A stretch of DNA of 60,216 nucleotides from Actinomycetes bacterium (GTDB lineage: Bacteria > Actinomycetota > Thermoleophilia > BMS3ABIN01). The stretch covers positions 1 through 60,216 of the forward strand of contig JAJYIM010000005.1 in assembly GCA_021790115.1 (NCBI GenBank). The letters are read 5' to 3'. Below, piece by piece: positions 1 to 60,216 of this stretch. The notes below the pieces were generated by a model. That model was not told the DNA's origin. It saw only the letters and a list, made by a program, of their open reading frames with translations, and searched no databases. Position numbers and translations under genes: made by a program. The first letter of the stretch is position 1; each line of letters starts with the position of its first letter.

Positions 1-3
1 TTT

Positions 4-651
4 TCAGCCTCGTCGGTCCCCCCCCGTCTCCAGGTTAAGACGGATAAGATCAAAAATCTGGTAAAGGTCGTGCGGATACAAATCTATATGCCGATTCAGA
101 AGGTTGATATTACGTGCTCTTTTTTTATCAATGTCTTGCTTGCACCAAGGTTTGTGAATAATCGTTATCTCAGAGGGAACATATGCGCATAAATCTCGGT
201 TGGGAACTGTCAGCTTCTCATGAAAAATTCCTTCATACCTAACCTCTGGAGATCTCTTAAAAAGGCGCAGGCTTCTCATTGCTGTCCATTTGGGAGATAA
301 CTGTATGAGAACTTCGTACCCCCGGATCTCATCCCGCTGAACCGCCGCTTTTATTTGGTTTTTACTTTGCGGGGCAAGAACTTCATCGGCATCAAGAACA
401 AGAATCCAGTCCCCGCTAGCATGGTCAAGAGAAATATTGCGCGGAATTGAGAAGCTGTCATTCCATTGATGAAAGAAAATCAGAGCTCCAAACGATTCGG
501 CAATCGCGGCCGACTTATCACGTGACCCCGTATCAACCACAATTATTTCGTCTGCTACATCTTTGACACTATTGAGGCATTTTGCCAGATGCTCCTCCTC
601 GTCTCTGACGATCATGCAAAGGCTGATTGACGTAACGTCCATAATCTTCAC
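4..651 (-). CDS. Family 2 glycosyltransferase (C-terminus appears frameshifted at a G8 tract; runs off window edge)
   Basis: SLCMIVRDEEEHLAKCLNSVKDVADEIIVVDTGSRDKS...LVLDADEVL GT2 signature; removing one G from the G8 run (18-25) gives ...LETGGTDEAEK, open to the window edge. Confidence 0.85.
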   Translation of the reverse strand: MKIMDVTSISLCMIVRDEEEHLAKCLNSVKDVADEIIVVDTGSRDKSAAIAESFGALIFFHQWNDSFSIPRNISLDHASGDWILVLDADEVLAPQSKNQIKAAVQRDEIRGYEVLIQLSPKWTAMRSLRLFKRSPEVRYEGIFHEKLTVPNRDLCAYVPSEITIIHKPWCKQDIDKKRARNINLLNRHIDLYPHDLYQIFDLIRLNLETGGDRRG

Positions 652-664
652 GCAAAAGAACTTC

Positions 665-964
665 TCAGGGTGCAGACAAAACGGCCAGATTCAATCTTTT
701 CATTTCATCTATGAACCTCATTATGTCTGCACGCGCCCGCTCCTCATCCACGTCAAATCTGAGGCACACCCCTTCAATAATTTCCTGAATGGTTCTTTCC
801 CCGTCGCAGTTTTTCCATAGAAAGCTCGCCGTTTTATTAAGCTGAAATACCTTCTCCTCGTCATCCTTTATTAAAATAATGAAGAGATCCGACTCGATTT
901 CCCGCCAGGCAACATTTTCGTCAATCCGGTTAATGCGGCATTTGCTGATATCCTCCATGAACAT
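665..964 (-). CDS. PqqD-like (RRE fold) peptide-chaperone family protein
   Basis: 99 aa, FQLNKTASFLWKNCDGERTIQEIIEGVCLRFDVDEERARADIMRFIDEMKRLNLA matches the PqqD family pattern; overlaps end of upstream kinase gene. Confidence 0.85.
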   Translation of the reverse strand: MFMEDISKCRINRIDENVAWREIESDLFIILIKDDEEKVFQLNKTASFLWKNCDGERTIQEIIEGVCLRFDVDEERARADIMRFIDEMKRLNLAVLSAP

Positions 965-1817
965 CCTCCAGTGCTTCGATCGGGTCCCAAAAACTTTTAT
1001 CCCTTTTAAAAAAAAGGCGGTAGTATGGCACCTTTTCCGCCAACTCGTTCACACAATTCAACAAATATTGGAATGCTTGTCTTCGGCCCCCGGATAAAAC
1101 AGGCTGAGGCAGAAAGATTTCGGGCAGGACTGCGCTTGCAAATTCGTCCCGGCTGCCTTTCTCTATTTTTGCTTCATCGCTTTTATGCAGCGAAAAAAAC
1201 ATTGACAGCGGTCCCCTGCGATCTGAAAGACGGAGCTGCGTCGGGTTGAATGGAATTCCCTGTACAAGTGACCCCTTCTGACTCATGACAACCAAGTTCA
1301 TGTCGTCGTGAAGCACTTCGCATCTTTCAGAAAAATGGGCAACAGTACTTTTACCGCTCCCCGCGGGCCCAAAAAAGACGTATCCTTTCCCATTTTTGAT
1401 GACGGCAGAGCTGTGGACTATGAAGGCTTTTTTATCATCCCCCTTCTCTTTAAAGAACAGCGTATAAAAAATACGGCACATTATGCGGTTGAGGAGCCAG
1501 ATTTCTTCCGTACTGAGAATAGATTCGCTTAACGCAAGCCGACACGTCCTTTTTTTATCGTTCCAGGACCCTTTGATCAGGTCGGGGCCGAAGTTGAATT
1601 TATGCTTGTCAACAGAATGCACATAGCTTTTGCCTGACTCGATATTTGGAATATTCTCATCTGACAGAACGGAAACCTTGAGTGAAACGTCGGAAGGCGC
1701 TGCCGAGCTAGTTTCATCAAAATGAACCTTAATAAAATCGGCTACGTCTTCGCGCTCACATGTCAGATCAATGATAAAACTGCCAAATTGAACGCGCACT
1801 TCGACTTCTCTGGTCAT
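930..1817 (-). CDS. HPr kinase-related (HprK-like/ScmC-like) P-loop protein
   Basis: FIVHSSAVIKNGKGYVFFGPAGSGKSTVAHF...VLHDDMNLV: Walker A and HprK-like Asp motif. Confidence 0.8.
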   Translation of the reverse strand: MTREVEVRVQFGSFIIDLTCEREDVADFIKVHFDETSSAAPSDVSLKVSVLSDENIPNIESGKSYVHSVDKHKFNFGPDLIKGSWNDKKRTCRLALSESILSTEEIWLLNRIMCRIFYTLFFKEKGDDKKAFIVHSSAVIKNGKGYVFFGPAGSGKSTVAHFSERCEVLHDDMNLVVMSQKGSLVQGIPFNPTQLRLSDRRGPLSMFFSLHKSDEAKIEKGSRDEFASAVLPEIFLPQPVLSGGRRQAFQYLLNCVNELAEKVPYYRLFFKRDKSFWDPIEALEDVHGGYQQMPH

Positions 1818-1934
1818 TCAGTTGATATTGCTCCAAATACAGAATCCTGTTTCCACTTTGTCATTCTTGTTTGTGGCCAATCAATCCCGACTCTTATAGG
1901 CTAATAAAAGAATTTTTATCTATACTCCAACGCC

Positions 1935-1980
1935 AAAAAGGCGCTTCCCATTTCTTGAAAGAAATAAAAAGCGCCTTTTT
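1935..1980 (-). terminator. Nested long hairpin with flanking A/T tracts (terminator/attenuator) between precursor peptide and kinase genes
   Basis: AAAAAGGCGCTT-ccc-ATTTCTT-ga-AAGAAAT-aa-AAGCGCCTTTTT read directly. Confidence 0.75.
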
Positions 1981-2034
1981 CAGACTTGAATTTCTAGCCT
2001 TTTACAATCGCTTGCCGTTGACCGCTGAACTTGC

Positions 2035-2142
2035 TTATATGAAAGGACTTGCTACTGGCGGCATCCCAAAGCTAAAAGACTCCTCGAGGTCTATTTCTTC
2101 AATAACTGGGGATTCATATGCCTCTTTCGTCTTTCCTTCCAT
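2035..2142 (-). CDS. Putative RiPP precursor peptide, 35 aa: MEGKTKEAYESPVIEEIDLEESFSFGMPPVASPFI
   Basis: Manually translated; SD AAGGAGGGG 6 nt upstream of ATG; YxxP leader motif (YESP) plus acidic leader and short C-terminal segment; immediately upstream of HprK-like and PqqD-like genes. Confidence 0.65.
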   Translation of the reverse strand: MEGKTKEAYESPVIEEIDLEESFSFGMPPVASPFI

Positions 2143-2175
2143 TGTTTTCCCCTCCTTCCCCTAAAAACTTACATA

Positions 2176-2204
2176 AATATTTCACGATCTTCGTAGTTTG
2201 TCAA
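2176..2204 (-). promoter_or_regulatory. Putative sigma-70-type promoter for the precursor peptide operon
   Basis: Minus strand TTGACA - 17 nt - AATATT, about 35 nt upstream of the precursor ATG. Confidence 0.45.
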
Positions 2205-2265
2205 TAGAGGTACGATGCTTTCGTTGGCAATGTTTGCTTCGTGTTCTAACGGGAAATGATTAGGC

Positions 2266-2742
2266 ATGGAAAAAATCACAAAAACAGACGAGCAGTGGCG
2301 CCGGCAGCTGAGCCGCGAAGAGTATCGCGTAACCAGGAAGGGTGGAACGGAGCGAGCTTTTTCCGGCAAGTACGATGACTTTTTTGAGCCAGGGGTTTTC
2401 CATTGCGTTTGCTGCAGGCTAGAGCTGTTCAGCTCCCAGACAAAATTTCATTCAGGTACGGGCTGGCCCAGCTTTTGGGCGCCCGTCGATGAGGCGCACA
2501 TCAGCACTGCGCGCGACAACAGCCCGCCCGTCCCCCGGACTGAAGTAAAGTGCGCCCGCTGCGGCGCCCACCTGGGCCATGTATTTGCAGACGGGCCTGA
2601 GCCAACCGGGCGGCGCTACTGTATCAATTCTGTGGCGCTTAAGTTCGAGCGGGTGGACCAGTTGGCGCCGGCGCCGGGCTCAGGCGCGTCGGCCTGGACT
2701 GCCGTCAGGTGGCCTTCCGGGGACCCCGGCTGCGACACTTAA
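2266..2742 (+). CDS. msrB: Peptide-methionine (R)-S-oxide reductase
   Basis: GVFHCVCCRLELFSSQTKFHSGTGWPSFWAP...RRYCINSVALKF with Zn CxxC pairs. Confidence 0.93.
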   Translation: MEKITKTDEQWRRQLSREEYRVTRKGGTERAFSGKYDDFFEPGVFHCVCCRLELFSSQTKFHSGTGWPSFWAPVDEAHISTARDNSPPVPRTEVKCARCGAHLGHVFADGPEPTGRRYCINSVALKFERVDQLAPAPGSGASAWTAVRWPSGDPGCDT

Positions 2743-2792
2743 GCGCCGCTTGCGCATGGCTATGCTCAAACCACGGCGCCGGCCGCCCAACG

Positions 2793-3284
2793 TCAGTTTT
2801 TCATGTTGACAAACTGCAGGGGCATTCCCAGATCCTTTGCCTTCAACATGCTGATCACAGCCTGCAGGTCGTCAATCTTCTTGCCGTTAACTCGCACCTG
2901 GTCTTCCATGATCTTGGCCTGAACCTTGAGCTTCAGGCCTTTGATCATTTTGACAATCTGCTTGGCGCTGTCAGGCTCGACGCCATCGATAATGCGGATG
3001 TCGCGCTTGATCATGTCCCCGGCGGCAGGCTGAATTTCTCCCAGATCCATCGCCTTTGGATCGACGCCGCGCTTGGAAAGGTTGGCGGAAAGATCCCCCA
3101 GAACAGCTTTCATCTTCATGCTGTCCTCGGTAAGGAGATGGATGTGGTGGTCTTTCTTGTTCAGCGTCAGCTCCGTCCGCGAACCCCGAAAATCGTAGCG
3201 GGTGGCAATCATCTTTTTTGCCATGTTGACAGCGTTGTCAACTTCCTGCATGTCAACCCTGTTGACGATGTCAAAGGTGGCCAT
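2793..3284 (-). CDS. YajQ family (cyclic-di-GMP-binding) protein
   Basis: MATFDIVNRVDMQEVDNAVN...TRYDFRGS...VKMIKGLKLKVQAKIMEDQVRVNGKKIDDLQ. Confidence 0.93.
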   Translation of the reverse strand: MATFDIVNRVDMQEVDNAVNMAKKMIATRYDFRGSRTELTLNKKDHHIHLLTEDSMKMKAVLGDLSANLSKRGVDPKAMDLGEIQPAAGDMIKRDIRIIDGVEPDSAKQIVKMIKGLKLKVQAKIMEDQVRVNGKKIDDLQAVISMLKAKDLGMPLQFVNMKN

Positions 3285-4590
3285 CAGCGCTCCTTTCTTT
3301 GCTTGCTGACGCTTGTGCAGGAACCAGGTTTCCCGGGAGCAGCATCAACACCAGCATTGCCCACAGCAGCAAGTCCCTCAGTGTGACCTCGCCGACCATA
3401 AATTCGCTCATCCCCACCAGTTGTGGATAATGATAAGGATATTCGTACTGGGTCAACAGCAGCGCCACCAGAAAAAGCGCCACGATCATTCGCCTGCCGC
3501 CGCCCATCGCGAGCGGGATCAGTGGCAGCAGCCAGATGACGTACTGCGGCGAAAAGACCTTGCCGAACAAGATGAAAGTCAACAGGCTGATGGCCGCGAA
3601 GCGCACGATTTCCGCCTGGCCACCCGCTTTGTTTACTCCCGCTTCCCGGCTGGAATGATAAAACGCATAGTATCCCAAAGCCAGCACGGTAGCCAGCACA
3701 AGCCCGGAAAGCAGCGAAATGACACCCGTGTGCATGGAGACGATATTATCTGAGCCATACGTGAATTCGGTTCTCACGGGAATTTTTAGCAGTTCTTTGG
3801 CCCACAGAAATGGCAACGCCCACGTACTTTCGAGCTGCACTGGCCGTTGTAAATGATTAAGGAAGGAGCGCAGCAGCCCGGCGGGCGCCATCAGCGCGTA
3901 AGGCAGCGCGATCAGCAACGCCGCCAACGCCATCGCCATCGGGCCAAGCCAGAACCGCTTGCGCCCCTGCCGGTAATCGCCAATGAAATAAAGCGGCGCA
4001 AGCAGAACTGGCACCAGCTTCAGCATGATGCCCACGCCCAGGAACGACCAAGCCAGCAACTTTTTCCCTTTTAGGAAAAACGCGAGACTGAGTATGACCA
4101 GGAAGGCAATCAGGAGGTCGAAGCGCACCTGGACAAGGCTGCCTGTGGCTACAATCGCGAGCGCGTAGGTTAATAGGACTGCTGCCAGTTGTTTCAGGCT
4201 CAGCCCGAAATGCCTGGCAGCCAGGCCCATCAGGACGGTGATGCTGCAGGAAAACACGAGGGTCTCGATTTCAAACCACAAGAAATACCGGTCGAAGTCG
4301 GGACCGGAAAACAGCCAGGGAAGATAGAATACCGGCACAACAACTGGAGGATATTCCAACGAGAAATCCCGGTAGGGAACCAAGCCGGCAGCAATCCGCT
4401 GAGCGTAAAAATAATAAAGGTGCACGCTGCTTGCAGATTTGTCCTGAAACCAGAAACGCTGGAAGAGGACGAACCATATCAGCACCTGAGCAAGCAGGAA
4501 AGCAGCGACGATCAGCCAGAATCCGTATGCGCGAACGATTTGCTTGCCCGACCCGCCCGCTGTGCCGGCGCTTTTGAGGATCCTTTTCAT
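3271..4590 (-). CDS. Polytopic membrane glycosyltransferase (GT87/DUF2029-like)
   Basis: Multiple TM helices, YPPVVVPVFYLPW, ...KVFSPQYVIWLLPL. Confidence 0.7.
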   Translation of the reverse strand: MKRILKSAGTAGGSGKQIVRAYGFWLIVAAFLLAQVLIWFVLFQRFWFQDKSASSVHLYYFYAQRIAAGLVPYRDFSLEYPPVVVPVFYLPWLFSGPDFDRYFLWFEIETLVFSCSITVLMGLAARHFGLSLKQLAAVLLTYALAIVATGSLVQVRFDLLIAFLVILSLAFFLKGKKLLAWSFLGVGIMLKLVPVLLAPLYFIGDYRQGRKRFWLGPMAMALAALLIALPYALMAPAGLLRSFLNHLQRPVQLESTWALPFLWAKELLKIPVRTEFTYGSDNIVSMHTGVISLLSGLVLATVLALGYYAFYHSSREAGVNKAGGQAEIVRFAAISLLTFILFGKVFSPQYVIWLLPLIPLAMGGGRRMIVALFLVALLLTQYEYPYHYPQLVGMSEFMVGEVTLRDLLLWAMLVLMLLPGNLVPAQASASKERSADGHL

Positions 4591-4617
4591 CCACCCCCCC
4601 CAGGCAGGCCGCGCCGG

Positions 4618-5184
4618 CTACGGCGTCAGCGCCTGCTTTAGCTCCAGCGTCAGTGGGTCCATCACGCGGCCCCTTGCCGCCAAGTAGCGCCGGTTAATCT
4701 CGATCGCCAGCCGCATGGCGCCGTTGACATCATCGTAGGCTAGCAGCCTGAGCTCGTCCAGGCGCGGCAGGGCGCGCTCCGGTTCGATCATATCGCCAAG
4801 AAACAGCAACTTGTCAGAAAGGCTCATTAGCGGATGGCCGGCAGTATGATAAAGCACGGCGCTGAGCACAGCCGCATCATCAATTTCAAGCTCGCGCCGC
4901 GCCATCTCCACCGCCAGCCTGCCGTGAAGCAGGATGGGAAACCGGCGGTCGATATCCCGCACAGGCAGCCCCAGCCGCTCGGCGGACTTAAGCATCTCGG
5001 CGTCGCTCATCCCGCGGGCGCTGTCATGCAGCAGCGCCGCCAGCTTCAATGGCTCCGCGTCCGCGCCATGGGCCGCGGCCAGGCCAGGTATCAGCTCGAG
5101 CACGCGCAGGCTGTGCCGCAGCCGCTCCTCATCAACCCTGGCCGCCAGCCAGGTCCGCACGCTATCTTGCGAAATTTCTTTCAT
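4618..5184 (-). CDS. HD-domain hydrolase, YqeK-like
   Basis: RLRHSLRVLELIPGLA...LAALLHDSARGMS...HGRLAVEMARRELEI...AVLYHTAGHP...KLLFLGDMIEP; ORF extends to 5244. Confidence 0.8.
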   Translation of the reverse strand: MKEISQDSVRTWLAARVDEERLRHSLRVLELIPGLAAAHGADAEPLKLAALLHDSARGMSDAEMLKSAERLGLPVRDIDRRFPILLHGRLAVEMARRELEIDDAAVLSAVLYHTAGHPLMSLSDKLLFLGDMIEPERALPRLDELRLLAYDDVNGAMRLAIEINRRYLAARGRVMDPLTLELKQALTP

Positions 5185-5384
5185 AACAGCAAAGGGCGGC
5201 CTTCCGGCGCCGCCCCTGCGCAACACACATCTGCAGCTTCTCATATTTTAACAATAACTGTCCCGGTTATCAGCAAATCGAGAACATCTCCTCAATCTAA
5301 AATACTCATTGACGGAGTAGTTAAAATCTAATTCTTTGACGCCGCTTGCCGGCACCTGGCCCACCGACGGCAGCGAAATCCGTT

Positions 5385-5750
5385 TCACTTTTGGCGCGAG
5401 GCCTTCAGCAAAGACTTGAAATCCCGCGGCAGCGGCTTGTCGGCCACGATGAAATCGTAGAGCTGGTCCGCGAGTTGCGGCGACCGGTAGAGGGCCTGCT
5501 GCAGGCCCCGCTGGCGGTACTCAAAAAAGTGCTCCGGTTTTACCCTCAGCGCCCTGGCGATAATCCTGATGACTGAATCTGCCGGCACCGGGCGCGAACC
5601 GCAGGCCAGGTGATTAAGGTAGCCTGCCGACAGTTTTGTCCGTGTGGCCAGCCGCCGGTAACTGATGTTGCGCAACTCAAGCAGCTCTTTGAGAGCCTCT
5701 GGAAACGGCAGCGCCGTGTTGGAAACTTCCTTTGGAGAAACCGGTTTCAT
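5385..5750 (-). CDS. XRE-family helix-turn-helix protein, translationally coupled (ATGA) to trpA
   Basis: LLELRNISYRRLATRTKLSAGYLNHLACGSRPVPADSVIRIIARALRVKPEHFFEYR. Confidence 0.85.
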   Translation of the reverse strand: MKPVSPKEVSNTALPFPEALKELLELRNISYRRLATRTKLSAGYLNHLACGSRPVPADSVIRIIARALRVKPEHFFEYRQRGLQQALYRSPQLADQLYDFIVADKPLPRDFKSLLKASRQK

Positions 5751-6532
5751 TGCTTTAGCGCCTCATTCATCTGGGAGAGAAAGGTCTTCACCGCCCGGCC
5801 AGCGATATCGATCTCGCCGGCGTCGCGGACGATGCTGATCAGCTTGCTGCCGATGATGACGCCGTCGGCATGGCAGGCCACCGCGGCGGCCTGCTCCGGG
5901 GAAGAGACGCCAAACCCCACAGCCAGCGGCACTTCCGTCTTCGCCCTCACCCGCGCCAGAAACCCAGGCAGCTGACCGCTGAGCGAAGCCCGGGCGCCAG
6001 TCACGCCGGCGACCGAGACACAGTATATAAAGCCCGATGCCCGGGCGGCAATCATCTCAATGCGCTCGTCGGTGCTTGTGGGCGCCACCAAGAGGATCGG
6101 GTCCACCCCATGGGCGCGGCAGATATCAATAAACTCTGACGCTTCGTCAACAGGAAGATCAGGCACGATCAGCCCGCTGACGCCGGCGGCGGCGGCGGCC
6201 TTCACAAATTCCTTCTGGCCGCAGGCGAAAACGCAGTTGTAATATACCAGCAACACCACCGGCAGCCGGCCGCTGTAACGGGACGCCAGCTCCAGCACGT
6301 CAACCGGGGTAACCCCCTCGTCCAGAGCCTGCTGCGCCGAAGCCTGCACCACCGGGCCGTCGGCGAGAGGATCAGAGAAAGGAACGCCCAGCTCGATCAT
6401 GTCGGCGCCGCCCTCAATAAAAGCATCCAGCACGTGTCCGCATGCGTGCATGCTGGGATAACCACCGGTGATATATGGCATCAGCAGCGCCTTCTTCTGG
6501 CGGTTGGCAAAGAGCTCCTTCAGGGCGCTCAA
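5747..6532 (-). CDS. trpA: Tryptophan synthase alpha subunit
   Basis: [11 protein letters not shown]...[19 protein letters not shown]...GLIVPDLP...[14 protein letters not shown]. Confidence 0.97.
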
Positions 6533-7707
6533 AGCAGCTCCAGTGCCCTGGCCGCCTGATAGACATCCTTGTCGCCGCGGCCGCTTAAGTTGACAATTAT
6601 TAGATCATCGGCTGCAAAGCGGTCAATATGCTTGGCCAGGTAGGCAATCGCGTGCGCACTTTCCAGCGCCGGGATGATGCCCTCTGTTTCCGAAAGCATG
6701 GTAAAAGCTTTTAGCGCTTCGGCGTCAGTTACAGAATCGTAGCGCACCCGGCCCTCGTCGTGCAGGAAGGAGTGCTCCGGCCCCACCCCGGGGTAATCAA
6801 GGCCGGCCGAGATTGAGTGGGCTTCCATGATCTGGCCGTACGCGTCCTGAAGCACGTAAGAGAGCGAGCCGTGCAGCACGCCGCGCTTCCCCCGCTCAAT
6901 CGAGGCGCCGTGCCTGCCGCTGTCCAGGCCCTCCCCTCCGGCTTCCACTCCAGTTAACCGGATCTCCTCCTTATCAAGGAAAGAGACGAACAGGCCCATG
7001 GCATTGCTGCCGCCGCCAACACACGCGATCAGCTCCGTCGGCAGGCGCCCCTCTGCTTCCTGTATTTGAGCAAGCGCCTCGCGGCCGATGACGCTTTGCA
7101 GTTCCCGCACAATTGCCGGATACGGAGCCGGGCCGGCGACGGAGCCAATGACGTAGTAAGTGTTTTCCACGTTTGTGACCCAGTCGCGGATAGCATCGTT
7201 CATGGCGTCTTTCAGCGTGCGGCTGCCGGAGCTTACCGGGATGACCTCGGCGCCCAGGAGCTTCATCCGCACCACGTTCAGCTCCTGGCGGTCAATGTCC
7301 TTCTCGCCCATGTAGATGGCGCAGGGAATGCCGAACAGGGCCGCCGCCGTAGCCGTCGCCACGCCGTGCTGGCCGGCGCCGGTCTCTGCGATCACACGCG
7401 ACTTGTTCATCTCCACTGCCAGCAGCAATTGGCCCACCGTGTTGTTGATCTTATGGGCGCCTGTATGGCAGAGGTCTTCGCGCTTAAGATAAACCCGGGG
7501 ACCGCCAAGCTTTGCTGTCAGACGCTCGGCAAAATAGAGCGGCGTTGGCCGGCCGACAAAGTTCTTGAGCAGTTCGTCCAGTTGGGACTGGAACCCGGGG
7601 TCGGCCCGCAGCCTGCCGTATGCAGCCGCAAGCTCATCAAGAGCAGGAATGACCGTTTCCGGAACATAGCGGCCGCCGTATGGTCCAAAACGGGCCGTGA
7701 TGCTCAT
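6529..7707 (-). CDS. trpB: Tryptophan synthase beta subunit
   Basis: [10 protein letters not shown]...[16 protein letters not shown]...GGGSNAMG...NLSGRGDKD. Confidence 0.98.
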
Positions 7708-8354
7708 CGCTTCATTTCTTTCAAAATGTCAAAGAGCCTTTCCATCTCGCCGGGATCCTTTACTCCCGGCGCCGATTCAATGCCGCTGGAGACATCAACC
7801 GCGAAGGGACCGACGGCGTCCAGCGCCTCCAGGATGTTTCCCGCGTTTAACCCTCCGGAGAGAATCAGCCTGCCTGAGCGTGTCTCCTCGGGCAGCGCCG
7901 CCGCCAGGCTCCAGTCAAAGATCTTGCCTGTGCCGCCGCGGCGCGCTGGACTATAAGTATCCAGTAGAAGCAGGCCGGTGTCAAACAAGGCAACGCTTTC
8001 GGGCAGCCGCGCTTCCCTTACCCGCAACGCCTTGATAACAATGACGCCGGCAAGGCCGGCCGCCCGGCGGCACTCTTCAGGCGTCTCTTCGCCGTGCAGC
8101 TGCACGGCCGTCAGGCCGCAGTTACGCACGGCGGCGGCGACTGCCTCCGGAGCCGCGTTGACAAATACTCCTACCTTCTCTATTCCCGCCGGGACGGCTG
8201 TCATAATCCGCGCTGCCTGCTTTACCGTCACGCGCCTGGGGCTCTCGCCGGCAAGGATGACGCCCACGGCCCAGGCGCCGGCCTTGGCGGCGGCGGCGGC
8301 GTCCCCTGGCCGGGTCAGCCCGCATATCTTTATTCTGGGAAGGTTACCGGCCAT
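7704..8354 (-). CDS. trpF: Phosphoribosylanthranilate isomerase
   Basis: [16 protein letters not shown]...VGVFVNA...VQLHGEE...[10 protein letters not shown]...DVSSGIE. Confidence 0.95.
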
Positions 8355-8382
8355 TTAGCAGCCCGCCATCTGCCACGCGGCA

Positions 8383-8420
8383 GGCACAGGCTTTCAGGCT
8401 GTGCAGGCACGGGCCTGTGC
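8383..8420. repeat. REP-like palindrome (diverged copy)
   Basis: GGCACAGGCTTTCAGGCTGTGCAGGCACGGGCCTGTGC; related to copies at 16735, 17438, 26164, 38603. Confidence 0.6.
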
Positions 8421-8545
8421 GAAAAAGAAATCTCCCAAAGGCAGGCAAACGCGCGCCATCTGCCTGATGTGATAAAAAAGCCCGGATAATCCGGACCGCG
8501 ATTGCACCCTGTATTTGTCTGACCAATTCCCGGCGGCCCTAAAAT

Positions 8546-9907
8546 TTACTCGTGGATGTGAATGGGAGCGCCCAGCGGCACCCAGTTAAAGATGTGATGG
8601 GCAGTCTCCACCGGCAGGCCCACACAGCCATGGCTGGAGCGTACCCCGAAAGTAGTAGCCCAGTAATTCCCGTGCATGGTGTAATCGCCGTCGAAGACCA
8701 TTACCCAGGGAACATGGGGAGCAAAATAGCCGGGGCCCCGCATATCCACGGAGGAAATCTTGGCGTAAATCGTGAAATCTCCCAGCGGCGTGGGGCTGCC
8801 GATAGCGCCGCTGGCGCACTGGTAACTTTCAATCGGGTTGCCGTTTTCCAGCAACGTCACTGTCTCGGTGGACACGTTCACGTCTATGGACTTCGACGGC
8901 GCCGTTGTGAATGTGGCCTGCATGTCACGATCGACAAATCCTCCGCTGATGCCGTGAAACGCCTGAGCGCCTCCTTTCAGCAGGATCGTGACATCCTGGA
9001 GATGATCCCAGCTCTTGGCGGGAACAAACTGCAGCTCATTGGGCTGAGGCCAGCTGAAACTGCCGGCTACCTTGGGCTCAATAGAGACGAGCTGCTGCGC
9101 CATCTGCGGATTGGAAACCGGCTCGCTAAACACGATCGTAGGATGCGCATCGGTGCTGGCGTTGGTGACGCTGTCGGCAGGCGAGAATGTCACACCCAAT
9201 GAGGGCGGCGTGCTTAAGGTCGCGGTCACCGGCTGATTCATCTGGACGCCGTTCTTCGAAGTGGCCGCGGTTATCGTCAGCGCATATTTCTTGCCCTGCT
9301 CAAACTTGGCCAGGGAGATAATCGCGGTGCGGCCGTCGTCGCTGACTCTGGACGTGCTCTTTACGCCGTCCAGCTTATAATTAAAACTGCTGATGGGGAT
9401 ATTCCACTGCAGCTTCAGGTCCTGGCCATTCTTGACAACCAGCCCATCCTTGCTCACGACCGGCATAGGCGTGATCAGGGTTGTAAATGTTGATGTTTCC
9501 TGCACCTGCCTGTCGGCAATGCCGGATAGCCCAATCTTCTTGACGGTGCCGCTGACCGTGACAGTATACTCTGCATCCGCCACCAGCGGATTTGATCCAT
9601 CAGCCGCTACAAATTTGCCATTTTGCAAATGGCCTGCAATTATCCGTCCGTTGTCCCGGGAGCCGTCCGGGGCAATTTTCTTCTCCAGCACGCTCACCGA
9701 AGTGATCGCGGCGCCCCAGTGGCTGGCGGCAATTTCAAGCGACTGCTGTGAGGGGTTTATCTCGCTGGCGCCATTGGCGGGGCTGATAGCAATCCCGGGC
9801 GGAAAAACCACGAGCACCAGGACGACGGCAATTATTACCAGGGCAATAATAAACCCGGCCACAAGGGCAGCCAGTTTCCTTGGAGCCATCGATAAAAACC
9901 GTGGCAT
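8546..9907 (-). CDS. Membrane-anchored L,D-transpeptidase (YkuD) with N-terminal Ig-like domains
   Basis: N-terminal TM segment; HGNYWATTFGVRSSHGCVGLPVETAHHIF catalytic motif. Confidence 0.9.
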   Translation of the reverse strand: MPRFLSMAPRKLAALVAGFIIALVIIAVVLVLVVFPPGIAISPANGASEINPSQQSLEIAASHWGAAITSVSVLEKKIAPDGSRDNGRIIAGHLQNGKFVAADGSNPLVADAEYTVTVSGTVKKIGLSGIADRQVQETSTFTTLITPMPVVSKDGLVVKNGQDLKLQWNIPISSFNYKLDGVKSTSRVSDDGRTAIISLAKFEQGKKYALTITAATSKNGVQMNQPVTATLSTPPSLGVTFSPADSVTNASTDAHPTIVFSEPVSNPQMAQQLVSIEPKVAGSFSWPQPNELQFVPAKSWDHLQDVTILLKGGAQAFHGISGGFVDRDMQATFTTAPSKSIDVNVSTETVTLLENGNPIESYQCASGAIGSPTPLGDFTIYAKISSVDMRGPGYFAPHVPWVMVFDGDYTMHGNYWATTFGVRSSHGCVGLPVETAHHIFNWVPLGAPIHIHE

Positions 9908-10229
9908 CTTTGGTAGCTCAGCTTGTTTTGCAGCCTCTCTGCCCAGCTTAACCGCCCTGCCTGATGCTTGATATGATAATTAGGCCTTCCGAAACTGCTG
10001 CCGGAATAATACTTTAGAATCTACCCTGCCGGCGCCACCGTCTAACCCCCGCTTGCCGGTATCATGTTGCCACTTGCCTTTTTGACAACAAGCCTGCCGG
10101 CGGCTGTGCCCCAAATTAAAAAAGTATAACAATTGCAGCAGTTTGTTTCCAGATAATTTATAATTACTGCAAACATTTTACGAGTTCCTGCTTATTTTTT
10201 TACAATTTGCTTTCGGGGGGCTGCCATGA

Positions 10230-10724
10230 TTGCCGCCCAGGCAGAATCTGGCGCAAATTATGATGGAATTGAAGCGGGAAAAAATTTTGGTTAGCGGCTG
10301 CCTCGCCGGGCTCCCCTGCAGTCATGACGGCCAGGGGCGCCTCAACAAAACGGTCAGGCGCCTGGTTGATGATGGCGCCGCAGTGCCCGTCTGCCCCGAG
10401 CAATTGGCGGGCCTGCCTTCGCCGCGTGAAATGGCCGAGATTGATGGCGGTGACGGAACCGGCGTCCTGGACGGAAAAGCCCGCGTCCGCTCGCGCCCGG
10501 GAAAGGATCTGTCGGCCGCTTTCACCAAAGGCGCGCAGGAAACGCTTAAGCTTGCCCGCCGCCACAGCTGCCGCATGGCGGTGCTTAAAGCCAGAAGCCC
10601 CTCCTGCGGCCGGGGACAGATTTACAACGGCAGTTTCCGTGGCCGGCTGAAGTCCGGCAGCGGCGTCACGGCGGCTCTGCTCATGCGCGCCGGCATTGAG
10701 GTTGCCACTGATGAAGAAATATAA
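10230..10724 (+). CDS. DUF523 family protein
   Basis: KILVSGCLAGLPCSHDGQ...PVCPEQLAGLPSPREMAEI...KARSPSCG. Confidence 0.85.
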   Translation: MPPRQNLAQIMMELKREKILVSGCLAGLPCSHDGQGRLNKTVRRLVDDGAAVPVCPEQLAGLPSPREMAEIDGGDGTGVLDGKARVRSRPGKDLSAAFTKGAQETLKLARRHSCRMAVLKARSPSCGRGQIYNGSFRGRLKSGSGVTAALLMRAGIEVATDEEI

Positions 10725-11733
10725 AGCAATCGCGCTGCTCTCCGGCGGCCTGGACAGCCGCCTGGCCGTCAAGATGATGCTCGATCAGGGCATTGAGCTG
10801 GAAGCGGTCAATTTCGTCACCGCTTTTTGCACCTGCACCGCCAAGAGCAGTTGCAAATCCGAAGCCAGCAAGGCGGCGGCGGAATTTGGCATCCCGCTGA
10901 AAGTTCTCAACGCCACGGACGAGATCCTGACAGCGGTGAGGGAGCCCCGGCATGGTTTTGGCCGCGGCCTCAACCCGTGCCTGGACTGCCGCATCAGCAT
11001 GTTTCGCCGGGCCGGGCGGCGCATGCGCGAAACTGGCGCCGGCTTTATCGTCACGGGCGAGGTCTGGGGAGAGCGCCCGATGTCGCAGCGCCCGGATGCG
11101 ATGCGCATCATTGAGCGGGAGTCCGGCCTGGAAGGGCTGATCGTGCGGCCGCTCTGTGCCCATCTGTTCGAACCCAGCCTGCCGGAGCGCGAGGGCTGGG
11201 TCGACCGCGGGCGGATGATGGCAATTGCCGGGCGTTCGCGCAAGCCGCAGATGCAGCTGGCGGCGGAGCTGGGGGTTTATGACTATCCCTGCCCGGCGGG
11301 TGGCTGCCTGCTTTGCGACCGCAACTTCTCTGCCCGCCTGCGGATGCTGCTGGCGGAAAACCCGGAGCCCGGGATTGCCGAGATCCAGGCGCTCAAGCTG
11401 GGGCGGCTATTTATCTCCTCCAGCGGCAGCAGGATCATCATTCCGCGCAACGAGGAAGAAACCAGCCGGCTTGAGGCTCTGGCCCGCCCCGGCGACATCA
11501 TCATGAGCGCCGATGGTTTCGCGGGCCCGACGACGCTGATAAAGGGAGCCGGCGACGGTGATGGCAGCATCGAGGAGGCGGCGGCGCTGACGGCGCGCTA
11601 CGGCCGGGCAAGGGAAGAGGAAACAGTATCAATAAGCTGGCGCCTCGCCGGCGCGGCAGAGAAAACGGCAGAATCATTGCAGGCCTTGCCGGCAACGGGC
11701 CGGCGGCTGGCCGGCACGCTGGAGCGCCTCTGA
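10711..11733 (+). CDS. PP-loop ATPase, MnmA/ThiI-like (putative tRNA thiolation-type enzyme)
   Basis: AIALLSGGLDSRLAVKMM PP-loop; multiple Cys motifs (CTC..C, CLDC, CPAGGCLLC). Confidence 0.8.
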   Translation: MKKYKAIALLSGGLDSRLAVKMMLDQGIELEAVNFVTAFCTCTAKSSCKSEASKAAAEFGIPLKVLNATDEILTAVREPRHGFGRGLNPCLDCRISMFRRAGRRMRETGAGFIVTGEVWGERPMSQRPDAMRIIERESGLEGLIVRPLCAHLFEPSLPEREGWVDRGRMMAIAGRSRKPQMQLAAELGVYDYPCPAGGCLLCDRNFSARLRMLLAENPEPGIAEIQALKLGRLFISSSGSRIIIPRNEEETSRLEALARPGDIIMSADGFAGPTTLIKGAGDGDGSIEEAAALTARYGRAREEETVSISWRLAGAAEKTAESLQALPATGRRLAGTLERL

Positions 11734-11843
11734 CAAAGCGGTTTCAGATACAATGAATCCTTTAATAATCATTAAAATCTAAGTTATTGATGATTGCGCT
11801 CCGAAACAATAAACATAACCAAGAGAAGCGAGGGGGAGAATAA

Positions 11844-12164
11844 GTGCAATCCATAATTCCTGTTTTTGGCTCACGTTATCTTGATTCCTGCTCCGGCGGT
11901 TGAGGGCCAAGCTGGTCTCTGGAAGAGGTCACCGAAACTATTAACAGGCAACTGGCCCACGATTTTGACGGCGGCGCCAGGTTGCGTTATGTCGATTTTG
12001 ATTCCCATGATCTTGCCGAATACCCTGATGTGCGCCAAAAAGTTAAGCAAGGCTCCATCGAGCCCGGCGCCATTATGATTGAAGGCAAGCTCGTTAACAT
12101 CTGGGAAATCTCTTACACCAGGCTGCTCGCCGAGTTTGAGCGGCTGGGGGCAAAAAAACAGTAA
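11844..12164 (+). CDS. Putative selenoprotein, thioredoxin-like small protein with in-frame UGA (Sec20) at 11901-11903
   Basis: GTG start preceded by SD-like AGGGGGAG; translation VQSIIPVFGSRYLDSCSGGUGPSWSLEEVTETINRQLAHDFDGGARLRYVDFDSHDLAEYPDVRQKVKQGSIEPGAIMIEGKLVNIWEISYTRLLAEFERLGAKKQ; hairpin with GGA loop about 17 nt after the UGA. The ORF track covers only pieces. Confidence 0.75.
11901..11931 (+). promoter_or_regulatory. Putative bSECIS: UGA codon plus downstream stem-loop
   Basis: 11913-11920 UGGUCUCU pairs with 11924-11931 AGAGGUCA (8 bp with two G-U), apical loop GGA. Confidence 0.55.
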
Positions 12165-12256
12165 GATTCCGCCTCAAGGGAATGTCCCGTTCCGACCGGC
12201 TGTCAAAGTATTTTGGCTTTGCCTCGCAGCGGATTGCCTTTTGAGACAAAATCCAG

Positions 12257-13108
12257 TTACTTGATCCGCTTTAGCAGCACCGGCACTTCTGTTTGCCTCA
12301 GGATCCCCTTTACCGTTGCCGCCCGTTCGCCTGCCATCTGCCCGCGCCAGATGAGAGCTATCATGTCCTCGTGTTGCTCGCGCGCAAAGGCAAGAGTCTC
12401 GGCAACGGTGCCTCCCGTCCGGTAGACGAGACGGATGTTTGCTTCGGGTTGCCGGGCCGCGAAGCGGCGCATGAACTCATCGGCCCATCCTGACCAGTCG
12501 TAATGAGGCCGGTCAAGATATCTGGGGCCGGTGAATGCACCTGCTTCGACGGGCTGCCTGGCGCTGACGGCAACATGAAGCACGTCAATATCCGCTCCCA
12601 TCATCTGCGCCAGGCTAAAGACCTGGTCCACCTCGCTTGCCGTCACCGGCGAGCCGTCATGAGGAATCAGCATCCGGCCCGGCTGCCAGTCGCGGTCGGG
12701 TGTGCCCTGCCTGAGCGGGCGCACCACCATCACCGGGATATCGCATTGCTGAATCACGTTCATGGTGACGCTGCCGGCAACGAGCCCGGCATCGTGCGTT
12801 CTGCCATGGCTAGACATGACAATCATGCTGGCGTCGAGGCTGGTGCCCAGCTCCAGAATGGCATTGACGATTTGACCGGTAGGTTGATGAAAAATGATTT
12901 TTTTGGTGTTGACCTGGCCCAGATTGAGCAGCCGCAGCAGCTGTTCTTCCGGCTGCGGCTCCTTGCCAACGTAAACAACGTGCAATGACGCCTCCAGCAG
13001 CCGCGCCACGGCCTCGGCGGCGCCGAAGGCCCGGGCGGCTGTGCGTGAGCCGTCCAGAGGAATGATGATCGCGCGCTGGTAATTACCATTGTCAGGATGA
13101 TTTATCAA
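12257..13108 (-). CDS. Tandem universal stress protein (UspA x2)
   Basis: RAIIIPLDGSRTAARAFGAAEAVARLL...MIVMSSHGRTHDAGLVAGSVTMNVIQQCDIPVMVVRP; second UspA-like half; TTG start with upstream GGGAGG proposed. Confidence 0.85.
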   Translation of the reverse strand: MINHPDNGNYQRAIIIPLDGSRTAARAFGAAEAVARLLEASLHVVYVGKEPQPEEQLLRLLNLGQVNTKKIIFHQPTGQIVNAILELGTSLDASMIVMSSHGRTHDAGLVAGSVTMNVIQQCDIPVMVVRPLRQGTPDRDWQPGRMLIPHDGSPVTASEVDQVFSLAQMMGADIDVLHVAVSARQPVEAGAFTGPRYLDRPHYDWSGWADEFMRRFAARQPEANIRLVYRTGGTVAETLAFAREQHEDMIALIWRGQMAGERAATVKGILRQTEVPVLLKRIK

Positions 13109-16100
13109 AAAGGCCTCCCTTCTCCCCGGCCGGCCCCTGATCGCCCGGCAGCGCAACAACGCCGGCGCCGGGCTCGGCGCCGGGCCGCTTAAAATCGCCC
13201 CAGCCGTCTCCCCCCCAGCGTGAAACATAGCTGCCTGCCGCCAGAGGCGTCAGCCGGCCGCCGAATATTCCTAACTTAGCCTCCCCCTCTCCCGCAATTT
13301 CCACACCGGTTTCAGCCTCCCGCCTGACGGTGAAACGCAACTGCATGTTTCGCCAAAGCAGCGTGAATTCGATTTTGCCCCATTGCCCGGGCAGCCGCGG
13401 GTAAACGTAAATGCCTTCCCTGGTTATCCTGACGCCGGCAAAACCCATAATCACCTGTTGCCAGAGCCCGCCCAGCGCCGCCACGTGAATGCCGCCGGCG
13501 GCATTGCCGTAGGTCAAGTCAATTCTTGCGCCCCTGCGGAAATAATGCCAGGCAGTCTCCATCAGGCCCAGCCGCGCGGCCACCAGGCCATAAATGGCAG
13601 GCGAGAGCGAGCTGCCGTGGCAGGTGCGGGGCTCGTAATAATCAAAGCTGTTTCTAACGGCGGCCGGATCAAGTTCCTCTTCCAGCAGGTAAAGCGCCAT
13701 GACAACATCGGCCTGCTTGACAAGCTGGGAAGCGACCGTGCGCTCGTGGCCCAGCAGCACGTCAACCGGCGCCCAGCGCGGCTCCAGCCGGCCAAGGTCA
13801 ATGTCCTCCAGCTGAAAGTAGCCGCCAAACTGCTCAATGACGCCTGCGGCTGTGCCTGTTGGCGCGCCGGCAGGTCCGCCCTTGGCGTCGGCGCCGCGCG
13901 CCGCCTCCGTGAGCCCGGCTTCTCTCGGGCCGGCCGGCAGTGGCTTTTTTTCTGCACGCTTGCCGGCCACCCGGGCGGCCGGCCCCAGATGCATGCCGGC
14001 GGCCACCTGCCGCCAGCGCGCAGGCTCGCCGTCGTCAAACCCCAGCTTTTCCGCCAGCAATTGCCATTCCTGCGGCCACCCGGCCTTAAGCCACTCCACC
14101 ACCTCGGCGGCGCGCCTTAAATTCCAGCGCGCCGTCAGGTTGGTGTAAAAGTTGTCATCCACACCCTCGTCGTGATACTCATCCGGGCCTTCCACGCCGA
14201 GAATATGGAAAACCCCATCCCTGGCGGTAACGCGGCTGGCCCAAAAGCGGGCGGTCTCGATCAGCAGCTCGGCGCCGGCGCCGGCCATGAAGCTGTCATC
14301 GCCGCTGACGTTCCAGTACAACCAGGCGCCCCAGGCAACCGCGGCGCTGATGTGGTGCTCGAGCTTGCCGGAAAGAACGGGCACAACCTCGCCTTTGGCG
14401 TCAAGCACAGCAGCCGGCGTCATGTCCGCGCCCGTAGCGGTTGCCTCCCAGGAAAAAAGCGCCCCGGCATAACCCTTTTTGATTGCATTGCCGCGGGCCG
14501 CAGACAGGGTGTGGAAACGGTACATGAGCATGTTGCGGGCCGTAGGCGGATGAGTGAAGATGAAAAAAGGCAGGATAAACATCTCTGCGTCCCAGAAAAT
14601 ATGTCCCTTGTAGATGGACCCGGTAAGCGCCCGGGCGCTGATGGAAATCCGCTCGTCATGAGGATTGCCGGCGCTGATCAGGTGATAGCAGGCAAAATTA
14701 AGCCACTGCTGACTCTCCGGGTCATCCACGCTGATGGCGACTGCGGCGCGCCGCTGCCGCCACGCCTCTGCCTGATCCAGCAACAGCCCGGTGAATCCGC
14801 GCTTGCTGAGCCGGCCTGCATGTGACCTTGCCTCCTGGGCGGGGCCGGCGCTTTCCCGGGAAGTGTAAATGCCGACGTATTTCTCAATCGTGACCGGCTG
14901 CCCGGGCGCGGCCCGCCAGCGCCAGTTTTCGAACACCCCCGAATCGTCCGACTGGCTGTCCCGGGCCGGCTCGATAAAACCCGGGGCCGCGGCGCTCCTT
15001 TGATGCTGGACCAGAGTTATGCCCGTATATGCCGTCCGGGCTTCAATAAAGACGCCGCCGTTTTTCCCCGCATCTTTTTCGATAATCTGCAGCGCCGGAA
15101 CACAGCCACCACATATCTTTAATCCGGTCTTGAGGTGGATATCGCCGCGGTAATTTTCCGGCCTTACCGTTACTCTTTCCACGAGGCCATGCGGATCGGC
15201 CAGCGGTGCAAAGCGGGTGAACCTGATCAGCGTTATCCGGTTGTCATGTCCCCGGTGGCGCCACTCGCGGAAGAGCACACCCCTGCTCAGGTCCAGGATG
15301 CGCCTTTGTTCCAGCAGACTTTTCTTGGCAGCGTACAGGTGCTCACCGTTGACAGTGATGCGCGTGAAGATCCAGTCAGGCGCCACGATCAGCTCTTCAA
15401 TCGATTCTTCGCTTGTTTTGTCGTACAACCCGGCTACCAGCGTCGCCGGCGCCGAAGACCTGACCTGCTCCGCCAGGGAGCCGCGGCTGCCCAGATAGCC
15501 GTTGCCAATGGCAAGCAGGGACTCAATTTCGCGCTCCCGCAGATGATTAAAACCGGTCTCTTCCAGCACGGCGGCCGGGTCATCTGCAGGCAGCAGTTGC
15601 CGGTGCAAGCGGATCTGGGCCTGCAGCAGCTCTAAAAAACAGGCAGGGCCGCCGCCTAAATACCGGACCTGGGCAGGAACGCCGTTGGGCTCCGGGCCCA
15701 CGGAGATATAGGTGGAGCCAGACGGCCAGTCTTCAGCTTCGGCGGCAGGGCCGGCTGCACCTGGCGCGGCCAGCTCGGGCAACACCATGTGAAAATCGCT
15801 GCCCTCAAAGCCGGCCACGGGTCCAAACTCGTCGCCGCCAATGAGCATGTCTGCAAAGGGAATATTTCTTTTGCGGCAAAGCTCGCCGGCAATCCAGCGC
15901 ATCGAATCTGACTTGTCGGTGAGGCCGACTTCGATGTGCTTGACGTCGCTGGTGACCCGGGCCCCGGCGAGGCCGAAGCGCCGGGAGTAATAGGCAGTCA
16001 GCTCAAAAGCGCTATGGATGCCGCCGGCAAAGCCGCCGTCCCGAAGGCGGGCTTCCGTTTTTTTGATAAGCTTGCCGATCTGTGATTTGGGCGGGTCCGG

Positions 16101-16553
16101 CCATTCGGGAATGAGGTCAATCTTGCGGCGGTTCAGGCGGTCGAAAACCACTGCAACGGAGACGCGGGAGCGGCCCTCGATGTCCTGCCTGACGGCAGTG
16201 GCGATCCGGTCCAGTAGCTCATTTTCGTGTGGAGTCGCTTCCTTGTGGTAAATGAGCATAGGGGATCCGCCTTCGTCAAAACCGTACACTTCCGAGCCCC
16301 GGTTGGTGCAAACATGAAGGCGGCGCTTGTGGGGGCTGTTAATAAGAGAGCACACCTGGCGGTCGATGTTGCCAAAGTTAGTGCCGGTGACAATGACAAT
16401 GAAAACTTCCAGCTCAAGCAGCTCTTCCAGGGCGGCCGCCACCGGGGCGGCGTCGGCGCGCCGGTCGCTGACGGCCGTGCCGTCCCAGTCAAAAGCAATT
16501 ATCCGGAATAAGTGCTGAGCCGCCTGCGGAAACGCGGCAAGGCAACCAGGCAT
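13092..16553 (-). CDS. HAD phosphatase-like domain fused to GH65-family glycoside phosphorylase
   Basis: N-terminal AFDWDGTAVSD...IVIVTGT HAD motifs; C-terminal GH65 blocks FNHLREREIESLLAIGNGYLGSRGS, GHIFWDAEMFILPFF, GVEGPDEYHDEGVDDNFYTNL. Confidence 0.88.
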   Translation of the reverse strand: MPGCLAAFPQAAQHLFRIIAFDWDGTAVSDRRADAAPVAAALEELLELEVFIVIVTGTNFGNIDRQVCSLINSPHKRRLHVCTNRGSEVYGFDEGGSPMLIYHKEATPHENELLDRIATAVRQDIEGRSRVSVAVVFDRLNRRKIDLIPEWPDPPKSQIGKLIKKTEARLRDGGFAGGIHSAFELTAYYSRRFGLAGARVTSDVKHIEVGLTDKSDSMRWIAGELCRKRNIPFADMLIGGDEFGPVAGFEGSDFHMVLPELAAPGAAGPAAEAEDWPSGSTYISVGPEPNGVPAQVRYLGGGPACFLELLQAQIRLHRQLLPADDPAAVLEETGFNHLREREIESLLAIGNGYLGSRGSLAEQVRSSAPATLVAGLYDKTSEESIEELIVAPDWIFTRITVNGEHLYAAKKSLLEQRRILDLSRGVLFREWRHRGHDNRITLIRFTRFAPLADPHGLVERVTVRPENYRGDIHLKTGLKICGGCVPALQIIEKDAGKNGGVFIEARTAYTGITLVQHQRSAAAPGFIEPARDSQSDDSGVFENWRWRAAPGQPVTIEKYVGIYTSRESAGPAQEARSHAGRLSKRGFTGLLLDQAEAWRQRRAAVAISVDDPESQQWLNFACYHLISAGNPHDERISISARALTGSIYKGHIFWDAEMFILPFFIFTHPPTARNMLMYRFHTLSAARGNAIKKGYAGALFSWEATATGADMTPAAVLDAKGEVVPVLSGKLEHHISAAVAWGAWLYWNVSGDDSFMAGAGAELLIETARFWASRVTARDGVFHILGVEGPDEYHDEGVDDNFYTNLTARWNLRRAAEVVEWLKAGWPQEWQLLAEKLGFDDGEPARWRQVAAGMHLGPAARVAGKRAEKKPLPAGPREAGLTEAARGADAKGGPAGAPTGTAAGVIEQFGGYFQLEDIDLGRLEPRWAPVDVLLGHERTVASQLVKQADVVMALYLLEEELDPAAVRNSFDYYEPRTCHGSSLSPAIYGLVAARLGLMETAWHYFRRGARIDLTYGNAAGGIHVAALGGLWQQVIMGFAGVRITREGIYVYPRLPGQWGKIEFTLLWRNMQLRFTVRREAETGVEIAGEGEAKLGIFGGRLTPLAAGSYVSRWGGDGWGDFKRPGAEPGAGVVALPGDQGPAGEKGGLFDKSS

Positions 16554-16676
16554 AATTTCCCCCCGGGCGGTTTACAATGGTTGGCTTAAACCTGCAAGTA
16601 GCCTATCCCAAGCCGGCGGGGTTGAAACGCGCCTGATTAGCCTCAACAACGCGTAGATGGCAGACTTTCGGTAGAT

Positions 16677-16695
16677 GGCAGGCTTTTAGCCTGCC
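16677..16695. repeat. Palindrome GGCAGGCT-ttt-AGCCTGCC
   Basis: Perfect 8-bp arms, adjacent to REP-like copy. Confidence 0.6.
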
Positions 16696-16734
16696 TTTGG
16701 GAGAGTTTATCTACGCAAAGAGAAGCCCTCATCT

Positions 16735-16755
16735 GCACAGGCTAAAAGCCTGTGC
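16735..16755. repeat. REP-like palindrome GCACAGGCT-aaa-AGCCTGTGC
   Basis: Perfect 9-bp arms; downstream of M50 peptidase stop. Confidence 0.85.
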
Positions 16756-16770
16756 CTACCAAGCTAGGCT

Positions 16771-17412
16771 CTAAAACCCGTAAGACGCGGGCAGGAAAAG
16801 ATGGTAAAGCCCGCTGAAGACGCTGATCAGGTTGAACTGGATCATGATAAAGAAAAGCAACATAATAAAAAGCATGCCGTACTGATCCAGACGGATCCAG
16901 CGAATGTAAGCCTCGCGGTTTAGAAATCCACCCAGAATGCGCGACCCATCCAGCGGCGGCACCGGAATTAAGTTAAACGCCATCAGGATCATATTCAGCT
17001 GGAAGACCAGAAACAGAACGCCAAGAAAGGTGCTGTCCACGGGGACCGGATACAGCCATTTCAGCGCCAGCGCCGTCGCTGACGCCAGCATGAAATTGGC
17101 GGTAGGCCCGGCGGCGCCAACCCACATCATCCCCCTCTGGGGATTTTTGAAATAGCTCGGGTTGATGGGGACGGGCTTGGCCCAGCCAAACAGCATGCTG
17201 CCGCCGGAGAGAAAATAGGTAAGAAAAAGCATCAGCGTCCCCAGCGGATCCAGGTGCCTGACAGGATTTGCCGACAGGCGCCCCCGCTTCAACGCCGTCT
17301 CGTCCCCGAGGCGGAAGGCGACATAGCCATGGGCCACCTCGTGGAAAACCATCGAGACCAGCAGCGCCGGCAAGGTTATTAAAAATCGCAACAGAAGTTG
17401 ACTGCCTAACAT
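16771..17412 (-). CDS. Site-2 protease-like M50 membrane metallopeptidase
   Basis: MVFHEVAHGYVAFRLGD (HExxH) and NLIPVPPLDGSRIL. Confidence 0.92.
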   Translation of the reverse strand: MLGSQLLLRFLITLPALLVSMVFHEVAHGYVAFRLGDETALKRGRLSANPVRHLDPLGTLMLFLTYFLSGGSMLFGWAKPVPINPSYFKNPQRGMMWVGAAGPTANFMLASATALALKWLYPVPVDSTFLGVLFLVFQLNMILMAFNLIPVPPLDGSRILGGFLNREAYIRWIRLDQYGMLFIMLLFFIMIQFNLISVFSGLYHLFLPASYGF

Positions 17413-17437
17413 TTAAGCTTTCGTTTGTCCGGTGTCT

Positions 17438-17459
17438 GCACAGGCTGGAAAGCCTGTGC
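17438..17459. repeat. REP-like palindrome GCACAGGCT-ggaa-AGCCTGTGC
   Basis: Perfect arms; immediately downstream of the 17478 CDS stop. Confidence 0.85.
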
Positions 17460-17477
17460 CTACCGTTCTGATTGTGT

Positions 17478-20138
17478 CTACCGTCTTGCTTGTTTGGCGG
17501 CCGCCAGCCGCCGGGCGGCGGCGAGCTGCTCCTTGCGGTCGCCAACCTCGCCCTCGATTTTAAGCCGCCGCACCTCCGCCAGGATCTCCCCCAGTTCAGG
17601 AGATTGCTTAAGCCCGGCGGCTATCAGGTCGCGGCCGCTAATGCTTATATCAATAAATTTAAGCTCTGTTAAGTAAAGCTCCAGCAGGGCGGCGGCCCCA
17701 TCGTCCCTGGTCTCAGCCCAGGCCAGTAAAACCGCTTCAGGAGGCACGCGCGCCAGCATCTCATAAACAGCCGAGCGCGAAAGTTTTTCACCACCAAGGC
17801 GGCTCAAAATCTGGCGCGCCACCACGACGCCGCTAATGATCCGCTCGGCGTCCGGGCGCTTCAGTTTTAACCGCTCTGCCCAAAGCTCGAGTTGACTGGC
17901 TTCCATTTTCCTGGCCAACGCGGACAGCCGCAGGCACCAGGGCTTGATCTGGTCAAGCAGCCGGAAGCGGCGCGCGCCCGCATCGGCGCGCCTGACCAGC
18001 TCCGCGGTGGCGGCGTCCATCAACAGCGCCGGATGGATGGCGGCAGCCAGGCCCAGCTCGCCGATCCTAAGAATAGTATGCTCCACTTCCGGCTCCGAGA
18101 ACAACCAGACAAGCTCGTCCCTAAGCCGCGCCGAAGAGAGGTCGCCAACCAGGTTCATCTCCACGCAGCCGCGGGCCAGGCCGAGCGTATGCCGGTTCAT
18201 CCTGAACCCAAGACGGTTCTCATAACGGATAGCCCGGAAAATGCGGGTCGGGTCCTCAATGAAGCTGAGGTTATGCAGCACCCTGATCACCCGCTCCTCT
18301 ATGTCCTTAAGGCCGCCAAAAAAATCAAGCAGGCGGCCGAAGTCATGCAGGCCCAGTGAAACCGCCATGGCGTTGATGGTAAAATCGCGGCGGTAGAGGT
18401 CGCGCTTAATGGAGGCATGCGCCACCGTTGGCAGCGCCGCCGGGTAATCATAAAACTCGGTGCGGGCCGTGGCCACGTCCACGCGCATCTGCGGTTGCGT
18501 GTCTTGGAGGATGATCACCGCCGTGTTGAATTTATGATGAGCCCGCACCCTCCCCCCCAGCTCCGCCGCCAGCCGCCGGGCAAACTCGATTCCATCACCT
18601 TCCACCGCGATGTCAACATCGTTGTTGGGCTCGTCGAGGATCAGGTCGCGCACGAACCCGCCTACCAGATAGATACCGCGGAAATCCACGCTTAGGCGCC
18701 CGGCGGCGTCCAGCAGCGGCTTCAGCTCCGGGCGCGCCGCCAGCCGGCCGCGGAAATTTACGCCCGTGCGGGCCGCCGCCTCAGCGGCTTCTTCAATCTG
18801 GGCGCCGTGCAGGGTGCGAAGAATATCCGTGCGGGTGACGATTCCGGTCACCTCAGCAGCAGCGACCTGGCGCGAGCCGGCCGCTGCAGCGCGCACGACC
18901 GGGATGCGCCCCACCGTGCCGGTTGCCATCAGGCGGCGCAGCTCGTGCAGAGGGGCGTCCTCGGCCACGACCTTGACTTCCCGGGACATGACGCCCTTGA
19001 CAGGCGCATGCCCCAGTTTGTGCGCCAACGCCTTATCCAGGTCCTTGCGCGAGACAACGCCGGCCAGAAGGCCGCCTTCGCTGATGCTGACGCCGCTGTG
19101 CCCATGGCGGTGGCAGAAGGCCAGGGCTTCGGCAATCGCCATCTGCGCGTCAATAAAATGAACAGGATGGGACATGATGTCGCCGGCGCGCAACGGCTCC
19201 TCAACCACCCGGGGCAGCGCCGCAAGCAATGCCTGCCGGGCCTCTTCGAGGCTCTTGCCCTTGATGATAGCCGAGGCGGCCTGGCTGTGCCCGCCGCCGC
19301 CGACCGCCGCCAGCGCCCGGGCCACATTCAGAAGGCGACTCTTGCTGCGCCCGACAACGAAAATGCGGTCCTCCATTTCCACGGCCACGATCAGCGCCTG
19401 GCAATCAGTGACGTCCATGATCTTGTGCGCCACCACGCTCAGGCCCTCGACGTATACCGGGCTGCGCACAGCGGCAAGGAACACCTCCACGTCATCGGCC
19501 GAGGCGGGCTCCAGGCGGTCGACGAGCAGCAGCAGCAGCTGCCGCTGCCCCTCACTGAGAGGGTTGTGCAGATATTTGCCAATCAGGCTCTGGCTTGCCC
19601 CCAGCCGCATGCAAAGCGCCAGGGCCTCGGCGTCGCGGGCGGTGGTGGTCGGATAAGTGAGGGAACCGGTGTCCTCGTGAATTCCCAGGGCGAAAATGGT
19701 TGCTTCCAGCGGCGAGACCTCCACTTTGCGGTCGTGGATGATCTTCAACATGGTTGTCACCAGAGAGCCGTCTTCGGAAAGAACATAGTTGTCCTCCGAG
19801 ACAAATGCCGGCCGCTGTGACGCGGCCCTCAGGCGGTGATGATCAAAAACAATTGTCTCGACTGCCTCGTGGCCGCAGATTTTCTCAAACTCGCCCAGGC
19901 GGTTGCAGTGAATCGTGTCAACCATGATCAGGCGCTCAAGGCGCTCAAAATCAACCAGGGATGTGTCCACCGTGTCGATCTCATCCGCATGCAGGTTGTA
20001 AAACTCGCGTACGTTGCGGTTAAGTGACCCGGGGAAGCAGATGCGGGCTTCGGGATACAGCCTGCTGGCGGCCACGGCGGCAGCAAAGCCGTCGAAATCG
20101 GTATTTGTGTGGGTAACTATGATCTCGGGGATGTTCAC
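17478..20138 (-). CDS. DHH phosphoesterase + CBS pair + poly(A) polymerase/CCA tRNA nucleotidyltransferase fusion
   Basis: VTHTNTDFDGFAAA...VFDHHR (DHH), two CBS domains, IYLVGGFVRDLILDEPNNDVDIAVEGDG (class II NTase); GTG start proposed. Confidence 0.9.
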   Translation of the reverse strand: MNIPEIIVTHTNTDFDGFAAAVAASRLYPEARICFPGSLNRNVREFYNLHADEIDTVDTSLVDFERLERLIMVDTIHCNRLGEFEKICGHEAVETIVFDHHRLRAASQRPAFVSEDNYVLSEDGSLVTTMLKIIHDRKVEVSPLEATIFALGIHEDTGSLTYPTTTARDAEALALCMRLGASQSLIGKYLHNPLSEGQRQLLLLLVDRLEPASADDVEVFLAAVRSPVYVEGLSVVAHKIMDVTDCQALIVAVEMEDRIFVVGRSKSRLLNVARALAAVGGGGHSQAASAIIKGKSLEEARQALLAALPRVVEEPLRAGDIMSHPVHFIDAQMAIAEALAFCHRHGHSGVSISEGGLLAGVVSRKDLDKALAHKLGHAPVKGVMSREVKVVAEDAPLHELRRLMATGTVGRIPVVRAAAAGSRQVAAAEVTGIVTRTDILRTLHGAQIEEAAEAAARTGVNFRGRLAARPELKPLLDAAGRLSVDFRGIYLVGGFVRDLILDEPNNDVDIAVEGDGIEFARRLAAELGGRVRAHHKFNTAVIILQDTQPQMRVDVATARTEFYDYPAALPTVAHASIKRDLYRRDFTINAMAVSLGLHDFGRLLDFFGGLKDIEERVIRVLHNLSFIEDPTRIFRAIRYENRLGFRMNRHTLGLARGCVEMNLVGDLSSARLRDELVWLFSEPEVEHTILRIGELGLAAAIHPALLMDAATAELVRRADAGARRFRLLDQIKPWCLRLSALARKMEASQLELWAERLKLKRPDAERIISGVVVARQILSRLGGEKLSRSAVYEMLARVPPEAVLLAWAETRDDGAAALLELYLTELKFIDISISGRDLIAAGLKQSPELGEILAEVRRLKIEGEVGDRKEQLAAARRLAAAKQARR

Positions 20139-20146
20139 GGACTTCT

Positions 20147-21193
20147 TTACGCGAAAAACGTCCTGGCCAGCTCCCAGAGCTCCGGCCGCACCAGTTTGCG
20201 CTCGCCAACCGCCACCGCAAGCGGCACAGACACGATCTCGTCTCCCTGAAGGGCGGCCATCTGGCCCCACTGCCCTGCCTCAACCATCTCAGCCGCCTTG
20301 ATGCCGTAGCGGGTGGCGAGGATGCGGTCATGGGCCGTAGGCGTGCCGCCGCGCTGGATGTGTCCCAGCACTGTCGCGCGGGTCTCGAAACCGGTGCGGC
20401 GCTCAATCTCCTTGGCCAACAGGTTGGCGACGCCGCCCAGCTTGACGTTGCCGAAGGCATCAACCTCTTCAGACTGCGTCACCAGCTGTTCCTCACCTTC
20501 CCTGGTCAGCAGCTTCGCGCCCTCGCTGACGGCGACGATATTGAAGTTCTTGCCGCCCCCACGGCTGCGGCGCAGGGCATCGCAGACCTCGGCCACCGAG
20601 ACCTCAAACTCAGGCAGCATGATGACGTCGGCGCCGCCGGCGATGCCGGCCATCACAGTGATCCAGCCGGTGTGCCGGCCCATGATCTCAACCACGATTG
20701 TGCGGTCGTGGGATTCGGCAGTGGTGTTCAGGCGGTCGATACACTCCGTGGCGATCTGGACCGCGGTGTCGAAGCCGAAGGTGTAGTCAGTGCCGGAGAG
20801 GTCGTTGTCGATTGTCTTGGGCACGCCCACCATGTTCAGCGAATATTCGCCGTGCAACTTGTTGGCGACCCCCAGGGTATCATCACCGCCGATGGCGATA
20901 GTCGCCCAAATATCATTTTGTTGCAAATTGTCAACGAGCAGCTCAGCGCCGCCTGACTGCTTCATCGGATTTGTGCGCGAGGTGCGCAGGATGGTGCCGC
21001 CCTTGGCCAGGATGTCAGCCGTGGATTTAATGTCAAGCGGCATGTATTCGTTTTCCAGCAGCCCGCGCCAGCCGTGCCGGACGCCGACCATCTCAAAGCC
21101 AGCCTTGACCAGCTTCAGGGTGGCGGCGCGGATGACTGCGTTAAGCCCCGGACAGTCGCCGCCGCCGGTGAGGATTGCAACTTTCTTTGCCAT
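20147..21193 (-). CDS. 6-phosphofructokinase, predicted PPi-dependent
   Basis: MAKKVAILTGGGDCPGLNAVIRA; GGDDTLGVA and VPKTIDNDL carry the Asp/Lys pair of PPi-type PFKs. Confidence 0.9.
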   Translation of the reverse strand: MAKKVAILTGGGDCPGLNAVIRAATLKLVKAGFEMVGVRHGWRGLLENEYMPLDIKSTADILAKGGTILRTSRTNPMKQSGGAELLVDNLQQNDIWATIAIGGDDTLGVANKLHGEYSLNMVGVPKTIDNDLSGTDYTFGFDTAVQIATECIDRLNTTAESHDRTIVVEIMGRHTGWITVMAGIAGGADVIMLPEFEVSVAEVCDALRRSRGGGKNFNIVAVSEGAKLLTREGEEQLVTQSEEVDAFGNVKLGGVANLLAKEIERRTGFETRATVLGHIQRGGTPTAHDRILATRYGIKAAEMVEAGQWGQMAALQGDEIVSVPLAVAVGERKLVRPELWELARTFFA

Positions 21194-21647
21194 CTGACAA
21201 CCTCCGTTTTTTAGCCTGTTGCCGGTTCGAGGCCTGCCACAGGAGCCCCGAAATTTCTCAAGGCGAATAATATCTCTGGAGGCTTGATAATAAAACCTTC
21301 CCTGCCCACATTTCCATTTCGAACAGTCGGGGCGGCCGGGAAAATAAGAAGAAAATCTTATGAATTTATTAAGCAATACTGGAGAGAATGCGGCGCAATA
21401 ACATATTGTTTAAATACACCTAGAATAGTAAGATTATTATTGCCTGTCCCGGCTGGAAACTTTTAAGGCAGCTTTGCAAACAGCCGAGATAAGTAACAGG
21501 CGCCAAGGGACCACACAGGTCGCTTGAGCGCCGCCGGCTTTGCTCGTGCGGGTAAGAGAGACCAGCGCAGGTCGACAGCCATGTGCCGTAAATGTCTTTC
21601 GCTGTGCCTCCCGCCCTCCACAGGTGGACGCGCGGGCAACTGATTTC

Positions 21648-21689
21648 CCGGGGACGTGATGCGGGCCAAAGCGCGCATCACGTCCCCGG
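21648..21689. repeat. Large perfect inverted repeat, 16-bp arms
   Basis: CCGGGGACGTGATGCG - 10 nt - CGCATCACGTCCCCGG. Confidence 0.85.
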
Positions 21690-21804
21690 CCCAATTTTTG
21701 GGGACGCAGTGCGGGCGTTGTCAACGTCAAGCCCCGTCCTACATGTAAACGTAAACAAGGCCAACCAAAGGCACGCTGGAAGCCTGCCATATACCGAATA
21801 ATAA

Positions 21805-21984
21805 TTATTCTTCGAATTTGATGACTTCGCGGCCCTTGTAGGTGCCGCAGGTGGGACAGACGCGGTGGGGCAGCTTGAAGCTATGGCATTGGGGACAAGT
21901 GTTTACGCCCGGCGCCTGAAGGGCGTCGTGCGAGCGCCGCTGGTCGCGGCGCGCCTGTGAAGTTTTTCGTTTGGGGACAGCCAT
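21805..21984 (-). CDS. rpmF: Ribosomal protein bL32 (59 aa, absent from ORF track)
   Basis: Manual translation [59 protein letters not shown]. Confidence 0.96.
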
Positions 21985-22061
21985 TTAATTAGTTTCAGGT
22001 TTCGGGTTTTAAATTTTGAATTTCGAGGAATTTGCCAGTTCCAAAAAGGAAGGATAGCACA

Positions 22062-22601
22062 TTAGTCCGCTGCCTTCCACTGCCTCAGCTTTCCCCAGCG
22101 CTCATCAATCGGCGGCTTGCAGCCGCACTCCCCGGCATTGAGGTTGACGCCGCACTGCGGGCATAGCCCCTTGCAATCCTCCCGGCATAGAATCTGCGGC
22201 GGCAACAACTCGGCGATGGCGCTGCGTGCCCACTCGGACAAATTCAGGCTTCCGTCCTCCATAAACCAGAGCGACGGCTCTTCCTCCTCCCCGGTCTCCG
22301 CCACCGGCGGCAATTTGGTCTCGAAATAATCCTCTGCCTTGACATCAAGGTCAAGGTCGGCCCGCTCCAGGCAGCGCCAGCAGACGCCCTCGAGGCGGCA
22401 GCTGAACCTAAGTTGCGCCGCAAAGCCCTCGCCTGCATAGGTGACCGTCAGCCGGGCCGGCACCACTTCGGGAACGAAACCATAATCACGGCCGGCCAGC
22501 CTGAGCGGCGGCAGGTAGAGCTCCAGATCAAACGTGCGGGCGGCGCCCGCCCTCGGCGGCACCAAGGCAAGATCAAAAGTAGTGGGTTTGCGCTTGGGCA
22601 T
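22062..22601 (-). CDS. DUF177/YceD family protein
   Basis: CRLEGVCWRCLERADLDLDV...LCREDCKGLCPQCGVNLN, directly upstream of rpmF. Confidence 0.9.
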   Translation of the reverse strand: MPKRKPTTFDLALVPPRAGAARTFDLELYLPPLRLAGRDYGFVPEVVPARLTVTYAGEGFAAQLRFSCRLEGVCWRCLERADLDLDVKAEDYFETKLPPVAETGEEEEPSLWFMEDGSLNLSEWARSAIAELLPPQILCREDCKGLCPQCGVNLNAGECGCKPPIDERWGKLRQWKAAD

Positions 22602-22661
22602 GAAAGAAAAAGTTTCGAGGCTGCTTCGTGGACTGACCGGGAAACCGGACCCGCGCAAGAT

Positions 22662-23141
22662 TTATTCTGCTTCTTGTGGCTGCTGCTCTTCCTCGCCGGT
22701 CTTTCCCTGGAGCCGCTCGCGGCCGCGCCTGACCGCCGCCAGGAATTTCTCTAGGTTTACTTCCAGCGTCTCCAGAACCTCGTCAGCGTAATCCTCGGCA
22801 CCCAGGCGGATCTCACGCTCGCGGGCGCGGGCGTCCTCCATGATCTGGGCGGCGTTGCGCTCGGCCATTTTTACAACTTCCTGCTCGGATGTCAGCCGCT
22901 CCGCCTGGTCGTTTGCCTCCTTGACGATGCGGTCGCTTTCTGTCTTGGCCTCAGCCAGCATCTCCTGCCGCTCCTTGACGATCCAGCGCGCCTGCTTGAT
23001 CTCCTCCGGGATCGTGGTCCGCATCTGGTCGAGGATGTCATAAATCTCCTCGCGCTCAATCATGACCTTGTCGGTCATCGGCATCGGCCGGGCGTTGTTG
23101 ACTATTTCATCAAGCTTGTCTATTAAAACCAGTACGTCCAC
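22662..23141 (-). CDS. Coiled-coil ATP-synthase-B-like/DivIVA-like protein
   Basis: Long charged heptad-rich protein MDVLVLIDKLDEIVNNARPMPMTDKVMIEREEIYDILDQMR. Confidence 0.65.
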   Translation of the reverse strand: MDVLVLIDKLDEIVNNARPMPMTDKVMIEREEIYDILDQMRTTIPEEIKQARWIVKERQEMLAEAKTESDRIVKEANDQAERLTSEQEVVKMAERNAAQIMEDARAREREIRLGAEDYADEVLETLEVNLEKFLAAVRRGRERLQGKTGEEEQQPQEAE

Positions 23142-23162
23142 TTTGCCTCCAGGGTTCCAGGT

Positions 23163-23648
23163 TTACTGGAAAAGCTCAGCAAGCCGCCCGGCCACCACCG
23201 GTGGAACCAGGTCATCAACCTTGCCGCCAAATTTTGCTATCTCCTTAACGCCGCTGGAGCTTAAAAAGCTGAACTCCGGCGACGCCATCAAATAAACTGT
23301 TTCTATGTCTGGGGCCAGTTTCCTGTTAAGCTGCGCCATTTGAAATTCGTATTCGAAATCGGAGATGGCCCTGAGGCCCTTCACCAGCGCCCGCGCCTTC
23401 CATTTGCGCGCGAAATCAACCAGCAGGGTGTCAAAGACATCGACTTCGATATCTTCCCCCAGCGATGCTTTTAAAAACGCAGCCCGTTCTCCAGCGTCAA
23501 ACATCGTTTCCTTGCGCGGCTCGGCCACCACGCCGACCACTACCCGGGAAAAAAGGCCGCCGGCGCGGCGGATAATGTCAAGGTGCCCTTCGGTGACCGG
23601 GTCATATGTGCCCGGGCAGACGGCAATAATATCGGAAAAATCTGCCAT
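23163..23648 (-). CDS. coaD: Phosphopantetheine adenylyltransferase
   Basis: CPGTYDPVTEGHLDIIRRAGGLF...LVKGLRAISDFEYEFQMAQLNRKL. Confidence 0.97.
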   Translation of the reverse strand: MADFSDIIAVCPGTYDPVTEGHLDIIRRAGGLFSRVVVGVVAEPRKETMFDAGERAAFLKASLGEDIEVDVFDTLLVDFARKWKARALVKGLRAISDFEYEFQMAQLNRKLAPDIETVYLMASPEFSFLSSSGVKEIAKFGGKVDDLVPPVVAGRLAELFQ

Positions 23649-23661
23649 GAGAGCGTAACCC

Positions 23662-24198
23662 CTAGTCAGCCTGAAACAGCCGAACCCGCGTATCGCCGTA
23701 CATTTTGCTGGCAAGCAGCCTGAAAGGAAGAATCACATCCTCGCGGGAATCAAACTCAATTACGACCCTGCCGCCAGGCGCTGCCACCCGCGGCAGCCAA
23801 GTTTCCAGTTCGGCCTCGATAACGCGGTGAATTTTATAGGGAGGATCAACAAAAATCAAATCAAAGCGCTGCTGCTTTTTGGCTGCATCTTTAAGAAAAG
23901 CAAGGTAGTCGCGGCGGCTGAGGGCGGCGTTTTCAAGTTTTAGTTTTGTGGTATTACTGGCGATTGTCCTGACGGCCGCGGCGCGGTTGTCAACCATGGT
24001 GGCCGCCGCGGCGCCGCGGCTAAGCGCCTCCAGGGCCAGGGCGCCGCTGCCGGCAAACAGGTCAAGCACGCGCAGGCCGGCAACATCTCCCAGCATGCTG
24101 AAGACCGCCTCCCGCACCCGGTCGGCCGTCGGCCGCGTCCGCGTCCCCCGCGGCGCGGCGATGATGGTTCCCTTCCTGGAGCCGGCAATTATGCGCAT
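23662..24198 (-). CDS. rsmD: 16S rRNA (guanine(966)-N(2))-methyltransferase
   Basis: MRIIAGSRKG...RPTADRVREAVFSML...LDLFAGSGALALEALSRGA...FVDPPYK. Confidence 0.96.
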   Translation of the reverse strand: MRIIAGSRKGTIIAAPRGTRTRPTADRVREAVFSMLGDVAGLRVLDLFAGSGALALEALSRGAAAATMVDNRAAAVRTIASNTTKLKLENAALSRRDYLAFLKDAAKKQQRFDLIFVDPPYKIHRVIEAELETWLPRVAAPGGRVVIEFDSREDVILPFRLLASKMYGDTRVRLFQAD

Positions 24199-24331
24199 GG
24201 AATTTTAATGGACCGCGCCTTCACTATGGCGAGAGTATCGAGGCGTTACTTGCTATGGAAACACCGGCCTTTGCCGCTGTTCTTACCGCCGGCGGCGCCA
24301 ATGTCCCCAGCGCCGATACCGTATGCGGGCA

Positions 24332-24790
24332 CTAATTCCCGTACAACCAGACTGCTTCCGCCGCGATTGTCGCGAAAAAGCGGCTCCCTTGCTTGAGGGA
24401 ATCCCATTCTTCTTTAGTGTAAACCAGCAAATCGGTTGGCACCGGCAGACTGGCGAGATCCCATTCAACAGCCCTTTTTTCAAATGGCTCGTTTGAACTA
24501 TCAATAACCGCAATTAAGTCAAGATCGCTGCCGACGCCCCAGTCACCCCTGGCGTAAGAGCCAAAATATCCAAGCCTGATGACGTCGTTTCTTTGCGTCA
24601 GTACATCCCTAGCCCAGCGCCCGGCGGCCTGCCTGACTGCATCGCCGTCAGGCCATCTGAGAACCGGCGAACCCAATAATCGCACCGGCATATTCAAGCG
24701 CCCCCTTGCTCTGCAGCGGCCCATAATGCTCAAACGGCGCCCCTGCCGGATGTCCGTTGGGATAACGGGCCGGAATGTAAAAGTTGTCAA
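24332..24790 (-). CDS. MNT-type nucleotidyltransferase
   Basis: LGYFGSYARGDWGVGSDLDLIAVID. Confidence 0.85.
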   Translation of the reverse strand: MTTFTFRPVIPTDIRQGRRLSIMGRCRARGRLNMPVRLLGSPVLRWPDGDAVRQAAGRWARDVLTQRNDVIRLGYFGSYARGDWGVGSDLDLIAVIDSSNEPFEKRAVEWDLASLPVPTDLLVYTKEEWDSLKQGSRFFATIAAEAVWLYGN

Positions 24791-25049
24791 GCACTTTGGC
24801 TTTCTCGATCAGATCTGCCGGCACTTCAAGCGGCAACTCCTCAAGCAGCCGCGCCACGACGTGCCCCCAGGCTTCCTGGCCCAGATGCAGATGGATAGCT
24901 TTCACGGCCTTTTCCGCCGCCTGTTGAGCGGCAAAACATGCCCACTCATGCCGGCCGGCCTTTTGAGAATCACCGGCCTGCTCCAGATCCCGCCTGGCCT
25001 GATTTAGCCAATCATGCGCCCTCGTTGGCACAATTTTCCTCCTCCTCAA
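24648..25049 (-). CDS. HEPN-domain protein, partner of the adjacent nucleotidyltransferase
   Basis: WLNQARRDLEQAGDSQKAGRHEWACFAAQQAAEKAVKAIHL. Confidence 0.88.
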   Translation of the reverse strand: MRRRKIVPTRAHDWLNQARRDLEQAGDSQKAGRHEWACFAAQQAAEKAVKAIHLHLGQEAWGHVVARLLEELPLEVPADLIEKAKVLDNFYIPARYPNGHPAGAPFEHYGPLQSKGALEYAGAIIGFAGSQMA

Positions 25050-25410
25050 AAGAGATGAGAACTGCCGGACATTTCACCGCATTTTCAGGATATTTTGGCG
25101 GATTTTCATGCCTGTGATTTTACCACAGAAGCAATCCCGATCAAGGAGACACCAAACCTATTTCAGCCCTCCGCCCGTATGTTCGGCAAGCAAGGGGAGA
25201 AAAAATAGGTATGGTTTCCCCCTTTACGCCATTCATATCCCTGGCCGAGATTGTCCGGACGAGCTTCCCCCGGATCGTTAACACCACAAATGACAGTCTT
25301 CCCTCACCTGTTTGCCCCAGACAGTAATAAATCGACTCTGATTTCGAATGCCCTTCGTCAACGACGATAAATAAAAGCTAGTTGAAGCTTTGACGAATGA
25401 AGGGGCTAAA

Positions 25411-25587
25411 AGCCTATTTCGATAGGCGTATTCTGCTGCGGCCGGCTGCAAAGACCATGGGCTGCGTCCTCGGAGCAAAAAGTCCAGGGCGTACCGCAGC
25501 GGGTACGACTGCGGGCTTTTTACTCCTGCGTCCTTGCCCATGGCCTTTTCGCTCGGCCTCGCAACGAATTACCTATCTAAATAGGCT
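25411..25587 (+). mobile_element. 177-bp MITE-like element, copy 1
   Basis: Termini AGCCTATTTcGATAGGc / AGCCTATTTaGATAGGt (inverted); body similar to reverse complement of 44207-44383. Confidence 0.75.
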
Positions 25588-25815
25588 CTAAGCGACATCA
25601 ATCAGATCCTCCTGAATAAACTCTAGACGTCGCGGCTTGACGGCACGGGTCGAAACAAGCTCAACAAAGCGTAGGCCGATCACTGGATCAACCTCTACAA
25701 GTATGTCAATGTCGCTGTCTGCTTGTTGCTCGCCGCGTGCATAAGAACCAAAAAGTGCTAACCGCTTCATGCCCTACCTGCGCTTGAGCTCAGGTTCCAG
25801 CCCTTTGAGAATTAT
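25588..25815 (-). pseudogene. Decayed MNT nucleotidyltransferase (in-frame TAG and apparent internal deletion)
   Basis: Frame reads IILKGLEPELKRR*GMKRLALFGSYARGEQQADSDIDILVEVDPVIGLRFVELVSTRAVKPRRLEFIQEDLIDVA; TAG at 25774-25776. Confidence 0.65.
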
Positions 25816-26163
25816 TTATAACTTCAGCCCTGGTTTTCATCGGCAATTTCTGATTTTTGCTTGTTTGATGAGTTTTTACAGCTTATAGGGACGCCTCGAT
25901 CCCTATTTTACGTCATTGAGATGAATTGCGGAACCTATGGACATAATCACCTTACGGCGGAAAAGATGGTGCTTTAATTCACTGGACGGATTTACGGCAC
26001 GAGGTAACCGGAGCCGGCTTTGAAGATACCCACGCAATCGTTAGCCACGTCCGGAATCAGGCAGCCAGTATTCCAGTTAGTGTCAACAGGGTATTCTCTC
26101 GCGACATCAAAAACCACGTTTGCCGTTGACAGGCACTTTTTGCGAGCAGCGGTTTAAGTGTCT

Positions 26164-26184
26164 GCACAGGCTAAAAGCCTGTGC
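26164..26184. repeat. REP-like palindrome GCACAGGCT-aaa-AGCCTGTGC
   Basis: Perfect arms, abuts the folD stop codon. Confidence 0.85.
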
Positions 26185-27048
26185 TTACCGGGCCTGTGCC
26201 GGCAACGTCATCTGCGTGGCCTTTAACGTGTTTTTCATCAGCATGGCGATGGTCATGGGGCCGACGCCGCCGGGGACGGGAGTGATGGCGCGCGCTTTTT
26301 CCCTGGCGGCCTCAAAATCAACGTCGCCAACAAGTCCCTCGTCGGTGCGGTTTATGCCGACGTCGATCACGGTGGCGCCTTCCTTCACCATGTCGCCGGT
26401 AATCATTTTTGGAACTCCCACGGCCGCCACCAACACATCGGCGCCGCGGCAGACGCCTGCCAGGTCCCTAGTCTTGGAATGAGCTATCGTGACAGTGCAG
26501 TTTTCAGCCAGGAGAAGCAGCGCCGCCGGTTTGCCGACGATGTTGCTGCGGCCGACGATAACCGCGTTCGCGCCCTCCAGCCGGGCGCCGCTGCGCTTGA
26601 GCAGCTCAACACAACCTGCGGGCGTGCAGGGAGGCATGGTCGCTTGTCCGACAGCCAGCCGCCCGACGTTGACCGGATGGAAACCATCCACATCCTTGTT
26701 GGGCTCAATTGCCAGAAGCACCTCGGCGGAATCCAGCTGCGAGGGCAGCGGCAACTGTACCAGGATGCCATGGATGTCATCACGATTGTTGAGCTCGTAG
26801 ACGAGATCCATCAGCTTTTCCTGGCTCGTATCGGCGGGAAGCTCAAATTTGAACGAATTGAAGCCGACCTCCGCGCAGGCGCTCTCCTTGTTGCGCACGT
26901 AAACCTGCGAGGCCGGATCCTCACCCACCAGCACTACGGCCAGTCCAGGAGTAAGGCCATGCTTTGACTTTAGCTTCTTTACTTCAGCGGCCACTTCCGC
27001 ACGGATGTCGGCTGAAATTTGTTTGCCGTCGATTATCTCTGCAGCCAT
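26185..27048 (-). CDS. folD: Methylenetetrahydrofolate dehydrogenase/cyclohydrolase
   Basis: [24 protein letters not shown]...[10 protein letters not shown]...[12 protein letters not shown]...[10 protein letters not shown]. Confidence 0.97.
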
Positions 27049-27156
27049 TGAAAACCTCCATTATCTGCATTGACCACAGGGCACTCATATTTCTGACATG
27101 CCCGCAATTAGCGCCAGATATTATCAAAAAAAACGCAGGGGCGCACGGCCGGCGTC

Positions 27157-27912
27157 CTACTGTGAAAATATTTTGTCGAAAAGCGGGGCTGCAGCCGCAA
27201 CAACCGGCGCCTCATCGCTTAACTCCATCAATGACGTTCCCGCCACCTCAGCTTTAAACAGGCCGGCGTCCTCGGGGATAACCGCAACAAGTGGAAGTTT
27301 CAGGCGTTCGATCTCCGGAGAAAGCGCCGCCAGAGATTCATCAGTGGCCCGGTTGAGCACAAACATGCTCTCTCCCACATCTATCTTCATCTCTACTGCT
27401 AAATCAAGCACCCGCCTGGCTGCCTGGATGCCGCGCACGCCGGCGTCGGCGATTACCAGCAGCACGTCGGTTTTCCTGGTTGTGCGCCGCGACAGGTGCT
27501 CAAGCCCGGCCTCGTTATCCATCACAACATGGCGGTAGCCGCCCGCGAGCCCGTCCATGAAACGACGGATGAGATTATTGACAAAGCAGTAGCAGCCTGC
27601 CCCCTCGGGCCGGCCCATCGTCAGCAGGTCAAACCCCTCGCCCTCGGCCAGCGCCTCGCTCATTTTGTACTCGACGAACTGGTCCTTGGTCATGCCGCCG
27701 GGGATGTCGCGCTGGCCGGCAAAGCCCTGCTCCCGCAGGGAACCCACGGTCAACCCGACCTTGATTCCCAGGGTCTGACCCAGGTTTGAATTAGGGTCGG
27801 CATCGACCGCCAGCACGGGGGTCTGGCCTGCCTGAAGCAGATAACGCACCGCCAGAGCAGCTATGGTTGTCTTGCCCGTCCCGCCTTTTCCTGCCACTGC
27901 AATTGCCGCCAC
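27157..27912 (-). CDS. CooC/AcsF-type P-loop nickel/CODH maturation ATPase
   Basis: MAAIAVAGKGGTGKTTIAAL...VLAVDADPNSNLGQTLG...GRPEGAGCYCFVNNLIR. Confidence 0.88.
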   Translation of the reverse strand: MAAIAVAGKGGTGKTTIAALAVRYLLQAGQTPVLAVDADPNSNLGQTLGIKVGLTVGSLREQGFAGQRDIPGGMTKDQFVEYKMSEALAEGEGFDLLTMGRPEGAGCYCFVNNLIRRFMDGLAGGYRHVVMDNEAGLEHLSRRTTRKTDVLLVIADAGVRGIQAARRVLDLAVEMKIDVGESMFVLNRATDESLAALSPEIERLKLPLVAVIPEDAGLFKAEVAGTSLMELSDEAPVVAAAAPLFDKIFSQ

Positions 27913-28003
27913 AGCAACCTCCTAAACTTGTAAAAAGGGTTAAAAAATGTTTAACATGCGTATGCACATATTATTAAATTGTATACCGTAGCTATAATTA
28001 ATT

Positions 28004-28279
28004 ATGTCCAAATATAACAAAAGAACACAGGTGCTTTTGTCTGAAGAGCAATACGAGCGGCTGATGCGAGAGGCCAAACAGCGTGGGGCGTCTCTGGGCT
28101 CCCTGATTCGTGACGCGCTGGACGAAACTTATCCCGCTCCAGATTACGAACGCAAGAAAAAAGCCCTCGAAAAGATTCTGGCGATGGAAGAGCTTCCGGT
28201 TCCAGACTGGGAAACCATGGAAGAAGAAATACTCACCATGCACGATTGGTGTCCCGATGAGCGCGATGAGCAAGCTTGA
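28004..28279 (+). CDS. Ribbon-helix-helix antitoxin-like protein
   Basis: KRTQVLLSEEQYERLMREAKQRGASLGSLIRDALDETYP, upstream of PIN-domain gene. Confidence 0.75.
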   Translation: MSKYNKRTQVLLSEEQYERLMREAKQRGASLGSLIRDALDETYPAPDYERKKKALEKILAMEELPVPDWETMEEEILTMHDWCPDERDEQA

Positions 28280-28742
28280 CTCTCCTCAAAAAGAATCGAA
28301 GCCGGGTATTTTCTTCCTTGACACCAATGTCTTTATGTATGCTAAAGGAGCTGCCTCACCTCTTCAGCGGCCCTGCTTACAGATACTCGAGCACGCAACT
28401 GCCGGCGTCCACACGATCAAGACCAGCGCCGAGGTAATTCAGGAAATTCTGCATCGGTACGCATCGATCGGCCGCAGAAACTTCGGCGTCGAGCTAGCAG
28501 AAAGAATCCTTGAGATTTTCGATCCGGTTCTACCTGTTATGCACACCGACATAAGACTCGCCTCTGAATTCATGTCTCGTTACCCGGCCATTAGGAGCCG
28601 CGACGCTATTCATGCTGCCGTGGCGATTAACAATGGGATCAGCTGCATTATCAGCACGGACAGGCATTTTGATCTAATCAAAGAAATCAAGCGCCTCAGT
28701 CCTGCCAAGTTCTCCAAGGCCGGTTCCCAGCGGGAAAGTTAA
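28266..28742 (+). CDS. PIN-domain (VapC-like) toxin
   Basis: GIFFLDTNVFMYAKG...RSRDAIHAAVAINNGISCIISTDRHFD; start overlaps antitoxin end. Confidence 0.88.
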   Translation: MSKLDSPQKESKPGIFFLDTNVFMYAKGAASPLQRPCLQILEHATAGVHTIKTSAEVIQEILHRYASIGRRNFGVELAERILEIFDPVLPVMHTDIRLASEFMSRYPAIRSRDAIHAAVAINNGISCIISTDRHFDLIKEIKRLSPAKFSKAGSQRES

Positions 28743-30682
28743 CCCAGCTTCCGCAGCATCTTCTCCATCCGCGGAAAGTACTTCATGTCCGTGTGCGGGA
28801 AGAACAGCGCCGCCATGTACTCATCCATGAATGACTGGTTGTCAGAAAGCTCAATATTTGTCATCATCCGCGCCACCTGCTCTGCCTCGGCCAGCATATC
28901 CTTGGAAAACGAGACCAGCCGCGCCCCCAGCAGGGAGCCGTTGCCGACAAAGGTAAATTTCTCCGGCTCCATCTCCGGGAAAAGACCGATGGCGGCGGCG
29001 CGGTCCACCTGCAGGTACTTGCCAAAGCCGCCGGCGATGATCACCTGCTCCACAACGTCCATGTCCATGCCGACGCTGGCCAGCAGTGTAGTAATCCCGG
29101 CAAAGATGGCGCCCTTGGCCCGCATCAGGTTGTCGATGTCGGGCTCGGTGATGACGATATCCTGCCCGCCGGCCGTGTACTGGCCAGAGGTCAGCACATA
29201 TTCCCACTGGCCATCCTCGTTTTTACGCAGCCACTCGCCCGCGGCTGCTTCCTTGAACTTGCCGTTCTGGCCCAGGATGCCGGCTTCAACCAGCTCGGCA
29301 ACCGCATCAATAATGCCCGAGCCACAGATGCCGATCGGCTTCTTGCCGCCAATTGTGAGGATGTGCGGCTCGCCGGTGGACGGCTCGATCTGCACTGCCT
29401 CGATGGCGCCGCGGGTGGCCCGCATGCCGTGTTTGATGCCACCACCCTCAAATGCCGGTCCCGCCGAGCAGGAAGTGGCCACCAGCCATTCCCTGTTGCC
29501 GACGACTGCCTCGCCGTTGGTGCCGATGTCAACATAGAGAGTGATCTTGTCGGTCTGGAAAACCCCGGAGCCGATAATGCCGCTGACGATGTCGCCGCCA
29601 ACATAGCTTGATACGCAAGGAAAAGTATACAAATGGACATGATCACAAAGATCAATGCCCAGGCTTGTGGCCCGCACCGGCGGCAGAAAGGCCGCTGCCG
29701 GCACATAGGGAGCAATGCGGATATATTTCGGATTTACGCCCAGCAATAAATGTGTCATGGTGGTGTTGCCGGCCGCCACCATGTGCGACACCTGGCAGCG
29801 GTCGACGCCCGCTTTTTCCAACACCTGGTCAACGACGGCGCCAACAGTATCGACCACCGCCTGCTGCAGCTTTTTTCTGCCGCCGACTTTCTGCGAGTAA
29901 ACAATGCGGGTGATGACATCCTCGCCAAAACTGATCTGGCCATTGTATTCTGAGGCCTGCGCGGCAGTCTCGCCCTGGTTCAAGTCAAGCAGTTGCGCAT
30001 AAATACTGGTTGTGCCAATGTCAAGCACGATGGAGTAGTCCTTGCCGGTCAGGTCGTCCGGTGTCACCTGGATCACTTTCGGCCCCCGGGACGTCTCCAC
30101 GACGGTGACCGTCACCAGCCAGTCCTGCATGCGCATGGTTCCAGGAAGATCACGAATAACGTGAAAGTCCACGGAAGCGTTCTCGATGCCGTGCTGCGCT
30201 TTTAAACCCAACTTCACCCGGTCCAGGTCATTGATGTTGTTGGCCTGATCTGGCGCATCAAGCTCAAGGGCATATTTCTTGACAACAGGGTTGACGCTCC
30301 AGCCGCTGACGAGATTGTCCAGATCCTGGGGCGTCAGCACCCGGCCCGGTCCCGGCCGCCGCTCGTGCGTCAGCGCGGCCGAGTCGCCCATGCGGGATTC
30401 CTCAGGTATGGTGACGGTCAGATCCCCCATCACCCTGACGCGGCAGGCCAGCCGCAGGCCGGCCCGGTAATCCTCATCCGGCAGCTTGGCGGATTTGCCG
30501 CCTTCAAAGTTGCCTTCGATAGCAACGCGGCATTTGCCGCAGGCACCTGTGCCGCCGCAGGAAGCATTGATATGCACACCCTCCAGGAGGGCTACCCGCA
30601 GCAGGTTGGCGCCGTGCTCAATGCCTTCGCAGGCAATGTCGCCGGGCTGAAAAATGACAGTATGTAATGATGTTTCCGTCAT
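28739..30682 (-). CDS. Corrinoid activation protein with 2Fe-2S domain and ASKHA ATPase fold (AcsV/RACo-like)
   Basis: VHINASCGGTGACGKCRVAIEG ferredoxin motif; YSIVLDIGTTSIYAQLLDL and VDIGTNGEAVVGN actin-fold motifs. Confidence 0.88.
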   Translation of the reverse strand: MTETSLHTVIFQPGDIACEGIEHGANLLRVALLEGVHINASCGGTGACGKCRVAIEGNFEGGKSAKLPDEDYRAGLRLACRVRVMGDLTVTIPEESRMGDSAALTHERRPGPGRVLTPQDLDNLVSGWSVNPVVKKYALELDAPDQANNINDLDRVKLGLKAQHGIENASVDFHVIRDLPGTMRMQDWLVTVTVVETSRGPKVIQVTPDDLTGKDYSIVLDIGTTSIYAQLLDLNQGETAAQASEYNGQISFGEDVITRIVYSQKVGGRKKLQQAVVDTVGAVVDQVLEKAGVDRCQVSHMVAAGNTTMTHLLLGVNPKYIRIAPYVPAAAFLPPVRATSLGIDLCDHVHLYTFPCVSSYVGGDIVSGIIGSGVFQTDKITLYVDIGTNGEAVVGNREWLVATSCSAGPAFEGGGIKHGMRATRGAIEAVQIEPSTGEPHILTIGGKKPIGICGSGIIDAVAELVEAGILGQNGKFKEAAAGEWLRKNEDGQWEYVLTSGQYTAGGQDIVITEPDIDNLMRAKGAIFAGITTLLASVGMDMDVVEQVIIAGGFGKYLQVDRAAAIGLFPEMEPEKFTFVGNGSLLGARLVSFSKDMLAEAEQVARMMTNIELSDNQSFMDEYMAALFFPHTDMKYFPRMEKMLRKLG

Positions 30683-30780
30683 GCGGTTTGATTATATATT
30701 AGATGGCAATTCCCGGGTGACGCTACTTTTCCCCGCCTGGCAGCAGGTTAAATATAAGTCTTGACAAACTAACCAGTAAA

Positions 30781-32517
30781 ATGATGTCACCGATGAGAAG
30801 CAAACAAAAATACAACCTCAGCGGCGGCAAGGCCTGGGGCAGGAGGACGGGACGTTATCTGACAATTGCCGGCTGGCTGCCGGCTTACAAGTGCGCCTGG
30901 CTGCCGGTGGATATTATCGCCGGCATCGCCCTGGTGGGCTTGCTGGTGCCAGAAGGCATGGGATACGCGGGCATCGCCGGCGTGCCGCCACAAGCAGGAC
31001 TGTACGCAGCCCTGGCAGGGCTTTTTATCTATGCTCTGTTCGGCTCCAGCAGGCAGGTTGCTGTCTCGGCTACTTCGTCAACTGCGGTCATCGTCGCGGC
31101 GACGGTGGGCCCGCTGGCCGGCGCCGATCCTGGCCGATACGCCGAGTTGACCTCGGCAGTTGTGCTCCTGGCGGGTCTGATCTTTCTCGCCGCCTGGCTG
31201 GCCCGTCTCGGATTTGTCTCGGACTTTATTGCCAGGCCGGTAGTCCTCGGATTTGTTTTCGGGCTGGCGCTCATTATCATCGTCCGCCAGGCGTCAAAGT
31301 TGCTGGGCATCCATGTAAACGAGGGAAACTTTTTTAAGATGTCATGGGAAGTCCTTTCAAACCTCGGACACGCCAATCTGCCGACGCTCACGGTTACCCT
31401 GACCGGCCTGGCCACGCTTGTCATCCTCGGGCGCTATGCCAAAAAGGTTCCGGCAGCCTTGCTGGTTCTTGCCGGCGGCATCGCTGCGTCTTACTCGCTG
31501 GGGCTGGCCGGCCGCGGCGTCGCTCTCGTCGGCGCCGTGCCGTCGGGATTGCCGGCCCCGTCCCTGCCCGGCATTTCCTGGGGCGACCTCAGCACACTCC
31601 TTGCCGGGGCCGCCGGCATCGTTCTGGTTGCCTATGCGGAAGGCCTGGGATCAGCCCGCATGCTTGCCGACAGGCACAAGTATGAAATTGACCCCGGCGC
31701 TGAACTGCGGGCGACCGGCCTGGCAAACATCGGCGCCAGCCTTCTGGGCGGCATTCCGGTTGCCGGCGGCCTCTCCGGATCTTCTGCCAACGACAGCAAT
31801 GGGGCCAGAAGCGAGATTTCCTCGATGGCCGCATCAGCTTTTCTGCTGCTGACCCTGCTGCTGCTGACCCCGCTGTTTCGTCAACTGCCGGAAGCTGTGC
31901 TGGGGGCAATTGTCGTCTACGCCGTCAGGCACATGATGAACATCAAGGAAATCATGCGGTTTGCCCGTATCAGGCGGGACAGCCTGAGCATGATCCTGCC
32001 GGCCCTTTTTGGCGTGCTCCTGCTCGGGGTCCTGCCCGGGCTTGCCCTGGCTGTTGTGCTCTCATTTGCAGTGATAGCAAACGAGCTGAGCAGGCCGCGC
32101 GTTGTCCTGCTGGGCAAAATGAAAAAAACAGGCGCCTGGGTGGACGCCGCCCGCCACCCGGAGGCGCAGCGCTTTACGGGGCTTTCCATTTACCGCATCC
32201 AGGGCGTGCTCTTCTTCGCCAGCGCCGACGTGGTTCGCAACGCTATCCGCAAGTCAGTACAAAAGGCCGATCCCCGCCCCAAAACAGTCGCGATTGACCT
32301 GGAAGCGCTTTATGATATTGACGCCACTTCAGTAGTCATGCTTGATGACTTATGGCAGGATTTAAACAGCGCCGGCATCAGCGTTGTGTTTACGAATGTC
32401 CACCGTCCGGTGCGGGAGGTCCTGAAGCGCGAAGGACTTATTCAGCGGCTGGGCCTGGGGAAATTCTACAGCAGCGTCGATTCGGCGGTGGCGCAGCTGG
32501 GCCAGGCCGGTAATTAG
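30781..32517 (+). CDS. SulP-family anion transporter with STAS domain
   Basis: VGLLVPEGMGYAGIAGVPPQAGLYAAL; C-terminal STAS domain. Confidence 0.93.
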   Translation: MMSPMRSKQKYNLSGGKAWGRRTGRYLTIAGWLPAYKCAWLPVDIIAGIALVGLLVPEGMGYAGIAGVPPQAGLYAALAGLFIYALFGSSRQVAVSATSSTAVIVAATVGPLAGADPGRYAELTSAVVLLAGLIFLAAWLARLGFVSDFIARPVVLGFVFGLALIIIVRQASKLLGIHVNEGNFFKMSWEVLSNLGHANLPTLTVTLTGLATLVILGRYAKKVPAALLVLAGGIAASYSLGLAGRGVALVGAVPSGLPAPSLPGISWGDLSTLLAGAAGIVLVAYAEGLGSARMLADRHKYEIDPGAELRATGLANIGASLLGGIPVAGGLSGSSANDSNGARSEISSMAASAFLLLTLLLLTPLFRQLPEAVLGAIVVYAVRHMMNIKEIMRFARIRRDSLSMILPALFGVLLLGVLPGLALAVVLSFAVIANELSRPRVVLLGKMKKTGAWVDAARHPEAQRFTGLSIYRIQGVLFFASADVVRNAIRKSVQKADPRPKTVAIDLEALYDIDATSVVMLDDLWQDLNSAGISVVFTNVHRPVREVLKREGLIQRLGLGKFYSSVDSAVAQLGQAGN

Positions 32518-34208
32518 AATAGCCCCTTGATCCTCCCCGTCTCCACGTCAATGTCAACATCGACGGCCGCCGGGCGCACGGGCAGGCCGGGCATTGTTGA
32601 CATCGTGCCGAGAAGCGGATACAGGAAGCCGGCGCCAATGCTGGGGCGGATGTCGCGGATCGGCACCCTAAAGCCGGTGGGCCGGTTCTTCAAATTGGGA
32701 TCATGCGACAATGACAGGTGCGTCTTGGCCATGCAGATGGGCAAATTGCCGTAGCCGGCCTCGGTGAACAGCTTGATTTTCTGCTCCGCTTCAGGCATGT
32801 AATCAACGCCATCGGCTCCGTAGACCTTGGTGGCGATAGTCTCGATCTTCTCCTTGATCGGGGCGTCGTCCGGATAAAGGAAATGAAAATCGCTGGGCCG
32901 CTCGCAGGCCTCGACCACGGCGTTGGCCGCCTCGACGCCGCCCTCGCCGCCATGGGCGTGCACAGTAATCGGGTTGCAGGCCTCGGCGCCAAACTCAAGC
33001 GCCTTTTTATGCACCAGCTCAACCTCGGCGTCCGTGTCGGCGGCAAACCGGTTTACCGTGACGACAACCGGGATCCCGAACAGCTTCATGTTCTCAATCT
33101 GCTTGGCCAGGTTCTGACAGCCTTCCTCCAGCCTGCCCAGATCCTCTTTCTCCAGCTCCGCCCGGTCAACCATACGGCCAAAGCCGTGCATCTTCAGCGC
33201 CCTGATGGTGCAGGTTATGTTGACCGCGCTGGCTGAGAAGCCGCCGTAGCGGCAGGTGATATCCATGAATTTCTCGGCGCCCAGGTCGGCGCCGAAACCG
33301 GATTCGGTGACCACGTAATCGGCCAGCTTAAGGGCGACCTTGGTAGCCAGCACAGAGTTGTTGCCGTGGGCGATGTTGGCAAACGGGCCGGCGTGCATAA
33401 ACACAGGACCGTGCTCAAGCGTCTGGATCAGGTTCGGCTTAAGGGCGTCCTTCATCAGGACAGTCATGGCTCCGGCAGCGCCAATGTCCTCCGCCGTGAC
33501 CGGCTTGCCGTCCCGGTCATAAGCAAAGACAATACGGCCCATTCGCTTGCGCAGGTCCTTGAGGCTGGTGGCCAGCGCCAGGATCGCCATCACCTCAGAC
33601 GCCACGGAAATATCAAAGCCGGTCTCGCGCGGCGTGCCATTCAAGTAGCCGCCCAATCCAATCACAGCATGTCTCAGCGCGCGGTCGTTCATGTCTATGA
33701 CCCGGCGCCAGCTGACGGTGAGCGGGTTGATGTTCAGCTTGTTCCTGCCCTCCATCAAATCGGTGTCGATCATGGCGGCCAGCAGGTTATTGGCAGCCGA
33801 GACCGCATGGATGTCGCCGGTGAAGTGAAGGTTCAGATCCTCCATCGGGACCGCCTGGGCGTAGCCGCCGCCGGCAGCGCCGCCCTTGATGCCGAAAACG
33901 GGGCCAAGGGACGGCTCCCGGATGCAGAGGAAGACCTTCTTGCCGATCTTTCTCAGAGCCTGCGCCAGCCCGAGGGAGGTAACCGTCTTGCCTTCGCCCC
34001 AAGGAGTCGGCGTGATGGCGGTGACATCGATCAGCTTGCCATCCGGCCTGTCCTTCAGGCGCTCCAGGATCAAGGCATAATCAACCTTGGCCTTGTAGCG
34101 GCCGTAATATTCCAGTTCTTCCTCGAGGATGCCGGCGCCGGCGGCAATCTCACCGATCGGCTTCATCTCAGACGCCTGCGCAATCTCAATATCTGATGGG
34201 ACAGTCAT
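32514..34208 (-). CDS. fhs: Formate-tetrahydrofolate ligase
   Basis: TAITPTPWGEGKTVTSLGLAQAL...REPSLGPVFGIKGGAAGGGYAQ... Confidence 0.97.
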   Translation of the reverse strand: MTVPSDIEIAQASEMKPIGEIAAGAGILEEELEYYGRYKAKVDYALILERLKDRPDGKLIDVTAITPTPWGEGKTVTSLGLAQALRKIGKKVFLCIREPSLGPVFGIKGGAAGGGYAQAVPMEDLNLHFTGDIHAVSAANNLLAAMIDTDLMEGRNKLNINPLTVSWRRVIDMNDRALRHAVIGLGGYLNGTPRETGFDISVASEVMAILALATSLKDLRKRMGRIVFAYDRDGKPVTAEDIGAAGAMTVLMKDALKPNLIQTLEHGPVFMHAGPFANIAHGNNSVLATKVALKLADYVVTESGFGADLGAEKFMDITCRYGGFSASAVNITCTIRALKMHGFGRMVDRAELEKEDLGRLEEGCQNLAKQIENMKLFGIPVVVTVNRFAADTDAEVELVHKKALEFGAEACNPITVHAHGGEGGVEAANAVVEACERPSDFHFLYPDDAPIKEKIETIATKVYGADGVDYMPEAEQKIKLFTEAGYGNLPICMAKTHLSLSHDPNLKNRPTGFRVPIRDIRPSIGAGFLYPLLGTMSTMPGLPVRPAAVDVDIDVETGRIKGLF

Positions 34209-34395
34209 TCCGGGGGCCAAATCCTGCTCCTTTCCGCTAAAGTACGCATAAAAAAATAAAGGCAACGTGACAAAGAAGGAATTATATTCGTAATCGCGGT
34301 TGAGGGTCAATAGACCGCGCGGGAGCGGGCACAGGCTTTTGGGAAAGCACAGGCCTCCGGCAGACACAAAAGCTGCGCGCTGGCTACCGTCTTAT

Positions 34396-35607
34396 CTACT
34401 CCAATCCTGCCGCCGCCTGCCGGGCGGCGTCATAAACAGCCGCCAACGGGACGCCTTTTTCCAAAGATATCCGGCGGCAGTCTTCGTACTCCGGCGAAAT
34501 CGTAACCGCGCGGCCGCGCCAACTGCCAACCTTTACCATTACCGTCCCGTGACGCGTCTCCACTGCCTCCACCCGCCGTTGCAAGCAATGGCGCTCAACA
34601 TCGCCGATGCGCACGCCAAATGTCGATGACTCTGAAAAAATCAAATCGAGATGCTTTCCTTCGTCTCCAGGAGGGCATAGAACCGAGAGCAGAACGCCCG
34701 GCCTGCCCTTTTTCATCAGCACCGGCGCCAGCCAGGCATCGGCCGCACCGGCCCCGAGCAGCCTTTCAGCCAGATAGGCAAGCTGCTCGGGTGTGCAATC
34801 ATCAATGTTTGTTTCCAGCAACACTTGCCGCTCTATCTGTTCATCCGCCGCAGCACCCGCCCGCTGTCCCAGGATCAAGCGCAGCAGGCTTCTTCCTTTC
34901 TCCCCCCCTCCCCGTCTTGCTTCAGAGCCGGCGCCGTAACCGACCCGGTTCATCTTCATCATTGGCAGCGGACCGAAAGAATCGGCAAGGTATGACACCA
35001 GGGCGGCTCCTGTCGGCGTGGTCAGCTCTCCCCGGCCCGGTCCCTGGAAAACGGGAATTTCCTTAAGCAGGACCGCGGCGGCGGGAGCCGGCACTGGCAT
35101 CCGCCCGTGCCTGGTTTCCACGGTTCCTGATCCCAGCGCCAGCGGCGACACGATGATTTCCTTCGGCGCCAGCAACTCGACCAGAATGCAACTGCTAACG
35201 ATATCAATAATGCTGTCAACCATGCCCAGCTCATGGAAGTGAACTGTTTCCAGCGTCTCTCCGTGCGCCTCCGCCTCCGCGCGGGCCAGGCCGCCGAAAA
35301 TTGCCAGGCAGTGAGAGCGCACAGACTCGGCAAGCCTGCTTCCGGCAAGCAGATCTTCGATTGCCGCCAGGCTGCGCGGCTCTTCTTCTCTTCCCAAAGT
35401 GACAACGAATCGGCTGGCTGCGACCCCTGCAGCAGTAACCTTCTTAAGCGAGATTGACCACCCATCAAGGTCAAGCTTGGCAAGCTCTGCCCGCAGCAGT
35501 TCCAACGAGCCGGCCCCAAGATCAAGCAAGGCAGCGGCAAACATGTCGCCGGCAATACCGGAAAAACAATCCAGGAACAAAGTCTGACCAGTCAGATCCG
35601 CATTCAT
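34396..35607 (-). CDS. larC: Nickel pincer cofactor biosynthesis protein LarC
   Basis: LFLDCFSGIAGDMFAAALLDLG...VHFHELGMVDSIIDI...LTTPTGAALVSYLAD...ETNIDDCTPEQLAYL. Confidence 0.93.
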   Translation of the reverse strand: MNADLTGQTLFLDCFSGIAGDMFAAALLDLGAGSLELLRAELAKLDLDGWSISLKKVTAAGVAASRFVVTLGREEEPRSLAAIEDLLAGSRLAESVRSHCLAIFGGLARAEAEAHGETLETVHFHELGMVDSIIDIVSSCILVELLAPKEIIVSPLALGSGTVETRHGRMPVPAPAAAVLLKEIPVFQGPGRGELTTPTGAALVSYLADSFGPLPMMKMNRVGYGAGSEARRGGGEKGRSLLRLILGQRAGAAADEQIERQVLLETNIDDCTPEQLAYLAERLLGAGAADAWLAPVLMKKGRPGVLLSVLCPPGDEGKHLDLIFSESSTFGVRIGDVERHCLQRRVEAVETRHGTVMVKVGSWRGRAVTISPEYEDCRRISLEKGVPLAAVYDAARQAAAGLE

Positions 35608-35803
35608 ACCGGTATTGTATTCACTGGGCCCGCGGCGCTCAAGCAAGCCCGCCTCATTCAGGCGCCGCCTGATTAAGACATGTGCTTTCCCTGTACATAA
35701 CCAATTAAGTTTCTTTTAAAGTCTTATTTCTTGTTTGCCGATAAAGCAGGCGCTCCACTAGGCAGCACCCAACGGGTGGGGGGACACCCATGAAAGAGGG
35801 CAA

Positions 35804-38587
35804 ATGAGGGTCAGTTCGCGCCCTGCCTTTCCAGGCGGCATCGGCGTCAAAATCATCTTGCCGACTTTGCTTGCTGTTTTCCTGCTGATTTTTCCCGCGG
35901 CTCTCGCAATCCGGGGGATGCACGGCGGCAGGCTCGGCTTTCTGGCCACCATGTCACTGGCGGCGCTGGCCGGCCTGGCGCTGGCGTTGCTGCTGGCCAG
36001 AAAAACAACAATGTATACTGCCGGACTATCACACGCCGCCACGGAGCTTTCCCGCGGAAACATGGCCGAGCGCGTCAAGCTTGAGGGCAGCGGTGAGCTG
36101 GCCCAATTAGGGCAAGCATTTAATGACATGGCCGCTTCGCTGGAAATTAGAACCGAAGCGCTGTTAAACGAACAGAGCAAGCTCCGCTCGATACACCAGA
36201 GCATTACCGATGGCATTATTGTCATGGGGAACAGCAACTTCCTCGTCTCCGCCAATCCAGCGGCTGAAGCAATTATGAAGCGGACGGAATCATCGCTGGC
36301 CGGCTCGCGCAAAACCGGCATCAAGGAGCTGGACGAAGTCCTGGAAAAAACAGAGCTGGTCAGACCCGGGCAAATGGTGTCCTGCTGGGAAAAAAAATCG
36401 TGCCGGCATTTTGACTGTCCTTCATATCAAAGTAATGATTTGAGGTGCTGGCTTCAATGTGGCACTCATTGCCACAATGAAATCCAGGGAACTTTTTCCA
36501 AAAAACGCGACGCCTGCGAACGCTGTGACGTTTACCATCAAAATAGCTGCATCTCCACAGAAGCGGAGCTAAACAACAAGGTATACGCCGTGACAGTGGC
36601 ACCGATTCTCAATGATGAGGGCCAGGCTGAAGGCCGCCTGGCGGTGCTGCACGACATCACCGGGGAGCGCCACCGCTCCAGTCAGCTGAAACTGCTTTAT
36701 GAAATCGCCAGTTCCATCGCCATGACGACTGAGATCAATGACTTGCTTAAAAATTGCCTCAACTTGTGCATTACGGCAATGAAGGCGACCAGCGGCTCGA
36801 TCTTGTTGCTGGATGATAACAGCGAACTTGTCATGGCGGCGCACGAAGGCCTGCCGGCTGAGACTATTTCTGGTTTTTGCCAAAAAATAGGCGAGGGCAT
36901 TGCCGGCTGGGTAGCAGAAACCGGTGAGCCACTGTTGCTCACGGAGAAAAATCCTGATCCACGGTTTTCAAAAATCAAGGGGATTAGAGACGCTGTCTGC
37001 CTTCCCATTCGTGATGAACAAGAAGTAGTTGGGGTGTTAAGCCTGAATGAACGGAAAACTGACGAAGGCTTTACCCGGGACAGCCTGGATTTCCTCGCCC
37101 CCGTAAGCGTGCAAATCGGCATGGCTCTCTCACGCGCCCGCCTGCATGCAAGCATTATTGAGGAAAAAGAAAAACAGGCGGCGATTGTTGAGGGTATGGG
37201 AGAAAGCCTCTATGTCAGGGATTCCGACCATACCATACTTTTCGCCAACCCGGTCCACAAACAGATCTTTGGCGAAGACTGCGTCGGCAAAAAATGTCAC
37301 CAGGTTTATGTTGGCCGCAAAAACGCCTGTCCCGGCTGCCCGCTGGAGCTTTGCTTTACAACGGGTGAAACCGTGAGACGCACGCGTTTCGTTCTCGACA
37401 GGCTGGGCAACCGGCGGCAACTGGAGGCAACTGCTTCCCCATTCAGGGACGCCAGTGGCATAACCAGTTGCATCGAGATCAGCCGTGATGTTACCGAAAT
37501 GTTACGAATCAGAGACCAAGCCAAAAGCCGGCTCGACTCCCTGACGGCCCTGTTTGAGGTTTCCAATTCACTGAGCTCCAGCCTGGAATTGGATAGCATC
37601 ATTGACAATCTCGCTCAATCGACAGTGACAGCGCTGAAAGCCTCCACCGTCGCAGTTTTGACTTTCGAGGAACCGGCCCGGCGGCTGGTGCTGCACTCCA
37701 TCGCCGGAGAAACCAGAGGCTGGCCTTTAAAATGTGGCGACGCTCTTGACTTATCCAACTACAGCCTCAACGGGCTGGTATCCAGCGGTGGGCCTTTTTG
37801 CGCCACCCATCCGGGCCAGATGACGCCAGCCTCCATATCGCTGGCGCCGCCTGCTGCCCAATCAGTGGTGATAGGGCGGCTTTTATCCAGAGGAAAACTG
37901 CTGGGGTTGATCTCTATGTCCAGCGCCCGGAAAAATGCGTTCTCAGAGCCCGGCCAGATGGAACTGTTTACAGACATCACAAATCAAGGAGCAGTCGCCA
38001 TCGACAATGCGCAAACCTATAAGCGCCTGGAGGCAACTTTTTGGAGCACAATCCGTTCGCTGGCTGAAGCCATCGACGCAAAGGATTCCTACACCCGTGG
38101 ACATTCCGACCGGGTGGCGGAGTATGCCGATGCGCTGGCGAGGCGCTTGAACCTGGCCGAAAATGAGCTAAACGCCGTACGCTGCGCCGGGTACCTGCAT
38201 GACACGGGCAAAATCGGCATTCCGGACGCAATCTTGCTGAAACCCGGCAGGCTCACCGACGAAGAATACCGCCTGGTCAGGAACCACCCCGTCCTGAGCC
38301 ACAAAATCATCGAGCCGGTAGATTTCCCTTACAATGTCAAGCCGCTGGTGCGCCACCATCATGAAAGGATCGACGGCTCCGGATACCCGGATGGGCTCGT
38401 CGGCGATGAGATCCCATTGGGGGCGCGCATCATCGGCATCGCGGACGCTTACGAAGCGATGACCTCCGACCGCCCCTATCGCAAAGCGCTGACGCGGGCT
38501 GCAGCCGTCGCCGAGCTTAAGCGTTGCGCAGGCACACAGTTTGACGCCGGCCTCGTGAGCTCCTTTATTGAAATTCTGGATGACTAA
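35804..38587 (+). CDS. Multidomain sensor (TM/HAMP, PAS/GAF, cysteine-rich 'CW' segment) with HD-GYP output
   Basis: CWEKKSCRHFDCPSYQSNDLRCWLQCGTHC...CERCDVY; HD-GYP: GHSDRVAEYADALARRL...AGYLHDTGKIGIPD...RHHHERIDGSGYPDGL. Confidence 0.9.
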   Translation: MRVSSRPAFPGGIGVKIILPTLLAVFLLIFPAALAIRGMHGGRLGFLATMSLAALAGLALALLLARKTTMYTAGLSHAATELSRGNMAERVKLEGSGELAQLGQAFNDMAASLEIRTEALLNEQSKLRSIHQSITDGIIVMGNSNFLVSANPAAEAIMKRTESSLAGSRKTGIKELDEVLEKTELVRPGQMVSCWEKKSCRHFDCPSYQSNDLRCWLQCGTHCHNEIQGTFSKKRDACERCDVYHQNSCISTEAELNNKVYAVTVAPILNDEGQAEGRLAVLHDITGERHRSSQLKLLYEIASSIAMTTEINDLLKNCLNLCITAMKATSGSILLLDDNSELVMAAHEGLPAETISGFCQKIGEGIAGWVAETGEPLLLTEKNPDPRFSKIKGIRDAVCLPIRDEQEVVGVLSLNERKTDEGFTRDSLDFLAPVSVQIGMALSRARLHASIIEEKEKQAAIVEGMGESLYVRDSDHTILFANPVHKQIFGEDCVGKKCHQVYVGRKNACPGCPLELCFTTGETVRRTRFVLDRLGNRRQLEATASPFRDASGITSCIEISRDVTEMLRIRDQAKSRLDSLTALFEVSNSLSSSLELDSIIDNLAQSTVTALKASTVAVLTFEEPARRLVLHSIAGETRGWPLKCGDALDLSNYSLNGLVSSGGPFCATHPGQMTPASISLAPPAAQSVVIGRLLSRGKLLGLISMSSARKNAFSEPGQMELFTDITNQGAVAIDNAQTYKRLEATFWSTIRSLAEAIDAKDSYTRGHSDRVAEYADALARRLNLAENELNAVRCAGYLHDTGKIGIPDAILLKPGRLTDEEYRLVRNHPVLSHKIIEPVDFPYNVKPLVRHHHERIDGSGYPDGLVGDEIPLGARIIGIADAYEAMTSDRPYRKALTRAAAVAELKRCAGTQFDAGLVSSFIEILDD

Positions 38588-38602
38588 CTTGCCGGCGTGC
38601 CT

Positions 38603-38623
38603 GCACAGGCTAAAAGCCTGTGC
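38603..38623. repeat. REP-like palindrome GCACAGGCT-aaa-AGCCTGTGC
   Basis: Perfect arms, 16 nt after HD-GYP gene stop. Confidence 0.85.
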
Positions 38624-38703
38624 CTGCCATCGTAGCTACTTATCAAAAGGCCCGCCTTTTCAGCTATCCGGCAATCAGGTAGTATTGCGCCATTGCCACC
38701 AGA

Positions 38704-39714
38704 ATGGAGGAGCAGGACATGCCAACACTTTCCGACCCCCTCATCAGCGGTAAAATCACGCTTAAAAACCGAATCGTCATGCCTCCCATGGCTAACGATA
38801 TGTCAAGCGAAGCCGGCGAAGTCAATGACAGGCATCTGAGTCATTACCGCGCCAGGGCTGAAGCCGGTGTCGGCTTGATCATCGTTGAACACAGTTACAT
38901 TATGCCCGCGGGAAAAATGACCAAAAAACAGCTTGGCATTCATGAAGATGGATTGACTGAAGGGCTTAAGCTGCTGGCCGACGCAATCCGCGGCGCCGGA
39001 GCGATGAGCGCCATTCAACTTACTCATGCCGGCGCCAACACGACCGCTGATGTGTGCGGTTGCCAGCCCGCCGGGCCTGCAGATATTCCTCCGCCCAAGC
39101 GGACCGAAGCGCCTCATCCGCTGGAATTGGGCGAAATCGAAGAAATTGTCGCCGCCTACAGGCAGGCTGCCCGCAGGGCCGTGATGGCCGGTTTCGACTC
39201 AATCGAGATCCACGGAGCCCACGGCTTTTTGTTGAATGAATTTGTTTCCCCGTACACAAACCGCAGAAATGATATCTACGGAGGCAGCACTGAAAACCGG
39301 CTGCGGCTCCCCCTGGAAGTTATCACTGCAGTGCGCGAGCAAGCGGGCCCCGCCTTTCCGTTGCTTTACCGGTTCGGCGCCAGCGATTTCATGCAGGGAG
39401 GGCTGACGCTGGAAGAGGCGCAAAAAATTGCGCCGCTGCTGGTGGAGGCCAGTGTAGACATACTTGATGTTTCCGGCGGGCTGTGCGGATCGCGCCCTAA
39501 AGACCTGGCAGATAATCAAGGATTCTTTGTGCCGCTTGCCACCAGCATCAAGTCCGTCATTGACGTTCCTGTAATCGCTGTGGGTGGCATCACGGATCCC
39601 CTTTATGCCAATAGCGTCATTGCCGAGGGCAAGGCCGACCTGGTGGCTGTGGGAAGAGCACTGCTGAAGAACCCAAACTGGGCCGGCGAAGCCCTGCATC
39701 AAATGCAGGAGTAA
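38704..39714 (+). CDS. Old yellow enzyme-type NADH:flavin oxidoreductase
   Basis: ISGKITLKNRIVMPPMANDMS...AIQLTHAGANT...IHGAHGFLLNEFVSPYTNRRNDIYGGSTENR. Confidence 0.92.
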   Translation: MEEQDMPTLSDPLISGKITLKNRIVMPPMANDMSSEAGEVNDRHLSHYRARAEAGVGLIIVEHSYIMPAGKMTKKQLGIHEDGLTEGLKLLADAIRGAGAMSAIQLTHAGANTTADVCGCQPAGPADIPPPKRTEAPHPLELGEIEEIVAAYRQAARRAVMAGFDSIEIHGAHGFLLNEFVSPYTNRRNDIYGGSTENRLRLPLEVITAVREQAGPAFPLLYRFGASDFMQGGLTLEEAQKIAPLLVEASVDILDVSGGLCGSRPKDLADNQGFFVPLATSIKSVIDVPVIAVGGITDPLYANSVIAEGKADLVAVGRALLKNPNWAGEALHQMQE

Positions 39715-39716
39715 TG

Positions 39717-41303
39717 TTAGCGGAGCCCGTTGCGGCGGACAAATAAACCTAAATCCAAAGGTGGCATATCCCAGTTTTGGACCCGTTTCCAGGATTTAGC
39801 CATTACCGCGCTGATCTGCGGCGAGGCGGGATAATTGCCCAAAGCTCCGTCTCCGCTTACTAGCCAGACACGATCAGCCGTCTGCAGATAACTGTTGATC
39901 TTACTGTCCAGCTCATTGCCGCGGTACTGCGAAAAAAACTCCCTGTTGCTATAGCCACCCCATGGCTTCGAGCTTAAGTCGGCGCCGTAGCTCTGAACAT
40001 ACCCGCCAAACATTTGCAGATTCCCCGGCAGATAAAATGCGGCGGCTACCGCGCAATGAGTTTCAGGGAAACATAACATTTCGTCCCCTCCGCTCCGGTT
40101 TGCCGCGATAATTGACATGACGCCCCGCCAGTTTTCGTTGCGCGGCACTTTTAGCTCAACTGCAGAATAATAGAGCATTGCGGCGATAAACGGAGTACCC
40201 GCCAGGAAAGCCAGCCGGGGTGGAATGTTTGACACAATCAAACCCAAAAACAAGGCGAATGCCGGCGCCGCCCAGGCATAGTAACGCTCAGCAAAACTGG
40301 CGCCTGGAGCAGCAAGTTGGACGGCTACAGGACCCGCCACCAGAATCAACAAGTATACTCCAGCGGCAACAATTTCACGTTTTATCAACATTCGCCTGGC
40401 CGGCTTAAATGCGGCCAAAGCCAGCATGAGAAGACCAGCAATTGCCATGACGATGATTGCTTCCCGGTGAGTGATCAGCACGCCCAGAACGCCACCACCA
40501 ATATCCTGGCTAGCATAACCCTGAACAAAAGCAATGGGCCAGTAAATTACATCTTTAGCAAAAAAAGTCAGAGACGGCATGGACAGCCCGGAACGGCCGG
40601 CTGTAGCCGAGCGGGTCAGCAGGAAAAAAACAGTTAATACCATCCCCAAAAAAACGTGGCTGACAGCCCATCCGCTAACGCGGCGATTCCGCGAATCAGT
40701 TAAAAGCCAATAAACGGCCAGGCCGGCAAAAACCATGATGAAAGCGAGGTAAAAAGAAAAGATCATCAAAAGTGTGGCAATGATGTACAGGGCCCAATTC
40801 TTCCACCCGCCTCTTTTGCTGCATCTTGCCAGGAAATAGAAAGATAACAAGGAAACCAGCGTCAGCCAGCTGTAAGAAGTCGCATCACGGGCATACCAAA
40901 CCATCAAAGGAGAAATGGCCGCGAAAGCTGCGGCCCAAAGACCTGCCCGACGTGAGTGGATTTCTTTGCCCGTGGCATAAATCAAAGGAATGATCAACAC
41001 CCCAAAAAATGCAGACAAGAAGCGCGCCCATATCTCGCCACCGGCCGGCATTGGCCAGAAGTATGCAAGTAGGTTAAAGACGGGAGGATGTCCCTGGGCA
41101 ATTGCTTCTGAAATGAGCCGGCCGAGTGGCAGCTTGCTCGTCCACACACTGGCCAGCTCATCATAATTGAGGCTTTCGTGCGCCAACTTAAAAAAACGGA
41201 CAAAGGCGCCCGCGAGAATCAGTAACTCAAGAACCATTGCCGGCATGTGCTGTTGCCAATTTGCGGCGCTATCTTTAAGCGCGGCTGCTCTACCGCTCAT
41301 CAC
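39717..41303 (-). CDS. GT39-like polytopic membrane glycosyltransferase
   Basis: FVRFFKLAHESLNYDELASVWTSKLPLGRL...HPPVFNLLAYFW. Confidence 0.75.
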   Translation of the reverse strand: MMSGRAAALKDSAANWQQHMPAMVLELLILAGAFVRFFKLAHESLNYDELASVWTSKLPLGRLISEAIAQGHPPVFNLLAYFWPMPAGGEIWARFLSAFFGVLIIPLIYATGKEIHSRRAGLWAAAFAAISPLMVWYARDATSYSWLTLVSLLSFYFLARCSKRGGWKNWALYIIATLLMIFSFYLAFIMVFAGLAVYWLLTDSRNRRVSGWAVSHVFLGMVLTVFFLLTRSATAGRSGLSMPSLTFFAKDVIYWPIAFVQGYASQDIGGGVLGVLITHREAIIVMAIAGLLMLALAAFKPARRMLIKREIVAAGVYLLILVAGPVAVQLAAPGASFAERYYAWAAPAFALFLGLIVSNIPPRLAFLAGTPFIAAMLYYSAVELKVPRNENWRGVMSIIAANRSGGDEMLCFPETHCAVAAAFYLPGNLQMFGGYVQSYGADLSSKPWGGYSNREFFSQYRGNELDSKINSYLQTADRVWLVSGDGALGNYPASPQISAVMAKSWKRVQNWDMPPLDLGLFVRRNGLR

Positions 41304-41431
41304 TTCCTCTCCGCTTCACGCTCCAAACAATGGCAGAACCTGCCGGCGTCAAGATTGAGGGAAAAACAAGTCTCCCGGCATGAGTAACCCGGCCGATATT
41401 TATTTTAAGAGAAAGGCGCGGGAGGAGACAA

Positions 41432-42340
41432 GTGGAGGGTGGTCATCAAACCCGTCACGCGGAATCGTCAATCGGCCGGTGCCCAGTGCACCCGGACGAG
41501 CCGTTGACGGGTCTATGCAGCTGTGGCACATTCTTCTGCCACCGTTGCTCGCCGTCGGCGGTGTTCTGCGCCCGCTGCTACCAAACCCGGGTTTACTCTA
41601 CCAGCTTCAGGATTGCGGCAGGAACAAGTCTTTCTGTTTCGGGCGCTTGCGCAGCGACCGGGCGGGTGACCTACAGGCGGCCACTGGCACAAAGAATATT
41701 GATTGAGGCGCTGCTTCTAATTATCAGCACCATCCTGATCATGGGAGGATTGCTCTTCCAGCAGAGCCGTACCCTGGCTGCCTCTGACGGGCAGGTCTTT
41801 GGTTTCGGCATTAACGCCGGCAATGACCCGCAGCAAAAAAACGCCCCTTATTTCTCTGACAGCATCAAGTTTAACGACGCCACTGTCACGCTAACGAGTG
41901 ACACCTCTTACTCAATCAGCGCCCGGGTTCAGAGCGTGCACGCTTATGATGACATGATTAGCCCTGCCATTCCGGACGACCTGCTGCTGTCGTGGGGGAA
42001 ACTGGCCGACCCTGACACAGCCAGCCGCTTTAGCTGGAAACAATCCGGCCGCCACGGCACCATTTCAGGGCCTTTAGATAGCGACTTGACATCGAGTTAC
42101 ATTATCAGTCATGTCAGCAATAATCACCTCATTCCCGCCAATGACAGCATCCGCGCGGCGCTAAGCCTGGTGAAACCAGGCGACCTTGTTCATATTGATG
42201 GCCGCCTCGTTGATGCCAGGATGGTTATTGACAATACGGAGATCTCCGTTCAGACCAGCAAGAGCCGCGCTGACCAAGGTGATGGCGCCTGCGAAATCAT
42301 CTATGTCGAACATCTGCGAGTGAATGGGCAGTCGTTTTAG
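41432..42340 (+). CDS. Membrane protein with N-terminal B-box-like zinc finger
   Basis: CPVHPDEPLTGLCSCGTFFCHRCSPSAVFCARC followed by a single TM segment. Confidence 0.6.
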   Translation: MEGGHQTRHAESSIGRCPVHPDEPLTGLCSCGTFFCHRCSPSAVFCARCYQTRVYSTSFRIAAGTSLSVSGACAATGRVTYRRPLAQRILIEALLLIISTILIMGGLLFQQSRTLAASDGQVFGFGINAGNDPQQKNAPYFSDSIKFNDATVTLTSDTSYSISARVQSVHAYDDMISPAIPDDLLLSWGKLADPDTASRFSWKQSGRHGTISGPLDSDLTSSYIISHVSNNHLIPANDSIRAALSLVKPGDLVHIDGRLVDARMVIDNTEISVQTSKSRADQGDGACEIIYVEHLRVNGQSF

Positions 42341-42441
42341 AAAAATATGAAACAGGTGACCGGCAGCGCCGGGACCGGCTGGACATTTCCGCAGCTTTTC
42401 GCTTTAATTCAATTTTCAGGCTCCCGACTTTCAACTTCGGC

Positions 42442-42696
42442 ATGCAGATAACGATTGACTCCATTTGCAAGGAATTCGATATCAGGGCGGAAGAGATCTT
42501 TGCCTTTATGGACGAAGAGAACATTCACCTAGGCGGCAGCCTCATGCATGACATCGCCATTGATATCCCTGATTTCCGCAAATTCATCGAGTATTGGCGG
42601 CGGCAGCTAAAGCAACGAATAAAAACAGTAGAGCAGGACCTGGCACAGTTGGACGGCAAGGCTGAAAACTTCCTGAGATCTCTGAACGGCTGGTAA
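42442..42696 (+). CDS. Small hypothetical protein
   Basis: 84-aa ORF between two confident genes; no family recognised. Confidence 0.45.
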   Translation: MQITIDSICKEFDIRAEEIFAFMDEENIHLGGSLMHDIAIDIPDFRKFIEYWRRQLKQRIKTVEQDLAQLDGKAENFLRSLNGW

Positions 42697-42698
42697 GT

Positions 42699-43811
42699 TC
42701 AGATCGCCAGCAGCCTCTGTTTCTCTTTTATGCCAGCAATCAGCTTGTCGAGCGAGTCACCAAACAGGCGCACCCCATCAACCTGCAGGTCCTCGGTAAC
42801 CTTGTTCATATCGACGCCGGCGCTGGCAAGTGCTTTAATCGTCCTTTCGGCCTCGTCCAATCCCGCCTGCAGGGATGGTGCGACGGCTCCATGATCAAGA
42901 AAGGCGCCAAGCGTCTCGGCCGGCATCGTGTTTATCGTCCCGGGCCCAATCAGTCCCTCAACATACATAACATCGCTGTAAGCAGGGTTCTTGGTGCTGG
43001 TGCTGGCCCAAAGCACGCGCTGAACGCGTGCGCCCTTCTCCCTCAGAGCCGCAAACCGCTCGCTGCGCATCACCTGTTCATAACGGCGGAAAGCCAGCTT
43101 GGCGTTGGCAATGCCGGCCTTGCCCAGGAGGGCTTTAAGCTCGCCGCGTCCGCCATCAATAAGCTCCTGTAATTGGCCGTCAACGGACGTATCCACCCGG
43201 CTGACAAAAAACGAGGCGACAGATGCGACTTTGCTTAAATCGCCACCGCTGGCAGCCAACCGCTCCAGGCCAGACATGTAAGCCTCGGACACGGCATTGT
43301 AATGGCTAACGGAAAACATCAGCGTAATATTGATATTGATGCCTTCGCCGATTAGTGCCTGGACGGCCTGGATTCCCGGCGGCGTGCCGGGAACCTTCAG
43401 CATGACGTTAGGCCGCAGCTCCAAAGCGTGGTAAAGATGGCGTATCTCTGCAATTGTGCCATCGGTATCATAGGCAAGCGCCGGGCGCGGCTCGAGCGAT
43501 ACGTATCCGTCAGCAGCTCGGGTTCGTTCGTAGACAGGCCGTAAAAGATCAGCAGCTTCACGAATATCACTCAATATCAAGTTCTCATAAATCGCGGCAG
43601 CTTCCAATCCACGGGCGGATAGCGCTTGCAAATCGTCATCATAGTCACCACTGCCGCTGATGGCTTTTTCAAAAATAGAAGGGTTTGACGTAACGCCAGT
43701 GACTCCCAGATCAATCAGCCGTTGCATTTCGCCGGTCTTAAGCAGCCGCCGAGCAATATTGTCATACCAGACAGACTGGCCCATTTTTTGCAGTTGCTGA
43801 AGTTTCGCCAT
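42699..43811 (-). CDS. tal: Transaldolase
   Basis: GQSVWYDNIARRLLKTGEMQRLIDLGVTGVTSNPSIFEKAI. Confidence 0.95.
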   Translation of the reverse strand: MAKLQQLQKMGQSVWYDNIARRLLKTGEMQRLIDLGVTGVTSNPSIFEKAISGSGDYDDDLQALSARGLEAAAIYENLILSDIREAADLLRPVYERTRAADGYVSLEPRPALAYDTDGTIAEIRHLYHALELRPNVMLKVPGTPPGIQAVQALIGEGININITLMFSVSHYNAVSEAYMSGLERLAASGGDLSKVASVASFFVSRVDTSVDGQLQELIDGGRGELKALLGKAGIANAKLAFRRYEQVMRSERFAALREKGARVQRVLWASTSTKNPAYSDVMYVEGLIGPGTINTMPAETLGAFLDHGAVAPSLQAGLDEAERTIKALASAGVDMNKVTEDLQVDGVRLFGDSLDKLIAGIKEKQRLLAI

Positions 43812-44007
43812 CTGGATTCCCTCCCGCCAAAGAAGATTAGCCTGTTTTTCAATAAAGTACCCGTTCCTGTGGAAACAAAGCTTTTTCGATTCAACGCGGG
43901 TTAAAGGCAAGGGAGTCAACCAGATAGGCTAAATAAACAGGTCATTGGGAAACGCGGATTTGGGGAAGAATTCAAGTGATACTACGCAAGCTATTAATGG
44001 AGGCGCC

Positions 44008-44205
44008 ATGAGCGGCAAAGGAGAAGGAAAAAAGCGAAATCGGGCGGCTCAGAGCGAGCAGCATGGCTTTCAGGAACGCTCCCTGGAGAAAGCTGAGAAG
44101 CCGGCCGGGGAAGAGACGCGCCAAGTAGCAAACCATGAAAAACAGCGGGTGGTGGATAAGCTGCGCAGGCTGGAGGAGCGCCGCCGCCAGCAGGAGGAAA
44201 GCTAA
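44008..44205 (+). CDS. Small charged hypothetical protein
   Basis: MSGKGEGKKRNRAAQSEQHGF...; low complexity, adjacent to MITE-like copy 2. Confidence 0.3.
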   Translation: MSGKGEGKKRNRAAQSEQHGFQERSLEKAEKPAGEETRQVANHEKQRVVDKLRRLEERRRQQEES

Positions 44206-44206
44206 A

Positions 44207-44383
44207 AATCTATCTCATAAGGCTGTTCGCAGCGAGGCCGAGCGAAAAGGCGACGGACAAGGACGCAGGAGTAAAAGCCCGCAGTCATACCCACTGCGGT
44301 ATGCCCTGGACTTTTTGCCCTTAAGGACGCCGCCCATCGCCTTTGCAGCCGGCCGCAGCAGAATATGCCTTTTGAGATAGATT
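44207..44383 (-). mobile_element. 177-bp MITE-like element, copy 2 (opposite orientation to copy 1)
   Basis: Termini AATCTATCTCATAAGGC / AATCTATCTCAAAAGGC (inverted); reverse complement aligns with 25411-25587. Confidence 0.75.
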
Positions 44384-44392
44384 CCAAGTGTT

Positions 44393-45061
44393 CTAAGCTT
44401 CAGGAAGATAATTTTTGATAAGTTTCATATCTTCCCAAACAAGTTTTTTCAGTTCCCGCGCGCCGGACCCGGCGCCGCCGCGCCGGAGGATAAAGGCTGG
44501 ATGGAAAGTCGCGATTATGCGGGATCCAAAGGGCCCTTCGAACCATTGGCCCCTTTGCTCGGTAATGCTAAAGCCAGGATCGATCACACCTTTGCCAGCC
44601 GGCGAGCCCAGACAAAGGACTACTTTAGGCTGGATAATCTCCACCTGCCGCACCAGGTAAGGCCTGCAGGCGGCCACTTCCGGCGCCATCGGCGCCCGGT
44701 TCTGCATACGGCCCTCGACCAGGTCGGCGGCCCGGCATTTGACAATATTAGTAATGAAAACAGTGGGCCGCGGAAACTCTGCCGCCAAAAGTATCTTGTC
44801 CAGCAGCTCGCCGGCCCTGCCAACAAAAGGCCGGCCCCGGGCGTCCTCGTTCTCGCCCGGCCCTTCCCCCACGATCATCAAACGGGCTGCGGCGTCTCCT
44901 TCGCCAGGAACCGCGTTTCGCCGGTTGCGGCACAGCGGGCAAAGAACGCACTCGCGCACAAAACGCGCAACCGCCTCCAGTTGGTCCTCGCGCGAGGACT
45001 GCTCACTAACAGCCGCATCGATAGGGTCAAACAAATCCAGGTTTCGTGTAAGCAGGGACAT
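44393..45061 (-). CDS. Uracil-DNA glycosylase (family 4/5-like, Fe-S type)
   Basis: CVLCPLCRNRRNAVPGEGDAAARLMIVGEGPGENEDARGRPFVGRAGELLDK...TNIVKCRA. Confidence 0.9.
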   Translation of the reverse strand: MSLLTRNLDLFDPIDAAVSEQSSREDQLEAVARFVRECVLCPLCRNRRNAVPGEGDAAARLMIVGEGPGENEDARGRPFVGRAGELLDKILLAAEFPRPTVFITNIVKCRAADLVEGRMQNRAPMAPEVAACRPYLVRQVEIIQPKVVLCLGSPAGKGVIDPGFSITEQRGQWFEGPFGSRIIATFHPAFILRRGGAGSGARELKKLVWEDMKLIKNYLPEA

Positions 45062-45362
45062 TAATAACAAACAACCAAAGACCTCATCGAAAGCCTGCCT
45101 AAATTTATCACAGAATGCCGGTTTCGGAACTTGCCACAAAAAAATCAGCTCTTCTTTAAGGCTATCTGTCTAAGTCGCCAGCGGCTATGTCATTATCACC
45201 CAACAGATGAATCATTTACCAACCCTTATAACTGATATGCCGGCCTTGTCGGCAAGCAGAACGGATAATATCAGATGTTTTTCACAGGCAACCGGCGCTA
45301 AAAAGGCCGCAGCCCAAAAGTTTTTGGCTCCCCAGGGGGGCATCCGCCCTCCCTGGAAAGAT

Positions 45363-46325
45363 TCATGGCTGACTCTTAAAGAAATTCCATATCAAATAAG
45401 TTGCAGAAATAGCGGTGCTTGGAGTAGCCGCGGCGGCTCTCGCCTTTTGTCCGCCAGGCCAAGAGTGGCCGTCGCTCGAAGTGACGCAGAGTTCCACCTG
45501 TGTGTTGGCCATGCCGCCGCTATAAAGATCACAATATGCGTTCTGGCTGCCCGGGATTTTCTGAGAAAGGCTACCAACCTTATCAATAGCAACCCATTTT
45601 GAGATGGTGGCTGCGACGGATGTAAAATTAACCTTGCTCCCCAGAAGCCCCTGGCCGTTTCCTCCGCCAAATGGAACATTTTCATCGTTCAAGGCATGAA
45701 TGTGCATGATGGAGACAGGCCTTGAGGGCCGGCAGTTAAAATCATTATCCGTGCCAGCCACCGAAGCCACGGCTTTAAATTGATCTGACATCTCACAGGC
45801 AAGCCGGTATGTCAACATGCCCCCGTTGGAAAAGCCGGCGCCAAAAACTCTGGAGCGATCGACATTATATTTAGATTTCATATCAGCAAGGATTGCTTTG
45901 ACAAAACCGATATCATCAACGTTATTACTTTGTGCGTACCCACAACAATTACCAGCATTCCAGGTGCTTAGCCCGGCAGGTCCACTTGTGCCATTGGGAA
46001 AAGCGACGATAAAACCCTGCTGATCTGATTCGGGAATCCAGTTATAATAAGTTGCCATGTTATCTGCGTTGCCGCCGCCGCCATGAAAGACTAAAACCAG
46101 CGGCGCGGGCCTGTCCGCATGATAAGCAGCAGGGACATGGACGCGATATGTTCTATTGAGGTTTCCGACTTGCAGGGAATAATCATAATTTCCCGGCCGT
46201 GGAGCAGGACCGCCGCCGGATTGAGACTGTGAAGAGCAGGAACTTCCCAGCATTATTAATGCCAGAAAAATGACAATGGCGCTTGCCCGCTCGGCCAGCA
46301 CGAGAATATTTTTTAGCTCTGGCAT
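45363..46325 (-). CDS. Secreted lipoprotein esterase, PHB depolymerase/LpqC-like
   Basis: Lipobox MLGSSC; PLVLVFHGGGGNADNM; GAGFSNGGMLTYRLAC nucleophile elbow. Confidence 0.85.
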   Translation of the reverse strand: MPELKNILVLAERASAIVIFLALIMLGSSCSSQSQSGGGPAPRPGNYDYSLQVGNLNRTYRVHVPAAYHADRPAPLVLVFHGGGGNADNMATYYNWIPESDQQGFIVAFPNGTSGPAGLSTWNAGNCCGYAQSNNVDDIGFVKAILADMKSKYNVDRSRVFGAGFSNGGMLTYRLACEMSDQFKAVASVAGTDNDFNCRPSRPVSIMHIHALNDENVPFGGGNGQGLLGSKVNFTSVAATISKWVAIDKVGSLSQKIPGSQNAYCDLYSGGMANTQVELCVTSSDGHSWPGGQKARAAAATPSTAISATYLIWNFFKSQP

Positions 46326-46440
46326 AACTGGTGCAGAGAAAGGGGCGCAGCTCCAATCAAGGGAAGGACCATCTTAAAACTGCCCGTTTCGAGGCCGGTT
46401 TTAATGGGCATAAAACAGCCTCTAATCAGGAAAACAAGCT

Positions 46441-46515
46441 TGGTGGGCGATGGCGGATTTGAACCACCGGCCCCCTGCTTGTAAGGCAGGTGCTCTCCCA
46501 CTGAGCTAATCGCCC
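46441..46515 (-). tRNA. tRNA-Val(UAC), CCA encoded
   Basis: GGGCGAT...TTAGCTCAGT...CCTTACAAG...GGTTCAAATCC...ATCGCCCACCA. Confidence 0.95.
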
Positions 46516-46632
46516 ATAAATCAGATTCTGGATGCCGGATTCTGGATAAATCTGGCTGAATCGAAACCAACTCATAATATTTTAAAGGGATTTATCCAGT
46601 ATCTAGAATCCAGTATCCAGCATCCGCTTTAA

Positions 46633-46708
46633 TGGTGCCCCCAGGGGAATTCGAATCCCCGCCGCCGCCTTGAAAGGGCGGTGTCCTAGGCCACTAGACG
46701 ATGGGGGC
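46633..46708 (-). tRNA. tRNA-Glu(UUC), CCA encoded
   Basis: GCCCCCATCGTCTAGTGGCCTAGGACACCGCCCTTTCAAGGCGG...GATTCGAATCC-type T arm...CACCA. Confidence 0.95.
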
Positions 46709-46831
46709 AAAAATCTGATGGTGGATGGCAGATGCTGGATGGTGGATAAAAGACAAGGTACGTCTTCACTTTGCTTAAGAATGACAACCCACGGTTATCC
46801 ACCATCTACCATCCACCATCTACCATCCGTT

Positions 46832-46907
46832 TGGTGAGCCGTACTGGACTCGAACCAGTGACACCCGGATTAAAAGTCCGGTGCTCTACCAACTGAGCTA
46901 ACGGCCC
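46832..46907 (-). tRNA. tRNA-Lys(UUU), CCA encoded
   Basis: GGGCCGTTAGCTCAGTTGGTAGAGCACCGGACTTTTAATCCGG...GGTTCGAGTCC...CACCA. Confidence 0.95.
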
Positions 46908-47198
46908 TTGGAGCATATTCTTGATATCGTCGCTCCTTGATGCTGGATTCCGGATAAACCTGCTGACAGAATTTTTTATCCAGCATCCGGATGCATAGTG
47001 TACTATAGCCTGGTGTCAGCAAACAAACAGAAAACAGATGCCGGATGCCGGACATTGGATCCTGGCTAAACCCTGACAAAAGTTTTTAGCCAGCGTCCAG
47101 AATCCGGAATCCAATGTCTGCTTTACTGCTTCACTTTCCCCCTAAGCGGGGAATATCAAAACGCTCAGTCGTTTATCATTCACGAGGGAAGGTTGCAA

Positions 47199-49244
47199 AT
47201 GAACAAAACTGAACAACTGGACCGGCTGTGCATCGATACGATCAGGTTCCTGGCGGTGGACGCCGTCCAGAAAGCCAGCTCCGGCCATCCGGGCATGCCG
47301 ATGGGCGCGGCGCCGATGGCCTATGTTCTTTGGACCAAATTTCTCAAATTTGATCCCAGCGATCCGCACTGGCCCAACCGCGACCGGTTTATCCTTTCCG
47401 CCGGGCATGGCTCGATGCTGCTTTACGCGCTTCTTTTCCTGACCGGATACGAGGAAATGACTATCGATCAGATCAAGAATTTCCGCCAATGGGACAGTAA
47501 TACGCCCGGCCACCCGGAAAGCCTGCTGACCGAAGGCGTTGAAGTCACCACGGGGCCATTGGGGCAGGGCTTCGGCTGCGGCGTCGGCATGGCAATTGCT
47601 GAGCGCTACTTGGCCGCGCTTTACAACACGCCTGAGCACAATATCATTGACCATTACACCTATGCTATCACCAGTGACGGCGACCTGATGGAGGGGGTTG
47701 CCTCCGAAGCGGCTTCCATCGCCGGGCACCTGGGATTGGGCAAGCTGGTTTATCTTTATGACGACAACCATGTTTCCATCGAAGGTAGCACAAAGCTGGC
47801 ATTCACCGAGGACCGCGGCAGGCGATTCGAGGCTTACGGCTGGCATGTGGAGCATGCCGAGGACGGCAATGACCTCGCCGAGATCGAGACCGCCATCGAA
47901 GCTGCCCGGCTGGAGCTTGAGCGGCCTTCTCTCGTCATTGTGCGCACCCATATCGGTTACGGCAGCCCCCACAAGCAGGACACGGCCGCCGCCCACGGCG
48001 AGCCGCTGGGCGCCGAGGAGGTGAGACTGACCAAGGAGGCGCTCGGCTGGCCGCTGGAGCCTGATTTCCTCGTGCCTGACGAAGCGCTCGCCCATTTTCG
48101 CGAGGCAAGGGCCAGGGGAGAACTGCTCAACGGCGAGTGGCAGAGCCGCTTTTCCGTCTACGAAGAAAATATGCCCGGGGAGGCGTCCCGTTTCCAGGCT
48201 GCCTTGAAGCGGGAGTTGCCCGACGGCTGGCAGGACAGCCTGCCCTCATTTAAAACGGGCGACGGACCGCTGGCCACCCGGGTGGCGTCAGGCAAGTGCA
48301 TTAATGCGCTGGCGCCGAAACTGCCGCAGCTGCTGGGCGGGTCCGCCGACCTGGCGCCTTCGACGATGACCTTGATCGAAGGCGGCGGCGACTTCGAGCC
48401 CGGGTCAACCGGGCGCAACCTTCATTTTGGCGTGCGTGAGCACGGCATGGGCGCCATTGTCAACGGCATGGCCCGGCACGGTGGCGTCATCCCGTACGGG
48501 GCAACATTTCTGATTTTTTCCGATTACATGCGCGCCTCCATCAGAATCGGGGCGCTGCAGCAGGCGCCCGCCATCTGGGTATTCACCCACGACAGCGTCG
48601 GTCTGGGCGAGGACGGCCCCACCCACCAGCCGGTCGAGCATCTGATGTCGCTAAGAGCGATACCCGGCCTGGTCCTTATCCGCCCCGCCGACGCCTGTGA
48701 GACTGCTGCCGCCTGGCGAGAGGCCTTAAAGCTGTACCGGCGGGGGGTGCCCGTGGCCATGGCGCTCACGCGGCAAAAATTGCCTGTGCTCGATTTTGCA
48801 GACGCGGCGGCAGGCGTGGCCCGGGGAGCTTACGTGATCTCGGAAGCAGCAGGCGGCGCCATGGTAATCGACGTGATCCTGATCGCCACGGGGTCGGAAG
48901 TGCACGTGGCCCTTGAAGCCAGACGGCTGCTGCAGGAAAGAAAAATTCAGGCACGGGTGGTGAGCATGCCCAGTTGGGAGATGTTTGAGGAGCAGGATGA
49001 GGAATACCGGCAGGAGGTTTTGCCGGCCGCGGTTGCCACCCGCGTTTCTGTGGAAGCCGGGGTTACTCTTGGCTGGAGCCGCTATGTGGGCGGCGCCGGC
49101 GCTGCGGTGGGAATCGACCGCTTTGGCGCCTCGGCGCCAGGCGGCATTGTCATGGATAAGCTGGGCATCAATGCGGAAAACGTGGCGGCGAAGGCGCTAA
49201 AGCTGATAGCGCATGAGCCGGGGAAGGCCGCGTGGGATCTGTAG
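47199..49244 (+). CDS. tkt: Transketolase
   Basis: [25 protein letters not shown]...[17 protein letters not shown]...[10 protein letters not shown]. Confidence 0.97.
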
Positions 49245-49269
49245 GGGCGCAGCATGCTGTACCCCTACA
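49240..49269. repeat. Palindrome TGTAGGGG-cgcAGCATGCTgta-CCCCTACA covering the tkt stop codon
   Basis: Inverted 8-bp arms with inner palindrome; shares GTAGGGGC with the RAYT-linked REPs. Confidence 0.7.
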
Positions 49270-49805
49270 ACTTATGCATGCGATTCTCCGGATCTTCCAT
49301 CCATTTGCAAGGATTTCCTGCGATGTATTCCTGGATTTCGGCAAGGTCATCGGCGTTTCTGATCACGTGCTCGAAATAATTTCGTTGCCAGACAGGCGCG
49401 CCGGGGGTGGCCCGCATCTCGTTGATTCGTTTGGTTGCAGCGGATTTAAATTGACCGACAATGGCGCCGATGGAACCTGGCGGCGGTCCTTTCGGGACTG
49501 TGGAACGCGTAGGGGCGACCCGCCGGGTCGCCCCTACATCATACATCATATTTGATAACAATTATACCGTGGATATGATTAGGCATAACCACATACATAT
49601 CCAATTCGACACTGGGGCGAATAATTTCTGCCTTTAGCCATTCATCCTCTACGATTCGTCCAATATTGGTCAACTTGACACCGCCATCAATAACTTCTCC
49701 AAAGATACATTGTCTACCTTGAGTACAAATTGTGACAACATATCCGCCCTTTTGAGTATAGTCGTATCCCTGGATTCTGATTGACCGTCTTTTTTGCTGT
49801 CTCAT
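49265..49805 (-). pseudogene. REP-associated tyrosine transposase (RAYT, Y1/HUH), frame-disrupted by a 7-bp tandem duplication
   Basis: Two ORFs in different frames: YDYTQKGGYVVTICTQGR...MYVVMPNHIHGIIVIKYDV and VGATRRVAPT...GSIGAIVGQFKSAATKRI...PVWQRNYFEHVIRN; TATGATGTATGATG duplication at the junction. Confidence 0.85.
49509..49537. repeat. REP palindrome GTAGGGGCGACCC-gcc-GGGTCGCCCCTAC inside the RAYT gene
   Basis: Perfect 13-bp arms. Confidence 0.9.
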
Positions 49806-49818
49806 GATTTCCCCTTAC

Positions 49819-49843
49819 GGGGGCGACCCGCCGGGTCGCCCCT
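49819..49843. repeat. REP palindrome upstream of the RAYT gene (GGGGGCGACCCGCCGGGTCGCCCCT core)
   Basis: Same core as the copy at 49509-49537. Confidence 0.85.
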
Positions 49844-49930
49844 ACGCCCCGCGGGCCGCTAACGCTTATTCCGGCCAGCATTAACCTCGAGCCAAGATTG
49901 AGTGGGAAATGAATTCGGAGGACTGTGAAC

Positions 49931-51490
49931 CTAATGCAAAAAGTGCCGCACGCGGGTGAAGATCATCGCGACGCCCTTATCGTCGCAGACCTTGATGGCT
50001 TCCTGGTCGCGGCTGGCGCCGCCGGGCTGGATGACACAGGTTACGCCTCTGGAAATAAGCAGGTCCAGCGCATCAGTGAATGGGAAAAAAGCGTCAGAAC
50101 CGCATGCGGCACCGTCGATGTCGGCCTGGGCCTTGTGCAGCGCCAGGCTGGCGGCGCCCACCCGGCTCATCTGGCCGGCGCCGATGCCTGCCGTCGTCAG
50201 ATCCTTGGCGATGACGATGGCGTTTGAGCGCGCATGCTTGGCCACCCGCCAGGCAAACAGGGCGTCGCCCCATTCATCCTCGTTTGGATGGCGCTTGGTG
50301 ACGACCTGCATGTTCTCGCGCTCGTCAATGCCGGAGTCCTTGTCCTGAACCAGCATGCCGCCCATCACCCGCCTGTAATCAGGCTCGCCGGTGACAGCCT
50401 TGCGCCGCTCTTCGTTGACCAATAACCTGATTCTTGGTTTCTTTGTCAGCAACTCGGCCGCCTCGGCGGTGAAACCGGGCGCCAGCAGCACTTCAATAAA
50501 CTTCTTGGCCATCAGCCCGGCCAGCTCTTCGTCGATTATCCTGTTCACAGCCACCACCGAGCCAAAGGCGCTAATGGGGTCGGCCGCCCAGGCTTTCCGG
50601 TATGCGCGGATGATGTCCTCCGCCACAGCGGCGCCACAGGGGTTGTTATGCTTGGTAACTACTGCCGCCGGCAGCGAGAACTCCCTCAGCAATTCGCGGG
50701 CGCTGTTAATATCAAGCAGATTGTTAAACCCCAGCGCGATGCCGTGCAGTTGGGTCACCCGGCTAAGAAGATGGCGCCGGGCGCCGACTTCGGCGTAATA
50801 AGCCGCCCGCTGATGCGGGTTTTCCCCGTACCGGAGCGGTTGCACCCTTTCAAAGTCCAGCAGCATGAAGGGTGGAAAGTCGTCCGCGCCCTCGCTGAAC
50901 CAGTTGGCAATGACCGTGTCATAGTGGGCAATGCTGTGGAATGTCTGCGTGGCCAGCCGCCGCAGCGTCGCGGCGCTCAACTGGTTGTCGCTGGCTTTCA
51001 TCTCCTCAATGATCCCGGCGTAGTGGCGCGGATCGGTGACCACGGCCACACTCTTGAAATTCTTCGCCGCCGCGCGCACCATTGTCGGGCCGCCAATGTC
51101 AATATTCTCAATGACTTCGTCATCGGTGACACCCCGCCGGCCGGACACCTCCTCAAACGGATATAAATTAACTACCACCATGTCAATCGGCTTGATGTTG
51201 TGCTCTTTCAAGGTCAGCATATGCTCGTGCTTGTCGCGGTCGGCCAGCAATGCCGCGTGGATGTGCGGATGCAGGGTCTTGACGCGGCCGTCGAGAACCT
51301 CGGGAAAGCCGGTGACATCACTGATGGGAATTACCTTGACGCCCGCCTCCTCCAGGAAACGGGCGGTGCCGCCGGTGGATATGATCTCGACCCCCAGGTC
51401 AGCCAGCGACCGGGCAAATTTATCGAGGCCGATCTTGTTGGAAGCAGAGATGAGTGCGCGTTTGACTTTCAAATTGGACCTCCCCTGCAT
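49931..51490 (-). CDS. purH: Bifunctional AICAR formyltransferase/IMP cyclohydrolase
   Basis: RALISASNKIGLDKFARSLADLGVEIISTGGTARFLEEAGV...RYGENPHQRAA...KHNNPCG. Confidence 0.97.
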   Translation of the reverse strand: MQGRSNLKVKRALISASNKIGLDKFARSLADLGVEIISTGGTARFLEEAGVKVIPISDVTGFPEVLDGRVKTLHPHIHAALLADRDKHEHMLTLKEHNIKPIDMVVVNLYPFEEVSGRRGVTDDEVIENIDIGGPTMVRAAAKNFKSVAVVTDPRHYAGIIEEMKASDNQLSAATLRRLATQTFHSIAHYDTVIANWFSEGADDFPPFMLLDFERVQPLRYGENPHQRAAYYAEVGARRHLLSRVTQLHGIALGFNNLLDINSARELLREFSLPAAVVTKHNNPCGAAVAEDIIRAYRKAWAADPISAFGSVVAVNRIIDEELAGLMAKKFIEVLLAPGFTAEAAELLTKKPRIRLLVNEERRKAVTGEPDYRRVMGGMLVQDKDSGIDERENMQVVTKRHPNEDEWGDALFAWRVAKHARSNAIVIAKDLTTAGIGAGQMSRVGAASLALHKAQADIDGAACGSDAFFPFTDALDLLISRGVTCVIQPGGASRDQEAIKVCDDKGVAMIFTRVRHFLH

Positions 51491-51520
51491 GGCTCGAAAG
51501 TTAATAACACATACCGGCGC

Positions 51521-52165
51521 TTATTCAACAATGACCCGACGCGAATTATCACTGTCGAAATGGACGCGGCCGACGGCAATCAGCTCGATGGCCTCCGGCA
51601 ACAACCTGTGCTCAACCTCGTGGATCCGGGCGGCCAAGCTTTCAACGGTGTCATTATATGCTATGTCCACAGCTTCTTGAAGAATAATGGGGCCGGTGTC
51701 GGTGCCATCGTCAACAAAGTGCACGGTCACGCCCGTGATGCGGACGCCGTAGGCGATGGCGTCCTCGATGCCGGAGACGCCAGGGAAAGACGGCAGCAGC
51801 GCCGGGTGCAGGTTAATGACGCGCTGGGGGAAACGCTTAAGCAGCGCCGGCGTCACCACCCGCATATAGCCGGCCAGCACCACCAGATCAACGCCGCGGC
51901 GCTCGAGCTCGGCGGCGATGGCGAGATCGTGGGCTGGACGCCCGGGAAAAGCCTGGGGCTTAATGACGGCTGTAGGAATGCCCGCCCGCTCGGCCCGCGC
52001 CAGTCCGTAAGCGTCCGGCCTGTCGCTGATGACGACGGCCACCTCAATGCCTTGCGGCTCCCGGTGCAGCTTGTCGATGATGCTTTGCAGGTTGGTGCCT
52101 GAACCCGAGACCAGCACTCCCAGGCGGAAAGCGCGCCGCGCCTGCTCTTGCACCTCATTCCCCAT
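51521..52165 (-). CDS. purN: Phosphoribosylglycinamide formyltransferase
   Basis: GVLVSGSGTNLQSIID...VVLAGYMRVVTPALLKRFPQRVINLHPALLPSFPG. Confidence 0.96.
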   Translation of the reverse strand: MGNEVQEQARRAFRLGVLVSGSGTNLQSIIDKLHREPQGIEVAVVISDRPDAYGLARAERAGIPTAVIKPQAFPGRPAHDLAIAAELERRGVDLVVLAGYMRVVTPALLKRFPQRVINLHPALLPSFPGVSGIEDAIAYGVRITGVTVHFVDDGTDTGPIILQEAVDIAYNDTVESLAARIHEVEHRLLPEAIELIAVGRVHFDSDNSRRVIVE

Positions 52166-53189
52166 TGATAAACTCGACTCTGGCTGCCCCGGCCTCAATG
52201 CGGCCGATTGTCAACGAGCCGGGCGCCGCCGCCAGCGCTTTTTTCTCACAGCCGGGCGGCACAATGGCCACATAGCCGATTCCCATATTAAATGTGCGCC
52301 GCATCTCTTCGGCCGCCACATTTCCCAGGCGCGCCAGCTCGGTAAACAGAGGTGGCACCTGCCAACTGGAAAGATTGATGTGGGCTGTGAGCCCGTCCGG
52401 GATCACTCGCGCGAGGTTTCCGGGCAGGCCGCCGCCGGTGATGTGAGCCATGGCGCGCACTTTGCAGGCAGCCGCCAGCGCGGCCGCCCGGCCAGTGTAG
52501 ATGACGGTCGGCTCCAGCAGCAGCTCCCCGACGGGGCCCAGGCCGGGCAGCTCATCAACATAGGAGATTTTATTAACCTCAAGTATTTTTCTTACCAGTG
52601 AAAAACCATTGCTGTGGATGCCGCTGGAAGCGAGGCCGATAATTGCGTCTCCTGCCTGCACCTGCGCGGGGTCGATGATCTTTTCCTTCTCCACCACGCC
52701 CACGGCAAAACCGGCCAGGTCAAACTGCCCATTCTGGTAAAGGCCGGGCATCTCCGCAGTCTCGCCCCCCAACAGGACGCAGCCCGAGCGGCGGCATCCT
52801 TCAGCCACGCCCTCCACCAGTGCCGCTGCTTTTTCCGGCTCGAGCCTGCCGGCGGCCAGGTAATCAAGAAAGAGGAGCGGCCTGGCTCCCGTGGTTATCA
52901 GGTCGTTTACCGACATCGCCACCAGGTCGATGCCGACGCCGGAAAAGCGTCCCAGCGCCTCGGCAACCAGTACCTTGGTGCCGACGCCGTCGGTGGCGGC
53001 CGCCAGCACCGGGTTTTTTAACTTCGGCAGCTCGACAAGGCCGGCAAAGCCTCCCAGCCCTCCCAGGACCCGGGCGCCGCTGGCAGTTGAGGCAACTGCG
53101 GCCCTGATCCGCCTGACCACCTCGGCGCCGGCATCTATGCTAACGCCGGCGCCCGCGTAGGTAAGGCGCTCTTTCGGGCCGCCGTTTAT
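52155..53189 (-). CDS. purM: Phosphoribosylformylglycinamidine cyclo-ligase (start likely AUA at 53187-53189)
   Basis: Upstream frame reads LTYAGAGVSIDAGAEVVRRI, the conserved PurM N-terminus, beyond the track's GTG start at 53120; AAGGAG 8 nt upstream of ATA. Confidence 0.9.
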   Translation of the reverse strand: MNGGPKERLTYAGAGVSIDAGAEVVRRIRAAVASTASGARVLGGLGGFAGLVELPKLKNPVLAAATDGVGTKVLVAEALGRFSGVGIDLVAMSVNDLITTGARPLLFLDYLAAGRLEPEKAAALVEGVAEGCRRSGCVLLGGETAEMPGLYQNGQFDLAGFAVGVVEKEKIIDPAQVQAGDAIIGLASSGIHSNGFSLVRKILEVNKISYVDELPGLGPVGELLLEPTVIYTGRAAALAAACKVRAMAHITGGGLPGNLARVIPDGLTAHINLSSWQVPPLFTELARLGNVAAEEMRRTFNMGIGYVAIVPPGCEKKALAAAPGSLTIGRIEAGAARVEFINGE

Positions 53190-54658
53190 GCTACCGGCTC
53201 CTTGTTGACTTTGCCGTCGGGGGCTGTGCCTTGCTCCACCTGCTCAAACCGGTGCTTGCTTGCCTTCACATCTTCCGGAATATCAATGGGATAATGCCCG
53301 GTGAAACAGGCGCGGCAGAAGCGCTCCGGCGGCAGCCCCACTGCACGTTGCAATCCTTCCAGGGTAATGTACTCCAGCGATGTCGCGCCCACATGCCGGC
53401 GGATCTCATCAATGTTTTTCTCCGAAGCAATCAGCTCCGTGCTGGTGGAAGTATCAATCCCAAAAAAGCAGGAATGTGTGATCGGCGGGGAGCTGATGCG
53501 CAGATGCACCTCTTTTGCCCCCGCGCCAAACAGCATCTGCACAATCTTGTGGGTGGTGTTGCCGCGCACGATCGAGTCATCCACGACCACCAGGCGCTTG
53601 CCCTTGATCAGCTCCGCCAGCGGATTCAGCTTGACGCGGATGCCATGCTGGCGCAAGTCCTGATCCGGCTGGATAAAAGTGCGCCCCACGTAGCGGTTCT
53701 TGATCAGCCCCTCTCCGTAGGCGATGCCACTCTCGCGGGCAAAACCAATGGCTGCCGGCGTGCCGGTGTCGGGAATTGGAATCGCCATGTCAGCCCGGGC
53801 GGGGGACTCGCGCGCCAGCTCCTCGCCCATCCGGTTGCGGATGCGCGAGACTGTCTGCCCCTCGATCACCGAGTCGGGCCGGGCGAAATAAATAAACTCA
53901 AAAATGCAAAGACCCTGGTCGCGGGCAGGCGGCACGACTTGACGCAGCTCCATTTTCCCGGCCTTAAGCACAACCATTTGGCCGGGCTTCACTTCCTGAA
54001 TAAAACTGGCGCCTACGATGTCAAGACCGCAGCTTTCCGAAGCAAGCATAAAATTGCCGTCCTCCAGCCTGCCCACGCAAAGCGGCCGCACCCCCCAGGG
54101 ATCGCGAAAGCCGACGACTACGCCCTGGCTTAAGAGCACCACGGAGAAGGCGCCCCGGAGCTGGGGCATTACCGCCGCCACCGCCCCCGTGATATCCGGC
54201 GCCGGGTTGGTGGCAATCAGCGCCGCCAGCAGTTCGCTGTCGCTGGTTGTGGTGAACTTGACGTTATGACCGGAAAGTAATTGTCTCAGCTCCGCCGTAT
54301 TGACAATGTTGCCGTTGTGCGCCAAGGCAACCGTATGCCCGTCGCGGATGTGGCAGACCGGCTGCGCGTTGCACCAGCGCGTCGAGCCGGTAGTGGAATA
54401 GCGCACGTGGCCGATGGCCGCCTGCCCGGAAAGGCTTTTCAGGGTCTCTTCCTTAAAGACCTGGGACACCAGGCCCATGTCCCTAAAGACGGTCAAGTGG
54501 CCGTTGTCGGAGACGGCGATGCCCGCGCTTTCCTGGCCGCGGTGCTGCAGGGCAAACAGCGAGAAAAAGGCCAGCCGGCTGACGTCGCGACCCGGGGCGC
54601 TGATGCCCACTATGCCGCAGGCTTCTTCCGGTTTATCATGTTCAAGAATTATAGCCAA
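53186..54658 (-). CDS. purF: Amidophosphoribosyltransferase
   Basis: EACGIVGISAPGRDVSRLAFFSLFALQHRGQESAGIAV...VVVDDSIVRGNTT. Confidence 0.97.
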   Translation of the reverse strand: MAIILEHDKPEEACGIVGISAPGRDVSRLAFFSLFALQHRGQESAGIAVSDNGHLTVFRDMGLVSQVFKEETLKSLSGQAAIGHVRYSTTGSTRWCNAQPVCHIRDGHTVALAHNGNIVNTAELRQLLSGHNVKFTTTSDSELLAALIATNPAPDITGAVAAVMPQLRGAFSVVLLSQGVVVGFRDPWGVRPLCVGRLEDGNFMLASESCGLDIVGASFIQEVKPGQMVVLKAGKMELRQVVPPARDQGLCIFEFIYFARPDSVIEGQTVSRIRNRMGEELARESPARADMAIPIPDTGTPAAIGFARESGIAYGEGLIKNRYVGRTFIQPDQDLRQHGIRVKLNPLAELIKGKRLVVVDDSIVRGNTTHKIVQMLFGAGAKEVHLRISSPPITHSCFFGIDTSTSTELIASEKNIDEIRRHVGATSLEYITLEGLQRAVGLPPERFCRACFTGHYPIDIPEDVKASKHRFEQVEQGTAPDGKVNKEPVA

Positions 54659-54719
54659 AATACCTCATACCCTTAGCAGGTTTAAAATCGTCAAGGCCTG
54701 CCTGACGCCGGTTGTCAGC

Positions 54720-56936
54720 TCACTTTTTTCCGCTAACCATTGCCTCAAGCGAGCCTTGCCAGGCCTGCTCCACCTGCGCCACCGGGACGCTGACAACAGC
54801 TGCGCCGCCGGCTTTGATCACCAACTTGCCGCCGCCTGTCTGGCCGATCTTCCTTAGCGGCAGGCCAGCCGCCAGCCCGCGCAGGCGCTCCACATCCGCG
54901 GGCACCGCCGTTAGCACAATCAATCCGGGCGCCTCGCCAAACAGGAGGATGTCTGCCCGCCGGCCCGGCTCCATCTCAATGACGACGCCAACGGCGCCGG
55001 CAATCGCCGACTCGGCCAGGCAGCAGGCCAGGCCGCCGTCACTGACATCGTGAGCGCTTCTCACCAGTCCTTTAAGGATAGCTTCCCTTACCAGCAATTG
55101 CATCTTTTTTTCCAGCTCAAGGTCAACGTCGGGGATTCGTCCCGCCACCTCGCCGTAAATGCGCAGCTGGTACTCGGAGCCGTCCATGGCCGGCCGGGCG
55201 CTGCCCAGCAGCAGAACGGCGTCGCCCTCCTCCTTGAAGGCGAGGGTCTGAATGCGGCCGGTGTCCTCGACAAGGCCCATCATGCCGATGACCGGGTTGG
55301 GATAGATGGCCTTGCCAAAGCTTTCGTTATAAAAACTGACGTTGCCGCCGGTGACCGGCGTCTCCAGCGCCCGGCAGGCCTCCTTCATGCCGGCCACCGC
55401 CTCCTTGAACTGGTAATAAATGCCGCCCTTCTCCGGATTGCCAAAGTTAAGGCAGTTGGTGACCGCCAGCGGCCTCGCTCCCACGCAGGAGAGGTTGCGG
55501 GCCGCCTCCGCGACCACGGCGCGGGCGCCGCGGCGCGGGTCCAGGTAGCAGCGGCGGCCGTTGCCGTCAGTGGTAAAGGCGACCCCCTGGCGGCGCCCCT
55601 TGAGGCGCAGCACCGCCGCCTCGCCGCCCGGCCAGAGGGCGTTATTGGTCTGCACCATGTGGTCATACTGCTGCCAGACCCAGCGCCGGGAGCAGATATT
55701 GGGCGAAGCCAGCAGCGTCAGCAGGATTTCATTCAGGTTGGCCGGCTGAGGGTAATGGCCTTCCGCCAGGGGCTCATCGGTCTCATGCGCGGGCCTCACC
55801 GGCTCAACAAGATAAGTCGGCGCTTCGTCAACAAGGGCCGCCACCGGCATGTCGCCGATCAGCCCGGCGCCGTTGAAGACGCGCAGGCGGCCGCTGCCGG
55901 TCACCTTGCCGACCACAGTGGCGTCCAGGTCCCACTTGGCACAAATCCCCTTGACCGCCTCCTCGTTTTCTGGTATGACGCAGGCGAGCATCCGCTCCTG
56001 CGACTCGGAGATCATGATCTCGAAAGGCTCCATGCCCTCCTCGCGCAGGGGCACCCGGGAGATATCCAGGTCGATGCCGGAGCCGCCCTTGCTGGCCATC
56101 TCGCTGGCGGAGCTGGAGAGGCCGCCGGCGCCCAAATCCTGAAGACCGACAAGCAGGCCCTCGTCCCGCATCTGAAGGCATGCCTCCAACAGTTTCTTTT
56201 CCGTGAAGGGATCGCCCACCTGAACGGTCGGCCGCTTTTCGCCGGCAGTCTCGTCAAATTCGGCCGAGGCGAGAATGCTGGCGCCGCCAATGCCGTCGCG
56301 GCCGGTAGTGGAGCCAACCAGAAGAATCAGGTTTCCCTCGCCCCGGGCCGAGGCTTTTAAAATATCGCCGTGCCTGACGAGGCCGGCACACATCACATTT
56401 ACGAGGCAGTTGTCCTCATAGGAATCCTCAAAGTGGATCTCGCCGCCAATGGTGGGGATGCCCATGCAGTTGCCGTAAGCGGCGACGCCGGCCACCACCC
56501 CCTCCAGCAGGAACTGCTGGCGCGCTTTTTCCAGCGAGCCGAAGTGCAGGGGATCCAGGCAGGCGATCGGGCGGGCGCCCATGGCAAAGATGTCGCGGAC
56601 GATGCCGCCAATGCCGGTGGCCGCCCCCTGGAACGGCTCAATCGCCGAAGGATGATTGTGGCTCTCAATCTTCATGGCGATGGCAAGGCCGCCGCCGATG
56701 TCAACAACGCCGGCGTTTTCACCTGGGCCCTGGAGGATGCAGTCGCCGCCGACAGGAAGATCCTTCAGCAGCGGCCGCGAGTGTTTGTAACCGCAGTGCT
56801 CGCTCCACATCAGCGAGAAAATCGCCAGCTCAACGTAGTTGGGCTCGCGGCCCAGGCGGGCGCAGATGTCGTCGTACTCCCTGGCCTTGAGGCCGAGGAG
56901 CTCGTAGGCGGGTTTGGAGCCGGCCTTATTGGTCAT
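54720..56936 (-). CDS. purL: Phosphoribosylformylglycinamidine synthase subunit PurL
   Basis: SEHCGYKHSRPLLK...GPGENAGVVDIGGGLAIAMKIESHNHPSAIEPFQGAATGIGG. Confidence 0.97.
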   Translation of the reverse strand: MTNKAGSKPAYELLGLKAREYDDICARLGREPNYVELAIFSLMWSEHCGYKHSRPLLKDLPVGGDCILQGPGENAGVVDIGGGLAIAMKIESHNHPSAIEPFQGAATGIGGIVRDIFAMGARPIACLDPLHFGSLEKARQQFLLEGVVAGVAAYGNCMGIPTIGGEIHFEDSYEDNCLVNVMCAGLVRHGDILKASARGEGNLILLVGSTTGRDGIGGASILASAEFDETAGEKRPTVQVGDPFTEKKLLEACLQMRDEGLLVGLQDLGAGGLSSSASEMASKGGSGIDLDISRVPLREEGMEPFEIMISESQERMLACVIPENEEAVKGICAKWDLDATVVGKVTGSGRLRVFNGAGLIGDMPVAALVDEAPTYLVEPVRPAHETDEPLAEGHYPQPANLNEILLTLLASPNICSRRWVWQQYDHMVQTNNALWPGGEAAVLRLKGRRQGVAFTTDGNGRRCYLDPRRGARAVVAEAARNLSCVGARPLAVTNCLNFGNPEKGGIYYQFKEAVAGMKEACRALETPVTGGNVSFYNESFGKAIYPNPVIGMMGLVEDTGRIQTLAFKEEGDAVLLLGSARPAMDGSEYQLRIYGEVAGRIPDVDLELEKKMQLLVREAILKGLVRSAHDVSDGGLACCLAESAIAGAVGVVIEMEPGRRADILLFGEAPGLIVLTAVPADVERLRGLAAGLPLRKIGQTGGGKLVIKAGGAAVVSVPVAQVEQAWQGSLEAMVSGKK

Positions 56937-56996
56937 CAGTTCCGGGTTTCGAGTTGCGCGTTGCGAGTTGCTGTGGGAAAATTGCGATCTTGGCTG

Positions 56997-57785
56997 TCAT
57001 ATTCTTGCCTGCGCGATGCTGCTGATGATTGATTCAAACACGCCGCGGCCGTCAGATCCACCGACAACGGGGTCGCAGACCCGCTCCGGATGAGGCATGA
57101 GGCCAAAAACGTTGCCTGCCCGGTTGCAGATGCCGGCGACATTGCCCAGCGAGCCGTTCGGGTTGGCGTTTTTTGTGACTTCTCCCGACGGGTCGCAATA
57201 CCTGACTACGATCTGGCCATGCGCTTCCAGCTCCGCCAGGCCGGCCGCGCCGACGAAATAGTTTCCTTCCATATGGGCAATTGGAATCCGGATAACTTGA
57301 CCTTGTTTATACTTGTTAGTAAAAGGCGTGACCGCGTTTTCCACCCGCAGGTTGACCAGCCGGCAGACGAATTTCAGCCCCTCGTTGCGGTGCATGGCGC
57401 CGGGGAGCAGCCCCGCCTCCAGCAGGATCTGGAAGCCGTTGCAGATGCCGATCACGAGGCCGCCGTCCCCGGCGAAACGCCTGACGGCCTTCATGATTGG
57501 TGAAAAGCGGGCGATGGCACCCGAACGCAGGTAATCCCCATAGGAGAAGCCGCCGGGGAGAATGACGCAGTCAAGGCCGTCCAGCTCCATGTCCTTGTGC
57601 CAGAGATAGCGCGCGCCGGCGGCCGCAAACGTACCCACGGCGTCATAACTGTCGGCGTCGCAGTTGGAGCCGGGGAAAACGACGATCCCAAAGCGGACGG
57701 TCCTATTCTTGGTCTGTGACAGGGCAGACAATTCCTGATCTAATCGTGATCTAGCCGGGCACGAGCTCGTACCGGAAGTCCTCAA
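56997..57785 (-). CDS. purQ: Phosphoribosylformylglycinamidine synthase subunit PurQ (start uncertain)
   Basis: [19 protein letters not shown]...[17 protein letters not shown]...[17 protein letters not shown]. Confidence 0.96.
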
Positions 57786-57990
57786 TGATCGGGTTGGCCA
57801 GCAAGTTTTGGCACATTTTGTCTACTTCATCAACAGAATCCTCGCCGCCGGGCAGGTCAAGCTCGATGTACTTGCCGACGCGCACGTTGCCGACGCCCGC
57901 AAACCCCAGCGCCGGCAAGGCCCGCTCGATGGCCGCGCCCTGGGGATCCAAAATCCCCTTTTTGGGTGTGATATAGACTTTTGCCCTCAT
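57751..57990 (-). CDS. purS: Phosphoribosylformylglycinamidine synthase subunit PurS
   Basis: [43 protein letters not shown]. Confidence 0.95.
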
Positions 57991-58081
57991 GACCTTTCCT
58001 CCGAATTTCGGTTTCTGGTTTCGGGTTAAAACAGCGCCACAATCAGGAAAACTGGAAACTTTAAGCTCGAAACAAGAGATT

Positions 58082-58789
58082 TCATTTCTCGACTCTTTTC
58101 AACATCTCCGCATACGCTTCTTCGACGTCGCCCAGGTCGCGGCGGAAACGGTCTTTGTCCAACTTCTTTTTTGTATTCGCATCCCAAAAGCGGCAGGTGT
58201 CGGGGCTGATCTCGTCCCCGAGGACGATGTTGCCCTCGCTATCCTTGCCAAATTCCAGCTTGAAATCAACAAGCATCACGCCGCGCTCGGCGAAGAACTT
58301 TGACAGGACGGCGTTAATCTTTAGCGCCAGCCGCTTGATTTCGCCAAGCTCCTCGCCGCCGACCAGCGCCAACTCCTCGATGTGGACCTCGGTCACCAGC
58401 GGGTCGCCGAGGGAGTCATTCTTGAGGAAAAACTCCAGCAGCGGCTGCTTCATCTGCGCGCCTTCCTCAAATCCCAGGCGCTTGCAGATGGAGCCGGCGG
58501 CGTAATTTCTGACGACAACCTCGACCGGGTACATCTGAAGCTTCTTGCAAAGCAGCGTGTCTTCGAAGATCAGGTCCACCAGCTGCGTGGCGATGCCGTG
58601 CTCCTCCAGCAGCCGGAAAAGGATGGCGGAGATCCTGGCGTTGCACACGCCCTTGCGGGCGATCTGGCCCTTCTTCTTGCCGTCGAAGGCGGTGGCGTCG
58701 TCCTTGAACTGTTGCGCCACTTCGTTGGGGTCTTCAGTGGCCCAGACAATCTTGGCTTTGCCTTCGTACAGTTTGTTTTCCCTTGTCAT
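58082..58789 (-). CDS. purC: SAICAR synthetase
   Basis: LYEGKAKIVWATEDPNEVAQQFKDDATAFDGKKKGQIARKG...EISPDTCRFWD. Confidence 0.97.
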   Translation of the reverse strand: MTRENKLYEGKAKIVWATEDPNEVAQQFKDDATAFDGKKKGQIARKGVCNARISAILFRLLEEHGIATQLVDLIFEDTLLCKKLQMYPVEVVVRNYAAGSICKRLGFEEGAQMKQPLLEFFLKNDSLGDPLVTEVHIEELALVGGEELGEIKRLALKINAVLSKFFAERGVMLVDFKLEFGKDSEGNIVLGDEISPDTCRFWDANTKKKLDKDRFRRDLGDVEEAYAEMLKRVEK

Positions 58790-58819
58790 GTTACCAGCTT
58801 CCTGTTGTTTGCCAATTGT

Positions 58820-60121
<1,302 letters not shown>

Positions 60122-60216
60122 ACGGCCTCTTATCCGGTTGCAGATCGCTAAGCAATAGAACGCCTTATTATTTAACGAACCGGGCAGGACGTCCAGCCCG
60201 GAAGGCAGATGAAAAC

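Follow-up and report, generated by a model that had tools for sequence, protein, structure and literature searches.

A compact actinobacterial RiPP cassette resembling linear polyphosphorylated peptide operons, with a glycosyltransferase gene split at a poly-G tract

Does the left end of this contig encode a RiPP, and which enzymes would mature it? The window, which is the whole stretch of 60,216 nucleotides that we analysed, starts at a contig end. An earlier note on this DNA had placed the edge of a RiPP locus here, with the remainder beyond position 1, and this is what we found. A 35-aa ORF on the minus strand (2035..2142) is followed on the same strand by genes for an HprK-like kinase (HprK1, 930..1817), a PqqD-family protein (665..964) and a GT2 glycosyltransferase (4..642). 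The rest of the locus lies on another contig of the same assembly, C43 (L054), which overlaps the first 136 bp of the window apart from the length of one G-tract: 119 identical bases are followed by a tract of 11 G (8 G in the window) and 17 identical bases. In C43, the signal peptidase gene is followed by a methyltransferase gene that is conserved in sister species. In two of these, G001 and G003, a single contig carries this methyltransferase gene and, at a distance of about 250 bp, MsrB (window 2266-2742), an arrangement that independently supports the join between the window and C43. The whole cassette thus reads precursor, HprK1, PqqD-type RRE, GmaR/SunS-like GT2 with TPR, a second HprK-like kinase (HprK2) and an archaeal-type signal peptidase. 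The radical SAM, lasso cyclase, B2 protease and exporter genes that the earlier note sought beyond position 1 are absent from C43 and from the complete cassette (window plus C43). A lasso cyclase or radical SAM gene next door is ruled out by C43 and the sister-species sites.

The 35-aa peptide, MEGKTKEAYESPVIEEIDLEESFSFGMPPVASPFI, consists of a YxxPxI leader and a short Ser/Pro core without Cys. Direct reading of the sequence gives its Shine-Dalgarno context as GGAAGGAGGGGAAAACA-ATG, and a sigma-70-like promoter, TTGACA-N17-AATATT (2176..2204, minus strand; 10/12 matches, extended TG), precedes the gene. Between the precursor and HprK1 genes lies an attenuator- or terminator-like hairpin with a U-run (1930..1982, minus strand; -31.7 kcal/mol; z -6.2 for the minus strand, -4.6 for the plus strand), a site at which a simple terminator scan reported none. 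An attenuator 3' of the precursor gene would yield more precursor than enzyme.

To score candidate precursors, we used a leader profile of 19 positions made from 17 short ORFs that neighbour HprK/PqqD genes, either elsewhere in the phylum or on another contig of the same genome, with the window peptide left out. The 35-aa ORF ranked first of the 868 window ORFs of at least 20 aa, with 35.0 bits against 11.0 for the runner-up. As the 17 ORFs were picked by the YxxP pattern, part of this score rests on YxxP, and the remainder comes from the flanking leader positions. Known precursors scored 0.1 to 44.4 bits when left out one at a time, mostly 25-44, so the profile is sensitive for most precursors, not all. 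Judged by a score beyond chance, the ORF at 2035-2142 is a real precursor gene. A Pfam/NCBIfam search of the peptide gave no match. Conservation beside HprK-like and PqqD-like genes, which the earlier note had made the touchstone, holds for the leader, which is kept in relatives; it fails for the ORF itself, as the 398 genomes of the phylum contain relatives by leader only and no ortholog.

The nearest described system is that of the linear polyphosphorylated peptides (LPP; Popov et al. 2026, PMC13381572), which comprises an RRE, an HprK-like kinase by which a core Ser is polyphosphorylated, and an archaeal-type signal peptidase that depends on the RRE. Each of these parts has a counterpart here. 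HprK1 (295 aa) has an intact P-loop (GPAGSGKST) and HDD motif, and its AlphaFold model (pLDDT 80) matches the PEPCK and HPr kinase folds. HprK2 is encoded outside the window (C43 629-1495), and the two kinases are each other's best match, self aside, among the 398 phylum genomes. In that set, HprK2 has only a relic ortholog in the genome G002 and distant homologs; no close relatives of HprK1 were found in GTDB contigs. The 13 HprKs that we aligned diverge too much to support a degenerate scan. The signal peptidase (C43 1516-2049, outside the window) scores 67.1 bits against TIGR02228 (cutoff 51.85), and its Ser (SxSMSP), His (THR) and Asp (RGD) positions are conserved.

The discrete RRE (99 aa, minus strand; Pfam PqqD, E 1.5e-17), whose gene overlaps that of HprK1 by 35 bp, points in the same direction. 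By sequence, its closest solved structure is 9x8z (E 0.0022), ahead of TbiB1, and 9x8z is the entry given for the LppB complex (PMC13381572). The LppB residues that grip Tyr and Pro of the leader, with the Asp bonding the Tyr (PMC13381572), are kept in the window RRE (N33 as N43, D70 as D80, F74 as F84, M78 as M88 and L32 as L42), and D80 does not vary among the 13 RREs compared from these loci. The RRE model also matches TbiB1 and another lasso B1 protein, both in leader complex.

G001 and G003 have an empty site, and a third sister species, G002, carries an eroded relic at the same spot, in the order promoter region, HprK2 piece and signal peptidase end. DNA homology in the relic is kept up to window position 2178; its HprK2 piece corresponds to C43:800-885 with 68% amino-acid identity, and its signal peptidase end to C43 from 1917. 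The bounds drawn by the relic coincide with the promoter of the peptide and the signal peptidase, and the common ancestor of G002 and the source genome (G000) most likely had the cassette. With a GC content of 0.44 against 0.57-0.59 around it, the cassette forms a low-GC island. The 398 phylum genomes yielded no orthologous cassette that combines GT2 with two kinases.

The glycosyltransferase gene is divided over the two contigs. Its catalytic half (4..642, minus strand) ends at a frame break in the poly-G tract (18..25, minus strand; 8 G in the window, 11 G in C43), and its TPR half is found at C43 84-632, outside the window. In all nine GT2-TPR relatives that we profiled, the two form a single protein, and the profile of these nine covers the window GT2 (profile positions 3-207) and then the C43 TPR ORF (240-364), in order. 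This shows that they belong to one gene, broken at the G-tract. The TPR is out of frame at both tract lengths. The best solved matches of the GT2 are GmaR (2.4e-25) and SunS (2.8e-18), which are peptide or protein glycosyltransferases.

From the established gene content, two-contig join, homology, leader conservation and intact catalytic motifs, we infer all chemical steps, the cleavage site and export. The locus is probably a compact LPP-like RiPP operon, in which a Ser is phosphorylated and probably also glycosylated, and the leader is cut off by the signal peptidase. The RRE would bind the YESPVI motif of the precursor, and one or both kinases would phosphorylate a Ser early in the core, with S24 as the motif-aligned counterpart of LPP Ser3 and S22 or S32 as alternatives. 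The GT2/TPR protein may add a sugar to Ser or phospho-Ser, and the signal peptidase, with its substrate presented by the RRE, would remove the acidic leader. If cleavage follows the LPP motif, the core would be SFSFGMPPVASPFI, whose third residue is Ser, as in LPP; the small-residue pattern (EPLA) of the actinobacterial relatives would place the cut after S24. The predicted product is a linear peptide of 11-14 residues. This would extend the LPP way, with RRE-guided phosphorylation and leader removal by a signal peptidase, from Bacillota, to which LPP reports are confined (PMC13381572), to Actinomycetota. With its 35-aa precursor, its two paralogous kinases and its candidate peptide O-glycosyltransferase, the cassette could also serve as a minimal test system.

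The broken gene raises the possibility, which we hold only tentatively, of a phase-variable RiPP. Changes in poly-G tract length by slippage would toggle glycosylation of the peptide while phosphorylation and leader cleavage persist, so that one operon could give two products. This idea is based on the 8 and 11 G in the two contigs, the nine unsplit relatives and the place of the tract among the three longest G/C tracts of the genome (14 on C20, 11 in GT2/TPR and 11 on C63). Long tracts of this kind are rare: runs of at least 8 G or C occur at about a dozen places in the genome. However, a homopolymer library or assembly error could produce the same picture of 8 and 11 G. A literature search for RiPPs and phase variation gave no such case among the papers that it listed and, as far as that search shows, a G-tract switch in a tailoring enzyme would, if true, be the first for RiPPs. 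The other two long tracts were recorded as well: the 14-base C tract lies in a 524-aa GT39-like glycosyltransferase ORF (L079, C20 3049-3062) and is itself a candidate hypermutable tract, and the 11-G tract on C63 (L078, 3-13) lies at the contig start, so that this is another contig ending at a long G-tract.

The source genome is placed in Actinomycetota by its TrpB, whose nearest named relatives, at 91% and 82%, are in Actinomycetes and Thermoleophilia MAGs. Related loci in this phylum combine HprK, PqqD, a YxxP precursor and a signal peptidase. Several occur in the same family and phylum, most of them with a radical SAM/SPASM gene and Cys-bearing cores. The source genome itself contains a second cassette, split over two contig ends (L112, C39:12000-22697, 9253-10591; L055, C13, 45-1605), with the order PqqD, radical SAM/SPASM, a 61-aa Cys-rich precursor (RRPYRAPAVERVPLVAEEAVLFNCKC...), HprK-like kinase and a signal peptidase-like gene; the join of its two parts is drawn from the gene order of L062. 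In another genome (L077, G090:C1:67000-82000, 4473-9182), HprK, PqqD, an 85-aa YxxP precursor, signal peptidase, ABC genes and a nucleotidyltransferase lie in a polysaccharide locus without radical SAM, close to the LPP layout, with genes named from their translations. The end of the precursor in that locus, LPSTGG followed by a hydrophobic stretch and RRR, resembles a sortase anchoring signal. Elsewhere in the source genome (L056, C58:44000-59849, 12512-14368), HprK-like, PqqD and lasso-B2-like transglutaminase genes lie together, and no YxxP precursor or cyclase was seen nearby. The differing tailoring enzymes of the related loci suggest that RRE, HprK and signal peptidase form a reusable chassis into which radical SAM, GT2 or NTP transferase enzymes are plugged.

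We considered four other readings of the locus. The GT2 could be a neighbour that acts on surface glycans, leaving the RiPP a plain phosphopeptide. LPP operons are often embedded in polysaccharide loci (PMC13381572). Other GT2-TPR relatives occur in glycan or large multidomain contexts; PqqD-like domains lie near two of them (L099/L110 and L101/L111), and the neighbourhoods, mostly read over short flanks, gave no convincing HprK-like gene (only one match, E 7e-5, in L101) and no YxxP precursor. We nevertheless regard this reading as unlikely, with the GT2 gene inside the operon, between those of the RRE and HprK2, and with a low-GC island containing it that came and went as a unit. It is less probable still that the precursor belongs to the radical SAM type of these cassettes (HprK, PqqD, radical SAM, precursor and signal peptidase) and that a radical SAM enzyme encoded elsewhere in the genome matures it in trans. 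The second cassette would provide one, and the genome has 32 radical SAM matches, but the window core is Cys-free, whereas all radical SAM-linked precursors that we saw carry a core Cys, and RRE, kinases and protease are all encoded within the cassette itself. We give similarly little credence to a glycocin-like RiPP, with the GT2 as main maturase and the kinases accessory or regulatory. The GT2 does resemble the SunS family (72.2 bits, E 3.6e-20) and matches both SunS and GmaR in the PDB; however, its score is far under the model cutoff of 350, GmaR matches better, the peptide has no Cys, the cassette lacks a C39 exporter and a thiol oxidoreductase, and the kinase and signal peptidase fit LPP. 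A paeninodin-type lasso-peptide locus cut by the contig end, which the YxxP leader, discrete RRE, HprK-like kinase and B1-like RRE model would all suit, is very improbable and, barring a cyclase that works in trans, is refuted here: the remainder on C43 holds neither cyclase nor B2, the genes that flank the cassette are direct neighbours in G001 and G003, positions 7-9 of the core hold no Asp/Glu and paeninodin leaders carry WxxP.

How, then, does the LPP-like cassette compare with known systems? The earlier note had paired the YxxP leader with the RRE and HprK-like kinase and seen kinship with lasso peptides or SynChlorMet; the pairing stands, and the closer kin is LPP. Its suspicion that the modification class is not lasso was sound, as the cassette is complete without cyclase or B2, the leader has Y for W and the core has no acceptor acid; HprK-like kinase, RRE and a [Y/W]xxP leader are shared with the paeninodin type. 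SynChlorMet shares the pair of HprK-like and PqqD-like proteins (ScmC/ScmD, NCBIfam TIGR04249/TIGR04248), which are the best NCBIfam matches here, both below cutoff (26.1 of 125 and 40.7 of 100 bits), but its radical SAM proteins ScmE/ScmF are absent from the cassette. SunS and GmaR share the GT-A catalytic domain and TPR half; in contrast, the SunS score is far under cutoff, the substrate is Cys-free, unlike that of glycocins, and the gene is broken by a G-tract. A literature search found no paper joining HprK, PqqD, RiPP, kinase and glycosyltransferase. With LPP, the cassette shares a discrete RRE predicted to bind YxxP (from the PqqD match, 9x8z and the LppB residues), an HprK-like kinase, here in two copies, a counterpart of the archaeal-type signal peptidase I LppS above the TIGR02228 cutoff, and a short precursor without a cyclase. 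By eye, the leader (YESPVI...IDLEESFS) partly matches the LPP motif YxxPxVLxHQxIxFETxxS (PMC13381572), but its P-to-I spacing is three residues shorter, and LxHQ and FET are missing as such (IDLEESFS against IxFETxxS). The NTP transferase LppN is absent, with GT2/TPR in its place, as is the MsbA-like exporter, the cassette ending at the signal peptidase; the host belongs to Actinomycetota, the kinase is duplicated and the precursor has only 35 aa. Since it has neither the NTP transferase nor the exporter and its motif match is partial, this RiPP cassette, which probably works like LPP, is not to be filed as LPP, and what is new here is the putative GT2/TPR tailoring, the duplicated kinase and the new phylum.
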